Shown here: positions 1-64,000 of the stretch, piece after piece
Numbering within the stretch: position 1 is the first letter of the stretch
Layout of the letters: every line of letters begins with the position of its first letter
NCBI GenBank assembly: GCA_038889235.1
Contig: JAWAHN010000001.1
Coordinates: forward strand, 530,499-594,498
Source of the DNA: Candidatus Jordarchaeales archaeon
Lineage (GTDB): Archaea > Asgardarchaeota > Jordiarchaeia > Jordiarchaeales > Freyrarchaeaceae
DNA: 64,000 bases
Direction: 5' to 3'
Program-made: the position numbers and the translations under genes
The notes under the pieces: generated by a model
The model's input: only the letters and a program-made list of their open reading frames with translations
The model's database searches: none
What the model was told of the DNA's origin: nothing

Positions 1-272
1 TCAGGGAGAGAGGTTCATCAGTCTTATCATACCTGCTGAGGAAGCAGGAGGGAAAACCTGTCCCCCCATCAGAAATACAAAAGGCGCTTAATATCTCCCC
101 GTCAAACTTGTCTCACTCTGGTAGGAGCCTCGAGAAGCTTGGACTTATTTCGAGGGGGCCCGACGGCTATACCCCGAAAATAGGAGTGATCATAGACGTG
201 CTTCTTTCCGTAGTAACAGATCTTGTGAGAAGAGTTGAGGAGCTGGAGAGGGCTGTTGAAGAAAAAAGGTGA
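1..272 (+). CDS. Winged-helix DNA-binding protein, C-terminal fragment
   Basis: The reading frame is open from the window edge to a TGA and encodes about 89 residues. It holds a short helix-turn-helix type pattern (SEIQKALNISPSNLSHSGRSLEKLGLI, given here only as a description of layout: SEIQKALNIS then SNLSHSGRSLEKLGLI) followed by a basic wing (SRGPDGYTPK) and a C-terminal hydrophobic helix ending in a charged coiled-coil-like tail (ELERAVEEK). This is the usual arrangement of MarR/ArsR-like or chromatin-type archaeal winged helices. The N-terminus and promoter lie outside the window, so the subfamily is not assignable. The gene converges on the thioredoxin reductase gene. Confidence 0.7.
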   Translation, partial: RERGSSVLSYLLRKQEGKPVPPSEIQKALNISPSNLSHSGRSLEKLGLISRGPDGYTPKIGVIIDVLLSVVTDLVRRVEELERAVEEKR

Positions 273-331
273 AGTGATATTCGCAATGGGACGTTATTGT
301 GATCCGCTCGGACGCTATGAACATGGGGGAA

Positions 332-1267
332 CTAGCTGCTTCTCTTCACTTTTTTGACGTACCTTGACGCGCTTATGGCAGCCATGGCTCCTTCTCCCGC
401 CGCTGTTACAACCTGCATTCCGCCGCATGTGCAGTCGCCGGCCGCGAAGACACCTTCAACGTTTGTCCTCTGCATTCGGTCTACTTTTATACAGCCTTTT
501 TCGTCGACCTCCACGCCGGCCTTTCTTACTAGCTCGCTCGTCGGAACACCTCCGAGCGATATGAAAACTCCGTCGATGGGTATGGCGTCCTCTCTGCCGT
601 CCTTGTACGCCACTTTAACGTGTTCCACCACGTCTCTCCCGGTTATTTCGGTGGCTCGGGCTTCGACCACTTTTACGCCTTTCTCTCTGATTTTCCGCAG
701 TAGGTCCTCGGCGGCTTCGAGGGGCGCGCCATGCGTGACTAAAACTACTTCGCTTGCCAGGTCTGACAGGAAGAGGGCGTCAACTGCTGCTTCGTCACTG
801 GAGCCTACGACTACAACTCTCAGCCCCTTGAAAAATGCTCCATCGCACACGGGACAGTAGCTTACACCTCTCCCCAAGAACTCCGATTCCCCAGGTATTC
901 TTAGCTTACGCCTCTGTGTTCCGGTAGCGATTATAACGCTTAGAGACGAATAGCTGCCCTTCCTTGTTGTTACTTTTTTGAGCGGCGTCTTCAGCTCTAA
1001 GTCGATTGCCTCCTCGAATGTCCGTATCTCTGCGCCGAACTTAGAGCATTGCTTAACCATTCTCTCTACGAGCTCAAGGCCAGCTATGCCGTCGGGGAAA
1101 CCTGGAAAGTTCTCTATGAATGGGGCTTCCCCTGCCCTCCCACCCGGAATCCCGCTCTCCAGGATAACGGTTTTCAAGCCGAGCCTAGAAGCGTATATCC
1201 CAGCTGTTAATCCTGCTGGACCAGCACCCAGTATGACTAAATCGTATACTTGTTCCCCTTCACCCAT
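332..1267 (-). CDS. trxB: Thioredoxin reductase (FAD/NAD(P)H dependent)
   Basis: A 311-residue flavoprotein of normal family length that passes electrons from NAD(P)H through FAD and a redox disulfide to thioredoxin or glutaredoxin-like partners in the cytoplasm. The FAD-binding GAGPAG motif is at residues 14-19, the redox-active CPVC with a following Asp near residue 138, a second nucleotide-binding GSS-type turn follows, and the C-terminal FAD motif ends in GVFAAGDC. The ATG at 1265-1267 has a GGTGGT ribosome site. It is monocistronic and convergent to the fragment at the window start. Several thioredoxin-fold proteins in this window (12.2, 13.9 and 53 kb) are possible substrates; that link is inference. 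Confidence 0.93.
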   Translation of the reverse strand: MGEGEQVYDLVILGAGPAGLTAGIYASRLGLKTVILESGIPGGRAGEAPFIENFPGFPDGIAGLELVERMVKQCSKFGAEIRTFEEAIDLELKTPLKKVTTRKGSYSSLSVIIATGTQRRKLRIPGESEFLGRGVSYCPVCDGAFFKGLRVVVVGSSDEAAVDALFLSDLASEVVLVTHGAPLEAAEDLLRKIREKGVKVVEARATEITGRDVVEHVKVAYKDGREDAIPIDGVFISLGGVPTSELVRKAGVEVDEKGCIKVDRMQRTNVEGVFAAGDCTCGGMQVVTAAGEGAMAAISASRYVKKVKRSS

Positions 1268-1553
1268 GTAGTACCACCAAGAGCTTTAGTTTTCTCATAT
1301 CGAATAGTTAAGGTTGAAGTTCAATTTAGGTTTTGTCGCATAAACCGCCGCTGCGGCCTTCACACTAGTTACTGCTCGTTGGTTGTTTTTGGTGAACGTT
1401 GGATGGTGGGTGAAAAGTTGTCGGGAGTCGCGGTCGATGGGCTTTAAGGGTGAGCGGGGCTTGGTTTGTTGTGTTTTGAAAAATCAAGAGGTAGTCGTCA
1501 TAATATGGAAATCGATAAACGTCTTTAAACCTTGTCTTCTCTTGGGGGTGTTA

Positions 1554-2351
1554 ATGCTTCAACCTAGTGTGAAGGTCAAGGTTAGGAGAGTTGACCTGCT
1601 TAAAGGAGAAGTGGAAGTCGTCGAGGACTGTGTGTCTGTGGAGACTGTCGTAATGCTCTACGTTAACGGGGAGCGTGCGGCCACCTTTCTTTCTCTTCCA
1701 TCGCAGTTGGAGGAGCTTTGCATTGGATGGCTTCTAACACAGTCGATAATAGATTCAGTTAACGATATCGAGAGCGTGCAAGTCGAGAATGGGAAAGTGA
1801 AGGTTTATTGTAGCAAAGACGTTGAAGCTCGCCTGAAAGCTTTAGATTCTATGGCTGCCCCGGCACGTGGCTTCGAGACTCCCTTGAACGTCTACTTCGC
1901 AAACGGACTTGCTAAGCCCTTCGTTAGATCGAAGTATAAAGTTAAAGTGGAGGACATATTGTCGTTTGTGCGAGTTCTCGACGAGAAAGCACAGCTTTTC
2001 AAGCTTACAGGGGGCACCCACTCTGCTGCATTGTTCAGCGACGGGGAGCTGGTAGCTTTCGCCGAGGACATTGGGCGACATAACGCCGTCGACAAGGTGG
2101 TAGGTTTAGCGGCGATGAGGAGAGTGGACTTCTCTCGCTCGGTTTTAGTAAGTACGGGTAGGCAGCCAGCTAACATGGTTCTAAAAGCTGCGCGCGTCGG
2201 CATTCCAATAGTGGCTTCTATCTCTGCCCCCTTATACTCCGGGGTGGTTGCAGCTGAGGAAACCGGAGTAACATTAGTGTGCTTCGTTCGGGGGGCGCGA
2301 ATGAACGTCTACACGCATCCCGAAAGAGTGGCGGGGATACCCATTCGTTAG
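1554..2351 (+). CDS. FdhD/NarQ-family protein lacking the catalytic cysteines
   Basis: The 265-residue product has the FdhD fold signature, including TGGTHSAA and the DIGRHNAVDKVVG block, and a C-terminal STGR...KAARVGIP region. FdhD passes sulfur from a cysteine desulfurase to the molybdenum or tungsten bis-MGD cofactor of formate dehydrogenases. Family members carry a CxxC-type motif in the loop before the first core strand; here that region reads LDSMAAPARGFETP with no cysteine. The protein may therefore bind cofactor without transferring sulfur. The ATG at 1554 follows GGGGGTG and a TATA-like CTTTAAAC at about 1523, so longer upstream readings are unlikely. No formate dehydrogenase gene is in the window. 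Confidence 0.8.
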   Translation: MLQPSVKVKVRRVDLLKGEVEVVEDCVSVETVVMLYVNGERAATFLSLPSQLEELCIGWLLTQSIIDSVNDIESVQVENGKVKVYCSKDVEARLKALDSMAAPARGFETPLNVYFANGLAKPFVRSKYKVKVEDILSFVRVLDEKAQLFKLTGGTHSAALFSDGELVAFAEDIGRHNAVDKVVGLAAMRRVDFSRSVLVSTGRQPANMVLKAARVGIPIVASISAPLYSGVVAAEETGVTLVCFVRGARMNVYTHPERVAGIPIR

Positions 2352-2474
2352 GGGGCGTTCCTGGAAGCCCGTGATTTTCAGCTATGTTTCACGTTGACTC
2401 TGAAACACCCTTTCGCTGAAATTTTGTTGGTAGCTGGCGGCGGAAAGGCTAAGGCGGAGGAATGCCTTTAGGTT

Positions 2475-2744
2475 TCATCCGAGTATCTTCTTGAGAACTT
2501 CCTCGACTTCCTCCCTGCCTCTTGCTCCCTCGAACACTAAGCGGCCCGTCTTGTAGACCTTTAACACTTTCCCCTCATAGGACACATCAAACATTAGTCC
2601 TGACAGAGAGCGTAACACTTTGCCTCGCTCTACAATTTTCCTTATAGCCTCATCTTTCTTGGATTGCTTGAATGTGACTATGAAGTCTCTTCCCTCACCA
2701 CAGGCTTCCTCTATGCTGGCGACGTATTCCTCGAGTTTTACCGT
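2475..2744 (-). CDS. Small TBP-fold-like protein with apparent ACG start
   Basis: An open frame of 89 residues immediately follows the SufS-type desulfurase and overlaps its last codons. The C-terminal half (FDVSYEGKVLKVYKTGRLVF then EGARGREEVEEVLKKIL) resembles the strand-helix repeat of TBP-like domains, for example the N-terminal domain of RNase HIII; this is a pattern match only. There is no ATG, GTG or TTG between the upstream in-frame stop at about 2796 and residue 46. A strong GGAGGGG site is followed after TTAAA by ACG GTA AAA, so ACG at 2742-2744 is the probable start. Codon use and charge pattern look fully coding. The context suggests a role linked to Fe-S or sulfur transfer, but the function is unknown. 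Confidence 0.6.
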   Translation of the reverse strand, partial: TVKLEEYVASIEEACGEGRDFIVTFKQSKKDEAIRKIVERGKVLRSLSGLMFDVSYEGKVLKVYKTGRLVFEGARGREEVEEVLKKILG

Positions 2745-3979
2745 TTTAACCCCTCCGATAACTCTTTCAAGACTCCAACGAAGCGATCCACTTCTTCACG
2801 CGTATTGTAGACGTAGAAACTTGCCCTGACTGATGCTTTTAAACCTAGGCGCTGGTGTAATGGTTGAGCACAGTGGAGGCCGCTTCGAACCATTATTCCG
2901 AACTGATCGAGTAGTAGCGCTAAGTCGTGTGAGGATAGGCCAGCCATGTTAAACGGTATTATTCCACTCCTGTCAACGTTCTTGTTTGGACCATAAACAT
3001 CTAAACCGCCTATTTCTGCGAGCTTGTCTAGAGCGTATTTAGTTAGATTTCTCTCGTGCGCGTACACGTTTTCCATGCCCAACCGTTTCAGGTACCTTAC
3101 CGCTTCCATGAGGCCTATGGCGCCACATACGTTAGGCGTCCCAGCTTCGAACTTCCAGGGCAGCTCGTTCCACGATATTTTGAGGTTCTTTTCGACGGGG
3201 TCGTACCTCACTTCCCTTATCATGCCGCCTCCGAGGAGGAATGGTTCTCCTTCCTCTAGAAGCTCGCGCTTAGCGTAAAGTACGCCTATTCCCGTCGGTC
3301 CAAGCATCTTGTGGCCTGAAAAGGCTAGGAAGTCGATGTCAAGTTTTTTGACGTCTACTGGAATGTGAGGGACCGACTGTGCCCCGTCCACGAGGACCAA
3401 CGCGCCATGGTCGTGTGCAAGCTTCGAGATTCTCTTCACGTCGTTTATTACGCCTGTAACGTTTGAAACATGCGTCACGCAAACCAGTCGAGTCTTCCCC
3501 GTCATAAGCTGTTCTAAGTTCTCGTAATTTAGCGTGCCATCGCTATTGACGTCCGCGTATTTAACTTTAAACTTCCTAATTTTTGAAAGAGATTCCCACG
3601 GAACCAAGTTGCTGTGGTGTTCCATTAACGTGACGACCACTTCGTCTTCAGGGTTCAGCTTTAACCCCCAAGAGTAGGCGACAAGGTTTATCGCTTCGGT
3701 GGCGTTTTTCGTAAAGACCACTTCCTCGTAGCTCTCCGCGTTTATGAATCTCGCCACTTCTTCGTGCGCTTTCTCGTAGAGCTCGGTCGCCTCCTGGGAC
3801 AATGTGTGAATAGCTCTGTGTATGTTGGCATTGCTTCTTTCGTAAAACTCCTTCATTGCCTCTATCACGCTTCTCGGCTTTTGCGAGGTAGCAGCGTTGT
3901 CAAAGTATATCAAAGGGTAGCCGTTCACTGTCCTCTTGAGTATGGGGAAATCCTCCCTGACCTCGTATGGGTCAAACAA
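2738..3979 (-). CDS. sufS: SufS-type cysteine desulfurase
   Basis: A 413-residue PLP enzyme that takes sulfur from L-cysteine as a protein persulfide, leaving alanine. The N-terminus YFDNAATSQKP, the PLP lysine in SGHKMLGP (about residue 224) and the catalytic loop RSGLHCAQP (Cys near residue 367) are the class II (SufS/CsdA) signatures. It is the third gene of a four-gene minus-strand operon; its ATG overlaps the end of the IscU scaffold gene by 8 bp, which implies coupled translation. Having a class II desulfurase directly after a scaffold and a second class I type desulfurase suggests division of labour between Fe-S assembly and other sulfur transfer. Confidence 0.95.
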   Translation of the reverse strand: MFDPYEVREDFPILKRTVNGYPLIYFDNAATSQKPRSVIEAMKEFYERSNANIHRAIHTLSQEATELYEKAHEEVARFINAESYEEVVFTKNATEAINLVAYSWGLKLNPEDEVVVTLMEHHSNLVPWESLSKIRKFKVKYADVNSDGTLNYENLEQLMTGKTRLVCVTHVSNVTGVINDVKRISKLAHDHGALVLVDGAQSVPHIPVDVKKLDIDFLAFSGHKMLGPTGIGVLYAKRELLEEGEPFLLGGGMIREVRYDPVEKNLKISWNELPWKFEAGTPNVCGAIGLMEAVRYLKRLGMENVYAHERNLTKYALDKLAEIGGLDVYGPNKNVDRSGIIPFNMAGLSSHDLALLLDQFGIMVRSGLHCAQPLHQRLGLKASVRASFYVYNTREEVDRFVGVLKELSEGLKR

Positions 3980-4496
3980 CGCTGCCGCCCCCCATTTTTT
4001 TGGCGAGCCTCTTAGCCAGCTCTTCCTCCTCTAAGGCCTGCCTTTCCTCGAAGGTCAACTCCTCCGGGAGCCAGTCTGGCTTACTCCCTGTCCTCCTATA
4101 GTAGTCCCTTATGGCCCTCCTCATCGCTCCGACGGCTAGCACACCACAATGGAACTTGACTGAGGGTAAGCCTCCAACCTCCTCTGAAACCTGCTTCCAA
4201 GAGATGTTCCAGGCGTCCTTCAGCGTCTTACCTTTAACCATTTCGGTCAGAATGCTGGCTGTTGCGATGTTTGCAGCGCACCCGTAGCTTTCGAAGCTAG
4301 CTTTCTCAATGACCTCGCCTTCGCCCACCTTAAGGTAGAAGGTTATCATGTCCCCGCACATGGGGTTTCCTGCGACTGCCCAGGCATCCGCGTCATCCAT
4401 CCTTCCAAGGTTCTTTGGGTTCCTAAAGAGCTCCAAAACCTTTGGACTGTAGGGAAGCGGCGCACGCGACAACCCACTAACCCCCCATGCTCCCAT
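3972..4496 (-). CDS. iscU: IscU/NifU-type Fe-S cluster scaffold
   Basis: The 174-residue protein is an IscU-fold scaffold on which [2Fe-2S] and [4Fe-4S] clusters are assembled. The three ligand cysteines are visible at residues 47 (NPMCGD), 73 (YGCAAN) and 117 (FHCGVLA). It lacks the LPPVK loop used for HscA/DnaK recognition but has a C-terminal extension rich in Glu and Lys (from about residue 145), as in many archaeal and SUF-linked U proteins. The ATG at 4494-4496 lies 20 bp inside the end of the upstream desulfurase gene. The start is uncertain by a few codons because the family core begins near residue 14 (PYSPKVLELF). Confidence 0.93.
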   Translation of the reverse strand: MGAWGVSGLSRAPLPYSPKVLELFRNPKNLGRMDDADAWAVAGNPMCGDMITFYLKVGEGEVIEKASFESYGCAANIATASILTEMVKGKTLKDAWNISWKQVSEEVGGLPSVKFHCGVLAVGAMRRAIRDYYRRTGSKPDWLPEELTFEERQALEEEELAKRLAKKMGGGSVV

Positions 4497-5694
4497 ATAT
4501 CATTCTAAGCCTGGACACAGATTCGCGCAGAGACTGAAGAACGTAGTCTATGTCCTCGTCGGTGTGGTATCGTGTAACCTTCATTAGAATGCTCCCATGA
4601 GCCTCCTCAAACCTCCTCCCAATGGCAAGAAGCACGTGACTAGGCTGGAGTATACGCCTCGTGCACGCACTTCCACTAGAGACATAAACTCCCTTTAAAC
4701 TAAGCTCCACGGTCAACGATTCGCCCTCACATTTGAGGAAGCTTATGTTGACGTTGTCCGGCGCCCTTTTGTCGCCCAGCGGCCCGTTCAGAAGGGTACC
4801 ATCTATGCTGCTCAAAACTCCACTTATGAGCTTGTCCCTTAGCTTCTTCATCCGCGCGACGTTCATGTCGAAGTTGTTGAACGCTTTATCCGAAGCCGCT
4901 GCGAAACCAACAATCAGAGGAGTGTTTTCGACGCCAGGCCACAGCTTCTGCGTTCCAAACTGGCCCTCCAATATTTTCTCGACGGAGACGCCGCTTCTAA
5001 CGTAAAGGGCGCCAACCCCCCTTGGTCCCAGAATTTTGTAGCTGCTTATGGTCGCTAAGTCCACGCCTAGTCGATTTACATCAAACTTTACCCGCCCGTA
5101 AGCGTCGGAAGCGTCTGTGTGAAAGACTGCCTCAGGGCTCTTGTCTTTCACTATTTCGACTGCCTCCCTAATTGGCTCAATTGTTCCAATTTCGTTGTTT
5201 ACGGCCATGAAGCTAGCTAAAATTACTTCGCGGTCGGCGAACTCCTTCAACTTTTCGAGGTCGATGAATCCTTCGCTGTCAACTGGAACTTTCACTGTTA
5301 TGAAGCCGTAGTTTTCCAGCATGCGGCAAACGTGGAGGACACTTAAGGGTTCGATCTCGGACACAAGTATCTTCCGCCCCTTCTCCCTTTGCTTAAGGGA
5401 GACACCCATGATAGCGAGGTTGTTCGCCTCAGTCTCGCCTGGGGTGAAGTTCACCTCCTCCGGCTCCTTGGCACCGATGAATCTGGCAACTTTCTCGGCG
5501 GACTTCCAGATAGCGTCGTAGGCTTCCCATCCCGGCTTGTGTGTAAGAGTTGGGTTCCCATAAGCAATTTTGTTGAAATAAGGTAACATTACTTCGAGGA
5601 CCTCGTCTGGAACCCAGCTCGAGTTTTCTATGTCAAGGTAGACCTCTTTCTTGAGCTCACCATGTGCTTTGATGAGCTCCTCAACGCCGCTCAT
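4477..5694 (-). CDS. NifS/IscS-like cysteine desulfurase
   Basis: First gene of the Fe-S operon. The product is a class V aminotransferase-fold PLP enzyme: the N-terminus YLDIENSSWVPDEVLEVMLPYF parallels the YLDNNATT of NifS (shown split: YLDIENSSWV, DEVLEVMLPYF), the PLP lysine is in SSYKILGPRG and the active cysteine in SSGSACTRR. In the first strand the usual NNATT is changed to ENSSW, so it may be a divergent subtype. I chose ATG 5694 (about 405 residues, normal for the family); a TTG at 5772 would add 26 residues unlike the family, although a TATA-like box at 5795-5804 would put the transcript start close to that TTG. Confidence 0.87.
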   Translation of the reverse strand: MSGVEELIKAHGELKKEVYLDIENSSWVPDEVLEVMLPYFNKIAYGNPTLTHKPGWEAYDAIWKSAEKVARFIGAKEPEEVNFTPGETEANNLAIMGVSLKQREKGRKILVSEIEPLSVLHVCRMLENYGFITVKVPVDSEGFIDLEKLKEFADREVILASFMAVNNEIGTIEPIREAVEIVKDKSPEAVFHTDASDAYGRVKFDVNRLGVDLATISSYKILGPRGVGALYVRSGVSVEKILEGQFGTQKLWPGVENTPLIVGFAAASDKAFNNFDMNVARMKKLRDKLISGVLSSIDGTLLNGPLGDKRAPDNVNISFLKCEGESLTVELSLKGVYVSSGSACTRRILQPSHVLLAIGRRFEEAHGSILMKVTRYHTDEDIDYVLQSLRESVSRLRMIYGSMGG

Positions 5695-5794
5695 TCCAGA
5701 AACCAGCTCCCGGCAAACTTTATCCCTAAAACTAGTTTCACGACAAGCTATAAGGGTTTCGTTTTTAAACAAAAAATGCGCTTAACTTGAAAAA

Positions 5795-5804
5795 GCTTTT
5801 ATTT
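5795..5804 (-). promoter_or_regulatory. TATA-like box for the desulfurase-IscU-SufS operon
   Basis: The minus strand reads AAATAAAAGC, a good archaeal TATA-box match, about 25 nt before position 5772 and about 105 nt before the preferred ATG. The divergent protease gene starts 60 bp away, so the 170-bp interval must serve both directions. Confidence 0.4.
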
Positions 5805-5864
5805 CCCTACGGCACCAGTCCAATAAGCAGGAACTATTGGAGCCAAAACCAGCTGCAAAGGTGA

Positions 5865-7055
5865 GTGGTGAAAATTTTCGCCGCACCCCCATTTGACTTT
5901 GACTTGATTTCGAGCCTTGTAGCCTCCGAGTTTGCTGTATCAGACGCATTCCTAGACGAGGAGGGCACGCCGACATTCATCCTTCCCCCAGACCAGGAGA
6001 CGAAGAAACCCTTCAAACGCCTCCTCGAAAAACTGAGGCTCTACAACCTACTAGCTGTCATGCGCTATGCCAGCTTAGATGCGGCATACGTGAGTCTTTC
6101 AGAGGGCGACTATCCGAAAACAGAAAAGGTGATAGTGTTAAAGGTCTTCCCAATGGAGGAGAGGAAGAGGAGGAGCCCCTTGATCAATGCAGCCCTCCTT
6201 GCTGTTACAACTTTAACGATAATGATGGCTGGTTACAACTTTGCTAACGAGTTCAACAACAGCCTTTTCCTGCTATCCCTTTTTGGACTTCCCCCAATGT
6301 ATTACTATCAGCCTCCATTAATTCACGCGATATATTACACACTCGCGATATACGGAATAATAGGACTTCACGAAATGGCACATTACTTTGTGTCCAAGGT
6401 AAGGGGAGTAAAGGCCACACTACCATATTTTATACCGGGATGGCCGTTCGGAACCTTTGGTGCTCTCATAATGCAGGAGACGCCAGTCGCAAATAGGGAC
6501 GAGCTTTTCGACGTGGGTATTAGTGGCCCGCTAACAAGCCTTGTGATAGCAGTCATAGCGACCATAGCTGGAATTTTGATAGCACCCGTGATACCGTGGC
6601 CTGTAGTCTATGAGATGGAAAGACTTTCGAGGGAGATTCAGGTTCAATTACTTAGCCCGTTACCAACACCAATCTTGTATGAACTGATTAGAGGACTGGT
6701 ACCTAAGCCGGTTTACGGTGTGGATTTGCTTAACCCGCTTCTCTGGGCTTCATGGGCCGGCATGTTAATCGTCGCCCTTAACCTCTTTCCGATAGGACAG
6801 CTTGACGGGGGGCACTGTGCCCGAGCTGTGCTAGGTATGAGGGCGCATTACATCGCGTCGATAATCTCAGCTGTGGTCATGGCGCTGCTAGGATATTTCC
6901 CCATGGCACTATTGGCCCTCCTGCTCTCCATAAGAGGGCACCCTGGACCATTAGACGACGTGTCTAAAGTGACTACTTCAAGGAAGATAGGGTTTATTGC
7001 ATGCATCATCCTGGCGATACTCTGCATACCGCCACTGACTTTCTCGTTATTCTAA
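5865..7055 (+). CDS. Site-2 protease family (M50) intramembrane metalloprotease
   Basis: A 396-residue membrane protein with about 110 cytoplasmic N-terminal residues followed by six or more hydrophobic segments. Zinc ligands of the family are visible: HEMAH (the HExxH, near residue 169) inside a membrane helix and the later NLFPIGQLDGGH, which supplies the third ligand. Such proteases cleave transmembrane segments of regulators or remove signal peptide remnants. The translation starts at GTG 5865 or the adjacent GTG 5868. It is a single gene between two minus-strand units, so its substrate cannot be guessed from neighbours. Confidence 0.9.
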   Translation: MVKIFAAPPFDFDLISSLVASEFAVSDAFLDEEGTPTFILPPDQETKKPFKRLLEKLRLYNLLAVMRYASLDAAYVSLSEGDYPKTEKVIVLKVFPMEERKRRSPLINAALLAVTTLTIMMAGYNFANEFNNSLFLLSLFGLPPMYYYQPPLIHAIYYTLAIYGIIGLHEMAHYFVSKVRGVKATLPYFIPGWPFGTFGALIMQETPVANRDELFDVGISGPLTSLVIAVIATIAGILIAPVIPWPVVYEMERLSREIQVQLLSPLPTPILYELIRGLVPKPVYGVDLLNPLLWASWAGMLIVALNLFPIGQLDGGHCARAVLGMRAHYIASIISAVVMALLGYFPMALLALLLSIRGHPGPLDDVSKVTTSRKIGFIACIILAILCIPPLTFSLF

Positions 7056-7108
7056 GTAAGCATTGACTTGTCGGTGAGGAAAAAGAAAAAAAACCGAGAA
7101 ATTTGTTC

Positions 7109-8386
7109 TCAGTGGGAGCTGAGATTCTTTTCCTCCTTCTTTATTGCGAGCACAGCTGCTCCATGCGGTACGACTTTAACTTTCGCGTCTTTTCCAGCAA
7201 TTTCGAGGGCTTGCCTTAACCCTTCCTGTGGGTCTTCTATTGGAGTTATGTTGAACACTTTTTCCACTTCTTCCGGGGGAAGAGACGACATCATGAATAT
7301 TCTCACTTTTCGTAAGGCTTTCGCCAGGTAGTATGCTTTGTGTCCGCCCATTTTGAACTCGCTTTTGAGCCTCCGCTCCATTTCTTCTACGCTTAGTTTT
7401 TGCTTCATCCACTCGTGGAAAACTTGGTTTCCAACACCTTCTCTGCACTCTGCTAGGAAAACCACGCATCCTCCATTCTTCACTATCGGGAGAACGTTGT
7501 CCAGCGCTTTGTGGGCTTGATAGAGGTCGATGTCCTTCGGATACCCCCCGGCGCTCACTACCACTATATCGGCCGGCTCGCTCTCGGCTTTGTAGAGAGC
7601 GTCAACAAGCCGTACACCCTCCATAAACGCCGCCTCGAGGTCCCCGCTGAAAGCCTGAACTATCTTACCGTCAGTATTCTGCACTACGTTGACTATGAAG
7701 TCTGGCTTCGCTAGGCGAGCTGCTTCTGTCATGTCAAGGTGCACTGGGTTACCGTTAAGGACGCCGCTCCTAGCGGCTGGGTGAAGCATCATGGCGTGGT
7801 TGAAAAGTATCGTTTCCCGCGCTGAAACGCCGGGGAGTATGCTTTTCCGCCCCCCCGTGTACCCTGCATAATAGTGGAAAGTGATGTCTCCTGTAAGTAT
7901 CTTCGCGTCAGCCTCCGCAACCAAGGAGTTAATGTAAACCCTATTGCCGAAAGAAGTCTCTCCCATGAAGGTCACATCACCGTCACAATTGTGGCTAACC
8001 CATTCGTATTTGCTCCACACGTCTTCTCCAAGTATCGACTTGGCCTCTTCATCTTTCACTTTCCTATGCGTGCCGCAACCAAAGATTATGGTTATCTCTC
8101 TGCGAGAGAAGCCGATTTCCTCAAGCTCACTAAGCAGCGCTGCCAGAATCTCACGCGTCCTCGTATCCCTTGTGTGGTCGTTCACCACCACGACGACGTT
8201 ACGTTTACCTCTTAGCACCACGTGGAGGGGGGGACTTTTAATAGGGCTTCTAATGCTCCTCTTAACTTCACCTACCGGGTCAGAGCAACCAGGAACATCT
8301 CTAACTTCAAGCACGCCGGCAAAGTTCTCGTCAGGCACTTCAACGCTCACTTCGGTCGAACCGTACCTCAAAGCGAACTTCGCCAA
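7109..8386 (-). CDS. larA: LarA-like nickel-pincer lactate (or 2-hydroxyacid) racemase
   Basis: The 425-residue protein matches the LarA family (old DUF2088), enzymes that racemise 2-hydroxyacids with a pyridinium nickel-pincer nucleotide. Recognisable blocks are NDHTRDTRT, GCGTHRKV (first catalytic His region), the YYAGYTGGRKSILPG segment with the lysine that anchors the cofactor in characterised LarA, and the C-terminal VVSAGGYPKDIDLYQAHKAL block. The LarB, LarC and LarE cofactor-synthesis genes are not in this window, so the substrate and even cofactor loading are unproven. TTG 8386 is preferred because GGGTGG lies 4 nt upstream; an in-frame TTG at 8398 has no ribosome site. Convergent to the protease gene. 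Confidence 0.85.
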   Translation of the reverse strand: MAKFALRYGSTEVSVEVPDENFAGVLEVRDVPGCSDPVGEVKRSIRSPIKSPPLHVVLRGKRNVVVVVNDHTRDTRTREILAALLSELEEIGFSRREITIIFGCGTHRKVKDEEAKSILGEDVWSKYEWVSHNCDGDVTFMGETSFGNRVYINSLVAEADAKILTGDITFHYYAGYTGGRKSILPGVSARETILFNHAMMLHPAARSGVLNGNPVHLDMTEAARLAKPDFIVNVVQNTDGKIVQAFSGDLEAAFMEGVRLVDALYKAESEPADIVVVSAGGYPKDIDLYQAHKALDNVLPIVKNGGCVVFLAECREGVGNQVFHEWMKQKLSVEEMERRLKSEFKMGGHKAYYLAKALRKVRIFMMSSLPPEEVEKVFNITPIEDPQEGLRQALEIAGKDAKVKVVPHGAAVLAIKKEEKNLSSH

Positions 8387-8455
8387 GAAACCACCCAAGA
8401 GGACTGTGGCATGAATGGCTATAAAAAGTTCACACCACCTTTTACTGCAGAAAAG

Positions 8456-8465
8456 GATATATTTT
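8456..8465 (+). promoter_or_regulatory. TATA-like box for DUF4430 gene
   Basis: GATATATTTT lies about 48 nt before the GGGGAG ribosome site and ATG of the DUF4430 gene. It sits in the short gap between divergent larA and this gene. Confidence 0.35.
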
Positions 8466-8512
8466 TGGGTAAATTAACCTATAAGCAAAACTTCCCAGCT
8501 GGGGAGAATGAA

Positions 8513-8992
8513 ATGGCGCAGGCAAGCGTGAAAGCGGTAGCGCTTGCATTAACCGTTATAGTTGCCGCCTCCTTTGGAGCAGCAGGATACTTATACTACC
8601 AGAACAACGCAGCTCAGCAACAGCAAAGGCTAATGCTTGCAGCAATACTACAACACGACTTAACCCACGTAACAGTCATAATAAACTACGGAAACGGAAC
8701 AATAGAGTCACACACAGTAAAATACACACCCGGAATGAATGCATTACAAGCACTATATGAAGTAGCTGAAGTCGACGGAAGATACTACGAGTTTGATGGG
8801 ACACCGTCATTCTACATAACAGTCATAAATGGTGTTCGAGAAGGCGATAGGGAAGGTTACTTCTGGCTGTACTATGTTAAGCACTACTTCTCCCTCTCCA
8901 TCGAGCTCCCTCTAGTAGGCGTAAATAAGTGCCTGCTTTCTGGAGGAGACACGGTACTGTTTGTCTATACTAATGTTTTCCCGTTCTCCTAA
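8513..8992 (+). CDS. Membrane-anchored DUF4430 (transcobalamin-like) protein
   Basis: The 159-residue product begins with one hydrophobic anchor or signal (residues 7-27, ending in GAAGYLYYQNN) and continues as an extracellular DUF4430 domain: TVIINYGNGT, MNALQALYEVAEVDGRY, FYITVINGVREG, YFWLYYVKHY and a final strand with GDTVLFVYT. DUF4430 is related to the cobalamin-contacting beta domain of transcobalamin/intrinsic factor and is often found beside transporters. ATG 8513 is chosen because GGGGAG lies at 8501-8506. It is directly followed by an ECF substrate-binding membrane component, so the pair probably captures and imports a cobalamin-like or other micronutrient ligand (inference). Confidence 0.8.
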   Translation: MAQASVKAVALALTVIVAASFGAAGYLYYQNNAAQQQQRLMLAAILQHDLTHVTVIINYGNGTIESHTVKYTPGMNALQALYEVAEVDGRYYEFDGTPSFYITVINGVREGDREGYFWLYYVKHYFSLSIELPLVGVNKCLLSGGDTVLFVYTNVFPFS

Positions 8993-9002
8993 TTTTTTTG
9001 TT
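8992..9002 (+). terminator. T-rich transcription termination tract
   Basis: The stop codon of the DUF4430 gene runs into ATTTTTTTGTT. Archaeal RNA polymerase commonly stops at such oligo-T tracts. It overlaps the promoter region of the next gene. Confidence 0.3.
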
Positions 9003-9054
9003 TAAAAAATTATATAGGATGATTTGTCCTGTTACTGTGACGGGGTGTAGTTGC

Positions 9055-9669
9055 ATGTATGTAGTCCCGAAATCTGTTCGTGCTTCGCTTGCCGGTTTTC
9101 TTACTGCTGCAGCTGTGGCTGGAACTTTTGCTCTTTCACCGTTGCCGAACGTGGAGGTTATAACGTTTTGCGCTTTCGTCGCTGGCTTTCTTTTCGGTTG
9201 GAGGATCGGAGGTATGGTTGGTGCTTTGTCTATGTTTATTTTCAGCGCTATTTCTCCTTACGGCTCCGGTTTAAGTTACCCCTTTTTGCTTGCAACACAG
9301 GTTTTCGGGATGACTGTTGCTGGGCTAGTTGGGGGCCTGCTTAAAGGACTGCTCCGAAACTTCAGAACGACTTCTTTTTGGACGATGTACATTTTTGGTG
9401 TGTCTGGAGCCGCGGTAACTTTGTTGTATGATGTTGTCACAACGCTGGGTTTCATGTATCCCATGATTCCCTTCTCTGAGTTCCCCGCTGTTTTCGCTGC
9501 CGGTATTCCATTCACGGTCGTCCACGTGGCGAGTAACGTCGTTCTCTTAGGTATTGTAGCGCCTTTCGTTATAAGGTCTGTCAAGGCTATGCTTGGAGAA
9601 GTTGAGCCTAGTACTGCAGAGGAGCTTCGTGAAAGTGAAACAGAAGTAGAGGAGTCCTCTAAAGGGTAG
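9055..9669 (+). CDS. ECF transporter substrate-specific (S) component-like membrane protein
   Basis: A roughly 204-residue protein with six hydrophobic segments and a short acidic cytoplasmic tail (ELRESETEVEESSKG). The small size, six-helix layout and segments such as FCAFVAGFLFGWRIGGMVGALSMFIF (read as FCAFVAGFLFGWRIGG plus following helix) and AVFAAGIPFTVVHVASNVVL are typical of the ECF S-component superfamily (DUF6580/QueT-like). S components bind vitamins or cobalt/nickel outside and work with EcfT and EcfA ATPases, which are not in this window. ATG 9055 follows GGGGTG at a good distance; an AT-rich box (AAATTATATAGG) lies at 9005-9017. Adjacent DUF4430 protein suggests a corrinoid-like ligand. 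Confidence 0.72.
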   Translation: MYVVPKSVRASLAGFLTAAAVAGTFALSPLPNVEVITFCAFVAGFLFGWRIGGMVGALSMFIFSAISPYGSGLSYPFLLATQVFGMTVAGLVGGLLKGLLRNFRTTSFWTMYIFGVSGAAVTLLYDVVTTLGFMYPMIPFSEFPAVFAAGIPFTVVHVASNVVLLGIVAPFVIRSVKAMLGEVEPSTAEELRESETEVEESSKG

Positions 9670-9888
9670 CATGTTGGTTTGCCCGAGAACTGTGGGACCA
9701 AGCTTTCAGGGGGCACACTTGGCGAACGCTGCGGTCCGGCTATTCGTTGAACGGGTTTTGCGTCTCGCAGACTCACCTTTATTTGGTGCGGCGGTTTTGG
9801 CAGGGTAAGTTAATTGTAGAGCCTCCTTTTTGTAGTAATCGAAGACTGGAAGGATGTTTTCGGTTTTAGCCCTGGGGGCGCTTCTCGG

Positions 9889-10089
9889 TCAATCCCCTGA
9901 CACTATTACTAGCGCTCCAGTTTTGCACGCCATGGCGCAAGTGAAACATTCCTTCTTTTTAGCACACTTAGAGATGTCAACCTCGAAGGGTTCTATCTTA
10001 GTTATTGCCTGCACGGAGCATGCCTTCATGCAAGCAGCACATTTGTTGCAGCGTTGGGGGTGTTTTAGCTGCGGGTAGTTGAATGGCAA
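9889..10089 (-). CDS. 2[4Fe-4S] ferredoxin, 66 residues
   Basis: The first cluster motif is classical, CNKCAACMKAC (C-x2-C-x2-C-x3-C, residues 14-24). The second is altered: CAKKKECFTCAMAC, where the first spacing is six residues (C-x6-C-x2-C-x3-C). It is therefore a small soluble electron carrier with one standard and one long-loop cluster site. TTG 10087-10089 has GGAGGGTC 5 nt upstream. The frame is oddly open on both sides: upstream codons read PWRVVLP after a TGA, and after its stop (TGA) the same frame stays open for about 50 codons, so an older, longer gene cannot be excluded. It lies next to the ArsR/DsrE island. Confidence 0.8.
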   Translation of the reverse strand: MPFNYPQLKHPQRCNKCAACMKACSVQAITKIEPFEVDISKCAKKKECFTCAMACKTGALVIVSGD

Positions 10090-10459
10090 AACGACCCTCC
10101 ACGGTACTTCTCAACCTGCATTTTTCGACGACCGAGTAGCTGCTTACCGCTCTTCTTTACAGTCCGTGTGTTGAAGTGTTTAATAAGCTGTCGATTGGCC
10201 TTTTTTCAATGAGATGTCGAATGGGGCTTCTTTGCCCAACTGCATCTTGGGACGTACATAGTGACACTTAACGGTTGCGCTCTTAAGGCTCAGCAACCTT
10301 TTCAGCTACTTCAACTGCTATTGTTAAAAAAGAAGCCCCAAAATTTTACATTTATTTCCGATATTTTGGATTTAGGACGCTTGGTAATAGGACCGGTTCG
10401 CTTTTTAGTGGAAGGGGTGAATGAATGTATTTTATTGTTCTCCTCTGTAGGCGGGGGAT
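10090..10459. other. 370-bp gap with no convincing gene
   Basis: The interval between the ferredoxin start and the ArsR stop holds no complete reading frame with a ribosome site. It contains scattered AT-rich tracts (for example around 10325-10375) that could be promoters for the ferredoxin. I see no repeats or RNA structure here. Confidence 0.5.
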
Positions 10460-10789
10460 TTAACTTTCTATTGCTTTCGCTAGCTTTGACAGTTCCATGA
10501 GTTGGTCTCGAGTGATACTGTTAGTTAGTTCTAATAGTTTTCTTACACGCTCATCTTTCAGCCTGTAGAACATTCTTTGCCCCTCCTTCCTGCACTCAAG
10601 GATGCCGGAAACAACTAGCGTTTGAAGGTGCTGGGAGACCGTGGACTGCGACTTACCTATGAATGGAACTATCTCGTATTGGCATTTTTCGCCCTCTTCG
10701 ACAAGCTTTAGTATCTTCAGCCTCGTCTCGTCCGCTAGAGATTTCAGAAGCATGACGTTCTTCTTTATTAGAAGTTCTTCTTTCTCCAA
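10460..10789 (-). CDS. ArsR-family winged-helix transcription regulator
   Basis: The 109-residue protein has the ArsR helix-turn-helix (LADETRLKILKLVEEG, then GKSQSTVSQHLQTLVVSGIL) and the wing with an aromatic basic hairpin (CRKEGQRMFYRLKDE). The recognition-helix metal-site motif ELCVCDL is replaced by EKCQYEI, leaving one of the usual cysteines; two cysteines (in GEKCQYE and ILECRKE) could form a redox or thiol switch instead. It reads divergently from the three DsrE-like genes with a 129-bp AT-rich gap, so it probably controls them in response to a sulfur or metal signal. TTG start with GGGGGGA 6 nt upstream. Confidence 0.9.
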   Translation of the reverse strand: MEKEELLIKKNVMLLKSLADETRLKILKLVEEGEKCQYEIVPFIGKSQSTVSQHLQTLVVSGILECRKEGQRMFYRLKDERVRKLLELTNSITRDQLMELSKLAKAIES

Positions 10790-10852
10790 AATTTTCCCCC
10801 CGACCAGAGTTCGCTCGTTTTTTCTAATTAACTTATGTTTTAAGATCGGAAT

Positions 10853-10862
10853 ATATTAATAT
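10853..10862. promoter_or_regulatory. Palindromic AT box between ArsR and DsrE genes
   Basis: ATATTAATAT is a perfect 10-bp palindrome inside the AT-rich divergent promoter region. It could be both the TATA box of the DsrE operon and part of the ArsR operator. The assignment is inference from position only. Confidence 0.35.
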
Positions 10863-10918
10863 TTGCATGATTTCCAAGTTAAACGGCGCCGTTTTAGTTC
10901 TTCAGGGAGAGTGCTGCC

Positions 10919-11236
10919 TTGAAGGTTGTGATCGTTGTTCTCGATCCTCCCAGCTCGGACAGAGCGAGGAAGATAATGGGGCTACTAGAGGAGCTAGCTG
11001 GGCTCGGAACTGAAGTTTCAGTCTATTTTTTAGGGGACGGTGTCTATTGGGGGATAAAGGGATGCCTCGACAGGTTTGCCAACTCTAGAGCTGAATTTTT
11101 CGTAGAAGAAGGCGATCTTGAGGCGAGAGGTATTCAGAGGGAGATTCTTTCGGAGAGAGTTAACATTGTCTCAGAGATAGTTGAAAGGCTTGTTTATGAA
11201 ATTATGGAAAGGGCGGAGAGAGTCATAAGTGTTTAA
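10919..11236 (+). CDS. DsrE/DsrF-like sulfur-relay fold protein (first of three)
   Basis: A 105-residue protein with the DsrE fold start (KVVIVVLDPPSS then a helix) and the characteristic strand VSVYFLGDGVYWGI, which occurs in TusC/DsrF-type subunits. It has a single cysteine, GIKGCLDRF, at the position following the GDGV loop. DsrEFH/TusBCD heterohexamers accept persulfide sulfur from TusA or rhodanese-like donors. It is the first gene of a three-gene operon; TTG start 10919 with GGGAG upstream. It overlaps the upstream region of the next gene. Confidence 0.78.
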   Translation: MKVVIVVLDPPSSDRARKIMGLLEELAGLGTEVSVYFLGDGVYWGIKGCLDRFANSRAEFFVEEGDLEARGIQREILSERVNIVSEIVERLVYEIMERAERVISV

Positions 11237-11249
11237 GGAGGAGTTATGT

Positions 11250-11630
11250 TTGAGGAAAACGTTGACGATAATTCTGTATCGCGGGCCTTATGCGTCCCAA
11301 AGGGTTGATGTGGGGTTGGCTATCGCAGAGAAGGCACTTGAGAAGGGATACGGTGTCAACATTTTCCTTTACATGGACGCTGTGCATGCCCCTAAAAAGG
11401 GGCAGATGCCAAGGTATTTTCCTAACGTAGGTGAGAAGCTTCGTGCCTTAGCAGAGAAGGGTGCGAGAATTAGGGCGTGCTCTCGGTGCGCGGCCGCCAG
11501 AGGGTATGTAGAGGAAGACGCTAAGGATGGCGTTTACCCGACAAGCCAATATGTTGATGGAGTGGCTATAGTTAATCTGCGTGAGTTGGGGGACTGGATT
11601 AAGTTAAGCGATAAGGTGATAGTGATCTAG
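11250..11630 (+). CDS. DsrE-family protein with CxxC
   Basis: The roughly 126-residue middle gene product has the DsrE core: TLTIILYRGPYASQRVDVGL, VNIFLYMDAVHAP and, late, the conserved persulfide loop ARIRACSRCAAARGY. In DsrE the corresponding cysteine carries the persulfide; here it is a CxxC pair (CSRC). A KGQMPRYFPNVG insert precedes it. TTG 11250 is chosen since AAGGAGG at 11234-11240 gives normal spacing; an upstream GTG at 11229 would overlap the first gene. Together with its two neighbours it forms a DsrE/F/H-like set. Confidence 0.82.
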   Translation: MRKTLTIILYRGPYASQRVDVGLAIAEKALEKGYGVNIFLYMDAVHAPKKGQMPRYFPNVGEKLRALAEKGARIRACSRCAAARGYVEEDAKDGVYPTSQYVDGVAIVNLRELGDWIKLSDKVIVI

Positions 11631-11996
11631 GTGGTGATTGGGTTCAAGAGTGTAGTGCTGGTCATTACGAAGCCGCCTTACGGCTCGGAGGATTGCTTCA
11701 GCGGACTCTACGTAGCGGTTGCATGCCTTAACAGTAATCTGAAGTGTAGCGTGATTTTCCTGGGTGATGGAGTGTACGCAACTCTCGCTCATCAGAATAC
11801 TGAGAAACTCTCTGTGCCGAGCGTCGAAGACGTCATCTACGCTTTGCTCCCCGAGGCGAAGCTTTACGTTCACAGGAATTCTCTGCTTGAAAGAGGAATA
11901 CCCGAATCAAAAGTAGTGAAGGGTATAGAGTTAATTGACGACGCAAAGACAGCGGAACTACTATTAAGTGAGGGGGAGTGTATAATAACGTTTTAG
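11631..11996 (+). CDS. DsrF/TusC-like protein (third of three)
   Basis: A 121-residue DsrE-fold protein that begins directly after the TAG of the previous gene. It shows SVVLVITKPPYGSEDCFSGL, the CSVIFLGDGVYATL strand-loop and a C-terminal helix. Similarity of its GDGVY loop to the first gene of the operon suggests that the two are paralogous subunits (TusC/TusB type) around the central CxxC-bearing protein. GTG 11631 or 11634 is the start, with AAGGTGAT upstream. No TusA-like donor was seen in the island. Confidence 0.78.
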   Translation: MVIGFKSVVLVITKPPYGSEDCFSGLYVAVACLNSNLKCSVIFLGDGVYATLAHQNTEKLSVPSVEDVIYALLPEAKLYVHRNSLLERGIPESKVVKGIELIDDAKTAELLLSEGECIITF

Positions 11997-12178
11997 TTAG
12001 GTAGGCCCTTAAAAGTTATTCAGGGAAGTGAAGGATTGAAGGCGGACACAAATGGCTCCCCTGCTAACGGAGACATGAATATGGCGTAGCTGAGTTTTTG
12101 GGTGTGTAATTCAATTTCTGCTAGTTATTTTTGGTCTGCGACTTCATTGTTGAAGAAGTCATTAATTTGAGTATTAAC

Positions 12179-12193
12179 GATAAATTTAAAAGG
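12179..12193 (+). promoter_or_regulatory. TATA-like box for CxC thioredoxin-fold gene
   Basis: GATAAATTTAAAAGG lies about 65 nt before GTG 12255. It separates this gene from the DsrE operon and suggests an independent promoter. Confidence 0.4.
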
Positions 12194-12254
12194 AAAACTC
12201 TTTAATCCCACTCTTAGAGTTTTATTGCTGTTTATCGTTAAAAGGGTGAGCTTC

Positions 12255-12539
12255 GTGTCGAAAGTCAAAGTTGATATTTTCATCCCTGTCGGTGCTTGTG
12301 CATGCCAGTTCGCCGGCTTCATGGACAAAGTGTTTAACGTGCTCATGAAGTATCGTGACAAAGTGGAATTTGAGATTAAGTCGTCACTCTCAGATGAAGC
12401 TAAAAACTACAAGATCGGCAGTAAAGGCGTTGTCCTGAACGGCGTAGAAGTTTTTACGGAGCATTTTAAGCCAGATAAGCTTGAGAAAGCCATAGAACAA
12501 GCAATTAAGAAGATTGAAGAAGGAAAAGTGGAAACTTAG
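12255..12539 (+). CDS. Thioredoxin-fold protein with a CxC active-site motif
   Basis: The 94-residue product has an N-terminal strand (VKVDIFIPVG), then a GACACQF turn at the N-terminus of a helix, where thioredoxins carry CxxC, and a later strand pair around SKGVVLNGVEVF. A CxC disulfide is strained and usually more oxidising than CxxC, and such proteins are seen in redox and metalloid-handling operons. GTG 12255 follows GGGTGAG. The gene converges on the lipoyl-carrier operon, whose last gene ends 10 bp away. The partner reductase could be the thioredoxin reductase at 0.3 kb (inference). Confidence 0.7.
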   Translation: MSKVKVDIFIPVGACACQFAGFMDKVFNVLMKYRDKVEFEIKSSLSDEAKNYKIGSKGVVLNGVEVFTEHFKPDKLEKAIEQAIKKIEEGKVET

Positions 12540-12549
12540 TTTTCTTCGC

Positions 12550-13023
12550 TTATTTTTTAATCGATTTTTGCTTTTCAATTCTTTTCTGTTCTTCTCTTAT
12601 TTTGAACTCAACTAGCTTAGCGTATTCTTCAGCGTTCATTAGGTTAGCAGTGTCCGCTTCGAAGTTTCTCGGCTCGACCTTCAGCAACCATCCCTCACCG
12701 TAAGGATCCTGGTTTAAGAGCTCAGGTTCGTCTTTGATTCTAGAATTCACCTCAACGACGCGGCCGCTTATTGGGGAATAGATTCCCATGACGGCTTTAA
12801 CCGATTCGAGTTCTCCTATCTCTTCAGCGGTGTTAATCTCGCATCCTTCTTCTGGCAGGTTTACGTATAGGATGTCGCCCAGCAACAGCTGGAAATAGTC
12901 CGTTATCCCAATAACTGCTGGTGACGCTTCTCTCACCCAGGTATCATGCTGAGAATAGAGAAGTCCTCTAGGGATTTTTATGATGAATTTACCGGAGGCA
13001 ACCTCTATAACGTCAATCATCAT
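12550..13023 (-). CDS. GcvH-like lipoyl-carrier protein (LbpA-like)
   Basis: A 157-residue single lipoyl domain. The lipoylation hairpin is ELESVKAVMG with the acceptor lysine at residue 76, followed by YSPISGRVVEVN and the family block NQDPYGEGWLLKVEP. The C-terminal 30 residues are a charged helix (FKIREEQKRIEKQKSIKK in part). It is the last of four overlapping or closely spaced minus-strand genes with two DGC proteins and a thioredoxin-like protein. The window has no glycine decarboxylase P or T proteins, so it is more likely a carrier in sulfur or redox chemistry, as LbpA is in sHdr systems; no Hdr genes are adjacent. GGAGGTT precedes the start. Confidence 0.88.
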   Translation of the reverse strand: MMIDVIEVASGKFIIKIPRGLLYSQHDTWVREASPAVIGITDYFQLLLGDILYVNLPEEGCEINTAEEIGELESVKAVMGIYSPISGRVVEVNSRIKDEPELLNQDPYGEGWLLKVEPRNFEADTANLMNAEEYAKLVEFKIREEQKRIEKQKSIKK

Positions 13024-13037
13024 GTAACCTCCAGGCG

Positions 13038-13469
13038 TTAAATGTTAAGCTTCATTGCTGTTTGCTTTGTCATTTCTCCTATTATTCTGTCTACTTCTTC
13101 CGCTATTTTTTCAGCTACTTTTCTGGCGAGTTTTTCACCTTCCTCGTCAAGTTTTCTCCTGGAGTTAGACTTAAGACCGTATGCTCTCATTACGTCCGAG
13201 ACTCTTATCACTGCCGCTACATTTCCACCATTCATTTTGATGACTTTCTCGGCGCATCCCTTATCGCACCCATCAACTATTATCGTAGGTTGCTTTCTGA
13301 CGAAGGCACGCTCATCCTCCTTACCTGAAATGTAGAGGGGCAAACATATGACCATCGTCTGGGTTGGTTTAAGCTCCTCCGTCACGATTCGCGTAGCCAC
13401 GCGCGTGACGGTGCCTTCAGAGATTTCTTCGCCGCCACAAGCCACTATGCCGATCATGGGAATCAGCAT
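13038..13469 (-). CDS. DGC-domain putative zinc-binding protein, copy 2
   Basis: The 143-residue protein matches the DGC family, named for its Asp-Gly-Cys motif, here VDGCDKGCAEK (near residue 66), plus an N-terminal VACGGEEISEG with a further cysteine and a middle MVICLPLY cysteine. This spacing could give a four-cysteine metal or disulfide site. The function of the family is not established; it is found in anaerobes beside thioredoxin and lipoyl-carrier genes. It is separated by 3 bp from its paralogue upstream and by 14 bp from the lipoyl carrier downstream. Confidence 0.8.
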   Translation of the reverse strand: MLIPMIGIVACGGEEISEGTVTRVATRIVTEELKPTQTMVICLPLYISGKEDERAFVRKQPTIIVDGCDKGCAEKVIKMNGGNVAAVIRVSDVMRAYGLKSNSRRKLDEEGEKLARKVAEKIAEEVDRIIGEMTKQTAMKLNI

Positions 13470-13472
13470 CAG

Positions 13473-13886
13473 CTACACCCCTTCGGAGTTTAATATCCTG
13501 TCGACCTCGCCGCTAACCTTTTCAGCTATTACCTCAGCCAGCTTTCTCCCCTTTTCATCGAGCTCTATCACAGACGACCTGTCAGGCTTCAAGTTCCTAT
13601 ATTCCCGGAGAAGTTTCGTGACCTCAAATACTACAGCAGGCTTGCCACCGGCGCTCTCCACGGCGAAGCTGGCACATTTTGAGGGGCAACCATTAATCAC
13701 GATGCAAGCGTTATCTCTAACCAGCTGTCTAGCACCAACATCGTCGACTATCAGCTTTGGGAGACATACCGTTAATGTTACATCCGGTCTGAGTTCCTCG
13801 ATGACCCTGTACGCCGCCTCGCGCGCTATACTCCCGTAAGTCTTCCCTACACCACTACAAGGAAGAACCACCACTTTTTTACCCAT
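13473..13886 (-). CDS. DGC-domain putative zinc-binding protein, copy 1
   Basis: The 137-residue paralogue of the next gene shows the same order of elements: VVLPCSGVGKTYGSIAREAA at the N-terminus, TVCLPKLIVDD in the middle and INGCPSKCASF where the other copy has DGC (Asp changed to Asn). The C-terminal helix (EVIAEKVSGEVDRIL) is also shared. Its ATG overlaps the stop of the upstream thioredoxin-like gene by 8 bp, so the two are probably translated together. A heterodimer of the two DGC proteins is a reasonable inference. Confidence 0.8.
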   Translation of the reverse strand: MGKKVVVLPCSGVGKTYGSIAREAAYRVIEELRPDVTLTVCLPKLIVDDVGARQLVRDNACIVINGCPSKCASFAVESAGGKPAVVFEVTKLLREYRNLKPDRSSVIELDEKGRKLAEVIAEKVSGEVDRILNSEGV

Positions 13887-14274
13887 AGGCAGCTTCCTCC
13901 TTAATTATCCTTTTTAACTCCTCTTTCTCCGGAACAACTCCGACAGTTTTCACCTTTCCATTCACCACAACCACCGGAGTCAGCATTATTCTTCTCTTCC
14001 TCGCCTCCTCAACGTATGGGGCCAGCCACTCATCTATTCCCCTAAAGTCGCGCCTTTTGAAAAGCTCGTCCAGCTCGTCAGTATTAACACCTAAACTTTC
14101 GAGGAAGATATGTGAGTCCATTATGCGCCCGTACTTTTCAGACTCATCAGAGCCGGCAAAAACGTGCGTTATCTCCATGTCTAATCCTTCTTCACTTTTT
14201 ATTTCCCTAAGCATCCTGAGGATCCTACGACACCTTATGCATGGAGGATTTGGACCAACTATAACTATATGCAT
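13879..14274 (-). CDS. Thioredoxin/glutaredoxin-like protein with CIRC motif
   Basis: First gene of the lipoyl operon. The 131-residue product starts with a strand (HIVIVGPNPP) and a CIRC redox motif at residues 12-15 at the head of a helix, then a helical insert (about residues 45-95) and the thioredoxin-fold cis-proline segment LTPVVVVNGKVKT. It should be a dithiol-disulfide oxidoreductase serving the DGC and lipoyl proteins encoded behind it. No typical signal peptide, so cytoplasmic. ATG 14274 has AGTTTTT-rich upstream sequence; no clear SD, so possibly leaderless. Confidence 0.82.
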   Translation of the reverse strand: MHIVIVGPNPPCIRCRRILRMLREIKSEEGLDMEITHVFAGSDESEKYGRIMDSHIFLESLGVNTDELDELFKRRDFRGIDEWLAPYVEEARKRRIMLTPVVVVNGKVKTVGVVPEKEELKRIIKEEAAYG

Positions 14275-14798
14275 AAGTTTTTCACCACACTTAAAAGTTA
14301 AAGCTCAATACTGAACACGTCTGCTTCCTCGAGGAGCACAAAGGATTATCGCTATAAAAAAATATCGTTTAACGTCAATATATTAGACTTCACTTCATAG
14401 CAGAAACATGAAAAGTAAAGAGATATAGCGTAGTGCTCCTTTTGTGTGAAGACGCATAAAGCACGAGAAGTGACGACATTAGTGTAATAGTGACTTTGTA
14501 CCAAACGCAACGCTCTCATAAAGCGAGAATTGTACAAAAATGAAGAGGCATAGTAAAGGTCAGGTGAAGCAAGGTCGTAAGAAGAGTAATAGTAGAACCT
14601 GAAGAAGGCTGAAAAGTTTAGAGGTCAACAAGAGATTATTCTTAGAACGCCAGCAGGACAGCTAGAGGAGCAACGATAGTGCGCCCATTAAAAGGTATGG
14701 GGGATTACTATGAGGAAGCAAGAAAAGCAGAATGGAATTGCCTAGAAAGTTTTTATAATATGAACGAAGCTCATAGAAGCCTTAAGTTCAGGAAGAAC

Positions 14799-15051
14799 TT
14801 GACGGATATACGATTATTAACATCGTAGAGTTACCAAGGAAGGGTGAGGCTGGCTAACAGTCCTAGCTTCTTGCTTAAGGACTACCCTAAGCAATGGAGG
14901 CATTTATGGATAATGGTGGAGGAGAGAGAAGACACTCTTTATTCCAGCAATCAATTGCATAATTTCAGTAGCCGCGCTTGACAGAAAACTCATTATCGCG
15001 ACTCGAGACAAACAATTTTACATTCTTGAGAAGGATCTAACCCTGAACTAG
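14799..15051 (+). pseudogene. Decayed PIN-domain (VapC-type) toxin remnant
   Basis: Two pieces of a PIN toxin remain in different frames. The first (from 14799) reads DGYTIINIVELPRKGE, like the YTTVINLVEYPK region of crenarchaeal PIN proteins, then stops. The second (14935-15051) reads FIPAINCIISVAALDRKLII then ATRDKQFYILEKD and a TAG; this is the conserved C-terminal PIN region with its acidic ATRDK loop. Several stops and frame changes separate the pieces. Upstream, 14699-14830 holds another short AT-rich open stretch (starting MGDYYEEARKAEWN) that may be the lost partner. The nearly 1 kb from 14275 to 15247 has no other gene that I can support. Confidence 0.55.
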
Positions 15052-15169
15052 AAGTATCCGAAAAACGGCAAAGTATTAACTCACGGCATGATGTGCCGCT
15101 GTCATTAGGTTTCGGTTGGTTCCGCCATCAACGTTAGCATGCATCTGTTTTTCTAATTATCGACATAAA

Positions 15170-15184
15170 GCAATACTTTTAAGT
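15170..15184 (+). promoter_or_regulatory. TATA-like box for Fe-S protein gene
   Basis: AATACTTTTAAGTCG lies about 65 nt before the ATG of the 4Fe-4S protein gene and is the best promoter match after the decayed toxin region. Confidence 0.35.
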
Positions 15185-15247
15185 CGACAAATACTACTTT
15201 AGCCTGACGGCCGCCAAACATGAAAGCTAAAGAGGAGAGAATTTATT

Positions 15248-15832
15248 ATGTCAAATAAAAATACGGGCGGTAAAGGGTCGTTTATCAATTTGCTGATCCC
15301 TCCAAGAGTGAGGGAAGTCAAGATAACAGAAGTTCTTCCCTGCCTCGCCGCCGAAGATAGGATACGGGTCGTGGGCAACACGGGTGAGAAACTAAGCGAC
15401 CTCTTGCCAGTCATATACCTCTATCTTCCCCAAGCAACGTATAGCAGGGAGTCGGACTCCGTGAGTTTTATGTTCGAAGAGCACCTCATCACTGTTTTTG
15501 GTGAGGGAAAAATAACAGCCACAAACCTGAAGGATAAGGATGAAGCTATACGCACTTTAAACTATGTTAAAGATCTGCTGAACAGGGCAGCGATCTACGT
15601 GAGCCGGCATGGAGTACCATCCCTCGAACTCATGAGTAGCAAGCCCAAAGTCAACCCAATCGAAATCAACAAAGCCTTACCAAAAAAGGACTGCGGAAAG
15701 TGCGGCGTATCTACATGCTATGGCTTCGCTGTAAAGCTCGCGCTCGGAGAATGCAAGCCAAGCATGTGCCCCTATCTCGACGCAAACAGCCAGAAAGAGC
15801 TACAAAAGAAAATACATTTCATTCAAATATAA
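15248..15832 (+). CDS. Protein with C-terminal CdhE/AcsC-type 4Fe-4S domain
   Basis: The 194-residue protein has an unassigned N-terminal domain of about 140 residues, then the four-cysteine Fe-S domain DCGKCGVSTCYGFAVKLALG followed by ECKPSMCPYL, where cysteines at DCGKCG, STC and SMC match the cluster-binding region of the gamma (corrinoid-methyl) subunit of CO dehydrogenase/acetyl-CoA synthase and related corrinoid activators. The CODH subunits themselves are not here. The N-terminal domain does not resemble the TIM barrel of CdhE. It may be an electron-transfer or corrinoid-reactivation accessory. ATG 15248 follows AAGAGGAGAG. Downstream neighbours are pseudogenes. Confidence 0.78.
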   Translation: MSNKNTGGKGSFINLLIPPRVREVKITEVLPCLAAEDRIRVVGNTGEKLSDLLPVIYLYLPQATYSRESDSVSFMFEEHLITVFGEGKITATNLKDKDEAIRTLNYVKDLLNRAAIYVSRHGVPSLELMSSKPKVNPIEINKALPKKDCGKCGVSTCYGFAVKLALGECKPSMCPYLDANSQKELQKKIHFIQI

Positions 15833-16072
15833 ACTATCAGTCCTCCAAGCATCATGAAAACTTCTTCCTAAAACGAAAACAACGTAACCTTCTTCTTTTT
15901 CTCTTTTCATTTAAAGCATCGCCTTCCAGGTTCAGTAGACAAACTTATTAAGTTTTGATAGAAGAAGTTGAAGATCGTTTTCTCTTCATCAAAAATAAGG
16001 AGGGTGAAGCTAGCGGAAGATTTGGTTTTGATCCTTATGGTGGCGTTAAAAGTGTTAGAGGGAGGGTTTTAG

Positions 16073-16470
16073 ATGCCTGAGAGGAGTAGTTGGGAGAGGC
16101 AAGCGGATAAAGATCTGAGTGTCGCTGAAGAACTGTTAAGGATGGTTTTTTGAGTGGGCTTGCTTTGTAGCTCAGCAGGCTTCGGAAAAGCTGTAAAGGC
16201 AGTTTTTCAGAAGTTGAACGCCACCGCTTGGGGCCACTCCGTATATTCAAAACCTATCTATTCCGAAACTGCTGACGGCAGCAACCCGTACTTCTAGAGG
16301 TAACCTTCAGGTCTTATGCGATCCGGAGCTCTTACAATCAGCATGTAGGTGACATTTTCACTGAGAATGAAGACATTAGGTACTTCTGCTTTTCACTTCC
16401 CTCCTACAGGTTACTCGGCGGATGACTGAGTATTTAAGAAGCTAGAGAGGTTTCTGAGAAAACGAATTGG
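16073..16470 (+). pseudogene. Decayed HEPN-domain toxin gene (MNT/HEPN pair remnant)
   Basis: ATG 16073 after GGAGGG opens a frame reading ERSSWERQADKDLSVAEELL; then, in a shifted frame, DGFFEWACFVAQQASEKL, a stop, and KAVFQKLNATAWGHSV. These are the hallmark HEPN segments (N-terminal helix, WACFxAQQAxEKAxKA and GHS). Further pieces appear to about 16470 (NQHVGD, FTENED). At least two frameshifts and one stop are present, so it is inactive. Immediately upstream a short frame ending in ALKVLEGGF could be the tail of the nucleotidyltransferase partner. The interval 15833-16610 otherwise shows no gene. Confidence 0.7.
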
Positions 16471-16610
16471 TGAAGTGGCAAATAATGAAGAAAAAAAGAC
16501 GAATGAACGAGGGACGAAATTGACGGGAGAAGACATGTTACCGCAAGGCGGAAAACCTTAAGGGCGCGAAAATATCTGAACGATGAATAAAAAAGTTAGA
16601 TTGGGGGGCT

Positions 16611-16988
16611 TTAGTCTTCCACTTCGATCCAGTTCATTTCGTCCTTGGAGTAGGCTGCAAGCTCGTAGTCCTTTGTCATCTCGATGGCGCCGTTCGGACA
16701 CGACAAAGTACATTGACCACAGAACATGCAGGCCGCCAGGAATATTTTGGGTCTTTTTCCTGTTTTTGTTCTTTGTCCTTCGGGTCTGGTGTCTGGCACC
16801 ATTGTTATCGCTCCTGTGGGGCAGTCTCTGGCACATAGGCTGCATCCATTGCACTTGTTAACGTGGTATATGTGTCTTCCTCGGTAGCCTTCGGGTACTG
16901 GGAGTTTTTCGAATGGATAGAAGACTGTTGCCGGCTTCCTCGTTAGGTGTTTCATGAGTAACGGGATTATGGCGGCTGGTCGTGGCAC
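16611..16988 (-). CDS. Hydrogenase/complex-I-like ferredoxin subunit (NuoI/EchF-type)
   Basis: A 125-residue 2[4Fe-4S] polyferredoxin with CNGCSLCARDC plus PTGAI and CMFCGQCTLSC plus PNGAI motifs. It bridges electrons between a ferredoxin donor and the small subunit of the membrane complex. GTG at 16986-16988 is chosen since GGAGGTG lies 7 nt upstream; a TTG two codons earlier is too close to that site. Last gene of the minus-strand hydrogenase operon, 13 bp after the H subunit gene. Confidence 0.88.
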   Translation of the reverse strand: MPRPAAIIPLLMKHLTRKPATVFYPFEKLPVPEGYRGRHIYHVNKCNGCSLCARDCPTGAITMVPDTRPEGQRTKTGKRPKIFLAACMFCGQCTLSCPNGAIEMTKDYELAAYSKDEMNWIEVED

Positions 16989-17001
16989 GTTCAAACACCT
17001 C

Positions 17002-18291
17002 CTACAGCATGCTCAAGGCTAGCATTATTAGTGTGGAAGTTGCCCTCCATCCGAAGAGGTCGAAGTAGGCTGCCGCCTGTATCACTACGATGTTGAGTAT
17101 CGTTAACGGGATGAGGTATTTCCAAGCTCCCGCCGTCACCTGGTCTATTCTGAACCTCGCGAACGCTGTCCTAAGCAGCGTTATCAGGAAGAGAACCGCG
17201 AAGAGCTTGACAAGGAACCAGCCAAGACCAATCAAGTACCCTAGTGGAAGGGCGCCAAACATTCTTTCAATGGGGGTTACCCCTATGCTGCTTCCCGGTC
17301 CATAGGGCCCGCCTAGGAACAACGCGGCAGCCAATCCAGCTCCGAATATCATCTCTAGATCGCCTGCCGCCCTGAACATTGCAAGTTTCTTACCAGAGAT
17401 TTCTGTTTGCCAGCCTGCAACTATCTCGGTGTGGGCTTCTGGTATGTCGAACGGGACTTTCTCCATTTCAGCCATAAGCGAGATCAGAAGCGAAACGAAC
17501 GATATTGGCGCCACGAGTATCAATGGCATTTTCGTGATCGCCTGGAAAGTGGTGATGTTCCCTATGGTTAATACCTGCAAGATGGAGAATGGTTGCAGCT
17601 GGAGCAGAGGGGCAATGTAGAACGTCCAAAGCTCGGGCATTAGCGTTGAGAGCAGCAGGTATTGTTCTATGGTCAGCCTCGGAAGGTTGAGAAGGCCGAG
17701 AAACGCCAACATCTGGGCGACTTGTTGTGGGGTTGCCATGTAGCACGCGACGACTAGCGCCGGTGTGAGTGCGGATAGTGCCAGTGGTACTTCAAACGCC
17801 ACAAGCTGCAAGCCCGACCTCGCGGTCCCTATTTCGCCAAACCTGCTGGTTGAGAACCAGCCCGTGAGTATCACGGTAATGGTGTACATGGTTGCCAGGA
17901 ATATTAGGAAGACGAGGTCGCCTTCGAAACTTATGATTCCCGATCCCTTGTAGACGGGAAGGAACATTACCATAGTTAGAGCCACGGTGAACGCCACTAT
18001 GGGCGTCGCTACCAAGCTCTTGGCGTCTGCGCCTTTCTGCACTACATCTTCTTTGGCTAGCAGCTTTATGAAGTCTGCTAGTGGCTGTAAGATGCCGTGC
18101 CACCCAGTATAGAATGGTCCGACGCGGTGTTGCAAGCGTGCATGGACTTTTCTGTCAAACCACTCGCCGAGGAAGGCTAATGCTACCATGAAGATTGCTC
18201 CCGGGAACACTAACAGCTTGAAGAGTTCTTTTGCGATGTTGAAGGCTTCGAGTTGCTGAGATAACAGGTAGAGGAGGAGTTCAGTGCTCAT
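17002..18291 (-). CDS. Membrane subunit H of hydrogenase/complex I (NuoH/EchB-like)
   Basis: The 429-residue protein has eight or more transmembrane helices and the NuoH hallmark segments: GEWFDRKVHARLQHRVGP, DFIKLLAKEDV, and EKVPFDIPEAHTEIVAGWQT with the acidic residues that form part of the quinone/proton channel. It anchors the peripheral arm and couples electron transfer to ion translocation. About 65 bp after the large-subunit gene. The length is longer than NuoH of bacteria (about 325) because of a central insert between helices (around residues 190-250). Confidence 0.93.
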   Translation of the reverse strand: MSTELLLYLLSQQLEAFNIAKELFKLLVFPGAIFMVALAFLGEWFDRKVHARLQHRVGPFYTGWHGILQPLADFIKLLAKEDVVQKGADAKSLVATPIVAFTVALTMVMFLPVYKGSGIISFEGDLVFLIFLATMYTITVILTGWFSTSRFGEIGTARSGLQLVAFEVPLALSALTPALVVACYMATPQQVAQMLAFLGLLNLPRLTIEQYLLLSTLMPELWTFYIAPLLQLQPFSILQVLTIGNITTFQAITKMPLILVAPISFVSLLISLMAEMEKVPFDIPEAHTEIVAGWQTEISGKKLAMFRAAGDLEMIFGAGLAAALFLGGPYGPGSSIGVTPIERMFGALPLGYLIGLGWFLVKLFAVLFLITLLRTAFARFRIDQVTAGAWKYLIPLTILNIVVIQAAAYFDLFGWRATSTLIMLALSML

Positions 18292-18356
18292 AGCCAGACC
18301 TCCTTTCTCCTTTTCGCGCCTGTCATTAATTTATACGTTTCCGTTAGAAAGACAGG

Positions 18357-19603
18357 CTACCACCGCCTCTCCTTCTCATTGAACTCCCTGCTATACTTTC
18401 GGAGTTCCTCCATTGACCAGACCCAGGAGTGTTCTTTCTCGACGTCCACGAACACTAACCTGTCCTCACATGAGAAGCATGGGTCAATTGACGCTAACGC
18501 CACAGGGATGTCTGCGATGTAGCAGCCTTTTAAGAGCTCTGCGACTGAGAGTATGTTCGCCATGGTCGGCGTCCTAATCTTGACCCTGTAAGGTTTATCG
18601 GTGCCATTGCTCTTCACATAGTAAACTAGCTCACCTCTCTGGGCTTCAAACCTAGAGAAGGCTTCACCCTCAGCCACACGCCGGATGAGCTTCTCGGGCA
18701 TGATGTTCCCGTCTTTAGGCATATGGTCGAGGCACCATCGGATGATCTTAATGCTTTCGAGTGTTTCGAGCACGCGCACAACAGCCCTACCGAAAGAGTC
18801 GCAAGAGTCCCACGTTACAACGTTAAACTCTGCCTCATCGTATTTCAAGTGCGGATCGTCTTTACGTACATCTCGCTCAACCCCAGCTGCACGAATGGTA
18901 GGGCCAACGGCTCCCAACTTTACGCCAGTCACAGGATCGAGAATGCCTACATCTTCAGTCCTCTTCCTGATAGTAGTCTCTTCAAGACACAATTTCTCGT
19001 AGTATTTCGTCCTCTCTTCGAGGTAGTCGAGACCTTTCCTGATTTTGTCAGCGAGCTCAGGAGTTATGTCCCTTCTAACACCGCCGATGATATTCATAGC
19101 ATAGTTGACCCTATTACCTGAAATAGCCTCAAGCAGATCCATAACAACTTCTCTATCACGCCACACGTACATGAACAGTGTCTCAAAACCAATTTCTAAT
19201 CCTAGAGCGCCAAGCCACAGCAGGTGGCTGTGGATACGCTCAAGCTCGCTCACTATGGTCCTGATAAACTTAGCTTTCTCACTAACCTCTATTCCGCCAG
19301 CCTCTTCAACAGCCAGCGAAAAGCAAGTCGTATTCGCGCTCCCCAAGGCGACGGGCACACATAGAACTTACGACATTTGCCTTAGAGGAGTTGCGCGTTC
19401 GAACATATACCGCAAACCCTTTCTACCAAGAATATTCCTTGTATGTAGGTCCTGTTTTCCAGCGCCTTTTCTATCCCCCTGTGAACATACCCGATCCTAG
19501 GTTTCACGTCTACGACTGTTTCTCCCTCAACAAATATCTGGAACAGTTCAGGCTCGTGTAGAGCAGGGTGTTGTGGGCCAATGGGTACTATTACGGGTGC
19601 CGT
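18357..19603 (-). CDS. Group-4-type [NiFe] hydrogenase large subunit, interrupted by a 59-nt insert
   Basis: The protein has both nickel-binding CxxC motifs: ERVCGICSNA near residue 65 and SIDPCFSCEDR near the C-terminus. Complex I subunit D lacks these, so this is a hydrogenase-type catalytic subunit. The N-terminal 70 codons (from about 19603, with PIGPQHPALHEPE and GYVHRGIEKALENRTY) and the last 325 codons (from 19334, NTTCFSLAVEEAGG) are in different frames. Removing 19335-19393 joins SNA to NTTC exactly as expected and gives 395 residues, a normal length. No ATG, GTG or TTG exists at the start; ATT 19609 or ACG 19603 follow GGGAGGTG. Alternatives: intron, recoding, pseudogene or assembly error. 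Confidence 0.75.
19335..19393 (-). other. 59-nt structured insert in the hydrogenase large-subunit gene
   Basis: The insert is bounded by a direct repeat CGCG (19335-19338 and 19394-19397). On the transcript its ends pair: CTCC with GGAG and AAGGC with GCCTT, with CGCG/CGCG as outer helix and a 3-nt CAA bulge at the 5' border. This recalls the bulge-helix-bulge splice sites of archaeal introns, but the second bulge is not clean. It contains an in-frame TAA. Excision by exact repeat or by the near-BHB cut positions both restore the frame. Confidence 0.55.
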
Positions 19604-20350
19604 TTTAATGCACCTCCCTTCTATATCTTGTTTTCACGTCTTTTGTTTTGTTTATAAAATGTTTTCGCCTTGTTTCTATAGAAAAGTCTTCGAACGTCAA
19701 CACGTTTTAAGTTTCCAACAGCGCTCTCTACGGCTTACTACCGTGACGAAGCTGCCTAAGGTCTACTATTTTTACCACTCACCTTTTCCTAACAGTTCTT
19801 AGTGCTACAGGCAGGTGCACTATTTCCTTCCGTTATCATTTGATTGCGCATTCATGTAGTGCATTCACACCACATAGCGAATTTAGGAGTATGAGCGCCG
19901 GCTTAATTCCATGTACGCTGAAGTTGGAGACTAGGGATTTCAATAAAGGGCTGGAAACCTTGTGAAAGAGTTAACGTCCGTGACCACGAGAAAGACTAAT
20001 AAAGCCGGTGGACGTCAGATCTTGATTAACTGTGCCGAACAGCGTCGAAGTTCAGCACTCGTGGGGACACGCATGGTGTCTCTTAAAAACAGGATTTTGG
20101 TTTTGAAAAGTGCAAGTTGTGTGAAGCGTCTTTATTGTTAAAAACCCCTTTTTTAATGTACTGCGTTTTAGTTAAGATTCAATAAGTTAGGATGCTATAA
20201 AAGTAAAGGGCAGAGTAGTGTTATTTTTTCTCAGGCTGTTGAAAAAGGGGGAGGGGTAGTGTTCTGCAGGGATGCCAGGGGGGCTTTTGGGAGGGAAGAA
20301 TTTATGTTTTTCTGACAGGGAGGGGGTCAGCTAGTGCTGTAGGATGGTTT
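19604..20350. other. 747-bp gap inside the hydrogenase cluster, no intact gene
   Basis: Between the large-subunit start and the C-subunit gene no frame of useful length has a ribosome site. A short plus-strand stretch near 19930 (RDFNKGLETL, then a stop) weakly recalls the end of TnpB-type transposases, so the gap may be a decayed insertion sequence. AT-rich tracts at 20140-20190 and a G-rich run at 20240-20300 are present. Confidence 0.4.
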
Positions 20351-20830
20351 CTACTCTTGTTGTGCCGGCTGCCAGTCCTTTCTAAGTGGGTATACGCCCT
20401 CCGGCCAGTCTTCGGGTAGTACGAGGCGTTCGAGGCTTGGGTGTCCTTCGAAAACTACTCCTAGGAGGTCGTGGACCTCGCGTTCGTAGAGGTTGCTTGA
20501 CGGCAGGATGTCTGTTATTGTTTCGAGCTTAGGGTTGGACTTTGGCACCATCGTCCTCACCATCACTGCTGTTTGAGGCTCCTTCGACCTCCACAAGTGG
20601 AATATTACCTCTATGTTTTCCCCGAGGTCGACGCCTGTTATCGTGGAGACGTGCCATAGGTCCCAGTTGTCTCTCATATACTCTATGACTTTCCTGTGCA
20701 CTCCAGGTTTTACTCTCAAGTGAATTCTCCTCGACCTTTTAATGTAGGCTTCCTCAAGTTGCGGCCCGAAGGCCGCTTTAAGTTCCTCGAGGAGTTGTTC
20801 CTCGCTCTTGGCCTCCTTCTTCTTGCCCAT
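20351..20830 (-). CDS. NuoC/EchD-like 30-kDa-type subunit
   Basis: The 159-residue protein carries the subunit C signature [20 protein letters not shown] and the C-terminal [10 protein letters not shown]. It is a non-catalytic peripheral-arm subunit that contacts the large subunit. The N-terminal 20 residues are charged ([16 protein letters not shown]), as in stand-alone C subunits. It follows the small-subunit gene by 12 bp; the SD GGGGGAAG precedes ATG 20830. A 747-bp gap then separates it from the large subunit gene, unusual for this operon type. Confidence 0.92.
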
Positions 20831-20842
20831 CTTCTTCCCCCT

Positions 20843-21277
20843 CTACAGTTTTTGTATTTTTGCGAGAAGTTTCGCTACGCCGTCAATGATAGCCTCTGGC
20901 TTAGGCGGACACCCTGGCACGTACACGTCAACTGGGACTGCCGTGTCTATTCCCCCCTCGACCCCATAGCATCCCTTGAACACGCCTCCCGTGCATGCAC
21001 AGTTTCCAACCGCCATCACAAACTTGGGGTCGGGAACTTGCTCGTAGAGCTTCCTAAACCTGGCTTTCATTTGTTTAGTGATAGGCCCGGTGCAGACGAG
21101 GACGTCGGCGTGCCTTGGACTCCCCATTAGGAGAACACCGAAACGTTCGACATCGAATCGTGGCATTAGTGCTGCTAAGATTTCGATGTCACAAGCGTTG
21201 CATCCGCCGGTGTTCAAGTGGAGTATCCATGGCGACTTTAGCCTCGCCCATTTTATGACTTTGTCGAGGAGTCCCAT
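20843..21277 (-). CDS. Hydrogenase small subunit (NuoB/EchC-like)
   Basis: The 144-residue protein carries one [4Fe-4S] cluster: NTGGCNACDIE, then GNCACTGG and PGCPPKPEAI. The CxxC in GGCNACDIE, instead of the CC of complex I B subunits, is the form found in group 4 hydrogenases. It receives electrons from the I subunit and passes them to the Ni-Fe site. First gene of the minus-strand cluster, with a 222-bp divergent interval to the NuoA-like gene. ATG 21277 has a short GGAAGTGGTAC leader. Confidence 0.93.
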   Translation of the reverse strand: MGLLDKVIKWARLKSPWILHLNTGGCNACDIEILAALMPRFDVERFGVLLMGSPRHADVLVCTGPITKQMKARFRKLYEQVPDPKFVMAVGNCACTGGVFKGCYGVEGGIDTAVPVDVYVPGCPPKPEAIIDGVAKLLAKIQKL

Positions 21278-21499
21278 TGTACCACTTCCAAGACGTTTAG
21301 CGTTTAAACCATCCTGGCAGTTGGAGATTAGAAGAGTTCTCCCTTTTTTACTTTTCCGTTACCAGCGCAGCGCTCCCCCGACTCCCGGAAGGGGGTAAGT
21401 GATGACGAGGCCTTGCGGCGAAAAAGTAAAAAGGAGGGAGGTTTCTATTTTGTGCCGGCTCCCCCTTTTGGGCGCCTGTGTCCTCGCGGAGGTGAAGGC

Positions 21500-21817
21500 A
21501 TGTCTGGCTTACTGGCCTTGGGACTTGCAGTTCTAGTGAGTTTCCTTGTGGCATGTGCAATATACCTTACAGGGAAGGCTATTGGTGCTAAAGGCAAGGT
21601 GACGCCGGACAAGCTAGATCCCTATGCCTGTGGTGAGACTTTCCCCCCTGAGAAGTTTCAGTACAGGGTGCACCTAGTTTACTACGCGATATTCTTCACG
21701 CTGCTCGAAACGGCAGGAGTAATAGTGTTCACGTCCTCTTTCAGTAGTCCGCTATACGCCTTGATATACGTGGTGTTCCTAATGGTGGCAGCGCTTCTCG
21801 TCCTCTACAAGAGGTAG
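21500..21817 (+). CDS. NuoA-like membrane subunit
   Basis: A 105-residue protein with three transmembrane helices and the NuoA loop signature DKLDPYACGETFPPEKFQYRV, where the cysteine of the conserved loop is retained. ATG 21500 follows GGAGGTGA at 21488-21495. It is divergent from the B-C-D-H-I genes. NuoA is standard in complex I and Fpo but is not expected next to a [NiFe] hydrogenase with intact CxxC motifs, so the complex may be an intermediate type. The antiporter-like L, M and N subunits are absent from this window. Confidence 0.9.
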   Translation: MSGLLALGLAVLVSFLVACAIYLTGKAIGAKGKVTPDKLDPYACGETFPPEKFQYRVHLVYYAIFFTLLETAGVIVFTSSFSSPLYALIYVVFLMVAALLVLYKR

Positions 21818-22030
21818 ATGAGAGGAGCAGAGTAGGAGCAGACCTGTCCCCCTCTGGGCGACACATCATGTCCCATTTTTTCACATAATTACTTCAACGA
21901 TCCCTGTTATCATGCCGTTTTCTTGCCTATGCCTGTTTTCGAAAAATTATTTAGAAGGGTAGATTCCAGCTTTTTTAAGCGTCATTGGAGTGTGATTTGG
22001 TTGAAGTTCCGTTTTGAACTTGAAGGTGAA

Positions 22031-22453
22031 ATGATTGAAGTAGAGATGCCTGAAAATCTTTACTACCACCCAGATCACTGCTGGGCTAAAGTGGAGGATG
22101 GAAAGGTTAGAGTGGGCTTCGACGACTTTGGACAGGCTACAGCTGGGCAAATACTTTTCATCAGACTTAAACCTGTCGGAAAAGAGATTAAGCAAAACGA
22201 GACGTTCGGAACAATAGAGACTGGGAAGTGGGTTGGACCCTTAAGGGCGCCTGTCTCTGGAACAATAATTGAAGTGAACCCAGAGATTAAAACGAATCCG
22301 TCACTAGTAAACAAGGACCCGTACGGAAGGGGTTGGCTAATACTCGTCAACCCATCAAACTTAGAAGAGGAGCTTAAAAGGCTTATCACAGGCGATGCCA
22401 TAAAAGAGTGGATAGAAAGGGACATTAAGGAAAAGTTGAAGAAAGCTAAGTAG
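22031..22453 (+). CDS. GcvH-like lipoyl-carrier protein, second copy
   Basis: A 140-residue lipoyl domain of GcvH type: YYHPDHCWAKVEDGKVRVGF, DDFGQATAGQILFI, the lipoylation turn TIETGKWVGP with the lysine at residue 66, APVSGTIIEVN and NKDPYGRGWL. It is closer to true GcvH than the copy at 12.5 kb, which has ESVK. ATG 22031 follows AAGGTGA. No P or T protein genes are nearby; a role in glycine cleavage would need genes outside the window. Flanked by the NuoA-like gene and selD. Confidence 0.9.
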   Translation: MIEVEMPENLYYHPDHCWAKVEDGKVRVGFDDFGQATAGQILFIRLKPVGKEIKQNETFGTIETGKWVGPLRAPVSGTIIEVNPEIKTNPSLVNKDPYGRGWLILVNPSNLEEELKRLITGDAIKEWIERDIKEKLKKAK

Positions 22454-22693
22454 CATCTCCTAGTTCTATTTTTTCCTCTGCTGCAATTTCTCCCTCGATT
22501 GGGTGTTCAAAGAGAATTGGCACCTTCCTAAGTTTCATAGAGAGCGGAGGAAAGAGGCGCATAGTTTTGGCGTTGGAGAGCTTCATTTAAGCGACATGAA
22601 TTATTAATTTTACTTATAATTTTTCAAAAAGTTTTTTAGTTGCGAAGTGGGAATGTTGCTGAGAGCAAGGGGGTGAAGGAGTTAGAATACAGG

Positions 22694-23729
22694 ATGACTA
22701 AGGTTGTAAAGCTTCACGGTTGAGCTTGTAAGCTCCCGCAGGCAGATTTGAAGAAGCTTCTAGAGAAGGCGGGGGTCACAACTCCGAGCAACATTCTAAG
22801 TGGGCCCGACGAGGATGCAGCCGTTATACGTGTCCGGGATGACATGGTGCTCGTGAAAACGATAGACTTCGTTACGCCGAGCGTCGACGAGGGATATGTT
22901 CAGGGGAAGATTGCAGCCGCTAACGCGACAAGCGACGTGTACAACACAGCCACGAGGCGGGCTGTGTGCATAAGCGAAGGGTGCAACCGAGATAGTTGGC
23001 TTCTTGGCGGTCTTAGGCGTGCCCACAGACATGCCTGTGGAAATAGCAGTAGATATTCTTCGGGGGATCAAAGACTACTTAAGTGAGGTCGGAGGGGCAT
23101 TGGTTGGCGGGCACACGATATTTAACCCGTGGCCGCTGTCTGGGGGCGAAGTTACTGCTATAGCCCATCCAAGTCAGATAGTCTACCAGAGAGGTGCTAG
23201 GGCCGGGGATGTGTTGGTTCTCACAAAGCCACTGGGGACCCAGCCGGCAATGGCTGTCTATAGAAGTGTGAAGGAGCCGGAGACGCGCGAACTAGTGCTA
23301 AGCGTGCTTTCAGAGAAAGAGGCGGAGGAATTAGTTAGGAAGGCGATAGGATTCATGACGCAGTCAAACAAACCTGTTGCTGAAGCTATGAGGGAGGTTA
23401 AGCCTAATGCTGCAACCGACGTAACAGGGTTTGGGCTTGTGGGACATGCTGGAAACATGGCTAGGGAGAGCGGGGTTGACGTGGAGATACAATTTTTACC
23501 AGTTATGAGGGGTGCTGTTCAAGTCTCAGAGCTCTTTGGCTACGGGTTAGAAAGAGGGGAAGCTGCGGAGACCTCTGGTGGAATCTTGGCGTCGCTGCCT
23601 AAGGAGAAAGTTGACGAGTTCCTGGGCGAGTTGAAAAAACGCGGAGTTACAGCTTACATCGTTGGTGAGATTAAGCGCGGCGAGGGGAAAGTTACTGTGA
23701 AGCGTGACGTCGAAATGATCGAGGTGTAG
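22694..23729 (+). CDS. selD: Selenophosphate synthetase with in-frame TGA and a frame disruption
   Basis: Makes selenophosphate from selenide and ATP. The product has the N-terminal active-site segment VKLHG-(TGA)-ACKLPQADL, then GPDEDAAVI, NATSDVY, GALVGGHTI, TKPLGTQPAM and TDVTGFGLVGHA, all family hallmarks. TGA 22721-22723 sits exactly where SelD enzymes have catalytic Cys or Sec. ATG 22694 is used; in-frame GTG 22673 is an alternative. Between SDVY (22940) and EIVGFLAVLGV (about 22990) the frame shifts by +1, with about 25 extra nucleotides around a perfect hairpin. Without that stretch the protein is about 336 residues, normal length. It is either recoded, spliced or a pseudogene. Confidence 0.8.
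22721..22723 (+). other. TGA at the Sec/Cys position of SelD
   Basis: The codon is followed by GCT TGT AAG CTC, giving G-U-A-C-K-L-P, the same context as the selenocysteine in methanococcal SelD. A random nonsense mutation exactly here is unlikely, so a selenocysteine codon, active or ancestral, is the simplest reading. Sec tRNA and SelB-type genes are not in this window. Confidence 0.6.
22944..22967 (+). repeat. Perfect 8-bp hairpin at the selD frame break
   Basis: ACACAGCC (22944-22951) and GGCTGTGT (22960-22967) form an 8-bp stem with an 8-nt loop exactly where the two reading frames of selD must be joined. It lies within the roughly 25-nt stretch that has no counterpart in the protein family. 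Confidence 0.6.
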
Positions 23730-23775
23730 ACTTAGGTGATGATGGAGGAAGGTAAAGCATGGTTACCCCTTCCTT

Positions 23776-23807
23776 CCAGAACCCCCACAGCAGTGGGGCT
23801 TAACAGG
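23776..23807 (+). promoter_or_regulatory. Hairpin after selD, possible SECIS element
   Basis: About 50 nt after the selD stop, CCCCAC (23783-23788) pairs with GTGGGG (23793-23798) around an AGCA loop, and the 5' side carries GAAC just before the stem. Archaeal SECIS elements have GAA on the 5' side of a GC stem and an A on the 3' side. The 3' side here reads CTTAA and the lower stem is weak, so the match is partial; it could equally be a simple terminator hairpin. Confidence 0.22.
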
Positions 23808-23917
23808 TGATTGAAAGGCGGGTTTGAGTTACCTGTTGAAGTTGATACTGGGTGGAGAAAGCTTTATTTGAGCTTTTTCGCTTTTGAATGTAAAGCACGT
23901 TTTAATGGTGGAATTCT

Positions 23918-24541
23918 TTGCAGCTAGAGACCGTAATCATAAACATTATTTGTTGTTTGCCGGATTTGGCTAGAGCCTTTACTTCTATCTTCATCATAAT
24001 GGACCCTATCGGCAATATTCCCATATTTCTGAGTCTCACTGAGGGGATGAGCCCGAAGGAGAGGAGGAACACGTTTCACCTAGCGCTTGTCACAGGGTTC
24101 ACTCTTCTGCTGTGCTTTGCTGTTCTAGGAAACTACATTCTCTTCCTTTTCGGGATAACTATAGAGAGCTTCATGATAGCAGGCGGAATACTTCTGCTAG
24201 TTATCGCTATGAGGCTGCTGATCTTAGGATGGAGGAGAGAGGAGCACTTGTCGTCTGAAGGTATAGGGGTGGTGCCAATCGGCGTACCCTTACTGGTCGG
24301 CCCAGGAGCCATAACTACTACCATAATGTACCTTCAGACTTCGGGTGTCTTCGTCACCCTAATAGCCGTGATTTTGTCCTTTGCGGTCACTTGGATCATA
24401 CTTAAATTCATAGACCCGATTAGCCGCTTCCTCGGGAGAACTGGGAGCCTTGTAATAGGAAGAGTGATGGCACTACTTATAGCAGCAATAGCCATGGAGT
24501 TCGTGATAAAAGGGGTTATGGGCATATTCAAAGCGTTATGA
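23918..24541 (+). CDS. MarC-family integral membrane protein
   Basis: A 207-residue protein with six transmembrane helices and the MarC signature IIMDPIGNIPIFLSLT in helix 1-2 and GVPLLVGPGAITT in helix 4. The family was once linked to multidrug resistance in bacteria but its substrate is unknown. The start is TTG 23918. It stands alone between selD and the convergent HMG-CoA reductase gene. Confidence 0.9.
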   Translation: MQLETVIINIICCLPDLARAFTSIFIIMDPIGNIPIFLSLTEGMSPKERRNTFHLALVTGFTLLLCFAVLGNYILFLFGITIESFMIAGGILLLVIAMRLLILGWRREEHLSSEGIGVVPIGVPLLVGPGAITTTIMYLQTSGVFVTLIAVILSFAVTWIILKFIDPISRFLGRTGSLVIGRVMALLIAAIAMEFVIKGVMGIFKAL

Positions 24542-24574
24542 GAGCGAGCGGCTAAGCAGGTTTAAGAGACACGG

Positions 24575-24721
24575 ATGGATTTACGTCTGACGCCAAGAGC
24601 CCAATACTTCAAGAGCTTGAAGAACTACTGCGAGACTGAAAAGAGGCTTGCGTGGATGGGTGGCAAGGAGGGAAGAAGAGCTTCTGATGAACTTCTTATA
24701 GGGAGAGCAGGGGGTAAGTAA
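24575..24721 (+). CDS. Possible small ORF of 48 residues
   Basis: ATG 24575 to TAA 24721 reads a basic peptide (LRLTPRAQYFKSLKNYCETE in part) with no known domain. There is no strong ribosome site and it overlaps nothing. It may be noise in the 200-bp interval between the convergent MarC and HMG-CoA reductase genes. Confidence 0.2.
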   Translation: MDLRLTPRAQYFKSLKNYCETEKRLAWMGGKEGRRASDELLIGRAGGK

Positions 24722-24745
24722 CGCAAAAATAGGGAAATTGGAATT

Positions 24746-26026
24746 TTATCCTTCGACGGCCTTTCTGGCAGTTTTACCGCGGCCGAGACGTTCGTGTGCC
24801 TTGGCAAGGTGTCCTGCGGCTAAGGCGCCAATAAGTGAGACCTCGCCAGCTAGAGCTGCACTGCAGGCTATTTCTGCGAACTTTATGGCGAGCTGACCGG
24901 GCTGCTTCAACTTCTTCAGGGTATCCATTCCGCAACCCATGATGGAAAGTGTTTCCTGGTATTGTGGGAGCCACATGCCCCCGCCTACCGCACCGCACAC
25001 CATTGATGGAAGCGTCAGTGAAACGTATAGGTCTCCGTTTTCCAAGAGCTCTGCGGTTACTATCCCCATGCTGCTTTCACCAATGTGTGCGGCGTCCTGT
25101 CCTGTGGCAAGCCACATTGCCGCAATAATGTTGGCGGTATGAGCGGTAAATCCTCCAAGTGTTGCGGCTTGCTCCGATCCTATGTAAAGTTTCCTGTATA
25201 CTACTTCAATGAAGTCTTCTGGCGTCGTCTTTAGTACTTCCTTAACATGCTCTCTCTTCAACACAGCCTCCGCTTGGACGGTCTTCCCCCGTCCGAGGAT
25301 GAAGTTGATGGCGGCTGGCTTCTTGTCTACGCACATGTTGCCCGAAAGGGCCACTGTCTTAGCCCACGGGAGCTGTTGCTCTATATAGTTGCATACTTTG
25401 TCGCAGGCGCTGGTGAGGGTGTTCATACCCATAGCGTCAAAGGTGTTTGCTACAAAGCGCAGGAACACGTTGCGCCCTACAATCCACGGTTGGATGTCAA
25501 CTAGCTTTATGAATGGGTCGTCTGTTTCAATGACCTTTTTTATCTCCTGGTAGTTTTGCTTCACCCATTCAACTAGTTTGACCGCATGCTCTAAATCTGG
25601 GACTTTTATGCAAGGGGCTCTTGTGATACCCGTTTTCAAAACTCTTGCCCTTGCCCCTCCGCTAACTGTTATTACACGGCAACCCCTATTCACGCTAGCC
25701 ACCAGAGCCCCTTCCGTCGTTGCAAGAGGAATGTAGTATTCTCCGTCTGCAACTTCGCCTTTAACCTTCAGTGGTCCCGCTATCCCCAACGGTACTTGTA
25801 TCACGCCTATCGGGTTTTCTATGTTCCTCGCAGCGGTTTCGTCGAGGTCTATGGAGTAACTTCCGACATGCTTCAAAGGTTTCCCTATAATCTTCTCCAA
25901 AGCCTTCCTTCTCACCCTGGCGGCGTCATCCACACTTCCCGTGTATTTTTCTACTTCGTGAAGTTTTATCTCGCCTCTGATCAGTTTTTCAACAAGTTCT
26001 TCTTCAGACAACTGCGAGGTGGTCAA
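24746..26026 (-). CDS. hmgA: 3-hydroxy-3-methylglutaryl-CoA reductase
   Basis: A 426-residue class I enzyme that reduces HMG-CoA to mevalonate with NADPH. Visible motifs are ENPIGVIQVPLGIAGP (substrate loop), FDAMGMNTLTSACD, ATGQDAAHI (the dinucleotide/catalytic Asp region), and the C-terminal GHLAKAHERLGRG with the catalytic histidine. TTG 26024-26026 has GGAGGGTG at normal spacing. It is the last gene of a minus-strand unit that continues upstream through the other mevalonate genes. Confidence 0.96.
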   Translation of the reverse strand: MTTSQLSEEELVEKLIRGEIKLHEVEKYTGSVDDAARVRRKALEKIIGKPLKHVGSYSIDLDETAARNIENPIGVIQVPLGIAGPLKVKGEVADGEYYIPLATTEGALVASVNRGCRVITVSGGARARVLKTGITRAPCIKVPDLEHAVKLVEWVKQNYQEIKKVIETDDPFIKLVDIQPWIVGRNVFLRFVANTFDAMGMNTLTSACDKVCNYIEQQLPWAKTVALSGNMCVDKKPAAINFILGRGKTVQAEAVLKREHVKEVLKTTPEDFIEVVYRKLYIGSEQAATLGGFTAHTANIIAAMWLATGQDAAHIGESSMGIVTAELLENGDLYVSLTLPSMVCGAVGGGMWLPQYQETLSIMGCGMDTLKKLKQPGQLAIKFAEIACSAALAGEVSLIGALAAGHLAKAHERLGRGKTARKAVEG

Positions 26027-26046
26027 CTATTTCACCCTCCTAAACC

Positions 26047-26469
26047 CTATTTTTTCCTTCTTTCAACTTCTACCACTCCTTTATGGGAGTCCACTCTAAC
26101 CCAGTCCCCAGTCCTAATACACTCTATCGGGTCTGGTGTCACACGATGAACAAGAGGAATACCCGCCACGACCGCTCCGACCAGTGTCACAGTGTCTGCC
26201 TTTCTTTGGACTATAGCCTTGGGAGCTAAGCCTTTCTCTGCAAGGTTTATGATGACATATGTCCCAACGGTTGAGCCAACACCCGTGGGGAAGACCAGCA
26301 CACGTCCAGTTACGCTTTCACCTTCAAGCGGATGGTTTTTGATGATACCTGTTTCTGGGTCAACATTTCCCAGGAAGGATATCGGGGACTGGGAGACGAG
26401 AGCCTCTCCCTCAGCTACAGGGGACTTTACTGCTTTTAGTCCAAAGCCTTTCAGGATTATTTTTTCCAT
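26047..26469 (-). CDS. Phosphomevalonate dehydratase small (swivel) subunit
   Basis: A 140-residue swivelling domain (DUF126) of the aconitase X family. Characteristic strings are IILKGFG, ISFLGNVDPETGIIKN, HPLEGESVTGRVLVFPTGVGST and the C-terminal TGDWVRVDSHKGVVEV. With the large subunit it dehydrates 5-phosphomevalonate to trans-anhydromevalonate 5-phosphate, a step of the archaeal mevalonate pathway described in Aeropyrum. ATG 26469 follows GAGGGTT at 7 nt; its start overlaps the end of the large-subunit gene by 13 bp, so the subunits are co-translated. Confidence 0.9.
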   Translation of the reverse strand: MEKIILKGFGLKAVKSPVAEGEALVSQSPISFLGNVDPETGIIKNHPLEGESVTGRVLVFPTGVGSTVGTYVIINLAEKGLAPKAIVQRKADTVTLVGAVVAGIPLVHRVTPDPIECIRTGDWVRVDSHKGVVEVERRKK

Positions 26470-27638
26470 TTTGAACCCTCTAAAGCCACCTTCACGCACT
26501 CCTCAGTTGGCATGAGGAGTGCTTCCATGTTATTCATTGAGGGAGCGTAGTGTGCGGCTTTAGCTGAATCGGTTAGAAAACATTTAAAGCCCTTGAAGGG
26601 GGCAACTATGGGGCAGGTATCGCAAAAAACTTTGCCCCCGGCTTGTTCTATCTTCTGAACTAAGCCGAAGCGTTCCCCCAGAAGTTTAACTTGCCGGGAT
26701 GTGAAAACCCACAGTGGGATTTTAAGCTTTCTCCCCCCGACGAGCTCGGCCACTTTTTTCAACTCATAAATGGAGTAGTGAGGGCAGCCGACCATGACCA
26801 CTTCGGGCTCGCTTGTAGAGCCAAACGACTCAAAGACCTCGTCTAACGTTTTTCGATCTACCTCCACTTTTTCCAGCTTGTCACCCCCTTCTGCCTTCCC
26901 CCAATAGTAGAGTGCGACCGCCCCTGAAGCCGCTGCAGCGGAGGAAAGGTGCTTTGCTTCCACTAGAGGTATAGAGTGTTCGCTCTGGATTAACGGAATG
27001 GCGTCGCCAAAGTTTTTCCCGATGAAGTACCCTAGAGCGCCGTAGTGTGTTGGAGATTCTAGAGGTGCCGTGACCCTTACTTCTATTGTGGGTTTCCTGT
27101 TCTCGTCTAGGTGAAGGCCGTAGCGGGGGGTTTTCCCTGTTATAGCTGAGGCGAGTGCTGAGAGACTGCTTTCTCTGTTAGTGCGGGCGCCTAGGTACGA
27201 GTTTACGAAGGCTACGGCGGACGACTCGGCAAAAGCCACGTGTGAGCCCCTCGCTGGAAGGTTACCCAACTCGTAGGGAGTGCAGCTGCACGTCGCGAAG
27301 ATACCCATTCCGGCGTAAAGGTTGATTATTTCCCTTTGTTTCTCAAAGAAGGCTTTTTCGACACCCATTTCTCCCCATTTTTCGAGATCGACGCCCCCGG
27401 GGTTCAATGTAGTGAAGGACTGCACTTTGGCCCCTAGATAGGAGAACTTTTTAAGTGTCGTCAGGAGGGCGTCTCCTCCGGTCTTGTATGATACTCCCGA
27501 GACATGTGCACTATGAATTGGTATGAGGCGGTCTGCTTCGAAGAAGTCTCCTAAAGCGCAGAGTATCCTCATAGCTAAGCTTATAGCTTCGCCGTATTCT
27601 CCGTCGAACGCCTTTTCCTCTTCCTTAGTTAGATACAT
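26457..27638 (-). CDS. Phosphomevalonate dehydratase large subunit (aconitase X)
   Basis: A roughly 393-residue aconitase X catalytic subunit (DUF521). Typical blocks are HSAHVSGVSYKTGGD, TLNPGGVDL, CSCTPYELGNLP (cluster cysteines), GLHLDENRKP, VMVGCPHYSIYELK and GGKVFCDTCPIVAP. Three of these cysteines bind the [4Fe-4S] cluster. Start chosen at ATG 27638; the in-frame TTG 27647 is an alternative. It overlaps the UbiD-type decarboxylase gene by 14 bp, so the operon carries the two enzymes that convert phosphomevalonate to isopentenyl phosphate. Confidence 0.92.
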   Translation of the reverse strand: MYLTKEEEKAFDGEYGEAISLAMRILCALGDFFEADRLIPIHSAHVSGVSYKTGGDALLTTLKKFSYLGAKVQSFTTLNPGGVDLEKWGEMGVEKAFFEKQREIINLYAGMGIFATCSCTPYELGNLPARGSHVAFAESSAVAFVNSYLGARTNRESSLSALASAITGKTPRYGLHLDENRKPTIEVRVTAPLESPTHYGALGYFIGKNFGDAIPLIQSEHSIPLVEAKHLSSAAAASGAVALYYWGKAEGGDKLEKVEVDRKTLDEVFESFGSTSEPEVVMVGCPHYSIYELKKVAELVGGRKLKIPLWVFTSRQVKLLGERFGLVQKIEQAGGKVFCDTCPIVAPFKGFKCFLTDSAKAAHYAPSMNNMEALLMPTEECVKVALEGSKWKK

Positions 27639-28926
27639 AGTCCTCAACCTTTATCGACTCGTATCCGGGAATTCTTGCTGGTAGAAACTTCTCTCGAGGC
27701 TTGTCGAATGGTATTGTAGCGTCAACGCCAACTTTAGTGGTTTCGCGCGTTCTTTGGTCGGCTGAAGGGTCTAGGGAGGAGCCCTTACCTCGCATTATCA
27801 CAAGGTTCTTGGATGCTTGGAAGCGTGTGGCTATTGCGTACTCAACGGAGTAGGGGTCGTGAATGTCTATGTCTTCATCAACAACCACCACGTGCTTCAG
27901 AGATTTATGGGCTCTGAAAGCGGCCTCTATAGCCTTCACGCCGTCGTCTGGGTTCCTTTTTCTAATTTTAACAATGCAGTGGAGCCATGAGCAGCCTCCT
28001 GGACTCAGGAGCACGTCGAGACATTCACAGTGTTTGCTTACCTCCCTGTATATTGCTGGTTCCCTCGGAAGTCCCATGAGTAACTTGTGCTCCATACCTC
28101 CTGGAAGTATTGCTTGGTATACGGCGTCTTTCGCGTGAGTGAAGTGGCGTACTTCGACTACGGGTTGCTCTCTCACTATGTCATATGTCCCGGTTATGTC
28201 TGGGAAGGGGCCCTCTTCAACGAGCTCTTTTGTTATTCTTGCTTCCAAGAGGATCTCCGCGTCGGCTGGGACTTCTAGGTCGACCTTTTTGCATTTAACC
28301 AACTTCAGCGGGCTTAGGCTGTTAGCTATGGTGTACTCGTCTACGTCAGGGGAGAGAGATGTGGCTGCAGCCACGAGGACGGATGGAGGATTCCCTATCG
28401 TTATGGCTGCGTCAAGTTCTCCGCCAGCTCTTTTGAGATACAAGTCTAGGTCTCTTTCCTCGACGACCCTTATGGCGAAATGCCTTTCGTCAAGAAGCAT
28501 GAGTCTGTGAAAGCTTATGTTGCGCCCGTACTCCGGGTCGCGCACCGTGACCACGCCAGCAGTCACGTAGGGGCCACCATCCTTTTCTGCATGTGTGAGT
28601 ATAGGGAGGCGGGTTAAATCTACTGGTTCAACGACTTCCAGGCAGCGTCCACTATTTGTAACTTCTGGCTCGGTTGGATTATCCATGGCTTCTATGAGGC
28701 GTCGTATAAGTTTTTCAGGTGCAACCCCTAGGCTTCTAGCTATCAACTCTCTGCTCGAGAAAAGGTTTCCTGCCACCCTAAAGCTGCTTCCAGCCACGTT
28801 CTCGAAAAGGACGGGTTTACCATCGAGTTTCCTCAGTACCGCAGGAATTTCATGCTTGGTTGACACCTGCCTCTTAACCTTGACTAAGAGGCCGTTAGCG
28901 TCCAGCCACGACAGGAAGTCCCTCAT
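27625..28926 (-). CDS. UbiD-family trans-anhydromevalonate 5-phosphate decarboxylase
   Basis: A roughly 433-residue prenylated-FMN decarboxylase. Motifs include the N-terminal MRDFLSWLDANG, FHRLMLLD, the catalytic ERDLDLYLK region, EGPFPDITGTYD and DIDIHDPYSVEYAIATR, which bind prFMN, metal and substrate. In the archaeal mevalonate pathway it makes isopentenyl phosphate. The prFMN-making UbiX-like gene is not in the window. ATG 28926 follows AAGGT at 6 nt. It sits between the dehydratase and DUF35-thiolase-HMG-CoA synthase genes, supporting this role over ubiquinone synthesis. Confidence 0.88.
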   Translation of the reverse strand: MRDFLSWLDANGLLVKVKRQVSTKHEIPAVLRKLDGKPVLFENVAGSSFRVAGNLFSSRELIARSLGVAPEKLIRRLIEAMDNPTEPEVTNSGRCLEVVEPVDLTRLPILTHAEKDGGPYVTAGVVTVRDPEYGRNISFHRLMLLDERHFAIRVVEERDLDLYLKRAGGELDAAITIGNPPSVLVAAATSLSPDVDEYTIANSLSPLKLVKCKKVDLEVPADAEILLEARITKELVEEGPFPDITGTYDIVREQPVVEVRHFTHAKDAVYQAILPGGMEHKLLMGLPREPAIYREVSKHCECLDVLLSPGGCSWLHCIVKIRKRNPDDGVKAIEAAFRAHKSLKHVVVVDEDIDIHDPYSVEYAIATRFQASKNLVIMRGKGSSLDPSADQRTRETTKVGVDATIPFDKPREKFLPARIPGYESIKVEDYVSN

Positions 28927-28943
28927 ACTTTTACCTTGAAGCT

Positions 28944-29366
28944 CTAACACTTCATTTTTGAAGCACCATTATTGTTTAGAACCGGCCTGAATTTGTAACC
29001 GTAGAATATGAGCCCGTCACGTCCGTCCTCTCTGATCTTCCTGATCACTGCTTCTACGTCCATGCCTAGGCTGAGGCCGTCTGGTTCCGCGTCAGTTATT
29101 TGCGCTGTTATGTGTGTCCCATCCTCAAGTTTTACAAGACCTACAATGTACGGGGCGTAAAACTCGAAGCCTTTCGGTGGAGTGCGTATGACTGTGTAGG
29201 TCACCAGCTTCCCCTTCGTTGGGAGCTTCTTCTTCTCCAGCTCCTTCGAGCCACATGACGTGCAAAGCTCTCTGGGGGGGAAGTATGTTATTAAGCACTT
29301 AGGACAGTAAGTGGCTTCGAGACGATACCTTTGAGGAATTTCCCTCCACAAATTTGACGGAAACAT
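28944..29366 (-). CDS. DUF35 zinc-ribbon/OB-fold acyl-CoA-binding protein
   Basis: A 140-residue protein with a zinc ribbon (YCPKCLITYFPP and LCTSCGSKEL) followed by an OB fold (GKLVTYTVIRTPP, YIVGLVKLEDG). In archaea DUF35 proteins link acetoacetyl-CoA thiolase with HMG-CoA synthase in one complex so that the unfavourable thiolase product is consumed at once. It lies between the decarboxylase and thiolase genes with short gaps (17 and 4 bp), in the classical order. Confidence 0.92.
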   Translation of the reverse strand: MFPSNLWREIPQRYRLEATYCPKCLITYFPPRELCTSCGSKELEKKKLPTKGKLVTYTVIRTPPKGFEFYAPYIVGLVKLEDGTHITAQITDAEPDGLSLGMDVEAVIRKIREDGRDGLIFYGYKFRPVLNNNGASKMKC

Positions 29367-29370
29367 ATCA

Positions 29371-30525
29371 TCACCTCGCTTTGAAAACGTGAACTACAGC
29401 AGATGTTCCAAAACCACTTGTGTTGTGTGTTACTCCTATGCGGGCATCTGGCACCTGCCTTTTTCCAGCTTCACCCCGCAATTGAAGAACTATTTCAGCA
29501 GCTTGATATATTCCGGTTGCCCCAACAGGGTGCCCGCGCGCCTTCAGCCCCCCGGAGGGGTTTATGGGTATTTCACCATCCAGGCTTATCAGTCCCTCCT
29601 CCACAATCTTCCAACCTTCACCTTTGCGCGCAAACCCAAGGTCCTCTATAGCTAAAATTCCAGCTATCGAGAAAGAGTCATGAACCTCTGCTACGTCCAC
29701 GTCTTCAGGAGTGATCTTAGCCATTTCGTAAGCCATCTTTGAAGCTTCGACAGTAGCCTTCAACGAGAGGAAGTCTTTGCGCGTATGGAAGAGGAAGGTG
29801 TCGTTAGCTTTCCACGCGCCGACTACGTCGACCGGGTCTGACGTGTACTCCTTCGCCCTGTCAGCAGAGCAGATGACAAGAGCGGCTGCGCCATCGCCTA
29901 CCGGGGCACAATCCATTAAGTGCAACGGCTCCGCAACGGGGATCGAGTTAAGAGCTTTTTCGACCGTGATCTTGAACGGAAGCTGAGCATACGGATTCTT
30001 TGAAGCGTTATCGTGCATTTGCACAACAAACTTAGCGAAGCTCTCCCTCGTAGCCCCAAATTTGTTCATATAGAGGCGCATGACCATGGCGTTTATTCCT
30101 GCAAGTGAGAGCCCTGTGAAGGCCTCGTACTCTTGGTCTGTGACCGTCGACAGTATAAAAGTCACATCGCTCGACGAGGCATCTACCATTTTCTCGACGC
30201 CGCCCACGAGGACGAAGTCGTATATTCCAGAAGCGACTGCTTCGAGCGCCATGAAGAGAGCTGCACCTCCGGAACTGCATCCTTCCTCCACCCTAAGCGA
30301 CGGCTTCGACTCTAGCCCTACAGCGTCAGCAAGCATAGGCGCGATGTTCTCCTGTTTGTTAAACTGGCCGGCGGACATGTTGCCGATGTAAAGCGCTTCC
30401 ACCTCAGGGTTCCCTGCATCCTCTAGAGCGCTTATAGCAGCTTTGGTGAACAGTGAGCGTAAGGACTCCTTCCAGTGGTGGTCAACTTTAACCATACCAA
30501 CTCCTATTACGGAAACTTTGCGCAT
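29371..30525 (-). CDS. Acetyl-CoA C-acetyltransferase (archaeal SCP-2-type thiolase)
   Basis: A 384-residue thiolase that condenses two acetyl-CoA to acetoacetyl-CoA. Active Cys is in EEGCSSGGAA, and the catalytic His in GGLKARGHPVGATG. The family C-terminal segment is THNTSGFGTSAVV, typical of archaeal SCP-2 thiolases without the second cysteine of bacterial enzymes. ATG 30525 follows AGGAGGGGTG. It is 13 bp downstream of HMG-CoA synthase; together they form the entry of the mevalonate pathway. Confidence 0.93.
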   Translation of the reverse strand: MRKVSVIGVGMVKVDHHWKESLRSLFTKAAISALEDAGNPEVEALYIGNMSAGQFNKQENIAPMLADAVGLESKPSLRVEEGCSSGGAALFMALEAVASGIYDFVLVGGVEKMVDASSSDVTFILSTVTDQEYEAFTGLSLAGINAMVMRLYMNKFGATRESFAKFVVQMHDNASKNPYAQLPFKITVEKALNSIPVAEPLHLMDCAPVGDGAAALVICSADRAKEYTSDPVDVVGAWKANDTFLFHTRKDFLSLKATVEASKMAYEMAKITPEDVDVAEVHDSFSIAGILAIEDLGFARKGEGWKIVEEGLISLDGEIPINPSGGLKARGHPVGATGIYQAAEIVLQLRGEAGKRQVPDARIGVTHNTSGFGTSAVVHVFKAR

Positions 30526-30538
30526 ATGGACACCCCTC

Positions 30539-31615
30539 CTATTTGGCTTCCAAACCTATAATCATTCTGCGCCACTTGACGTAACAGGCATAGTCGATGT
30601 AGCGCTTCCTGTTAATATAGTCCCATACCTTGGGGGCTGCCTCCTTCTTCTCCTCAATGCCATCCTGGACAACTATGTACATAGCATCACTACCAGCACC
30701 AGAACCATACGAAACCAGTAGGATTTGTTGTCCAGGCTTTGCTTCATCCAACACTGCAGCTAATCCTAGGAGAGAGGAGGCAGAGTACGTGTTCCCGATG
30801 TAAGGAACTAGAAGGCCCTTCGTGACTTGCTCCTTGGTGAAGCCTAGCTGGCTTGCCGCCCTCAAGGGAAACTTACCGTTAGGCTGGTGGAATATAACAT
30901 AATCAAAGTCACTTGGTTTAAGTCCAAGCTCGCTCATGAGATGCTCAGCAGCTGAAGTTATGTGGTGGAAGTAAGATAATCCGGTGAAGGGACCACCGTG
31001 CTTGGGGTAAGGCTGCTCAGCTCTTCTCCAAAAGTCCGGAGTATCTGTAACATACGACACTGTAGCCTCTATGGACGCAGCCGAGGAAGAGCTCAATGGC
31101 CCTATTACTAGAGCTGCCGCCCCGGCAGCAGCAGCGTACTCTAGGTCGTCTCCGGGTGCGCTCTGTGCTACATCAGCTCCTATGGCTAAGCCGTACTTTA
31201 TCATCCCCGAAGCAACCAGCGCTATGCACATCTGGACGGCTTCAGTGCCAGCTTTACACGCGAACTCCAGATCTGCTGCGAGAGTGAAAGGAGTCGCACC
31301 TATCACCTCGGCGACTGTGCATCCTGTAGGCTTCACCGCGTAGGGGTGCGATTCTGAGCCGCAGAGCACGGCTCCTATATCCGACGGGTTTATGTTCGCC
31401 CTCTTAACGGCGTTTGTTGCTGCCTCGATGGAAAGTGTTATGGTGTCCTCGTCAGGGCCTGCGACTGCCTTTTCCCATACCATTAAGTCTTCTTTGAAGC
31501 GGTCGGCTGGGGCACCCCAAACTACCGCTATATCCTCTGTCTTGATCCTGTACTGGGGGATGTAGCACCCCCACCCTTCTATTCCGACACGCGATTTAGG
31601 AATCATCATTTGCAC
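30539..31615 (-). CDS. Hydroxymethylglutaryl-CoA synthase
   Basis: A 358-residue archaeal HMG-CoA synthase, the first gene of the cluster. Motifs: [15 protein letters not shown] at the N-terminus, [12 protein letters not shown] (acylated Cys), the [13 protein letters not shown] block with the catalytic His, and [15 protein letters not shown] 31615 lies 6 nt after GGAGG; ATG 31609 is an alternative. It is divergent from the polyprenyl synthase across a 360-bp interval, so a shared regulatory region can be expected. Confidence 0.94.
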
Positions 31616-31977
31616 TTAACCCCTCCGTGGCTTACGGGGAGCTCTGGTGCCTCAAAAGGAGAACTGGGTACTCGGAGGACTAAGGCATCTTTTAGGAGAG
31701 TTGCAGACCGGAAATGTATATTTAAGCGTTACGCACCAATGTACTACAACTTCGACAAATTTAAGGATTTTTCCGCATAAATGTAAAAATGCAGATGTTT
31801 TCGTTCTTCTCTCGCCTGAAACAAGACGAGCATGCTACGAATAACGTTATTGCACAAACGTCCATTTTTCACTTCTTAGTTCTAAAAGTGACGAAGCAGC
31901 AATTTTACTGGAAGAAATTATTTAAAAAGGAGTGTTGGATTTCGGAGCCTAACGAATGCGATGTGCGAGGGGAAAAA
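31616..31977. other. Divergent regulatory gap, mevalonate cluster and prenyl synthase
   Basis: This 362-bp interval lies between HMG-CoA synthase (minus) and polyprenyl synthase (plus). AATTATTTAAAAAGG (31915-31929) is a good TATA box for the plus-strand gene. On the minus side AT-rich tracts (around 31710-31770) may serve the mevalonate operon. No gene is seen; a plus-strand reading opening at 31789 is unlikely to be translated since it precedes that TATA box. Confidence 0.45.
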
Positions 31978-33042
31978 TTGAGCTTCGAGGAGATCGTTTC
32001 AAGGCATCTTGAAAGAATTAATGCTGCAATTGACAGCTTTCTCGACACGAAGATAAGCCATGCTTTTACTCCATACCACGCCGAGTACTACTCGAACATA
32101 AAGGAGTTCATCATGAGGGGAGGTAAAAGGCTTAGACCAGTGTCCCTGGTTAACGCATATTTTGGGGTCGGCGGAAAAAACAGAGGAGACATATATAAGG
32201 CTTCGATTGCTGTGGAATTGCTGCACAATGCAACCCTTATACACGACGACTTAATAGATCACGACGAAACGCGTAGAGGGAAAGAGACATTTCACGTCAA
32301 GTACAGGAACTGGTACAATGAGCACTTTAAAGGGGAACGGGGTGAAGACTTTGGAATGACGATGGCCATTCTTGGAGGTAACACTGTTTACAACTTAGGT
32401 GTGGAAGCTTTGCTTGAATCCGGGTTTTCTGCGGAGCTTGTCTGCAGGGCAGTGGATAGGTATCAGAGAGTTTTCGAGGAAATAATAGAGGGTGTAATGT
32501 ATGAGATGATTCTTTCGTTTAAAGACCATGTGAAGCTTGACGAGTACATGAAGATGATAAAGATGAAGACCGCTGCCTTACTTGAAGCGTCCGTTGAAAT
32601 AGGGGCCATACTAGGCGGGGGAAGTGAGGAACAGATAAAGTCATTGAAAGAATACTCCGTGCTTGTTGGGCAAGCTTTCCAGATACAGGACGACATACTG
32701 GGGACATTTGGTAAGGAGGAAGAGACTGGGAAGCCTACAGACGGGGACATAAAAGAGGGTAAGAAAACTGCTTTAGTGGTCTATGCGTTGGAATCCGCTG
32801 GGCCCATGGAGCTGAACATGCTTAGAAGCGTGCTCGGAAAAAGGAATGCCACTCCAAAAGAGGTGGAGAGCGTTAGGAGGATATTCTTAGAAACAGGGGC
32901 ACTTGAAAAAGCGCGTGAAAAAGCAATCAAACTTAAGGAAGAAGCAAAGGAGAAGATTAAAAGTATGAAGCCCCCCCTCACCAGGGAGGCTGAAGAGTAC
33001 TTCCTCAAACTAGCCGACTTCGTAGTTGAAAGAATATACTAG
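31978..33042 (+). CDS. Geranylgeranyl/polyprenyl diphosphate synthase
   Basis: A 354-residue trans-prenyl transferase making the C20 or longer isoprenoid for archaeal lipids. The first aspartate-rich motif is IHDDLIDHDE and the second is QIQDDILGTFG, with GKPTDGDIKEGKKT after it. TTG 31978 is chosen as GAGGGG lies 5-6 nt upstream, and the TATA box sits about 50 nt before; GTG 31963 is an in-frame alternative. It faces away from the mevalonate operon, whose product it consumes. Confidence 0.92.
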   Translation: MSFEEIVSRHLERINAAIDSFLDTKISHAFTPYHAEYYSNIKEFIMRGGKRLRPVSLVNAYFGVGGKNRGDIYKASIAVELLHNATLIHDDLIDHDETRRGKETFHVKYRNWYNEHFKGERGEDFGMTMAILGGNTVYNLGVEALLESGFSAELVCRAVDRYQRVFEEIIEGVMYEMILSFKDHVKLDEYMKMIKMKTAALLEASVEIGAILGGGSEEQIKSLKEYSVLVGQAFQIQDDILGTFGKEEETGKPTDGDIKEGKKTALVVYALESAGPMELNMLRSVLGKRNATPKEVESVRRIFLETGALEKAREKAIKLKEEAKEKIKSMKPPLTREAEEYFLKLADFVVERIY

Positions 33043-33141
33043 TAGACCAACCTGGCTTGAAGACATGTGAGTCAAATCGCTGAGCCGGGAGATTTTTATA
33101 ATTCCCTGCTTCCTCTTGTCCCCTAAGTTGAGGGGACTAAA

Positions 33142-34068
33142 ATGCTCGTAGACCGCTTTGGGCGACAGGTCAGCAACCTTAGGATTTCTCTTACCCAGAA
33201 ATGCAATCTGGCATGTTTTTACTGTCACCATGAGGGAGAGGGGTGTAGTGGTGGACTGCGCGAACAAGACAGCATGACGCCAGACGAGGTGGCGTTCATA
33301 GTTGGAGCTGCAGCGGAGCTGGGTGTGCGGAGCGTTAAATTGACGGGGGGAGAGCCTCTTCTGTACGATGGGGTTGAGGAAGTTGTCAGGAAGATATCAT
33401 CAGTTAAGGGTGTAGTTGACGTATCAATGACTACCAACGGCGTGCTTTTATCTGAGTGGGCTGAGAGGTTAGCTAGAGCTGGGCTGAGTAGGGTTAATGT
33501 GAGCTTAGACACTCTTTCAAGGGAAAAATACAAGATGATAACGGGGAGAGACGACTTCGAGAAGGTTATAGAAGGAATAGATGCGGCCCTCGATGTAGGT
33601 TTAACTCCAGTTAAGCTGAATATGGTTCTACTGAAGGGGGTCAACGTGTCAGAGTTGGAGTCGATGATCGAGTTTGTGAGGGGGAGAGAAGGGTGTGTGC
33701 TGCAGGTTATAGAGCTTGTCCCTAGAATCCCGGCGCTCGAAAAATACCACATTAGCCCATTATTTGTTGAAGAGATGCTTGAACGGAGGGCGGTTAGAGT
33801 CGTCGTAAGGGGGATGCATAGAAGGAAAAAATTCTTCTTAGAAGGAGGGGGGGAGGTTGAAGTAGTCAGGCCCGTTCACAACAGCGAGTTTTGCGCTAAC
33901 TGCAATAGGTTGAGAGTTACAAGCGACGGGAAGCTGAAGCCTTGCCTGATGCGCAACGATAACTTGGTCGACGTTCTCACCCCTATAAGAAGGGGAGCTT
34001 CGAAGGAGGAAGTTAAACGGCTCTTGCTTGAAGCCGTGAGCAGGCGCACCCCCTACTACCGTTGCTAG
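33142..34068 (+). CDS. moaA: GTP 3',8-cyclase (MoaA), molybdenum cofactor synthesis
   Basis: A 308-residue radical SAM enzyme. The SAM cluster motif CNLACFYC is at residues 22-29 and the second C-terminal cluster is bound by CANCNRLRVTSDGKLKPCL. It makes the cyclic pterin precursor from GTP with MoaC. MoaA serves tungsten as well as molybdenum enzymes, and an FdhD-like protein is encoded at 1.6 kb. ATG 33142 follows GAGGGGA. Its last codons overlap the convergent iron-sulfur oxidoreductase gene. Confidence 0.95.
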   Translation: MLVDRFGRQVSNLRISLTQKCNLACFYCHHEGEGCSGGLREQDSMTPDEVAFIVGAAAELGVRSVKLTGGEPLLYDGVEEVVRKISSVKGVVDVSMTTNGVLLSEWAERLARAGLSRVNVSLDTLSREKYKMITGRDDFEKVIEGIDAALDVGLTPVKLNMVLLKGVNVSELESMIEFVRGREGCVLQVIELVPRIPALEKYHISPLFVEEMLERRAVRVVVRGMHRRKKFFLEGGGEVEVVRPVHNSEFCANCNRLRVTSDGKLKPCLMRNDNLVDVLTPIRRGASKEEVKRLLLEAVSRRTPYYRC

Positions 34069-35021
34069 AAGAGTTCGATTATGTCTGCAACCTTTATATC
34101 CGCCTTCTTTCTTCTAGCACTACCCTCTAGCATTAGCTCACACATCGGACAAGAGGTTATAACTAGACTTGCACCGGTGGTTAAGGCTTCTTCCAGCCTC
34201 CTATCAGCGATCTTGGCGGCAAGTCCAGGGTGCGATAGCGGTACCCCACCTCCACCGCCGCAGCAAAGGGTTTTCAGCTTATTGTGTTTCATTTCAACTA
34301 GGATCGCGCCCGCGGCGTTCCCAATTATTGAGCGTGGCTCGTCGACTATCCTCGAATACCTGGCGAGGTGGCATGGATCATGAAATGTCACATATGCACT
34401 TAGCCTGCGTGGGGACAACTTTCCAGTTTCAACGCTTCTCGCAAGAACCTGTGTTATGTGTTCTACCTCAAAGTCAAAATCGAAAAACTTCGGGTACTCT
34501 TTCGAGAGGGTTTCGTGGCATCCTGGGCAAGGTGTTATAATGCGCTTTACCCCAGCTTCCCTAAGTCTCTTAATGACTAACTTACCGTAATCAATGAACT
34601 TTTCCACTTGCCCCGAAACGAGGAGTATGTTCCCACAGCAGGGTTCATCTGGCCCAAGCCACCCTACGTTTCCAAGCCTCGAAACTACTTCCCCCATTTT
34701 GGCCACTCTTTCTGGGAAGTACTGGGCGTAACTACAGCCAACAAAGAGTATAGTTTCACCGCCTTTCGGGAGTGCAACAGACTTGCGGAGGAGCTTTGAG
34801 TAAGGGTTGCCGAAGCTAAGCACCATGTCCGCCGCTTTCTTGTGTTCTGGGTCTAAGTAGCCTAGGCGCACCAGTTCCGACCTGAGAGCAATGATGACGT
34901 CGACGGTTTGTAGGGCACATCTATACATGCAGTAACCGCACGTAGTGCAAGCTGTAGCGGACTTCAGAAGGCTTTCACTAGGCCTGATGACACCTTCGAT
35001 GAGCCCCCTAGCAGCTAGCAT
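34065..35021 (-). CDS. CCG-domain iron-sulfur oxidoreductase (HdrD/GlcF-like), N-terminally truncated
   Basis: The 318-residue product contains one ferredoxin motif, CTTCGYCMYRC (near residue 28), and two CCG repeats: DEPCCGNILL with FVGCSY before it and TLCCGGGGG with DPCHLARY before it. These bind a noncubane or linked cluster as in heterodisulfide reductase and glycolate oxidase iron-sulfur subunits. It accepts electrons from the adjacent FAD-linked oxidase. ATG 35021 is the first usable start here, but in-frame coding sequence extends upstream beyond a TAA (see the next entry). Confidence 0.88.
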   Translation of the reverse strand: MLAARGLIEGVIRPSESLLKSATACTTCGYCMYRCALQTVDVIIALRSELVRLGYLDPEHKKAADMVLSFGNPYSKLLRKSVALPKGGETILFVGCSYAQYFPERVAKMGEVVSRLGNVGWLGPDEPCCGNILLVSGQVEKFIDYGKLVIKRLREAGVKRIITPCPGCHETLSKEYPKFFDFDFEVEHITQVLARSVETGKLSPRRLSAYVTFHDPCHLARYSRIVDEPRSIIGNAAGAILVEMKHNKLKTLCCGGGGGVPLSHPGLAAKIADRRLEEALTTGASLVITSCPMCELMLEGSARRKKADIKVADIIELF

Positions 35022-35174
35022 CTTCCCCCTACTAGAATAGGGCTCTAACCTTAGCTCTTTAAAGAAGGGGCACTCTTCAACGCAGTGGCCGCCACTTTGG
35101 GTTTAGAAGTGGCTGTAGCCGCACCTCGTCCTGTTACAAGTGTAAATGTCTGGGATGTATTTCTCAAGGTGCAA
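35022..35174 (-). pseudogene. Upstream first ferredoxin domain of the CCG protein, broken by in-frame TAA
   Basis: In the same frame as the CCG protein, TTG 35174 opens a stretch reading LHLEKYIPDIYTCNRTRCGY, then SHF, a TAA at 35103-35105, and TQSGGHCVEECPFFKELRLEPYSSRGKMLAARGL (given in short parts: HCVEECPFFKEL, EPYSSRGKMLAARGL), which runs into the annotated start. EPYSxRGKM followed by ARGLxEG is a family hallmark, so the original N-terminus carried a first 4Fe-4S motif of C-x4-C plus C-x3-CP form. TTG 35174 has GAGGTG upstream, overlapping the FAD-gene stop. Confidence 0.6.
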
Positions 35175-35178
35175 TCGC

Positions 35179-36645
35179 TCACACCTCGGGTGTTTCTCTT
35201 ATCCACTTTGAAACGAACTTTTTCCCGGGGTTGAGGATGTTCTTCGGGTCAAACACACGCTTCAGCTCCAACATATACTCGAAAGATTTCCCATGCTCAT
35301 ACTTGTTAAAGCCGCCAAGCCGCTCCCCGTCCCCTATGTACGTGCTCATGGTTCCTTCAAGGTCTACAGCCATCTTGCTCATTTCAGCAACATACTTGTA
35401 GAAGCGACGTACTTCGTCGGGGTTTCCATCGTCCACGAATACCGCGAAGCTTATGCTTGGACTAGCCCTGTTAGGCCTCTGATGGTAGATGCACATCCCC
35501 AGAACCTCTAGGCCATTTTTAGCTGCGATCTCGAGGTACTTTCTGTACGCCTCCTCTATTCGTCCTAGCGGTATTCCCAGGTCTGCGGCGCCGAACTTTT
35601 TCACTCTTTGACTGTCAGGCCACTTCTGCTTGAATGGTTCAAACTCGAGAAGGTGCTTGCTTGTCCACCAGCTTTCGACGAGCTCCCTCTCCTTAACAAT
35701 AACACCGCCCGCGCTTTCAACAATCTTCAAAGCATAGTTCCTTGAGAACTCGGCGACCTCCTTATCTCCACTGAAGGAGAAGAATAATATTGCTTCAGCC
35801 CATTCCGGTATTTCGGGCGTCTTACCATACTTCTGCCGGTATGCATGAGTATAAAATTGAAGTCTCTTCTTGCAGTTGATGTGCGCGCTCTCCACGCTCA
35901 ACCCCGCCTGGACCATCCTCTCAAGAGCTAAGACGGCAGAGGACAACGACCTAAAAACCGCCGCCTCGACCACTCTGGTTTCGGGCTTCGCGAAAACTCT
36001 AAGGGTGGCTTCCGTTATTATTCCGAGTGTTCCCTCCGCTCCAACCATAAGCCAATGCAACTTGTAACCGGTGGAGGAACAAGCAGCCTTTCGGTGGCCA
36101 AGTCTTACTACTTCCCCTTTACCGTCGACTATGACGACGTTGAGCAGGTAGTCGGCGGGTTTACCATACCTTATTCCAAAGGTGCCATCATTATCGCACG
36201 CTATAGCAGCCCCAACAGTTGAAACAGGCTTGCTTTCTGGGTCGTGCGGCCACCAGAGATTATATTTCGCCAGCTCATCGTTCAATGCAGCAATTGTAAT
36301 TCCAGCTTGAACGGTCACCGTCATGTTCTCCTTGTCTATCTCTAGGATTTTGTTAAGCCCGCGTGTATCTATAAGAATGCAATCTTCGACGGGAACCGCG
36401 CCGCCTCCCATGCCTGTTCCACCGCCGAAGGGGACCACTGGAATGCCGTGCTCATAAGCTACGCGTACAGTCTCAGCCACTTCCTCAGTGCTCGTTGGCC
36501 TCACGACTATAGCGGGGAGAGAGTAATCGCTGGCTGGGCGAGGCGACCAATCCCTACTATATGTAAACATTACAAAGTCCTCTGTGAAGACTTTGTCTTT
36601 CCCTAGTCTTTCTTTCAGTTCTTCTACTATTGAGTTGTTCATCAT
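35179..36645 (-). CDS. FAD-linked oxidase (glycolate/D-lactate dehydrogenase GlcD-like)
   Basis: A roughly 488-residue flavoprotein of the vanillyl-alcohol oxidase family. Motifs: PAIVVRPTSTEEVAE, VPFGGGTGMGGGAVP (FAD pyrophosphate), STVGAAIACDNDGTFGIRYG, and the C-terminal KRVFDPKNILNPGK. It oxidises a 2-hydroxyacid such as D-lactate or glycolate and hands electrons to the CCG protein encoded 5-15 bp downstream. The LarA-like racemase at 7 kb could supply D-lactate (inference). Start at one of the tandem ATGs at 36642 or 36645. Confidence 0.92.
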   Translation of the reverse strand: MMNNSIVEELKERLGKDKVFTEDFVMFTYSRDWSPRPASDYSLPAIVVRPTSTEEVAETVRVAYEHGIPVVPFGGGTGMGGGAVPVEDCILIDTRGLNKILEIDKENMTVTVQAGITIAALNDELAKYNLWWPHDPESKPVSTVGAAIACDNDGTFGIRYGKPADYLLNVVIVDGKGEVVRLGHRKAACSSTGYKLHWLMVGAEGTLGIITEATLRVFAKPETRVVEAAVFRSLSSAVLALERMVQAGLSVESAHINCKKRLQFYTHAYRQKYGKTPEIPEWAEAILFFSFSGDKEVAEFSRNYALKIVESAGGVIVKERELVESWWTSKHLLEFEPFKQKWPDSQRVKKFGAADLGIPLGRIEEAYRKYLEIAAKNGLEVLGMCIYHQRPNRASPSISFAVFVDDGNPDEVRRFYKYVAEMSKMAVDLEGTMSTYIGDGERLGGFNKYEHGKSFEYMLELKRVFDPKNILNPGKKFVSKWIRETPEV

Positions 36646-36797
36646 TCCACCACGTCGATGCAGCTTCACAGGCCGCCCGTTTAATTACTCTTACATGTAG
36701 AAATTTTTATTACTTTAGCGTCTGAAATAGTGCTTCAGAAAGACGTTTTGGTGACGGAGCTAGGCGGCCCATTTTTGTTTGAAAGGGGTGTTCTGTG

Positions 36798-37310
36798 ATG
36801 GTAAAAAGAGATTATCCCGAAAAGGAGCTGTCCATACTGCTTTCTGGTTTTGAGGAGGCTTTGGGAAAGTGCCGGATGGCTGCTTCCAATTTTTCTAGCA
36901 GAGTTTTGTCTATAAGTGGTGATGACGTCAGTAATAGGAGTGATGTTGTTAAAGGAGTTGAGGAGGCACTGGACGCGTTATTCGACGTTTACGAGCAGCT
37001 TTCCAGGCTTGAGGATGTTGCTGAAAGCACTGTTGGATTCACCATGAATGAAGACGAGGACAAAAAAATTTGGAATTTTATAAAGACTGTTAGAAGCGTG
37101 AGAGAGAAAGTGGAGATGCTTCAAAAGAACCTAAAGAACTATGTTAAAACCGTTGAGTCACCTGACTTAGCCCCTCTAGCCAAAAAGGAGCTTGAAAAAG
37201 AGGTTAGAACGTTTAACGACACGGTAAAAATGTTGGACACGCGGGGGAACGAATTCTTGGTCATACTCCGCTCAATGTACGAGAGGGCGAGGATGGGACG
37301 ACTACCCTAA
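36798..37310 (+). CDS. Conserved-looking alpha-helical protein, function unknown
   Basis: A 170-residue protein with no cysteine-rich or catalytic motif. It is strongly helical with heptad-like stretches (SDVVKGVEEALDALFDVYEQL and KTVRSVREKVEMLQKNLKNY, each approximately 20 residues) and an acidic linker (FTMNEDEDKK). It may be a coiled-coil adaptor. ATG 36798 or GTG 36795 with GGGGTG upstream. It is convergent with the membrane-protein gene of the MoxR operon, 5 bp apart. Confidence 0.7.
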   Translation: MVKRDYPEKELSILLSGFEEALGKCRMAASNFSSRVLSISGDDVSNRSDVVKGVEEALDALFDVYEQLSRLEDVAESTVGFTMNEDEDKKIWNFIKTVRSVREKVEMLQKNLKNYVKTVESPDLAPLAKKELEKEVRTFNDTVKMLDTRGNEFLVILRSMYERARMGRLP

Positions 37311-37315
37311 ATGAG

Positions 37316-38677
37316 CTACCGCTCTCCGCCGGTTTCCTCTCGCTCTCTTTTTTTACCGCTCCTGGCGGCTAATTTTATGAGTGTTGAAGCCATGGAGAAG
37401 CTCAATGCTATAGGGAGCAAGGTGATTAGCACTATTTCCGGCTGTGAAGTTTCTATGCTCTCAAGTACTATGAGCGGGGCGCCTGCCTGATACAAAACGA
37501 AAGTGGAGGTTAAGCAAACAAAGGACAATACTGCGACTGCGCACACTCTTAGTGCGACATTTTTCAGCGAGGACTTGAGAAGGGATGTGGCTTTTATGGT
37601 TACGCTTCCGGCGCTCAGCGTTAAACGCGCTTCGGGAATCTTGAGGAAAACTTCTTCCATGTAGGTTTTCAGTCTGCGAGCATCATGAAGTACTTCTAAC
37701 TTTGCGGCTTCGGGACTACTGAAAATTTTCATTTTCATTAGTTTCTCGAGAAATTCCAAAGCTTCCTTGCTGAGCTGAACTCCTCCCCCCATTTCCATGG
37801 CGTTGGATGCTGACGCCAGCTCGTCTACTGCTCTTAGTTGTTTTGCGACAGTTTCACTTCTCTCATAGAGCGGAGAGGTTAACTCCGAAACGTATACGAA
37901 GAAGAGCCCTATCTCAACATAAAGGTAGCATATGAGAGATATAAGGAATATTGGAGATGTGAGGAAGCTTTCGAGCACGCCCAGCATTCCTCCGAAGACA
38001 AGGTACTGGAATATGGCGTTTGATGCTAAGGAAAAGCCGGCAGGAGCACCTATGTTGGCATGCCCTGTCAGAGCGGCTAGCCCAAAGGAGGAAACGACTA
38101 GAATAAACGATGAGAAAAGATATTTTACTCTAACCTTTAACGCGAAAAGGGCCCCTGCCACTATGGAGCCCAAAGCCAGGACTTGGAATAGAAGGAAATA
38201 TATTGACCAAACGCAAGAGAGGCACGCGTATCCGAGGAGTGCCCACCTAACGGACGGCCAAATGAGTAGCAGTTGTTCAGGGGAGAGAGACGCGATGAGG
38301 TAAGCTATTGGCAAGGGAGAAAAGTAAATTGCAGCTATGAATGCTTCAACGATAGCTTCTACCATGGCGTACATGAAGAAGAGTTTGGGTTCAAACAGTA
38401 CGAAAAGAACGGGTAAAGAGGACTCCACTACGAGTGACGTGGATGCATTTACTAGCATCGTTACAACGAAGACAATGAAGAACCTTGCTCTCCACGCCAC
38501 AATACCCAGTAGGCCGGGATCCCAAATGTAGACCCAAATGTTTTCGTATTTCATGTAAGGCTGAATGTTTGAGTATACGGCGCTAAACATGGCGACAAAT
38601 AGGACTGCTGAGATCACGCTGATTCCTAGCCTACTCCTACTAAGTTTTAATTTGAGTGAGAAGCTTTCGCTCAGCGT
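37316..38677 (-). CDS. Polytopic membrane protein of the MoxR-DUF58 operon, apparent ACG start
   Basis: A 453-residue protein with about eight transmembrane helices and a cytoplasmic loop of about 115 residues (around residues 260-375: ERSETVAKQLRAVDELASAS, LTLSAGSVTIKATSLLKSSL) before the last two helices. No family is recognised. Starting at ACG 38675-38677 gives LSESFSLKLKLSRSRLGISV then the first helix, a natural basic N-terminus, and the codon overlaps the DUF58 stop in an ACGCTGA arrangement behind a GAGGGGGA site. The only canonical alternative, GTG 38617, would start inside the first helix. Last gene of the operon. Confidence 0.72.
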   Translation of the reverse strand, partial: TLSESFSLKLKLSRSRLGISVISAVLFVAMFSAVYSNIQPYMKYENIWVYIWDPGLLGIVAWRARFFIVFVVTMLVNASTSLVVESSLPVLFVLFEPKLFFMYAMVEAIVEAFIAAIYFSPLPIAYLIASLSPEQLLLIWPSVRWALLGYACLSCVWSIYFLLFQVLALGSIVAGALFALKVRVKYLFSSFILVVSSFGLAALTGHANIGAPAGFSLASNAIFQYLVFGGMLGVLESFLTSPIFLISLICYLYVEIGLFFVYVSELTSPLYERSETVAKQLRAVDELASASNAMEMGGGVQLSKEALEFLEKLMKMKIFSSPEAAKLEVLHDARRLKTYMEEVFLKIPEARLTLSAGSVTIKATSLLKSSLKNVALRVCAVAVLSFVCLTSTFVLYQAGAPLIVLESIETSQPEIVLITLLPIALSFSMASTLIKLAARSGKKREREETGGER

Positions 38678-39993
38678 AACGCTATCCCCCTCTTCTTGGC
38701 GCTCAGATATTGGTTTATTATCGCCGGCAGGAAGTCATCTGGCCCGACATTTACAACTTTCACATCCATCCTAGCTAGCTCGTCGCTCACTTTCTTCCTG
38801 AATTCTAGAAGTTCTTCGGACACTGCTTCGGCAAGAGCTCTATCGACAGGTGAGAGAGCGTCTGGGTGCACTTCAAACCATGGTCCGAAGGGTGATATGA
38901 CTAACATGTGGTTTCTGTGCGCCCTTATCAGCTTGACTGCTTCAACTATGTCGTTCATTTCTCCTTCGAGGTCGCTAATCAGAATGTAGAGCATTCTTTT
39001 AGGAGCTCTCTTTATAACCCATTCAACGCATTCTTTCATACGTGTTCCGCCGGTAGGTTCCACGAATGCCAGGGCTTCAAGTATTTTGTAAAAGTAGTTT
39101 TTTCCAGGCTTTGGGGGGACATACTGGTACACTTTGTCGGAGAATGCTGCAAGTCCTACTTCGTCTCTTCGCTCCAGCGCAACCTTGGCCAATAAGACTG
39201 CCGCCCTTACGGCGAAGTCTAGCTTTGTGTTATCGGGTAGCCCACCACCCATACTGCTACTGCAGTCGAGAAGCAGCATTACTTTGATGTTGCGCTCGCT
39301 TTCAAACTCTCTAACAACTAGGTCCCCAGTCCTGGCAGTTGCCTTCCAGTCGATGCGTCTAAAGTCGTCCATGGGAAGGTAATCGCGTAGACCGAAAAAC
39401 TCGGCACCGATTCCCTTCTGTCTAGTCCTATGGACTCCGAAAAGTCGGCCTAAAACTCTTTTTGCGCCTAGAGCTTCAAGCCTTCTTACATCCTTGTAAG
39501 ACGGGTAAACGAGTATATCCGTGTAAACAGGGACTTCTTTTTCTTCGAAAAGCAAGCCCATCCTGTCCCTCATGACAAGCTTTACAGGCCCCAGTTTGTG
39601 CAAGCCTCTCTTCCTGCACTGAAGTATATAGGAAAACTTTACTTCTTCCCCTGGGTTTAACTTCGTTAGTATCTTGTTTTCACCTACGACGAGTGTGAAG
39701 ACTTCGGGGTAGCCGTCTTCCACTTGTAAATAATCTATTCTCATCTTACCCTTGTTTGAAATGGATACCGTTACGTGGATAAATTCCTCAGCAAAAACTT
39801 TCTCTTTATCAAGCGTCCTTGTGACCTCAATGCCCTCAAAGCTGGACGAGGCGGCAAAAAAGGGCATGCTGACGACGGAGGCTATGATGAGCATTGCCCC
39901 TAATAGGACGAGGAAGTAGTTCACTGTGGAAAAACCGAATACGAGAGTGAATATACCGGTGACTATTGTTAGACCGCCCCTTGCCGTCAGCAT
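38671..39993 (-). CDS. DUF58 (vWA-like) protein of the MoxR system
   Basis: A 440-residue protein with two N-terminal transmembrane helices (residues 8-45), a beta-rich region, the DUF58 block DDFRRIDWKATARTGDLVVREFE and a vWA-like part with the metal-site DCSSSMGG. DUF58 proteins are partners of MoxR ATPases in complexes that mature or control cell-envelope proteins. The MoxR gene lies 11 bp upstream and the polytopic membrane protein overlaps it downstream. Confidence 0.92.
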   Translation of the reverse strand: MLTARGGLTIVTGIFTLVFGFSTVNYFLVLLGAMLIIASVVSMPFFAASSSFEGIEVTRTLDKEKVFAEEFIHVTVSISNKGKMRIDYLQVEDGYPEVFTLVVGENKILTKLNPGEEVKFSYILQCRKRGLHKLGPVKLVMRDRMGLLFEEKEVPVYTDILVYPSYKDVRRLEALGAKRVLGRLFGVHRTRQKGIGAEFFGLRDYLPMDDFRRIDWKATARTGDLVVREFESERNIKVMLLLDCSSSMGGGLPDNTKLDFAVRAAVLLAKVALERRDEVGLAAFSDKVYQYVPPKPGKNYFYKILEALAFVEPTGGTRMKECVEWVIKRAPKRMLYILISDLEGEMNDIVEAVKLIRAHRNHMLVISPFGPWFEVHPDALSPVDRALAEAVSEELLEFRKKVSDELARMDVKVVNVGPDDFLPAIINQYLSAKKRGIALR

Positions 39994-40004
39994 GCGCTCC
40001 CCTT

Positions 40005-40964
40005 CTAGAGAGGCACAGGTGTCTCCTCTAGCAGGCGCTCCACGATCTTCTCCACTGTTATGCCTTCCAGCTCGGCTTCCGGCCTCAGTATCAGCCTATG
40101 AACGAATGTCTGCTTTGCTATCGCTTTAACGTCGTCGGGTATAACGTAGTCTCTTCCATTCAGCGCAGCTCTCGCCATAGAACCCTCCATTAGGACTATC
40201 GAGGCTCTCGGGCTTCCCCCCAGCAGGATCTGAGGGTGTCTTCTAGTTCTGACAACGAGTTCCCTTATGTAGTCCATTATTTCGGGTGCAACGTAGACCT
40301 TCTTGACCAACTGCTGCATCTTAATTATGAGACTCGGAGAAGCAACCGGGTTCACGTCGTTGATGCTCACATTAATCCTTCTCCTAAGTATTTCGACTTC
40401 CTCGTCTTCGGAGGGGTATCCAACTGTTAGTTTGAAGAGAAACCTGTCAAGCTGAGCTTCCGGGAGAGGGTAAACTCCCTCGGACGTTTCTACGGGGTTT
40501 TGGGTGGCGATGACTATGAATGGTGTGGGTAACGGGTGCGTCACACCTTCAACGGTCACCTGTCTTTCCTGCATTGCCTCGAGAAGCGCTGACTGCGTTT
40601 TTGGAGGAGCCCTATTTATTTCGTCCGCTAGGACGACGTTCGCGAATATTGGTCCAGGTCGGAACTCGAATTCACCGCTTTTTTGGTTAAATACATACGT
40701 CCCTATGATGTCTGATGGAAGCAAATCTGGGGTGAACTGTATTCTCTTGAATGAAATTCCGAGAGTTTTCGCGAAGGTTTTAGCTATGAAGGTCTTAGCG
40801 ACGCCTGGAACTCCTTCGAGGAGGACGTGGCCGTTGCACAGGAGGGCTATTAAGAGGTTTTCAAATATGTCGAGTTTTCCCACTATGACTTTCTTAAACT
40901 CTTCCAGTATGATTTTTGCGAATGACTGCATGCTTTTAACGTCAAGTTCAAGCTCGCTTTCCAA
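40005..40964 (-). CDS. MoxR-family AAA+ ATPase
   Basis: A 319-residue AAA+ protein. Walker A is EGVPGVAKT, Walker B LADEINRAP, sensor 1 IATQNP (with the following VETSEG), and the arginine-finger segment LPEAQLDRFLF. MoxR ATPases work as chaperones that insert cofactors or activate complexes. TTG 40964 with GGAGG 9 nt upstream. Its start overlaps the DUF4350 gene by 17 bp, consistent with a single transcript. Confidence 0.95.
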   Translation of the reverse strand: MESELELDVKSMQSFAKIILEEFKKVIVGKLDIFENLLIALLCNGHVLLEGVPGVAKTFIAKTFAKTLGISFKRIQFTPDLLPSDIIGTYVFNQKSGEFEFRPGPIFANVVLADEINRAPPKTQSALLEAMQERQVTVEGVTHPLPTPFIVIATQNPVETSEGVYPLPEAQLDRFLFKLTVGYPSEDEEVEILRRRINVSINDVNPVASPSLIIKMQQLVKKVYVAPEIMDYIRELVVRTRRHPQILLGGSPRASIVLMEGSMARAALNGRDYVIPDDVKAIAKQTFVHRLILRPEAELEGITVEKIVERLLEETPVPL

Positions 40965-42312
40965 CAGAAATAGCCTCCATAATTTTTTTCATGACGAAAA
41001 AGTGGTTTAAAAATGTGTCAGAGTTCATGCGGGGGATTTTCATTCCCCTGTCTATCGCTTCCCACTCTTCTAGGAAGCGTTTGAGCTGCTTGCGTCTCAT
41101 TTCAGGGATAATTTCGACGAGTAAATCTATTACCTTGTTAACGTCGTACTCTTTGAGCTTAAACCTCTTCACCACGTGTCTCTTCATTCTTCTGTAGAGC
41201 AGTTTTAGTGCGTAGCTGTACTGCTTGCCCTCTTTATACAATCTGAGTTTCTCGGCGAGTAAGGTTTTCCCCCTTTTGAGGTAAACTGCTGTTGGACCCA
41301 TCTCTTTCGGTTTACCTCTCGGTAGCCACTTCCAGACGGAGAAAACTATGATGATGGGGTATATTGGAGCCAGAAGCCAGTTGGCGCTAGCCCAGTTGAT
41401 GTAGCCGATGATGCTGCCAAAAAGTTTGTCGTAGGAGTACGCTGTGGTTAAGTGTGCTTCGTCAAAAATGACCAGATTGCCCCCACTGCCCGTATCTTTC
41501 TTCGAAAGCCAGTTGATGACGTTAATTATGAAACGGGCATTATCGCCTCTCACTATCATGTCGTTGGTAAAAATGCTGGGGTCGCTTATTAGGACTATCC
41601 TACCTTTGCCAACTGCCTGTCCTCCGATGATAATTTTTTCGAGGTCGTAGGCGGCAACTACCACGGCGGGTTCTATTAAGAGGTCAGGATTTAGCGGTTC
41701 GATCTGCATGTTCTTATTGAGGTCGAGGAGGCCGATTGGTAGTGCCGCAACTTGGTTTTCAGGTGGTATGTTCCAGAGGGCCGTTGGGAAATTAAGTAGC
41801 AGGTTGTTCACACCTCTAAAAATCGGGTGCGAGGTGTTGAACACGTTAACGGTTGGGGCTGGAGTCCAAGTGGTTAATCCCCCTGTAGCGCTTCCGTAAA
41901 GAGGGGTATTGCAAAATAGTGGCGGAGGGAGACCTAATAGCGTGAAAAGTAGTACAGTGAAGAAGTTTCCAGTCCCGAAGTCGTCTGCGATGAGCAACCC
42001 ACCGCCCTTGCGGACAAAGTCCGCGAGCTCTAAAACCTCTATGGGGTGGGCGAGCGAGGAAGGAGCCAATATTACCATCGTGGATCCTTCGGTTCTACTC
42101 AGGACGCTGAGCGAGGAAAGGAGGGGGCGTACGTCATACCCGTTCCTGCTAAGCTCTACTCTAAACAAGAGGCAACCATTCCACGTCGGATTGTAAAGAG
42201 AGAAGTCTTGTAACTTCACATTCTGGGCGTGTCCAGGTATAACTGACAACACGAGTGGCGCCCACACCACTATGAACACGCATATGTAGACAATTGTTCT
42301 CAATTTAGCCAA
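40948..42312 (-). CDS. DUF4350-domain membrane protein
   Basis: A 454-residue protein with a signal-like N-terminal helix (residues 7-25), an extracytoplasmic DUF4350 domain with a Rossmann/GATase-like pattern (GGGLLIADDFGTGNFF and GRIVLISDPSIFTND), a second helix near residue 315 (LLAPIYPIIIVFSVWKWLP) and a basic cytoplasmic tail. In other archaea and bacteria DUF4350 genes sit with MoxR and DUF58 genes. TTG 42312 follows GGGGAG at 8 nt and overlaps the transglutaminase-domain gene by 8 bp. Confidence 0.88.
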   Translation of the reverse strand: MAKLRTIVYICVFIVVWAPLVLSVIPGHAQNVKLQDFSLYNPTWNGCLLFRVELSRNGYDVRPLLSSLSVLSRTEGSTMVILAPSSLAHPIEVLELADFVRKGGGLLIADDFGTGNFFTVLLFTLLGLPPPLFCNTPLYGSATGGLTTWTPAPTVNVFNTSHPIFRGVNNLLLNFPTALWNIPPENQVAALPIGLLDLNKNMQIEPLNPDLLIEPAVVVAAYDLEKIIIGGQAVGKGRIVLISDPSIFTNDMIVRGDNARFIINVINWLSKKDTGSGGNLVIFDEAHLTTAYSYDKLFGSIIGYINWASANWLLAPIYPIIIVFSVWKWLPRGKPKEMGPTAVYLKRGKTLLAEKLRLYKEGKQYSYALKLLYRRMKRHVVKRFKLKEYDVNKVIDLLVEIIPEMRRKQLKRFLEEWEAIDRGMKIPRMNSDTFLNHFFVMKKIMEAISVGKRA

Positions 42313-45300
42313 TCAACACACTCCCCGTGACTTCCTTGTATATTTCGTTAAGTGTTTTCAAGGCTTCTTTGTAGTCGGAGTCTGTGACTGCGTGTCTGCT
42401 AAAGCGAGCCTTCTCGAATAGCTGCGTAATCGTGTTGGCTAGCTTGGGTGGTAGGCCGCTCTTCACCGCTTTCTTAGCCACATCGCGCGCCGTCTCATTG
42501 GGGAGCCGCTCTACTTTTAAGTAGACATTAAGGAGTTCCATGTACATCTTGTAAATCCGCATCACGGCTTCCCTGTAGTTACCTGCTTTAGCCAACTCGT
42601 CGAGTGCTTCAAGATTCCACGAGAGAACAGGCTTTTTAGCGCTGGCCGCCTTACCCTGTGAAACATACACGTAAAGTAGGATGATGAGTAGGAGGGACAA
42701 CACTCCCAGGATTACAAGCGGCAGTATTAGGGATGAAGAGTCAACTTGGAGAGCATTAAGTAGAACCAAAATATAACCTCCTGTTAATTCTTCTCTTAAG
42801 AGCAGAATTTCAATATATGCCTGGTTTCCAGTGTCGGCTGTAACATACAATTTAATGTATCCCTCAGAGGCGGTGTCAGGCACTTTAAACGTGAAGACAC
42901 CATTACCACTCTCGTCCGTTCTAAACGATCCTATGAGTGACATGTTCCAGTAGACGGTGAAATTGCGTCCAACTAACGGGTTGCCGTTAGGGTCACGTGC
43001 ATTAACGCTAATCGTTAAAGGCTTTCCGATAAAAGCTCGCGTAGGAACACGCGCTTCTATTGTTGCGTTATTAAAAACGTGGACTTTGACTTCGAACCGA
43101 GCTGGGCCAAACGTCTCGTTTCCAGGATATTCCACTACTAACATTGAAACTTGGTTCAATGGAAGAGAGGAGAGGTCCTCTGGTTCCAGTATGATGTTGA
43201 GATAACCGTTGTTATCCGTGGTGTTGCTTGAAAGAGCTAAGCCGTTATAGTACGCTGTGAAGTTTAATCCTCCGAGCGGTTCCCGTGATGCAGAGTCGAC
43301 GACACGGGCGATTATGAACGCACGTTCCCCCGGCATAAAGGAGCCTATTAAGTTAGAAGTCTGCTTGCTAATGGTTAGAGTTGAAACACTTGAATAGAAG
43401 AATGACAAAATTGTCACAGATGGTTTGACCTTCACTTGAACACTTACAATGTTGCTAACTCCACTAAACGTATCGTTGAGACTGACGGCGTGCACATCAT
43501 AGACTCCTGGGGCGATGTCTCTGGGGGTGGGTACGCTGCAGTTGAAGAAGCCGTTGTCATCAGTCCCCTTGCTTGCATTGTAGGAGTACGTGTAGCTAGC
43601 GTTAGAAAGCTTAAACTGAAGCGTTATATTTGCCGCGGGATTGCCGTATTCATCTGTGACGAATCCGCTGAACCACGCGGCTTCCCCTCTATAGACCTCC
43701 GCTGAGTAACTATTTATGAATATCAGTCCCCTGTTGTAGACCAGTATTCTTACGGTTACAGACTGTGACGGTAATATTCTTCCACCGGAATCTATTGTTC
43801 CTCCGAAATACGCGTAGGCATCATAGTATCCTGCTGACGGCACATTTACAGTAACGTTACAGATGTAGTTGCCATCTCCCGCGTACGTCGTAGCATACTC
43901 GTTTCCATTCCAGTTCACGTAAACATTTGCCATGTCTTCTATAGGTGACCCGCTTTCACTGTCTAACGATAGGTGTACCGTGAAGGAGAGCGATGTTCCA
44001 TTCTTAACGGCATTAGGCGGATTGAGCGCTAAGGTTATGTAGGATTGAGCGTAGACTTTGATTGACGCGGTGGGGGATTGGGCGGTTCCGAAGATTCCTT
44101 GGTACACTACTTGGAAGGTGTAGTCGGCTAGCGCTAATTCCGCGCTATTTGGGTAGGAATATTCGAAGTGGCCGGCATAATCAGTTGTATTAGTTGAAAC
44201 GGTTGAACCATTCATAAGTATCTGGATCTGCGTGAAGGGTATGCCTTTCACGGTTCCATTATAGTTTGGGTCGTACAACGTGCCGTTCACTTTGACTGTT
44301 CCCTTGCCTCGTATGAGAGTAGTGTAGTCTGTGTCTAGTGCCGGCTTTGTCGACTTCACCGTGGCATTTATGGATACAGTGTCGTTTAACACTATTTTTG
44401 CGGTGTAGTTGTAAGCTACTAACAGGCTTGAGCCTTCTGAGGAGTGTACTTTCGCGATAACCGTTAAGTTCCCCACCTTTACTTCTCTGCCAACCACTAT
44501 CTGAATAGTTACGCTGCCACTGCTTGTCGTCCCGCTCCCTTTATAATACTGTTGTTTCTCCCACGGATCGTAAACGTATATGCCCACTAAGAGGCCGTTT
44601 TGAGGGGTCATGTCTTTAGTCACCGCGACAGTCACATCGAACGGGTTTTCTCTCATCACAACGGGTGGAGCATATATTGAGACGTTAAAATTAGTGTGCT
44701 GAACGTTCGGGTCACTTCTTGGAAGCCGCTCCCACCACAGCAACCCCTCACTGAGCGCTATGACTGGTGGTAGTGGTTCAGGTGTTGGGTCAAAGGAAAC
44801 CCAGTATCCTTCATCGTCACTTGTCGGTATCCAGACTTCAGCCCAGGCGTGCACCAAAAAGCTATTTGCGATGTGGACCACATTGCCGTTAACCGTGCTA
44901 TTCACCGTAAGGTATCCTACGACCAGCCTTGCAGGTATGCCGAGGCTGCGCAGAGCCATTACGAAGGTTGATGCAAAGAGAACTGGCGTACCCGTCTTGT
45001 TTGTCAGAAGCCATAGTACTGGGTCACCATTAACTTGTCCTCCGTTCAAGAGAAGCGAGAAGTCGTAGATGTACTCACCAGAGGTAAGCCTATTAAGCAC
45101 GTTCAGCGCGGTTTCATATGCATTGGTTCCGTTCTCCACGGATCTCACAAAGCTTGTGAAGACTTCATTTGACTGGAGATCAGAGGGGATCTGCAGGTAC
45201 AAGTCAACTATTTCTTGCGGTATCCTAACTTCGGATGGCGATTTAGCGATGCTTCTTATAGTCGTTATGTTCAAGTTGTACGTCGCTACAGTGTAGCGGA

Positions 45301-46999
45301 TCGTTGAAGTCCCGCTCCTGGTGAATACTGCGTTTAGGTAGAGATTTCCGAGAGAATCTCTGAAGAGAGAAGCGCTAGCCATGTCTCCTTGAACAGAGGA
45401 GACCGTGTATCCTTCACCACTAAGAACATATGGTCCAGGGAATGGGAAGGGAAGGGCAGCAGTTAAGTTAACTTGGTGCTCTAGGTCTAGGAGGACCATG
45501 TAGTACCACGCCGCCCCATAAAGGTTCTCTAACTCCGTTTTGCTCCACGTTTGCAGCTCGTACATTGTCCTGTTGCTACATTTCCAGTCACCATCATAGT
45601 GGTCAAATGCCTTGAGCCGCCAGTAAACTAGCGGGGTTGAGGGGACTTCGGGTGTAGCGTTGAAAACTTGTCGATAAGCTCTGAGACCATAGGAGAACAG
45701 GGTTATCGGACCTAGAGTTCCTATAAGGTCTGGTGGTATATTGAATTGTTGATCGAACCACTCTGTTCCTGAGGGGGCCGTTATCGTTGGGGGTGGGGTT
45801 GGGTCAAAGGGGACCCAGACCCCTGAGCCGGACGTTGATGTTGGAACCCAGACTTCCGCCCACGCGTGAATGTTGTAGGCTCTTATAATGTACTTCAGTT
45901 TTCCACCTGAGTAATCTGCCTCAGCATACCCGTCATAGTACCCTATTACGAGACGTGCCGATACACCTAGGTGGCGGAGGGTCGTAACGAAGGTCGAAGC
46001 GAAATCTATGCATGTGCCCTCCTTGGCCTTAAGAAAGGCGACAACTGGATCCTCGTTTGGTAGAGGTCTTCCATTCAACAGAAGGGTTATGTTGTTCACG
46101 TATTTGCCCGATAAAAGCTCGGCTTGGACCGCTTGAGCCAACTCATAAGCATTCCGTCCCACCCCTCTGAAGTTTTGGGCGAAGCTTGTGAAGGTCGGGT
46201 TTGTAACGAGCTGGGAGGGAAGCTGGGTATATATGCTGCTTATTGCTGGTGGAGTGTACTGTGCGGGTAGCGCGTTGCCGGCAATCCACGCTAGGTTAGG
46301 TGGGATCCCGGCGACTTCGTAGACTATCTCGGAAGTCCTGCTCGAGGTAAAAATGAGAGTTACACGAGAATTGTTGTAATCATCCCGTTCTATTGTGAAG
46401 TTAATTAGGTCTCCTGAGAGCGACAATAAGCTCATGAAGTAGGGGTCAGGGTATAGCGTGGGAAGAACAGTCGACGTGAAGACATCGTGGCTCAGGTTCA
46501 TTCTAACTGTGAAAAATTGAGCAGTTGGTGGAAGAGAGGAGGGGGAGGACAAGTTTATTGGGTAGGTTACAAGCTGCGTCTTAAACCAGTCTCCCTCACC
46601 GTAGTAATCGAAAGTAGATACCTTCCAGTACTGATGGGGGTAGTTTGGATCACGCGGTTCCACCATCATTATCTCCATGTCGGGGGATGCAAGGCCAGAC
46701 GCGAAGCCATGGAATGGGGGCACATAGTCTATTGGAATATTTCGCAATTCCTCCGGCACCTTAAAAGGTGGAGGATTTCTATACGGCAATAGTTGGTTTA
46801 AGTCGGCTCTGAGAAATATTTGGGAGGAAAGAAGATAAGGCACGTGGTGGAAGTACTCTGGGAGAAATAGTTCCAGCATTTCAGAAAGGAAGCTTTTTTG
46901 ACTGTTTAAATTAGTGAACATAGAGTAAGCTGCAACTGCGCTTACAAGTAAAGAAACAATTATTATTACAGTTAGCGCCTTTTTCATGCTAGAAGTCAT
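42305..46999 (-). CDS. Giant secreted double-transglutaminase-domain protein with Ig-like repeats
   Basis: A roughly 1564-residue protein with a signal helix (residues 6-25), two tandem transglutaminase core domains (about residues 270-420 and 610-760), several Ig-like repeats with VYVxG-type strands (about 800-1400), a C-terminal transmembrane helix near residue 1425 and a cytoplasmic DUF4129-like tail (LNVYLKVERLPNETARDVAK). Domain 1 has the Cys-His-Asp triad (EGTCIDFAS, YNIHAWAEVW, PFDPTP). Domain 2 has GTPVLFAS, so its Cys is lost, though VHAWAEVW and SFDPTP remain. ATG 46999 follows GGGAG. First gene of the operon; it probably processes surface glycoproteins or cell-envelope polymers. 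Confidence 0.92.
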   Translation of the reverse strand: MTSSMKKALTVIIIVSLLVSAVAAYSMFTNLNSQKSFLSEMLELFLPEYFHHVPYLLSSQIFLRADLNQLLPYRNPPPFKVPEELRNIPIDYVPPFHGFASGLASPDMEIMMVEPRDPNYPHQYWKVSTFDYYGEGDWFKTQLVTYPINLSSPSSLPPTAQFFTVRMNLSHDVFTSTVLPTLYPDPYFMSLLSLSGDLINFTIERDDYNNSRVTLIFTSSRTSEIVYEVAGIPPNLAWIAGNALPAQYTPPAISSIYTQLPSQLVTNPTFTSFAQNFRGVGRNAYELAQAVQAELLSGKYVNNITLLLNGRPLPNEDPVVAFLKAKEGTCIDFASTFVTTLRHLGVSARLVIGYYDGYAEADYSGGKLKYIIRAYNIHAWAEVWVPTSTSGSGVWVPFDPTPPPTITAPSGTEWFDQQFNIPPDLIGTLGPITLFSYGLRAYRQVFNATPEVPSTPLVYWRLKAFDHYDGDWKCSNRTMYELQTWSKTELENLYGAAWYYMVLLDLEHQVNLTAALPFPFPGPYVLSGEGYTVSSVQGDMASASLFRDSLGNLYLNAVFTRSGTSTIRYTVATYNLNITTIRSIAKSPSEVRIPQEIVDLYLQIPSDLQSNEVFTSFVRSVENGTNAYETALNVLNRLTSGEYIYDFSLLLNGGQVNGDPVLWLLTNKTGTPVLFASTFVMALRSLGIPARLVVGYLTVNSTVNGNVVHIANSFLVHAWAEVWIPTSDDEGYWVSFDPTPEPLPPVIALSEGLLWWERLPRSDPNVQHTNFNVSIYAPPVVMRENPFDVTVAVTKDMTPQNGLLVGIYVYDPWEKQQYYKGSGTTSSGSVTIQIVVGREVKVGNLTVIAKVHSSEGSSLLVAYNYTAKIVLNDTVSINATVKSTKPALDTDYTTLIRGKGTVKVNGTLYDPNYNGTVKGIPFTQIQILMNGSTVSTNTTDYAGHFEYSYPNSAELALADYTFQVVYQGIFGTAQSPTASIKVYAQSYITLALNPPNAVKNGTSLSFTVHLSLDSESGSPIEDMANVYVNWNGNEYATTYAGDGNYICNVTVNVPSAGYYDAYAYFGGTIDSGGRILPSQSVTVRILVYNRGLIFINSYSAEVYRGEAAWFSGFVTDEYGNPAANITLQFKLSNASYTYSYNASKGTDDNGFFNCSVPTPRDIAPGVYDVHAVSLNDTFSGVSNIVSVQVKVKPSVTILSFFYSSVSTLTISKQTSNLIGSFMPGERAFIIARVVDSASREPLGGLNFTAYYNGLALSSNTTDNNGYLNIILEPEDLSSLPLNQVSMLVVEYPGNETFGPARFEVKVHVFNNATIEARVPTRAFIGKPLTISVNARDPNGNPLVGRNFTVYWNMSLIGSFRTDESGNGVFTFKVPDTASEGYIKLYVTADTGNQAYIEILLLREELTGGYILVLLNALQVDSSSLILPLVILGVLSLLLIILLYVYVSQGKAASAKKPVLSWNLEALDELAKAGNYREAVMRIYKMYMELLNVYLKVERLPNETARDVAKKAVKSGLPPKLANTITQLFEKARFSRHAVTDSDYKEALKTLNEIYKEVTGSVLIG

Positions 47000-47017
47000 C
47001 GAAAACTCCCGCCACAA

Positions 47018-47459
47018 GGAAAGTTCAAGAGAAGAGCTTTAACTCTCTTTAAATAAGATTTATGGAAAAACCATTCATCATAGAAGATGATTAAAGTTAA
47101 GAGTAGATCATCGATTCCTTTTTCATGATAGAAAAGATGATTTTGGAAACGCTTCGTGTGAGAGTGAGTTTAGACAAAATTGGCTAACGAGTTAATTTTT
47201 TATGATAAGAATTTTTGCTAGAAGATTGGGGAGCGAGTACCTAGTTAGAGGAAAGGGACTGTCGGTGCGGTTGCAGGTGCCCTTTGCTAGTTATGTGTTT
47301 GGACTCTAAGGGGGTCTTCTGGCGAAGGCGGCGTTAAAGCTGCACTTGCAACTGCCAAGACAGCGAAATGGTTGCTATATGTGGCACTTTTAACGCCGTT
47401 AGCTATACTCGTTAGGCTTTCAATGGTTGTTTAAACCGTTAGGAAGGGAGGTGTAGCGT
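47018..47459. other. 443-bp divergent gap, no supported gene
   Basis: The gap holds the operon promoter and AT-rich repeats (AGATGATT occurs at about 47083 and 47143). Plus-strand positions 47310-47434 form an open frame (TAKTAKWLLYVALLTPLAIL, then RLSMVV and TAA) with one strong membrane helix, but there is no start codon with a ribosome site, so I leave it unannotated. The GGGAGGTG before the next gene is at 47446-47453. Confidence 0.4.
47046..47057 (-). promoter_or_regulatory. TATA-like box of the transglutaminase-MoxR operon
   Basis: On the minus strand CTTATTTAAAGA lies about 50 nt before ATG 46999 and would place the transcript start near 47022. It is the best promoter match in the 443-bp gap. 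Confidence 0.45.
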
Positions 47460-48797
47460 TTGACTGTCAGCCGAGAAGTGGCTGCAGAGGTTCTTCGTAG
47501 ATTTGAGGAGGGGAAGATGAAGCAGTCGCTTAGGTCTCTTCTTTACACTACCATAGAAGAGTTCGGTGTAAGTGATGTTAAGGTTAGGACTAGTATTTTT
47601 GGGCTAGTTATGGAAACCGTTAAGAGACTAAACACCTTGGACTTTATCCTTCAGAAAGTTGTTGGAGGAAAAGAGAAGTTTAAGCTGCTTGACCCCTTTA
47701 TTAAAAATTTGCTTAGGATAGCCACGTTGGAGATAAAGTTCAGCCATAGCCCGGTTGATGTTGAGAGGAAAGTGTATGGAATACTGTTGAGGAGAACTGA
47801 GAGGGAGAAAGCGGCTGAAGCGCGGAGAATAATAAAGAAAGTTAAGACGTTTTCTCTAGAAGAGGAATTGAGGGGAAAAAGTGAGCTTGAGAAAGCCAGC
47901 ATCCTTTACTCTCACCCGTCTTTCTTCGTCAAGAAGGTTATGGGTCTCCTTGGGGATGAGGCGTTTGAGCTTATGAAGGCGAACCTTTCAAGCAAGGTTA
48001 TATGGTTTAGAGTTAACAGGTTAAAGATGAATGTTGACGACGCGATTGCCATTTTTGAAAGGGACAGAGTTAAAGTGGAGAAAGATGAGGACTTTCCAGC
48101 TTTATTCCGGCTTGTCGACGCTGAAATTCCAATCCCCCTGACACCATACTTTGACGACAGGAGAATAATAGTCCAAGATAAGGCGAGCGTTGCAGCTGTT
48201 TACGCCCTTGATCCGCGTCCTGGTGAAAGAGTGCTTGATGCTTGCGCCGCTCCGGGCATGAAGACTGCGCTCATAGCTGAGCTTATGGAAGGAAAGGGAG
48301 AGCTTGTCGCAGTAGATATTTCGGCGGAGAGGGTGCGCCGCATGGAGCGCATACTAAACCTCTCAGGAGTCACTAATGTTAAAATAATGGTCGCAGATTC
48401 GAGGACTTTGACTGGAGAGTACGACAAAGTGCTTGTGGATGCTCCATGCACTTCGAGCGGAACTTTTGCTTCGACTCCAGAGGCAAAATGGAAGCTTGAC
48501 GAAAAAGACATAGAAAAGTACTCTTCGATCCAGAAGGAGCTGCTCAGCAACGCGCTGAGACTCGTGAGGGAGGGGGGCGTTGTGGTTTACTCTGTTTGCT
48601 CGATATTCCCGGAGGAGGGGGAAGAAGTTGTTGACAGTGTACTGGATAGAGCTGAGCTTGTTGACCTTAAAATTCCGGGAGTGAAAGGCTATGATGGCTA
48701 CGAGTGCTCGTCAAAAGTCAAGCGCTTCTTCCCGCATAAACACCGAACTAACGGGTTCTTTGTAGCGAAACTTGTAAGTATTGGAGGAAAAGTATAA
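47460..48797 (+). CDS. RsmB/NOP2-family RNA cytosine-C5 methyltransferase
   Basis: A 445-residue SAM enzyme with an N-terminal NusB-like helical region (about residues 1-150) and the methyltransferase core. SAM motif I is LDACAAPGMKTALIA; the two catalytic cysteines are in VDAPCTSSGTF and YSVCSIFPEEGEE; the C-terminus FFPHKHRTNGFFVAKL is typical. It may modify rRNA or tRNA. TTG 47460 follows GGGAGGTG. It is followed by glycosyltransferase genes that are probably separate units. Confidence 0.92.
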   Translation: MTVSREVAAEVLRRFEEGKMKQSLRSLLYTTIEEFGVSDVKVRTSIFGLVMETVKRLNTLDFILQKVVGGKEKFKLLDPFIKNLLRIATLEIKFSHSPVDVERKVYGILLRRTEREKAAEARRIIKKVKTFSLEEELRGKSELEKASILYSHPSFFVKKVMGLLGDEAFELMKANLSSKVIWFRVNRLKMNVDDAIAIFERDRVKVEKDEDFPALFRLVDAEIPIPLTPYFDDRRIIVQDKASVAAVYALDPRPGERVLDACAAPGMKTALIAELMEGKGELVAVDISAERVRRMERILNLSGVTNVKIMVADSRTLTGEYDKVLVDAPCTSSGTFASTPEAKWKLDEKDIEKYSSIQKELLSNALRLVREGGVVVYSVCSIFPEEGEEVVDSVLDRAELVDLKIPGVKGYDGYECSSKVKRFFPHKHRTNGFFVAKLVSIGGKV

Positions 48798-48847
48798 GCG
48801 AAAAAGATAGTAATTTCCGACTGTGTGCTCTCGGAGAAGTGTTATTT

Positions 48848-49768
48848 ATGGAGTTTAAGGTAACTGTTGTAGTCCCGACTTATAACAGGGTCCGCCACGT
48901 TATCGAGTGCCTAAATAGTGTTTTCAGTCAGAAACCCGAATGGTGTGACGTTTTGGTCATAGATAACCTTTCGGATGATGGGACTAGCGAAGTCTTGGAG
49001 AAAATGTACGGCTGGCGTAGTGATTTCAGGCTTGTTTCTCCTCCGAGGAGGATAAGCATAGCTGAGGCGAGAAACTACGGATTAAGGGCGGCCAAGGGAG
49101 ATATAGTGGCTTTCATAGACGATGACTGCATAGCTTGTGAAGGGTGGCTTGAAAGGCTTATTTCCCCCCTTTTCTCAAACGACAAGGTGGGTTGTGTAGG
49201 GGGAAAGATTAGACCTGTTTTCCTTGAAACCCCTCCAAAGTGGATTAGGAGAGACATTTACGGGTTGTTAGGTCTGGCAGAGTGGGGGAATTCTGTTAAG
49301 GAGATCTATTTCCCAGTTGGAGGCAACATGGCTCTCAAGCGCAGGGTTGCGCTGGAGGTTGGAGGGTTCCAGGAGAAATTGGGCCCTGAAGGTATCAAGC
49401 TTTTCGGAGAGGAGATTAGTATTAGTGAAAGGCTGAGGAGGGCGGGTTACAAAGTGATTTACGAGCCAAGAGCCGTGGTTTTACACAAATTATGGGGAAA
49501 AAGACTTAATGTTGCGAGTGTCGCTGAGAGGGCTTACATGATAAGTATGGGAGACTACTTCCTCTTCGGGCGGAAACTAAGCAGAGTTGCAGTTAATATG
49601 GGCATACTTTTCGGCGCTTCGTTAGGGTACGTTTTCTATCATCAGAAGAACTTAGTCTGCCACATATTTTACGCGCTGGGATACCTTGTTCCGGCGCTCA
49701 CAAAACGTAAGCCTATTCTAACTTTAAGGAAACTTCTGTCGATTTTAAATAGACTGGTGGGGGGCTAA
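48848..49768 (+). CDS. Glycosyltransferase family 2
   Basis: A roughly 306-residue GT-A fold enzyme. The N-terminal VVVPTYNRVRHVIE, the DNLSDDGT loop, and the metal/NDP site DDDC in VAFIDDDCIACEGW are clear; a later GEEISISERLRRAGYKVIYE contains the acceptor-side acidic residues. A C-terminal amphipathic or membrane-associated stretch (GILFGASLGYVFYH) follows. Probable role: protein N-glycan or surface sugar synthesis. It lies 1 bp from the next glycosyltransferase, so the two form an operon. Confidence 0.88.
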   Translation: MEFKVTVVVPTYNRVRHVIECLNSVFSQKPEWCDVLVIDNLSDDGTSEVLEKMYGWRSDFRLVSPPRRISIAEARNYGLRAAKGDIVAFIDDDCIACEGWLERLISPLFSNDKVGCVGGKIRPVFLETPPKWIRRDIYGLLGLAEWGNSVKEIYFPVGGNMALKRRVALEVGGFQEKLGPEGIKLFGEEISISERLRRAGYKVIYEPRAVVLHKLWGKRLNVASVAERAYMISMGDYFLFGRKLSRVAVNMGILFGASLGYVFYHQKNLVCHIFYALGYLVPALTKRKPILTLRKLLSILNRLVGG

Positions 49769-49769
49769 C

Positions 49770-50927
49770 TTGGACCCAGTAACAGCATTCTACGTGGTAT
49801 TTGGCCTCCTTTACCTGCTCATACCTTCAGCGTATCTAGCCACTGCAGTATCGTCTTTGGTGAAATGTGAAAGATGCGAAGAGAAAGAAGGGGAGCTGCC
49901 GTCTGTGACCGTGCTTGTTCCCACTTTTAACGACGGAGAAAATGTCAAGAGAATCATTAGCAGTCTAGAGACAGCTGACTACCCTGATGACAAACTTGAG
50001 ATAATATTCATAGACGATTCTAGTGACTCCACGCCAAGGATACTAGAGGAGTTTGCTTCCCGGAAGAAGAACGTGCGTGTTTTGAAGAGAGGGAAGCGTC
50101 TTGGAAAGCCTTCAGCACTTAATGACGGTCTAAGAATTTCAAGAGGGGAGGTCGTGGTAGTATATGACGCCGACTCCGCACCCCACCCTTCCGCCATAAG
50201 GAAGCTGGTAACGGCACTGAATGGCGAGGTGGTGGCTGCCCAAGGCGGTTATGAAGTCGATGCTAGAAATACACTTAACAAGATAATTGACCTTGAATAC
50301 GTTCTATGGCAGGGAAGCCAACTCGTCGCAGTTCCTGTAATAGTAGGCTACAACTACGCGGTGAAAAGAAGCTACCTAGAGGAGATCGGGGGCTGGGACT
50401 CTAATGCGCTCGCAGAAGACCACGTCTTATGGTTAAAGATATACTCTGATGGCAAAAAAATTAGGTACGTAGAAGACGCAAAGGTCAGGGTTTTAGAGCC
50501 GATGACGCTTAAAGAGTTTAAGAAGCAGCGGCTTAGGTGGAGCAAAGGCGCTATTCAGGCGGCAGAAAAGGTCGTTAAGGCCGGGAAGAAACGCATAATC
50601 CCCAAGCCATACATACCTAACATTCTAGTTTATACATCCCGTTACTCTGCCCCCCCACAAGCAGCGATTTCCCTAGTAGTGTTAGCGTTAACACTAATGG
50701 TCTACCTAGTCTTTCCACAGTTCAGACCCCTGCTCTCTCCGCTTGTGACTATACTACTTTCGGCGATAGCTCTAACCTCTCTCGCAAGCTTGTTACTTTG
50801 CCTGAGGATGAAAAAGCTGTCACGATGGATTTACTTCTTTCCACTTTCGTTCTTAGTTTTATATCAGAGCGTTCTCTCTACCTTAGTTTTAAGGAGAGAT
50901 GTCTCCTGGGAAAAAGTTCAAAAATAG
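49770..50927 (+). CDS. Membrane-bound glycosyltransferase family 2 (BcsA/HAS-like)
   Basis: A 385-residue enzyme with an N-terminal helix (residues 8-30), the GT2 core (VTVLVPTFNDGENV, FIDDSSDST, VVVYDADSAPHP), the acceptor motif ALAEDHVLW and the processive-type QRLRW in KKQRLRWSKGA, then two to three C-terminal helices. The QxxRW motif marks polymerising or lipid-linked sugar transferases. TTG 49770 with GGTGGGGGG upstream. Confidence 0.9.
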   Translation: MDPVTAFYVVFGLLYLLIPSAYLATAVSSLVKCERCEEKEGELPSVTVLVPTFNDGENVKRIISSLETADYPDDKLEIIFIDDSSDSTPRILEEFASRKKNVRVLKRGKRLGKPSALNDGLRISRGEVVVVYDADSAPHPSAIRKLVTALNGEVVAAQGGYEVDARNTLNKIIDLEYVLWQGSQLVAVPVIVGYNYAVKRSYLEEIGGWDSNALAEDHVLWLKIYSDGKKIRYVEDAKVRVLEPMTLKEFKKQRLRWSKGAIQAAEKVVKAGKKRIIPKPYIPNILVYTSRYSAPPQAAISLVVLALTLMVYLVFPQFRPLLSPLVTILLSAIALTSLASLLLCLRMKKLSRWIYFFPLSFLVLYQSVLSTLVLRRDVSWEKVQK

Positions 50928-51014
50928 CCAGTCTACTATTTATCTTCGCTATTTCCGCTTTGTTTTTAGGAGTTTGGTGGTTCCAAATAATTTTGACCTC
51001 ATGGGAGGGTGCCT

Positions 51015-52928
51015 TTGCATAAAGTTGGTGTCTTCAGGGTTGAGAAAGGTAATGTCGAGGAAGCCGTGAGGAGGGCTGTGGATTCTGTTGGAGGAGTTGA
51101 CGTCGATAGAGGGGAAGAAGTTGTTGTCAAACCAAACATAGCTTTTCATAGTGATCCCTATGGGGCAATAAACACTGATCCAAGAGTGCTAGACGCCGTA
51201 CTAAAACTTCTCCGCGAGTATACGAGTAGGATCATCGTTGTAGAGAGCGACAGTACGTCAAACTATGCTGAAATAAGGGCAGAGCAGAGCGGACTTATGG
51301 AAATTATTCGGAAAAACGAGGCGAAGTTCGTGAACCTTAGCAAGGACGAAATAGTCCAAGTAAAGGTTGCAGGGCGCGTTATACGCCTCCCGAAAACTGT
51401 GGTGGAAGCACCTTACTTCGTGAACGTGCCAAAACTCAAAACGCACGAGGATACCGTCATAACCGTCGCGCTTAAGAACATGTTCGGCGTCTTACCAGAG
51501 AAAAACAAAGCCATTTTCTACCATCCAATTTTGGATGAAATAATACCTTTAGTTAACGCAGCTTGCCGACAAAACCTTATAGTTGTCGACGGAATAATAG
51601 CGATGGAGGGCAGGGGGCCCATAGCAGGCACACCCGTTATGATGAACATAGTTATGAGTGGACGTGAGCCAGCAACTGTTGACGCGGTGGCAGCCCACAT
51701 TATGGGGTTTGACCCTAGGAAGATTAGGACGATAGTAAAGGCGCATAGTTTAGGGCTGGGTGAAATAGACCTTGAAAAAATAGAGATCATCGGTGAACCT
51801 TTAGAGAGGGTGGCTAGGAAGTTCAGGGAACCAAGGTCACTAGCGGGAGTAATATCTGATGGTTCCATGGCCCTCAGGTTATTGTTCTTCAATACAACGA
51901 CAGCTAGTCGGCCAGTAGAGAGAAAGGTAAGGGTTGGAGTCATAGGATGCGGGAAAATAGCGGAGTATTTGCACCTTCCCGGCTACGCGAGCTTGAATAA
52001 CGTTGAAATTGTCGCGGTAGCAGACTTAAACGAAGAAAGGCTCGAATACGTAAGACAAAAGTTTGGAGTAGTTGACACGCACACCGACTACCTGCAACTT
52101 CTAGAGGACCCCCGCATTGAAGCAGTTTCCATCTGTACCCCCCCACACTTGCACAAGAAAATGACTGTAGAAGCCGTCGAGCATGGGAAACATGTTCTCT
52201 GCGAAAAGCCGTTGGCCACTAACGTGAAAGAGGCGTACGAGCTCCTTGAAGAGGTGAAAGACAGCAAGTTCTTCGTCATGCCAGCATTCAACTACCGATT
52301 TACACCAAACGTCAAAATAGCTAACGAAGTAATCTCGCGTGGGAAAATAGGTGAAATAAAGAGAGCGAACGTGATTTTCAAGAGCGACCAAAGAATCTGG
52401 GGGGCCGTAACGCCATTTAGGTTCGCTGAGAAAACCGGAGTGCTCTCAGACCTTGGGCCCCATGCCGTTGACTTAGTGCACTACCTTCTAGGAGACGTTG
52501 AAGAGGTTAGTAGGGTTGAAGCGAGGGCGGAGAGGTACAACGTGTATGATAGAGTTAGCGTTGAGTTAGCGATGCAAAGTGGGGCAAAAGTCGAGGTCGG
52601 ATTACAATGGTTCTCAGATAGCATGATACCTTCATTCTCCTGGACGATAGAGGGAACGAAAGGGACTATGAAGTTTGATGTTTTGAGGTCGCCCTACGCT
52701 GTGAGCATCAGTTGGAATGGCAAAAAGTGGCAGCGATACGCCGTAGAACCAGTGCTCAAAGATCTAGCAGATAGGGCGGTCATGGCAATTAAAAGAACCC
52801 ATTACTCATACCTGGCGGAAATAAGCTACTTTGTTCAGTGTGTGGCTAACAAAACGCCGCCCTCACCAACTATCTTAGACGGAGTTCGCTGCACAGAAAC
52901 CATGGAACTCATAAACAAAAGATTATAG
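51015..52928 (+). CDS. Fusion of DUF362 domain and Gfo/Idh/MocA oxidoreductase
   Basis: A 637-residue protein in two parts. Residues 1-295 are a DUF362 domain (EVVVKPNIAFHSDPYGAINTDP split as VVVKPNIAF and GAINTDP, NVPKLKTHEDTVITVALKNM, FDPRKIRTI). Residues about 300-637 are a Gfo/Idh/MocA dehydrogenase with Rossmann GCGKIAEYLHLPGY, CEKPLATN (catalytic Lys) and DLGPHAVDLVHYLLG. TTG 51015 is preferred because GGGAGG ends 6 nt before it, whereas GTG 51009 touches the SD. DUF362 proteins usually carry Fe-S or act in sugar or aromatic metabolism; the fusion is unusual. It follows glycosyltransferase genes, suggesting sugar modification. Confidence 0.86.
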   Translation: MHKVGVFRVEKGNVEEAVRRAVDSVGGVDVDRGEEVVVKPNIAFHSDPYGAINTDPRVLDAVLKLLREYTSRIIVVESDSTSNYAEIRAEQSGLMEIIRKNEAKFVNLSKDEIVQVKVAGRVIRLPKTVVEAPYFVNVPKLKTHEDTVITVALKNMFGVLPEKNKAIFYHPILDEIIPLVNAACRQNLIVVDGIIAMEGRGPIAGTPVMMNIVMSGREPATVDAVAAHIMGFDPRKIRTIVKAHSLGLGEIDLEKIEIIGEPLERVARKFREPRSLAGVISDGSMALRLLFFNTTTASRPVERKVRVGVIGCGKIAEYLHLPGYASLNNVEIVAVADLNEERLEYVRQKFGVVDTHTDYLQLLEDPRIEAVSICTPPHLHKKMTVEAVEHGKHVLCEKPLATNVKEAYELLEEVKDSKFFVMPAFNYRFTPNVKIANEVISRGKIGEIKRANVIFKSDQRIWGAVTPFRFAEKTGVLSDLGPHAVDLVHYLLGDVEEVSRVEARAERYNVYDRVSVELAMQSGAKVEVGLQWFSDSMIPSFSWTIEGTKGTMKFDVLRSPYAVSISWNGKKWQRYAVEPVLKDLADRAVMAIKRTHYSYLAEISYFVQCVANKTPPSPTILDGVRCTETMELINKRL

Positions 52929-52959
52929 ATTTTCGTATCAACATATAAAAAGCCTCTTT

Positions 52960-53232
52960 CTATAATTCCAAGAGGCGCATAATAATTTCCTTGATGGCTG
53001 AAGCCGGCTTAAAACCTATTATAACTTCTTTCTCTCCTATTACGAGGGCGGGCACAGCTTTAATAGCATACCTATCTGCCACGGCTTTTGCTCTTCGGTC
53101 GTAGATGTTATGTACCCGCCACTCAACTATGTCACCGAGCTCACGCATGAGGGGTGTGACAACCAACTTCATGAAACTCTTGCACTCTTCGCTCATAGGG
53201 TTGAAAAAGTAGTCAACTGTTATTTTCTTCAA
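52960..53232 (-). CDS. Small thioredoxin-fold protein with a single cysteine
   Basis: A 90-residue protein: strand-helix start KKITVDYFFNPMSEECKSFM, strand VEWRVHNIYD, cis-proline segment KAVPALVIGEKEVIIGF and a closing helix. The active site region has only one cysteine (EECKSF), so it cannot form the usual disulfide; it may act as a monothiol, persulfide carrier or glutathione-like sensor. Its start overlaps the regulator gene by 20 bp, so the two are translated as a unit. Confidence 0.72.
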   Translation of the reverse strand: MKKITVDYFFNPMSEECKSFMKLVVTPLMRELGDIVEWRVHNIYDRRAKAVADRYAIKAVPALVIGEKEVIIGFKPASAIKEIIMRLLEL

Positions 53233-53881
53233 GGTTTAAGCTCAACCTCCAAGGGACGTTTTTAACTTTAACGTAGTAAGAAGACTTGGATCTTTCAACC
53301 TCGATCAGGCCGGCTTCCTCTAGTTCTTTGACATATCTTTTCAGTTTTGTTCTGGAAATACCCAGCTTTTCAGCTAGTTCAGCGTAACTTCCGCCTCCAA
53401 CCTCGCTAAGAGCCGCCAACACCCTATACTTTTCGTCCCTGGACAGGAGGTTTTTCAAGTAGGTTTCATGCTCTTTTACAGCCTTTTTTAGCGACTCCAT
53501 AATTCCCTCTAGCTTCTTCGTCCTTTGTAACAACGAGTAATACTCTGCTTGGTCCTTTACAGCTCTGAAAAGCTCTTCGGCAGCATAGTCTAACTTTCTA
53601 ACGTTCTTCACTTCGCCAAGTAAAAGCTGCATATGCTTTAATGCAGTTATTATAGTTTTGTCAGCCATATTGCTAACAAGCTCATCAACGAGACTTTCAA
53701 GTCTTAACAAAACCTTACTAATGTCTGTTTTTCCGAAAGTCTCAGTCCCGCTGTCGAGCACTCCCCTTGAAAATCTGTCGAAAAAACCTCTCAAGTTCTT
53801 CCTTAATTTGTCCTTGAAATCGTTCATTTCGGCGACAAACTTCAACGCAGTACTATGGAGCAAGCTGTCATAGTCACTCAT
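53213..53881 (-). CDS. Winged-helix regulator with coiled-coil N-terminus
   Basis: A 222-residue protein. Residues 1-145 are helical and coiled-coil-like (LVDELVSNMADKTIITALKH, KLEGIMESLKKAVKEHE), residues 150-205 are a MarR/TrmB-type winged helix (SYAELAEKLGISRTKLKRYV and EEAGLIEVERSKSSYYVKV). No sensor motif is recognised. Co-translated with the small thioredoxin-like protein, so a redox link is possible (inference). ATG 53881. Confidence 0.82.
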   Translation of the reverse strand: MSDYDSLLHSTALKFVAEMNDFKDKLRKNLRGFFDRFSRGVLDSGTETFGKTDISKVLLRLESLVDELVSNMADKTIITALKHMQLLLGEVKNVRKLDYAAEELFRAVKDQAEYYSLLQRTKKLEGIMESLKKAVKEHETYLKNLLSRDEKYRVLAALSEVGGGSYAELAEKLGISRTKLKRYVKELEEAGLIEVERSKSSYYVKVKNVPWRLSLNLEENNS

Positions 53882-53963
53882 CTACAAACCCACCGCTTTT
53901 AGGATCGTTAAACCAAGAACATTTAATTAACTTTTAAAAATTAATGTTTCCAAGTTTGGGGGA

Positions 53964-54497
53964 ATGAGCTGCTTGAAGAAAATCCTCGTCACAGGCCCTC
54001 CTGGATGTGGAAAGAGTACGCTTGCATCCAAAGTCATTGAAAAAGCAAGAGAGAAGGGGCTGCGGGTTGGGGGAATAATCACTCCAGAGATAAGAGAAGG
54101 GGGGACAAGAAAGGGGTTCTTGATTGTGGACTTGCTCACAGGGGAGAAGGAACTGATGGCCAGTGTTGGCGAGGGAGCTCCGAAAGTTGGAAAATACGTT
54201 GTACACACCAGCGCCATTGCAAGTTTAGGATTCAGGGCGCTGATAAGAGCTGCTGAAGAAGCCGACATCATAGTGGTGGACGAGATAGGAAAAATGGAGC
54301 TAATGGTGGATGAGTTCTCGCAAGCTGTTCGAAGGGTCATTGACTGCAAGAAGCCGTTCCTTGGAACAATAGGGTTAAACCTAAAACACCCGCTAGCTCT
54401 CGAACTCAAGAGAAGAAACGACATCGAGCTTATATTCCTTTCACGTGAAAATTGGCGGGAAAATTACGAGCTTGTTTTAAGGGAACTCGGAATATAA
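53964..54497 (+). CDS. THEP1-type nucleoside-triphosphatase
   Basis: A 177-residue P-loop NTPase: Walker A GPPGCGKST (residues 10-18), VGGIITPEIREGGTRKGF, Walker B IIVVDEIGKME and GTIGLNLKHP, the THEP1 family blocks. The family hydrolyses NTPs in vitro; the natural role is unknown. ATG 53964 lies just after TTTGGGGGA; TTG 53973 is an alternative. AT-rich box TTAATTAACTTTTAAAAATT lies immediately upstream. Confidence 0.93.
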   Translation: MSCLKKILVTGPPGCGKSTLASKVIEKAREKGLRVGGIITPEIREGGTRKGFLIVDLLTGEKELMASVGEGAPKVGKYVVHTSAIASLGFRALIRAAEEADIIVVDEIGKMELMVDEFSQAVRRVIDCKKPFLGTIGLNLKHPLALELKRRNDIELIFLSRENWRENYELVLRELGI

Positions 54498-54543
54498 GGC
54501 GCCCCCGGTAATCAACGGCTAATCAATTAGACAATCTACTCTT

Positions 54544-55215
54544 TTACATTATCTTAAGGTAGTTTGAGGCTACTGCTTCGAAACAACACATCAAGTCAAT
54601 GTTTGCGTCCAGCTCTAAGAGGAAACTGTTAAGCTTGAAAACGGGGACCACTGGAATTTTTCTGTAAAATCCTTCCTGCAGCAGGGTCACGACCAAAGGA
54701 AGCACCTTAATTTTCCCCCAGCCTGACACACCTAACTCTAAGCTTAAACCTGGAATGGAATCTGCCAGCGCCTTCGTCCTTTCAGCGTGCCTTTCCAAAA
54801 TTCGCCTATCCGGGGCAACAGTTCTCGGCCTCTTATAGTGCTTACATTCGACACATATTACGAGTGGCTTTTTCAAAGCTAAGATGTCCACTTCAAACCT
54901 GCGCCCGCTGCGAGAAAACCTAAAGTTTCTTATCAGAGAGTAGCCATGTCTATCGAATACACCCCCTAAGAACTCCTCGAAAGCCTTCCAGGTTAAAAGG
55001 CGCGCCAGGTACTCTGCTGTGAAACCGTAGGAGAGAAGGGCCTCCACGAGAGATACTCTGTCGGGGGCTATGAGCTTATCTCCCTCCTTGAGTAGGACCC
55101 CTCTTTCGAGTAGGGAGTTCACGACAATCCTAGCTTCCCACGAGTCTGAAAGTTCGTCCTCAGTGAGGAACTCGCTAAGAAGCTTTCTGACGACCGTTTC
55201 CAAGCAGTACACCAA
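54544..55215 (-). CDS. PD-(D/E)XK-fold nuclease-like protein with N-terminal winged helix
   Basis: A 223-residue protein. Residues 1-90 contain helices like a DNA-binding winged helix (DSWEARIVVNSLLERGVLLK). Residues 95-223 have the PD-(D/E)XK pattern: EVDILALKK then VICVECKHYKRP, where Asp and Glu-x-Lys are the catalytic residues. It looks like an archaeal Holliday-junction-resolvase- or restriction-like enzyme with no methyltransferase partner nearby. Start GTG/TTG near 55215 is uncertain. Confidence 0.78.
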   Translation of the reverse strand: MVYCLETVVRKLLSEFLTEDELSDSWEARIVVNSLLERGVLLKEGDKLIAPDRVSLVEALLSYGFTAEYLARLLTWKAFEEFLGGVFDRHGYSLIRNFRFSRSGRRFEVDILALKKPLVICVECKHYKRPRTVAPDRRILERHAERTKALADSIPGLSLELGVSGWGKIKVLPLVVTLLQEGFYRKIPVVPVFKLNSFLLELDANIDLMCCFEAVASNYLKIM

Positions 55216-55277
55216 GAAGCATTAAAAACACAGGTAATTAATTCCTTTTTCGACAATTTTCCTGGAGGAACGCGGAA

Positions 55278-56399
55278 ATGATACCGATCAACAAACCCAT
55301 CTTGGGCAAAGAGGAAGAGGATAATGTTGTCAGAGTTCTGCGCTCAGGGATACTTACAGGGAGAGGCGTTGATGGAGGGATGGTTTCCGAGTTCGAAAAG
55401 CTTTTCGCACAGTTCCTCGGGGTCAAGCATGCTGTGGCCGTTAGTTCCGGCACTGCGGCTCTCCATGCTTCCCTAATATCACTGGGAGTTGGCCCGGGAG
55501 ATGAAGTCATAGTTCCCTCCTTCACTTTTTCGGCTACAGCTAATGTTGTACTCCACGTAGGTGCAAAACCAGTTTTCGTCGACATAGACCTCGACACTTA
55601 CACTATGGACCCCAATGAGGTTAGGAGGGCGCTAACCCCTAAAACTAAGGCAATAATACCAGTGCATCTCTACGGCCACCCGGCCGACATGAAGCCCATA
55701 ATGGAGCTTGCCGAGGACAACAATGTTTACGTGATTGAGGACTGTGCCCAAGCTCACGGAGCTGAATATGAGGGTGTTAAAGTTGGGGGGATAGGGCACT
55801 TAGGCTGTTTCAGCTTCTACCCCACGAAGATAATTACTACCGGTGAGGGGGGAATGGTGACCACGAACAGCGAGGAGCTTGCAGAAAAAATCAGGATGAT
55901 AAGAAATCAAGGGGAGAGAGGAGATTATTCAACGATGATTTTGGGTCACAATTGGAGGCTCACTGAGATTAACGCTGCGATAGGAGTTGCCCAGATGAAG
56001 AAGATCGGCGAGTTTCTGGCTAAGAGGAGGAGAAATGCGCAAATGCTCACAGAGCTTTTAAGCGATGTCGGCGAGCTTTCTCTCCCCTTTGAAAGGAGCA
56101 ATGTAAAGCATGCCTGGAACCTGTACACAGTGAGAGTAAAGAGCGGCGGGGATAAAAGGGACGAGATAGTCTCCCTCATTAGGAGGCGGGGTGTCGGAGC
56201 TACAGTTTACTACCCAATTCCAGTTCACTTAACTCCACTGTACAGGGAGAGGGGTTTTCATGTATCCCTTCCGAGCACGGAGCTGGCGTCAAGAACAGTT
56301 TTTTCGCTTCCAGTTCATCCTTCGATGACTGAGGGAGACGTTGAGAAAGTGGCTTCAGCCGTTAAGGATTCCTTGAAGGAGTTAAAATCTTCTCCATGA
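55278..56399 (+). CDS. DegT/DnrJ/EryC1-family sugar aminotransferase
   Basis: A 373-residue PLP enzyme that aminates nucleotide-bound keto-sugars. Features: IPINKPILGKEE, AVSSGTAALHASL, VPSFTFSATANVVL, EDCAQAHGAEY and the PLP lysine in YPTKIITTGEGGMV. Together with the two glycosyltransferases and the UDP-glucose dehydrogenase in this window it fits synthesis of modified surface sugars. Convergent and 38 bp overlapping with the GNAT acetyltransferase gene. Confidence 0.94.
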   Translation: MIPINKPILGKEEEDNVVRVLRSGILTGRGVDGGMVSEFEKLFAQFLGVKHAVAVSSGTAALHASLISLGVGPGDEVIVPSFTFSATANVVLHVGAKPVFVDIDLDTYTMDPNEVRRALTPKTKAIIPVHLYGHPADMKPIMELAEDNNVYVIEDCAQAHGAEYEGVKVGGIGHLGCFSFYPTKIITTGEGGMVTTNSEELAEKIRMIRNQGERGDYSTMILGHNWRLTEINAAIGVAQMKKIGEFLAKRRRNAQMLTELLSDVGELSLPFERSNVKHAWNLYTVRVKSGGDKRDEIVSLIRRRGVGATVYYPIPVHLTPLYRERGFHVSLPSTELASRTVFSLPVHPSMTEGDVEKVASAVKDSLKELKSSP

Positions 56400-56823
56400 C
56401 TATACCATCCCTATCACCATAATAATTTTTGACAACACCCACTTTGCGATAGCCCATCTTGGAGTAAAGCCGGATAGCTGGCGTGTTTCCATCCATCACT
56501 TCAAGGCGGCACCTCACAACCCCCCTTTCAGCAAACTCTTCCTCAAGTTTTCCGAGAAGCAAACTACCAATACCTCTCCTTCGGAACTCTGGAAGAACAT
56601 CGAGGGTGTATATTCTGCCTTTACCTTTCCCTTCTATAACTCCTATGGTGAAGCCGACGATTCTGCCCAAATAGGTGGCAACGAGGCCAATAGAGTAAGG
56701 ATGTTCTAATAATAGGCGGATGAAGTATTTTGGGAAGTAATGCTTCGGGAAACACACACGGTCTATCAAGTAGAGCTCATCTAAGTCTTCCAGAGATGTC
56801 TTTCTCAAAACAATGCCATGCAT
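56362..56823 (-). CDS. GNAT-family (RimI-like) N-acetyltransferase
   Basis: A 153-residue acetyltransferase. The acetyl-CoA-binding motif is LPEFRRRGIGSLLL and the C-terminal half has NTPAIRLYSKMGYRKVG and Y in YYGDRDGIVME. RimI relatives acetylate N-termini of ribosomal proteins or alarmone targets. Convergent with the DegT gene, sharing 38 bp. Confidence 0.9.
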   Translation of the reverse strand: MHGIVLRKTSLEDLDELYLIDRVCFPKHYFPKYFIRLLLEHPYSIGLVATYLGRIVGFTIGVIEGKGKGRIYTLDVLPEFRRRGIGSLLLGKLEEEFAERGVVRCRLEVMDGNTPAIRLYSKMGYRKVGVVKNYYGDRDGIVMEKILTPSRNP

Positions 56824-56971
56824 TTAAACGCAGCACCTCGGAAGGAGCCTTAAAACGCTTCCACTTCCCATGATGGAAAACACTATTTCACAGTTAATAC
56901 ATTACGTGTTCTTTCTTTCTAGAAGCTTCCTGGAAGGGAGGAAGTTGAAAGTTTTCTGTTCAACGAAATAA

Positions 56972-56981
56972 GGTTTAAATT
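56972..56981 (+). promoter_or_regulatory. TATA-like box of sufC-sufB
   Basis: GGTTTAAATT lies about 55 nt before the TTG start of sufC, with GGTGAT as the ribosome site. It is the best match to an archaeal TATA box in this gap. Confidence 0.4.
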
Positions 56982-57036
56982 GTTTCCCACTATTGTTACC
57001 CTTGAATTAAGCGTTAATTCTAGTGGTGATGTTTGA

Positions 57037-57756
57037 TTGTTGGCACTTGAAATAAAAGATCTTGTTGCCGAAGTTGATGGAAAAAGAGTGCTCGATGGAG
57101 TGAATCTCGAAGTTCCAAGGGGGGAGGTGCACGTCCTCTTCGGACCAAACGGCTCAGGTAAGACTAGTTTGATATTGACGATACTCGGTTACCCGCAGTA
57201 TAAAGTGGTACGTGGACGGATACTTCTCAACGGCGAAGATATAACAAACCTTCCGATAAATGAAAGAATTAAAAGAGGAATTGGGGTCCTCTTCCAAAAC
57301 CCCCCGCCGATAAAGGGGGTTCGTCTCGGAGACGTGATAAAAAAGCTTGCAAAAGATGAGTCACCGACCGAGATAGCAAGGAAAGTTAACTTTCCAACGT
57401 ATTACTTGAACAGGGAGCTTAACTGCGGTTTTTCTGGAGGAGAGATTAAAAGGTGCGAGCTAATGCAACTTATGGCTCAAAAACCGAGCTTCTTGCTCCT
57501 TGACGAACCGGACTCAGGAGTGGATGTCGAAAACCTTGCGCTCGTTGGATCTATTATAAACGAACTAGTGAGGGGGCGCTCTGGCATTCTGATAACACAC
57601 TTGGGGTATATTTTGAGGTACGTTGAAGCGCATAAAGCGCACGTGATTTTAAAAGGAAAAATAGCATGCTCGGGGAGACCTATAGAAATATTGGACCATA
57701 TACTACGGGAAGGTTACTGGTGGTGTGACAAGTGCAAGGAGATCGGTGGTGACTAG
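57037..57756 (+). CDS. sufC: SufC, Fe-S assembly ABC ATPase
   Basis: A 239-residue ABC ATPase: Walker A FGPNGSGKTS, the Q-loop LFQNPP, signature FSGGEIKRCEL, Walker B LLLDEPDSGVD and H-loop ILITHLGY. SufC powers the SufBD scaffold in [Fe-S] cluster assembly. TTG 57037 with GGTGAT 7 nt upstream. The next gene is SufB-like, 3 bp later, so they form a two-gene operon. Confidence 0.94.
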   Translation: MLALEIKDLVAEVDGKRVLDGVNLEVPRGEVHVLFGPNGSGKTSLILTILGYPQYKVVRGRILLNGEDITNLPINERIKRGIGVLFQNPPPIKGVRLGDVIKKLAKDESPTEIARKVNFPTYYLNRELNCGFSGGEIKRCELMQLMAQKPSFLLLDEPDSGVDVENLALVGSIINELVRGRSGILITHLGYILRYVEAHKAHVILKGKIACSGRPIEILDHILREGYWWCDKCKEIGGD

Positions 57757-57759
57757 ACG

Positions 57760-59001
57760 ATGAAAGCTTGGGAAGAGGAGATAAGAGAGAGGGCATTGAA
57801 AGCATTAGACAAGAAGGCAAAATATGGTCCAGACATAGACCTTTCCGCTTTCGAAAGAAAAGCCGGAGAACTGGATGTTAAGGGGATCGATGAGCTACCC
57901 TCCGATATTAAGGAGCAAGCACTTATGGTTGGCGTTAGACCAGACATGAGAGAAAGGGCAGGCACATATTTTCAACTCGACCACTCTATTGTCTTTAGCG
58001 GTGTGAGTAAACATTTTGACGGGAATGTCGAATTTATCAGCACACTAGAAGCTAAGAAGAAGTACGACTGGTTGGATAAGTATCTCTGGAGAGCAGTTCC
58101 GGTAGACACAGATAAGTATACCGCTTTTGCCGCACTGGAGTGGGATCATGGATATTTCCTCAGGGTCGCAGCAGGGAAAAAAGTAACCGTACCTTTGCAG
58201 TCCTGTCTCTACATACGCCGTAACAGGTTAGATCAAAATGTCCACAATGTTATTCTGATGGAGCCAAACTCGGAGGCCCAGATTATAACTGGGTGCGTGG
58301 TTCACCCTAATGTTTCGAGGGCGCTCCACATAGGCATAACTGAAATTTATTTAATGGAAGGAGCCAAACTGACATTTACCATGATCCACAATTGGACAGA
58401 AGGAATAGACGTCCGCCCCAGAACTGGTATTATACTTGAGAGAAACGCCACATTCATCAGCAACTACGTTTGCCTCAAGCCCGTTGGTAGCATACAGACA
58501 TATCCAGAAGCCCAGTGTAATGGGGATGCGGCAACCGTGGTCTTCAACTCCATAGTGTACGGCGATAAAAAATCAATCATAGACATAGGCGGGAAAGTCA
58601 TCTTGCATGGAAAGGGAAGCCGAGGAGAGGTTAGGTCTAGGGTGATAGCGGCAGGAAACGCCCAAATATACTCCAGGGGATTAATCATAGGCAAGGAAGA
58701 GGGAACACGCGGCCATCTCGAATGCAGGGGACTCTTACTCTCAGACGAAGCATTAATCCACGCTATCCCGGAGCTTAAAGGCGAAAACAGCAAAACCGAG
58801 CTAAGCCACGAGGCGGCCGTTGGAAAAATAGCGGAGGAAGCAATATACTACTTAATGGCACGCGGATTCAGTGAAGAAGAAGCAGTATCGATCATAGTGC
58901 GAGGATTCCTTGACACAAGAATATTCGGGCTGCCAGAAATACTTCAAAGAGAAATAGATCACGCTGTGGACATGGTGCTTTCTTATAGTCTTGAGAAGTG
59001 A
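57760..59001 (+). CDS. sufB: SufB/SufD-like scaffold
   Basis: A 413-residue SufB family protein with the beta-helix core and C-terminal region (GTRGHLECRGLLLSDEALIH, PELKGENSKTELSHEAAVG). The ERNATFISNYVCLKPVGS and HGKGSRGEVRSRVIAAGN stretches belong to the SufBD core. It is the only SufBD-type gene in the operon, as in many archaea, and is expected to act as a homodimer with SufC. The IscU-type scaffold and two desulfurases are about 52 kb away, so the organism keeps both modules. Confidence 0.93.
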   Translation: MKAWEEEIRERALKALDKKAKYGPDIDLSAFERKAGELDVKGIDELPSDIKEQALMVGVRPDMRERAGTYFQLDHSIVFSGVSKHFDGNVEFISTLEAKKKYDWLDKYLWRAVPVDTDKYTAFAALEWDHGYFLRVAAGKKVTVPLQSCLYIRRNRLDQNVHNVILMEPNSEAQIITGCVVHPNVSRALHIGITEIYLMEGAKLTFTMIHNWTEGIDVRPRTGIILERNATFISNYVCLKPVGSIQTYPEAQCNGDAATVVFNSIVYGDKKSIIDIGGKVILHGKGSRGEVRSRVIAAGNAQIYSRGLIIGKEEGTRGHLECRGLLLSDEALIHAIPELKGENSKTELSHEAAVGKIAEEAIYYLMARGFSEEEAVSIIVRGFLDTRIFGLPEILQREIDHAVDMVLSYSLEK

Positions 59002-59013
59002 GAAACTGGAAAA

Positions 59014-60648
59014 CTAGGAGACGTTGTTGATGGGAGACACTGCTTTAGGATAGAGGCTCAGTATTACCTCGGTTACGGCTTCTCCAATCTTCTTCCACTT
59101 CTTCTTCCCTGTTTCCGTCACGTAAATTCTTTTTAGTTGCATCCCTTTTCTGATGCAAACTTCCTCTACTTTCGCGTCCTCCTGGTCGCTTTCAACTATT
59201 ATGACTGCTTTGTAGTTATGTTTTTCGATAAAATCGCGGATCGAGGCTGCCATGTGTTCCCTCGAGTACGCGAAGTCGGAGACACCCAAGTGTTGTGAAA
59301 GAGGGTAAACGTCTTCTACCTCTTCTGGAATAATGCCGAAGAAGCTCGATTTAAGGACAAACTGCACCTTCCTCTTGATGTGCTCTGGAACGTTTAAGCT
59401 TTGGTCCAGAATCTTCTTCTCTTTCGATCTGTAAAACGGGCGAGACGATGGTTCCGGCAAAATGACAAGTATCTCTACATCCTCCGGTTTTGGTAGCGAG
59501 CTAAGCTTTTTTAGGTGAGAGTAGACCTCCGGTCTCCTAAGCGATTCAGGGCTTAAGAAGAGAATGGCTCTCTTTTTGACCGATGGAGTAAACTTTGTAA
59601 TGTAGTGAGAGTATTCGCAGAGTCTTCTCAGACCTTTTAGTAGGGCGGGGTGACTTTTGCTTCTCGCCTCCAAGAGCTCCCAAAGTCTCCCATCTACAAT
59701 CGCTTGCCTTATAGTTTGAACTTCACTAAGCGAAACGTAAAGGTTATGAGTGGCCAGCAGCTTTTCTCTTTCAAACTTAGGCTCTTTGAGCAGCTCTTGA
59801 GGCGTGTACTCTAGGCATATGGGACAACTGCAGGGAAAATACTTTAAATCGGAAAGGTTCAGCGTTCCGTAATGTGTCATATACCTTTCATCCCTCGCGT
59901 ACAACGCGTAGGCCGCTGAGTCGAACAAGTCTATGCCCATAGCTACTGCGAGCGAAAACATCATGGGGTGCCCTGCACCAAAGAGGTGAACGGGCTTGTC
60001 AAGTGGGAGGTTTTGTTTGGCAGCCATAACCACGTCCACTAGGACGTCGAAAGAGTAATTTTCCATCAATTGCACTACGCTTCCGACCGCATACAAGTTG
60101 AAGGGCATTTTTCCAATTTCAGCCGCGCAAGTCCTCACTAGGTCCGGGTAGGGACTTCCCTGAACGGGGCCCACCCAAAGTATATCATTTCTCTTTCTCT
60201 GGGAGAAGCTTTTTTCTGCATTGGAGAGGGTTTCCTTTACAGCTTCCTCAGCTTCCGCCCTGTTTTTCGCACCGCCGGATGGTACGTCGAGGATGACCGC
60301 TATGTCGCTTCCTATCTCTTCTTGAAATTTTATAATCTCCTCTTGGCTAATTTCCAGCTTACCATAGACCATAAGTTGATATGCTCCCGAGTCGGTCATT
60401 ACCACCCCATCGAAGTCTAGGGCGGCGTGTATCCCCTTCGATCTTGCCTCGTCCGGAAGGTGTTTAAGGGTTATCATAGCATTGGTTATTATGCAATCAC
60501 AGTTCATCTTCCGGATATAGGAGGGGGGCACTACTATCCGCGTAGGGTTAATGACAGGGAAGAGGGCAGGAGTAGTTATACGCCCGCTTTTAGTCTCAAG
60601 AAGGCCTATTCTCCCCATAAGGTCCCTTTCATGCACTTCGAAACTCAT
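59014..60648 (-). CDS. tgtA: Archaeosine tRNA-guanine transglycosylase
   Basis: A 544-residue enzyme that swaps guanine 15 of archaeal tRNAs for preQ0, the first step to archaeosine. The TIM-barrel part has MTDSGAYQLM (nucleophile/acid region), VGPVQGSPYPDL and FGAGHPMMF; the zinc site is CSCPICLEY with a following histidine. Residues from about 365 onward (KRAILFLSPESLRRPEVYSH) form the C-terminal region of the archaeal type; a short C2-type domain is present but a clear PUA domain is not recognised. It overlaps the UDP-glucose dehydrogenase gene by 20 bp. Confidence 0.95.
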   Translation of the reverse strand: MSFEVHERDLMGRIGLLETKSGRITTPALFPVINPTRIVVPPSYIRKMNCDCIITNAMITLKHLPDEARSKGIHAALDFDGVVMTDSGAYQLMVYGKLEISQEEIIKFQEEIGSDIAVILDVPSGGAKNRAEAEEAVKETLSNAEKSFSQRKRNDILWVGPVQGSPYPDLVRTCAAEIGKMPFNLYAVGSVVQLMENYSFDVLVDVVMAAKQNLPLDKPVHLFGAGHPMMFSLAVAMGIDLFDSAAYALYARDERYMTHYGTLNLSDLKYFPCSCPICLEYTPQELLKEPKFEREKLLATHNLYVSLSEVQTIRQAIVDGRLWELLEARSKSHPALLKGLRRLCEYSHYITKFTPSVKKRAILFLSPESLRRPEVYSHLKKLSSLPKPEDVEILVILPEPSSRPFYRSKEKKILDQSLNVPEHIKRKVQFVLKSSFFGIIPEEVEDVYPLSQHLGVSDFAYSREHMAASIRDFIEKHNYKAVIIVESDQEDAKVEEVCIRKGMQLKRIYVTETGKKKWKKIGEAVTEVILSLYPKAVSPINNVS

Positions 60649-61972
60649 CGAGTACCTTCCTCCATCCTATACCGCGATAAATGAATCCTGCGTTAGCCGC
60701 CTTAGCCGGGTCAATAATCCTTCTCCCATCTACCAGCACGGGGCGCCTCATCACTCTTCTAGCATCACTAAGAGGTAGTTCAGCATATTCCTTCCATTCC
60801 GTTACTATAATGCAACAATCCGCCCCCCTTAACGCGTTCAATGGTGTTTCAGCATAGTCAACGGCTTTCCCAAAGATTTCTTTTGCCTTTTCCATCGCTT
60901 TTGGATCATGAACCACTACCTCAGCCCCCCGCTCTAGTAAGGCGCGAACTATCTTTATTGACGGAGCCTCCCTCATATCGTCTGTTTCTGGCTTAAAAGC
61001 GAGACCGAGAACGGCGACTTTTTTCCCACGAAGATCGCCGAGAACGCTTTCAGCCAGCTCCACTACCCTCAAAGGCTGCTTGTTGTTGACATTTAAAGCC
61101 GCTTCCAAGAGCACTGGGTTATAGTTCTTGCTTCTAGCAGCCGAGATGAGAGCCCTTAAGTCTTTAGGTAGGCAAGATCCGCCGAAACCGCAGCCAGCTC
61201 TCAGGAACTCCGGGTTAATCCTGAAATCGAGACCTATAGCGTAAGCGACCTGTTTTACGTCGATGTCGAAGAGCTCACATATATTAGCTATCTCGTTTAT
61301 GAAGGATATTTTCATAGCTAGGAAGGCGTTATTGGCGTACTTTATCATTTCCGCCGTACGGAGATCAGTCTTCACGATGATACTCTTAATGCCGCTAAAA
61401 ACTGACTCGATGACCTTGCACGCTTTCTCATCCCGGTAGCCTATCACTATCCTATCGGGGTTCATAAAGTCACGTATGGCGTTTCCTTCACGAAGGAATT
61501 CAGGGTTCACACAAACACCGAAATCCTTCCCTTCAACCTTGCCTGACGTGGCTTCTATCGTGGGTATAACCAGCTCTTCGGTAGTTCCAGGTATAACTGT
61601 GCTCTTAACCGCGACCACGTGGTAGTCATCTCTTTCAGCTATACCAGCACCTATGTCTTTCGCAGCGCTCTCAACCCAACGTAGATCTATTTCCCCGTTG
61701 AGACTCGGGGTTCCAACAGTTATAAATGACACAAAAGACTCAGCAACGGCTTTAGCGGTGTTCGTCGTCGCCTTAATGTTACCCGCATTCTTGTGCTTAG
61801 TAAGCATCTCCTGCGCTCCAGGCTCGTAAATAGGCGCTACGCCTTGGTTTACCAGCTCAACTTTACCGGCATCTAAGTCGGCAAAAATTACCTTAAAGCC
61901 CAAGTCTGCGAGACAAAGACCAGTAACCAAACCAACATAACCGAGACCGATCACCGCTATACTCCTTTCCAA
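60629..61972 (-). CDS. UDP-glucose 6-dehydrogenase
   Basis: A roughly 447-residue NAD enzyme making UDP-glucuronate. The Rossmann motif is VIGLGYVGLVTGLCLADLG; VEG-region PEFLREGNA; the catalytic cysteine is in GCGFGGSCLPKDL near residue 258; the C-terminal domain ends in VTEWKEYAELPL and the DGRRIID loop. Start TTG 61972 gives the full first strand; GTG 61987 is an upstream alternative. Relatives include UDP-ManNAc dehydrogenase. It fits the sugar genes at 49-56 kb. Confidence 0.93.
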   Translation of the reverse strand: MERSIAVIGLGYVGLVTGLCLADLGFKVIFADLDAGKVELVNQGVAPIYEPGAQEMLTKHKNAGNIKATTNTAKAVAESFVSFITVGTPSLNGEIDLRWVESAAKDIGAGIAERDDYHVVAVKSTVIPGTTEELVIPTIEATSGKVEGKDFGVCVNPEFLREGNAIRDFMNPDRIVIGYRDEKACKVIESVFSGIKSIIVKTDLRTAEMIKYANNAFLAMKISFINEIANICELFDIDVKQVAYAIGLDFRINPEFLRAGCGFGGSCLPKDLRALISAARSKNYNPVLLEAALNVNNKQPLRVVELAESVLGDLRGKKVAVLGLAFKPETDDMREAPSIKIVRALLERGAEVVVHDPKAMEKAKEIFGKAVDYAETPLNALRGADCCIIVTEWKEYAELPLSDARRVMRRPVLVDGRRIIDPAKAANAGFIYRGIGWRKVLDEFRSA

Positions 61973-62270
61973 GCTGCAACACCACACACGACACTATTTG
62001 AATAAAAATGTTCGTTAGTTATGATTACAGGCACCAGTCTTCTCCCCAATTCTAACATGAGTCTTAAAATATTTAACGTGTATCGACAACCACTTCCACA
62101 AATAAAGAAACCTTACTTTGACTATCCTTCCATGATCAGTGCTTCAACAAGCCGGTTGTCTCGCAAGTTCAATTTTATAGATCTTCTTATCCATTCCAGG
62201 AAGTAAATGTAAGGTGAGGGAGCTGAAAGTATTAAGACGAAGAATTCTTCACGCATTTAACCCCTCAATT

Positions 62271-62663
62271 TTATTGAGGCCTTAGAGATTTTTTGAGACG
62301 TGCTGTCAAGCTCCTTAGGCACGAAATCTTTGACGGTTCACCATTAAACTTTTCCATTATCTTCTCCGCGTAGTCAAGGAATTCCTCGAGCTTTGCGTCC
62401 TTCCTAAGCATGAAGCATAATAGGTTGTAATCTTTCGCAGATACGACCACGTTTTTGTCATCAAAAATCATAGCTCGCGGGATTATGTTTCTGGAGGCAC
62501 CGACCATGAACATGGTGTATAATTCGACGAGTATGTTCCTTATCCCATCATCCCCGTCAACGTTTAACTCCCATTTCATGACTGGCCCATATACTTTGTC
62601 CATGTTGAGAAGTGCAATGGACTTGATACCAGCGTTTCTAAGCAGGTTCATGTACCTCCTCAC
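62271..62663 (-). CDS. Conserved-type small protein, unknown function
   Basis: A 130-residue alpha/beta protein without recognised motif: strand-like SIALLNMDKVYGPVMKWELN, helix, strand IPRAMIFDDKNVVVSAKDY, then helices ending in basic SLTARLKKSL. The layout is consistent with a roadblock/LC7-like or longin-like fold, but this is a guess. GTG 62663 with GAAGAGG upstream; ATG 62651 is also possible. Flanked by a T-rich gap towards the dehydrogenase. Confidence 0.6.
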   Translation of the reverse strand: MRRYMNLLRNAGIKSIALLNMDKVYGPVMKWELNVDGDDGIRNILVELYTMFMVGASRNIIPRAMIFDDKNVVVSAKDYNLLCFMLRKDAKLEEFLDYAEKIMEKFNGEPSKISCLRSLTARLKKSLRPQ

Positions 62664-62973
62664 CTCTTCGTTCCTAGGACTGCAGGGGGTGAGATATCAA
62701 GTTTTGTGTTTTTTCAATGTTACCAGAAGTTTTCCGAGAATATGTGTCAAATGAGGCAAGTCTTCAGAGAGTAATTTGAACGTTGGCTCCAAAGAAGTTA
62801 ACGAGGTCGACAGTGCTTTTAGAGCAACGTTTTGACTGGATTTAAAGAAAAACTTTAAAGGGATGTTCGTCTTACTGGTTTTTCTAAATTTTGAGAATTA
62901 GTTGGAGTGGGGTGCGTCAAATTTAGTAACAAACTGGTGTTGGTGCCTACTGTACTAGAAAATCTGAAGGTCG
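62664..62973. other. 310-bp promoter gap, no gene seen
   Basis: A TATA-like AAAACTTTAAAG lies at 62850-62861, about 115 nt before the permease start, and a second AT-rich tract (TTTCTAAATTTTG) lies at 62881. No coding frame with a ribosome site was found in this interval. Confidence 0.4.
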
Positions 62974-64000
62974 ATGTTCAGGATGGACAAGGAAGGCGGT
63001 ATTTTGCACATACCATACGAGAGGCGTCTTATAAGGCGTCTCAGTATCACAGAGGCTGTTACGATAGGTGTCGGAGCAAGTATAGGTGCAGGAGTGTTTA
63101 CATCCATAAACCTGGCGATGTGGGAGTCTGGTATAGGGAGTGTTTTAACTTTTCTTCTTTGCAGCATCTCAGCATTTCTTGTAGGTTATAGTTACATCAA
63201 GCTTTCTTCTATTTACCCTGAGAGTGGTGCGAGCTACTCGTATATCGCAAAGGCATTTAAACACCCCTTCATTGTTTTTGTGTCGGGCTGCACCTTGTGG
63301 TTTGCCTACGTAATTGCGTGTTCAACGTATACTGTTGGTTTTGCAAACTACTTTAGCTATGTATTAAACTGGGAGAATAAATGGGTAATCGACTTACTGC
63401 TTGAAGTTAACGGGCTGCGTTATGCCTCGCAATTGGTATGGAGCCTTGTAATGCCGTCGCACACTAAGAAGCTTTTGATGGTTATTCTGACCGCCGTTTT
63501 CACGTGTCTTAACATAATTGGGGTTTCAGAGACCGGCAAGATACAGACAGGAATGGTTATTGGGAAAGTGTTAATACTTCTCTTCTTCGTCGCCGTAGGT
63601 CTCATAGAAACCCTTTCAAGGCCAAAGGTAGCGTTTTTATCGTCTCAACCCGAGATTTTGCTTTCACAAATCTACACTTACTACATTCCATTGCTGTTTC
63701 CATTTAAGAATGCATTGTGGGGGGTGTTTTCTGCGGTTGCCGTGGTTTTCATCGCTTTTGAGGGATTCGACTTGATACCTACAGCCGGCGAGGAGCTCAA
63801 GGACCCGAGGGTGATAGGAAAGGCGATTTTGATTACAATAGCATCAATCTCCATAATTTATATACTTACACTTTTCACCCTAATGCTTCTAGTTCCATGG
63901 TACCAGACAGGGGTAAGCGAGGCACCTTTAGCTGAAGCGATGAGGGAAACGTGGTTGAACGGGTGGGGGGAAGCCGTATTAGTTGCTGGAGGAATACTTT
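62974..64000 (+). CDS. APC-family amino-acid permease, N-terminal part (runs off window)
   Basis: The frame from ATG 62974 (GAAGGTC ahead) stays open to the window end, giving 342 residues. It starts with RRLSITEAVTIGVGASIGAG, the APC helix-1 motif with the unwound GxG segment, continues with helices such as VGYSYIKLSSIYPESGASYS, NIIGVSETGKIQTGMV, and VVFIAFEGFDLIPTAGEELK, the helix-6 to -7 signature. Probable amino-acid/polyamine:proton symporter. The C-terminal helices are outside. An in-frame ATG at 62983 is also possible. Confidence 0.88.
   Translation, partial: MFRMDKEGGILHIPYERRLIRRLSITEAVTIGVGASIGAGVFTSINLAMWESGIGSVLTFLLCSISAFLVGYSYIKLSSIYPESGASYSYIAKAFKHPFIVFVSGCTLWFAYVIACSTYTVGFANYFSYVLNWENKWVIDLLLEVNGLRYASQLVWSLVMPSHTKKLLMVILTAVFTCLNIIGVSETGKIQTGMVIGKVLILLFFVAVGLIETLSRPKVAFLSSQPEILLSQIYTYYIPLLFPFKNALWGVFSAVAVVFIAFEGFDLIPTAGEELKDPRVIGKAILITIASISIIYILTLFTLMLLVPWYQTGVSEAPLAEAMRETWLNGWGEAVLVAGGIL

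Follow-up and report, generated by a model that had tools for sequence, protein, structure and literature searches.

A probable bulge-helix-bulge pre-mRNA intron in a [NiFe]-hydrogenase gene of a Jordarchaeia archaeon, and similar introns in other protein genes of its order

The gene for the large subunit of a group 4 [NiFe]-hydrogenase, located on the minus strand of the 64,000-nucleotide stretch of DNA analyzed here (the window), is interrupted by 59 nt that, judging from sequence comparison, very probably constitute a functional archaeal bulge-helix-bulge (BHB) pre-mRNA intron. At least six further protein genes of the same Asgard group were found to contain similar BHB introns (16-124 nt). 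The nearest relatives of the large-subunit gene were those of Candidatus Jordarchaeum/Jordarchaeia genomes (83-85% protein identity), which places the host, by this gene, among the Asgard archaea of the class Jordarchaeia (Candidatus Jordarchaeum), named Freyarchaeia in passages of PMC11291895. The source genome amounted to 2.14 Mb in 8 contigs, and was compared with three Jordarchaeum relatives of the same genus (including G003), with G007 from another family of the same order, and with G012, an Asgard genome outside the order Jordarchaeales.

The large subunit was MbhL/NuoD-like and retained the CxxC and DPCxxC motifs; its best solved relative was the alpha subunit of a membrane-bound hydrogenase (6cfw, from Pyrococcus furiosus). 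In the minus-strand frame, a TAA stop occurred within a few codons after ERVCGICSNA, and the C-terminal 333-aa ORF was in another frame than the N-terminal part. Alignment at the DNA level revealed 59 nt more than in the three Jordarchaeum relatives, all uninterrupted at this site, and tblastn, which is blind to structure, returned the same 59 extra nt with G003 and with the more distant G007. The initial annotation, in which the two halves of the gene were read in different frames around a 59-nt insert, was therefore borne out by the ORFs and by both comparisons, and its question of whether the insert was lineage-specific was answered by the three same-genus genomes, which lacked it. The features of the gene are as follows.

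19392..19603, minus strand: exon 1 of the large-subunit gene, beginning at ACG where relatives have ATG
19394..19397, minus strand: 5' strand of the 4-bp central helix (CGCG), in exon 1
19391..19393, minus strand: 5' bulge CA^A, predicted cut (^) between 19392 and 19391
19333..19391, minus strand: putative BHB intron of 59 nt, absent from three same-genus relatives, fitting the core, and restoring the frame and the conserved His
19335..19338, minus strand: 3' strand of the central helix (CGCG), at the intron end
19332..19334, minus strand: 3' bulge AA^U, predicted cut between 19333 and 19332
18357..19332, minus strand: exon 2 of the large-subunit gene, containing the DPCxxC motif

Because of the 4-nt CGCG direct repeat at the flanks, which had already been pointed out, several equivalent excisions yield SNA-N-TTC. 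The excision proposed initially (19335-19393) was of the correct length, but its position was two bases away from the preferred cut, and its junction, SNA-NTTC, puts Asn where the relatives and 6cfw have a conserved His. When the cut was moved by two bases (19391-19333), SNA-H-TTC and the fit to the BHB core were obtained together; the restored His is that of RxCGxCxxxH, and corresponds in the alignment to the one in the Pyrococcus MBH large subunit (6cfw). The spliced large subunit consisted of 395 aa, equal in length to those of the three relatives, and the NuoD-family score increased from 298 bits for the C-terminal part to 377 bits (curated cut-off, 360).

The 5' strand of an archaeal BHB consists, in order, of the outer helix, the 4-bp central helix, the bulge XX^X, and the inner helix; the 3' strand begins with the inner helix and continues through the central helix and the bulge XX^X to the outer helix. 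Relaxed forms without one of the flanking helices are known substrates of (αβ)2 enzymes. The core of the hydrogenase insert was a canonical 3-4-3, with CGCG/CGCG as the central helix and CA^A and AA^U as the bulges, and excises exactly 59 nt when cut between the second and third bulge residues, as described for the BHB (PMC2738675). The inner helix was present (CUCC(U)CUAAGGC/GCCUUGGGGAG), and the outer (exon-side) helix was essentially missing, which corresponds to the relaxed type. The chance of such a core was 6.6e-4 (random coding sites, at the given length and with a freedom of ±4 nt). On the other hand, the minimum free energy fold shifted the helix by one base relative to the BHB register, and the whole-fold energy was ordinary against shuffles (z = -0.87); the insert has been seen in a single genome and offers no covariation of its own. 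The near-BHB structure proposed initially was thus right in kind, although the core is canonical rather than near, while the reading of CAA as a lone bulge with a 47-nt excision was in the wrong register. The guess of a tiny mRNA intron was itself a good one in kind, with a stronger case than was first made for it, being supported by the BHB core, the restoration of His, and the conserved introns in selD, gatE, and hypD (see below). A group I or II intron was rejected: no match was found in an Rfam search of the window, and 16-124 nt is too short.

Two tRNA_int_endo proteins were found in the window genome (C1:1056473 and C3:444309). Both Pfam domains were detected in one of them and in the G003 relative of the other, and, in the translations, one protein possessed the Tyr-His-Lys set and the other had no His; by these features, both subunits of an (αβ)2-type splicing endonuclease are encoded. 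This type has been linked to mRNA introns and relaxed motifs (PMC2738675). RtcB was intact (C1:704115). In the transcript, exon 1 beside the 5' splice site would pair over 4 bp with the intron end, and this helix would be flanked on either side by a 3-nt bulge; the two-subunit endonuclease would then cut each bulge between the second and third nucleotides, RtcB would ligate the exons, and translation of the spliced mRNA would yield the full-length large subunit. The RtcB gene of G007 (C7:53202-54539) had one internal in-frame TGA, possibly selenocysteine or a sequencing error. ARAGORN found two tRNA genes in ~800 kb of the window genome, which fits heavily interrupted tRNA genes; introns in 92-95% of the tRNA genes of Atabeyarchaeia and Freyarchaeia genomes are given in passages of PMC11291895.

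The same gene carried a different insert in one relative, L032 (JNZ_1113): an additional 50 nt close to the 5' end. They formed a complete hBHBh', with an outer helix of GGCU/AGCC and beyond, a central helix of UUGC/GCAA, and an inner helix of 9 bp; the bulges were AC^A and AA^G, and the cuts matched the comparative borders (chance of the fit, 7e-5). This insert is independent of the 59-nt insert, and is a fully canonical BHB.

The scan of other protein genes covered 864 kb of the window genome together with 1.14 Mb from G003 and 400 kb from G007, and targeted searches were then added. Two of the interrupted genes were in the window.

22694..23729, plus strand: selD (selenophosphate synthetase), two exons; the TGA in frame at 22721-22723 is interpreted as a likely selenocysteine codon
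22943..22973, plus strand: BHB intron of 31 nt in selD with a covarying helix, conserved throughout Jordarchaeales
34065..35174, minus strand: HdrD/GlpC-like Fe-S gene in two exons; the limits are estimates based on the translated spliced sequence, with a TTG start assumed
35085..35114, minus strand: BHB intron of 30 nt in the HdrD/GlpC-like gene, between CGY and CVEECP

The selD intron, between DVY and A.G, had a length of 31, 34, or 30 nt within the genus and of 30 nt in G004-G007, and was present in all seven members of the order having the N-terminal part; no insert was found at this site in the other Asgard sequences read there. In its helix, 100% of the pairs were kept and 7 of 12 were changed on both sides (15-66% paired in slid controls). 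The TGA of selD (HG*ACKLPQ) was kept in the relatives read, and probably encodes selenocysteine. The gatE intron, between DE and TPPF (29-35 nt), was found in 8 of 8 genomes of the order, and its helix was 96.9% paired, both partners having changed in 7 of the 12 pairs (12-53% paired in slid controls); in the window species itself, the central helix of gatE contained a single A-C mismatch. The hypD intron lies between HVCGT and HEQ. Its length was 16-17 nt within the genus and ~28 nt in members of the other family, two out of four of which passed a strict BHB test. A 24-nt BHB-like insert with an in-frame TGA and one failing central pair was located at the same site of hypD in G012, by which the position may be older than the order. 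A pattern search for this interruption, blind to the variant of G004-G007, found it in 5 of 228 Asgard genomes: four Jordarchaeum and G012. The HdrD-like intron measured 30, 28, and 27 nt within the genus; no insert was found at its site in G004-G007 or other Asgard; an apparently uninterrupted gene in G002, so judged from open-frame length alone, had a 28-nt intron when its sequence was read. The leuD-like intron, between IIPG and K, was 29 and 27 nt, the ferredoxin gene of G003 contained an intron of 124 nt, and an uncharacterized LIMLP_15305-like gene was interrupted by introns of 28 nt in G003 and 31 nt in G007. Two 3-nt bulges and a 4-bp helix also occurred in the selD, gatE, hypD, leuD-like, HdrD-like, and ferredoxin introns.

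These introns are considered to be untranslated because their lengths differed between orthologs by non-multiples of three (16/17/28, 30/31/34, and 27/28/30) with the flanking peptide conserved, in-frame stops were found in the multiple-of-three introns that were read (selD, gatE, HdrD-like, and leuD-like of G003), and their helices covaried. Our confidence in functional introns is higher for selD, gatE, and hypD than for the 59 nt of the hydrogenase gene. Since the covarying introns of selD and gatE and the intron of hypD were conserved order-wide, such introns are a regular feature of the lineage. Most were in genes related to metals, selenium, or Fe-S, and the sites were often within the most conserved motifs (CxxCxxxH, HVCGTHE, CxxCGxC, and NTDYIIPG). 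No G007-specific intron was found in the 400-kb stretch of G007. Other tblastn gap events were judged to be antisense, intergenic, or 3n protein indels, and chance matches in the ortholog scan, with equal lengths in both species, were dropped. A BHB scan combined with an ORF-join score recovered the correct introns; controls with the wrong geometry, however, yielded equally many hits (mostly at gene-gene junctions), and structure-only counts were therefore not taken as evidence.

A recent disabling mutation in a decaying hydrogenase gene would account for the species-specificity of the insert, the 4-nt direct repeat at its flanks, and the change of the start ATG to ACG. Nevertheless, no further frame break was found across 1.2 kb, both exons were under strong purifying selection (dN of 0.05-0.11 with near-saturated dS against the relatives), the adjacent subunit genes were intact, and the BHB core coincided with the motif-restoring cut (P = 6.6e-4); moreover, BHB introns elsewhere in the lineage's genes are conserved, and hence cannot be decay. 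We regard decay as unlikely. An assembly or sequencing error would be conceivable for a species with one draft genome in 8 contigs, but the 59-nt sequence was found nowhere else in the genome or in seven relatives of the order, and is therefore not a mis-joined copy, while analogous BHB inserts were present in independent assemblies of other species; such an error is very improbable.

Explanations at the level of translation fare slightly worse still. Programmed hopping, as in T4 gene 60, by which the ribosome would bypass the insert with take-off and landing on GCG, draws on the in-frame GCG before and at the end of the insert and on the hairpin between them; the hop, however, would replace the conserved His by Asn, matched codons were absent from the sister introns located between codons (selD, TAC/TAA; HdrD-like, TAC/CAC; gatE, GAA/TAA), and the BHB geometry is common to the sister introns, so that we give this possibility very little credence. 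A similarly slight chance attaches to two separate polypeptides that assemble, a 73-aa N-terminal one ending at TAA and a 333-aa one starting from GTG (19358). Both ORFs are open, and there is a precedent in methanogen hydrogenases, in which the large subunit is naturally split (VhuU). The break, however, separates Cys from His inside the nickel-binding loop, the GTG was not preceded by any visible ribosome-binding site, and the BHB fit and sister introns would be left unexplained. An intron removed from the pre-mRNA thus remains our preferred explanation of the 59 nt.

As for the upstream region, the first codon at position 19603 (minus strand) was ACG, and ATG in the three relatives and G007; GGAGG, a good ribosome-binding sequence, was at the usual distance from it, and no in-frame ATG, GTG, or TTG was found nearby. 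Approximately 700 nt without an evident gene (19620-20350) separated the genes for the 30-kDa and large subunits and contained a TATA-like TTTATAAA; this gap appeared to be much shorter in the relatives.

The mechanism is the known archaeal one, and the spread over many protein genes looks new within the open-access literature searched, where no report of BHB introns in Asgard protein genes was found (most subscription papers and preprints are outside it). We are mildly inclined to think that Jordarchaeales, along with one or more further Asgard lineages, maintain a standing, partly ancient, and still turning-over set of protein-gene BHB introns, perhaps tens per genome and preferentially in metal- or selenium-related enzymes, with mRNA splicing by the tRNA machinery as a routine process. 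Several conserved introns in the core metabolism genes of one Asgard order would make such splicing routine there, in contrast to the one gene (cbf5) in which archaeal mRNA introns have so far been confirmed; some Asgard genes would be wrongly annotated as broken, and the gain and loss of protein-gene introns would be traceable in close relatives of eukaryotes.

The closest known system is cbf5, the gene for which an mRNA intron has been described in archaea (PMC2738675, PMC7714728). Its pre-mRNA intron in Crenarchaeota (Watanabe 2002; Yokobori 2009, PMC2738675) is similarly recognized as a BHB, cut between the second and third bulge residues by a hetero-oligomeric endonuclease, and located at the codon of an essential residue. 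The introns of Jordarchaeales differ in the genes and phylum (Asgard) concerned, in their occurrence in several genes per genome, and in the very small size of most of them (16-59 nt). The tRNA BHB introns of Freyarchaeia/Jordarchaeia and Atabeyarchaeia belong to the same lineage, and the same enzymes are expected for them; those in the passages of PMC11291895 are in tRNA genes only, whereas ours are in protein genes. The BHB of Haloferax HVO_1309, added in PMC7714728, also indicates that the splicing endonuclease acts on mRNA, but is in the 5' UTR and is not a frame-restoring intron. The bypass elements of T4 gene 60 and yeast mitochondria share with the present inserts a short untranslated stretch, containing a hairpin, within a coding sequence; they are skipped at translation between matched take-off and landing codons, which the sister inserts do not have.

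Follow-up and report, generated by a model that had tools for sequence, protein, structure and literature searches.

A selenocysteine-type selD gene of Jordarchaeia interrupted by a predicted tRNA-type intron

Introduction

The closest described counterpart of the locus analysed here is the pre-mRNA intron of crenarchaeal cbf5 (Watanabe 2002; Yokobori 2009, PMC2738675). This short intron (16–44 nt) lies inside an Asp codon, in a bulge-helix-bulge (BHB)-like motif that is often relaxed and that is cut between bulge nucleotides 2 and 3, and it is associated with heteromeric EndA, the enzyme type linked to mRNA introns (PMC2738675). Unconfirmed predicted introns in other archaeal genes exist (PMC2738675). 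By a 2020 account, crenarchaeal cbf5 had the only such intron known in an archaeal mRNA, apart from that report's own case, the 5′ UTR intron of Haloferax HVO_1309 (PMC7714728).

Selenocysteine (Sec) in Jordarchaeia is already published. It was inferred in 2021, when the selenoproteins listed were HdrA, Prx and MvhD, without SelD (PMC9723677). In 2024, Sec was reported for Atabeyarchaeia and for a Freyarchaeia genome, and in these two groups 92–95 % of tRNA genes contain introns (PMC11291895). An earlier note on this DNA, which suggested a Sec-decoding archaeon outside the known Sec groups, was therefore not quite right on that point. A further 2024 survey has clades besides Loki-, Thor- and Sifarchaeia, the Jordarchaeia clade included, appearing without Sec (PMC11227280). 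In both Asgard archaea and methanogens, Sec-containing SelD (SPS) has UGA at HG-U-(A/S)CK, a eukaryotic-type SECIS-like element in the 3′ UTR and the archaeal/eukaryotic SelB-SepSecS-PSTK route, and the Jordarchaeia gene shares these features. However, it is interrupted, whereas all the others inspected are continuous. The novelty is this interruption, which has the features of an intron.

The selD gene

The window is the whole stretch of 64 000 nt that was analysed. It belongs to a genome (G000) of 2.14 Mb in 8 contigs, 95 % complete, from the class Jordarchaeia of the Asgard archaea. selD lies on the plus strand of the window, with TGA at 22721–22723 in the frame V-K-L-H-G-(TGA)-A-C-K-L-P-Q, and translation could alternatively start from a GTG in the same frame (22673). 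ORF prediction splits the gene into two pieces, 22748–23086 and 23004–23729, with a break at 22943 and a shifted frame that resumes at 22974. The gene is read as follows.

22694..22942, plus strand: selD exon 1, from ATG 22694 to GAC GTG TAC (..SDVY)
22721..22723, plus strand: UGA, predicted Sec residue at the catalytic Sec/Cys site of SelD (HG-U-ACK); TGA in 7/7 readable class members, Sec machinery in the genome
22943..22973, plus strand: predicted BHB-type intron of 31 nt, relaxed HBh′ form, AACACAGCCACGAGGCGGGCTGTGTGCATAA; same place in 7/7 genomes, 30–34 nt, 7/13 pairs changed on both sides
22974..23729, plus strand: selD exon 2, A-K-G-A-T-E-I-V.. to stop TAG; predicted spliced protein gap-free across the junction against human SEPHS1
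23735..23783, plus strand: eSECIS-like element; [A/G]UGA_GA core after selD in 7/7 genomes, helix sequences differ

The predicted spliced protein matches NF010705 over 1–334 with 350.2 bits (cut-off 291) and TIGR00476 with 254 bits. The match is full length and includes HGUACK, with Sec and then K. The TGA that the earlier note saw at the SelD active-site codon was confirmed, and the closest relatives, checked for TGT or TGC at this codon, have TGA at the same residue instead in all seven Jordarchaeia genomes with a complete selD. The eighth (G001) was left out of the selD counts, as the gene leaves the contig end and the codon is not readable.

In the phylum search, SelD with TGA was the rule in most other Asgard archaea too, so that chance can hardly account for this codon. 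Cys (TGT) occupies the Sec position in SelD of Hecatella, Archaeoglobi JdFR-42 and haloarchaea; both Halorussus and a Haladaptatus plasmid carry a Cys-type SelD (L101, L107). A Sec-type (TGA) SelD in the record Euryarchaeota archaeon NC_groundwater_1681 (locus L092, 175–1179) resembles the Cys-type SelD of Hecatella (L091), and this organism is possibly a Sec-decoding archaeon beyond the usual groups. A further Sec-type SelD was found in a record labelled Bathyarchaeota Bin_245 (locus L104, 3001–3993), which might reflect misbinning or a mislabelled Asgard genome.

Selenocysteine machinery and other selenoproteins

In the genome, the gene for SelB (307.5 bits, cut-off 242) immediately precedes that for SepSecS (497.9 bits, cut-off 225), and a full-length PSTK homologue scores 192.2 bits, under the NCBIfam curated cut-off of 290.5. 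A tRNA-Sec gene with anticodon UCA is present at C1:336000. Removal of its three introns (in the D-loop, anticodon-loop and T-loop) leaves a 90-nt 9/4 fold in which the acceptor has 9 bp, the T stem has 4 bp and the D stem is long. Because of these introns, the unspliced gene scores 27.8 bits against RF01852, below the cut-off of 47, and the call is based on the spliced fold and the exons across species. In G002, G003 and G007, the exons are conserved and the introns differ. The anticodon splice site is fixed by G007, from the second genus, which is without the anticodon intron. Multiple introns in one tRNA, at non-canonical sites, are also known from the same or related organisms (Atabeyarchaeia and Freyarchaeia, PMC11291895) and from Thermoproteales.

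The eSECIS-like element (AUGA-helix-AA loop-helix-GA) lies about 10 nt past the selD stop, and gave no match to the Rfam SECIS families. In G007, the terminal stop of selD is TGA, although an upstream TGA in the same mRNA, which carries the SECIS-like element, would be read as Sec.

At least two further selenoproteins accompany SelD in the genome. These are MvhD/FlpD homologues, each with a pair of in-frame TGA codons at positions where homologues have Cys, and each gene comes after an HdrA-like gene (L202, about 1386–1754; L203, about 1261–1608). The internal stop reported in an FlpD fusion of G001 was merely the terminal stop.

Thus, the genome search proposed in the earlier note, for tRNA-Sec, SelB, PSTK and SepSecS as well as for other selenoproteins containing TGA, found each of these, PSTK as a homologue, and a Sec-decoding archaeon is supported. 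Given a conserved TGA at the Sec/Cys position, SelB, SepSecS, the PSTK homologue and tRNA-Sec(UCA) together in one genome, the other selenoproteins and the eSECIS-like element 3′ of the gene, the selD TGA is selenocysteine as far as the sequence can say.

The insert in selD

The earlier note also described downstream frame damage. The frame shift is real, at 22943–22973, but this is a conserved insert of BHB type and not damage, because it lies at exactly the same place in every readable member and both of its flanks are coding. In the seven full-length Jordarchaeia selD genes, it sits between GA(C/T)-GTG-TA(C/T) (..DVY) and GC(A/C/G)-A.. (A-K/I-G), and is 31 nt long in G000, 34 nt in G002 and 30 nt in G003–G007. 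As it is out of frame in G000 and G002, and ends with an in-frame TAA in the other five, it cannot be plainly translated. An internal TAA was found in none of the other Asgard selD genes among the matches listed in the phylum search. In the EF-like gene L016, a TAA reported as internal proved to be the stop at the end of the gene.

The flanks evolve as protein-coding sequence on both sides. Between genomes, dN is about 0.02–0.12 and dS about 0.2–2.4 in both exons, where measurable, and both are thus under strong purifying selection. All SelD residues outside the insert are intact.

The RNA is predicted to fold around the insert as follows.

22937..22940, plus strand: 5′ strand (GUGU, exon 1) of the central 4-bp helix, pairing with intron GCAU 22968–22971; paired in 7/7
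22941..22943, plus strand: 5′ bulge, three nucleotides A-C/A, cut predicted at 22942/22943 from BHB geometry
22944..22967, plus strand: intron-internal hairpin, ACACAGCC / loop / GGCUGUGU, 8–9 bp, sequence replaced between genera and pairing kept
22972..22974, plus strand: 3′ bulge, three nucleotides A-A/G, cut predicted at 22973/22974

The motif has one 3-nt bulge on each of the opposite strands and a 4-bp helix in which exon GUGU pairs with intron GCAU or GCAC, two of the four pairs being G-U in most genomes. The outer exon-exon helix of the strict hBHBh′ form is absent, and the motif is of the relaxed HBh′ form. BHB motifs are cut between the second and third bulge nucleotides (PMC2738675), and the cuts placed by this rule coincide precisely with the exon borders; no other junctions restore SDVYA(K/I)G. 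Splicing there would join GTGTAC to GCGAAGGG, and the restored SDVYAKGATEIV aligns gap-free with SDLYAMGVTECD of human SEPHS1 (SDLYAMG).

Pairing is conserved although sequence is not. One genus has the hairpin arms ACACAGCC/GGCUGUGU; the second has AUGUAAAUC/GAUUUACAU, a wholly different stem that is still paired. Across seven intron sequences, which form two clusters, 96.7 % of 91 cells are paired and both sides have changed in 16, compared with a shuffled mean of 6.7; sliding the register by one base reduces pairing to 15–21 %. The Val codon that contributes to the central helix is GTG in 7/7 intron-bearing selD genes, versus 1/23 codons counted at the same place in intronless Asgard selD. 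A scan of the window for BHB motifs yielded about 45 candidates, most of which appeared to be chance matches and operon junctions, and its slack setting missed selD itself.

Splicing endonuclease

Two EndA-type subunits are encoded in the genome. The best alignment of the catalytic subunit is with the (alpha-beta)2 EndA of Aeropyrum pernix (3P1Z), with no gaps through the region taken as the specificity loop, which is linked to cleavage of relaxed motifs. The second subunit apparently lacks the catalytic His and probably has a structural role. EndA of the (alpha-beta)2 type has broad specificity (PMC6379350), and the two-subunit enzyme of this genome, resembling the crenarchaeal one, is predicted to cut relaxed motifs.

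Predicted introns in cbf5 of Asgard archaea

When cbf5 was searched for in Jordarchaeia, the match was split in seven of the eight genomes, and the eighth had an in-frame stop at the same place. The gene is interrupted inside the catalytic-Asp codon in 8/8 (the loci include G000:C1:835691-836673, locus L117, and those of G001–G007). This is the exact site of the proven crenarchaeal cbf5 intron and, unlike selD, the Jordarchaeia cbf5 intron has the strict hBHBh′ form. A split cbf5 at this site was also read in Asgard families f3 and f23, and f26 is similar, though partly read; an intron at the catalytic Asp codon is listed also for G008, G166 and G176–G178, the last three partly read. Family f23 is less certain, as it includes one contaminated genome and one with two cbf5 copies. 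Among the matches listed, cbf5 is mostly continuous in Loki-, Thor- and Heimdall-like genomes, these group names being a tentative reading. The pattern points to a BHB intron, predicted to be spliced, in the cbf5 gene of each of the eight Jordarchaeia and in that of some further Asgard families.

The cbf5 genes of several Asgard genomes that are split at model position about 174 (G015, G036, G074, G076 and G165; L176–L180 and L184–L188) do not contain BHB introns. Their insertions have an open frame of about 1.5 kb and are probably inteins.

Alternative explanations

With a stop and a frame break, the window alone would suggest a decaying pseudogene, the relic of a Sec trait that the earlier note had offered as one possibility. 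This is hardly credible for a gene that has the same insert at the same codon in seven genomes of two genera, dN/dS far under 1 in both exons and the remaining SelD residues intact, in a genome with Sec machinery and other selenoproteins; a conserved gene under such purifying selection is not a relic. An assembly or sequencing error is less credible still. The genomes appear to be metagenome assemblies, but seven assemblies share the insert in sequences that are independent yet compensated, and selD of G007 is on a 450-kb contig.

Two further explanations leave the insert in the mRNA. It could be translated or passed by recoding, through UAA readthrough combined with programmed frameshifting, in an organism that already recodes UGA and in whose class the insert of five genomes is 30 nt long and holds a single in-frame TAA. 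However, no single rule fits inserts that are out of frame in G000 (31 nt) and G002 (34 nt) and in frame in the others, what is conserved is base pairing rather than codons, and ten inserted residues would split the SDVYAMG motif. We consider this very improbable. Slightly less so, but still quite unlikely, is translational bypass, in which ribosomes hop over a hairpin and no RNA is spliced, as in phage T4 gene 60 and the yeast mitochondrial byp elements. A hairpin of 22–27 nt within a gap of 30–34 nt is indeed like these elements. Bypass requires matching take-off and landing codons, but here the take-off codon is TAC or TAT and the last gap triplet is TAA or CAA. It also leaves unexplained that exon GTGT pairs with intron GCAT, that the two 3-nt bulges fall exactly at the junctions, and that cbf5 has an intron at the site of proven crenarchaeal splicing.

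Proposed expression of selD

It is thus very probable that this is a functional, Sec-containing selD whose coding sequence holds an archaeal intron of the tRNA-splicing type, and that the transcript would be spliced to yield one SelD. The transcript would fold into a BHB-like motif around 22937–22974, and heteromeric EndA would cut it at 22942/22943 and 22973/22974. The exons would then be ligated, presumably by the RNA ligase RtcB, and the mature mRNA would give one SelD of 334 aa. UGA 22721–22723 would be read as Sec by SelB and Sec-tRNA-Sec(UCA) under the direction of the eSECIS-like element. We infer that both splicing and Sec insertion take place in the cell.

Since an unspliced mRNA cannot make SelD, Sec synthesis would need the tRNA-splicing enzymes twice, for tRNA-Sec with its three introns and for the selD mRNA. 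The gene would hence have two stop-like signals, neither of them a stop, a sense UGA and an intronic UAA, both of which have to be overcome to make selenophosphate. That splicing regulates the use of selenium is speculation.

The selD and crenarchaeal cbf5 introns are similar in size, in the often relaxed motif, in the position of the cuts and in the type of EndA. They differ in that the selD intron is in Asgardarchaeota, is in phase 0 between codons, lies between the Sec UGA codon and its SECIS-like element, and has been predicted from sequence. Compared with the multi-intron tRNA genes, where such elements are known in tRNAs, the same kind of element is found here in mRNAs. The HVO_1309 intron is likewise of the EndA-processed mRNA type, but is in the 5′ UTR, whereas that of selD is in the coding sequence.

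Implications

Neither a selD intron nor an Asgard cbf5 intron was found in the literature searched, which did not extend to subscription journals and preprints, and priority is not guaranteed. On this basis, selD would join cbf5 as the second protein-coding gene of Archaea in which a BHB intron is known inside the coding sequence. Gene finders call such intron-split genes broken, and the intron may have led both to the placement of Jordarchaeia among clades apparently without Sec in one survey (PMC11227280) and to the omission of SelD from the list in another study (PMC9723677).

A second gene, in Asgard archaea and encoding a selenoprotein, together with an Asgard cbf5 intron at the identical site, changes the picture of a single archaeal case. 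Whether tRNA-splicing enzymes process mRNAs more widely in archaea, and have done so for longer, can now be tested. It is conceivable, though doubtful at present, that the cbf5 intron descends from an ancestor older than the split of Asgard archaea and Crenarchaeota, and that Jordarchaeia added at least one more, in selD, where splicing would control the supply of selenophosphate and with it that of all selenoproteins. If this were true, mRNA splicing would be among the inherited traits of Asgard archaea, which are the closest relatives of eukaryotes.
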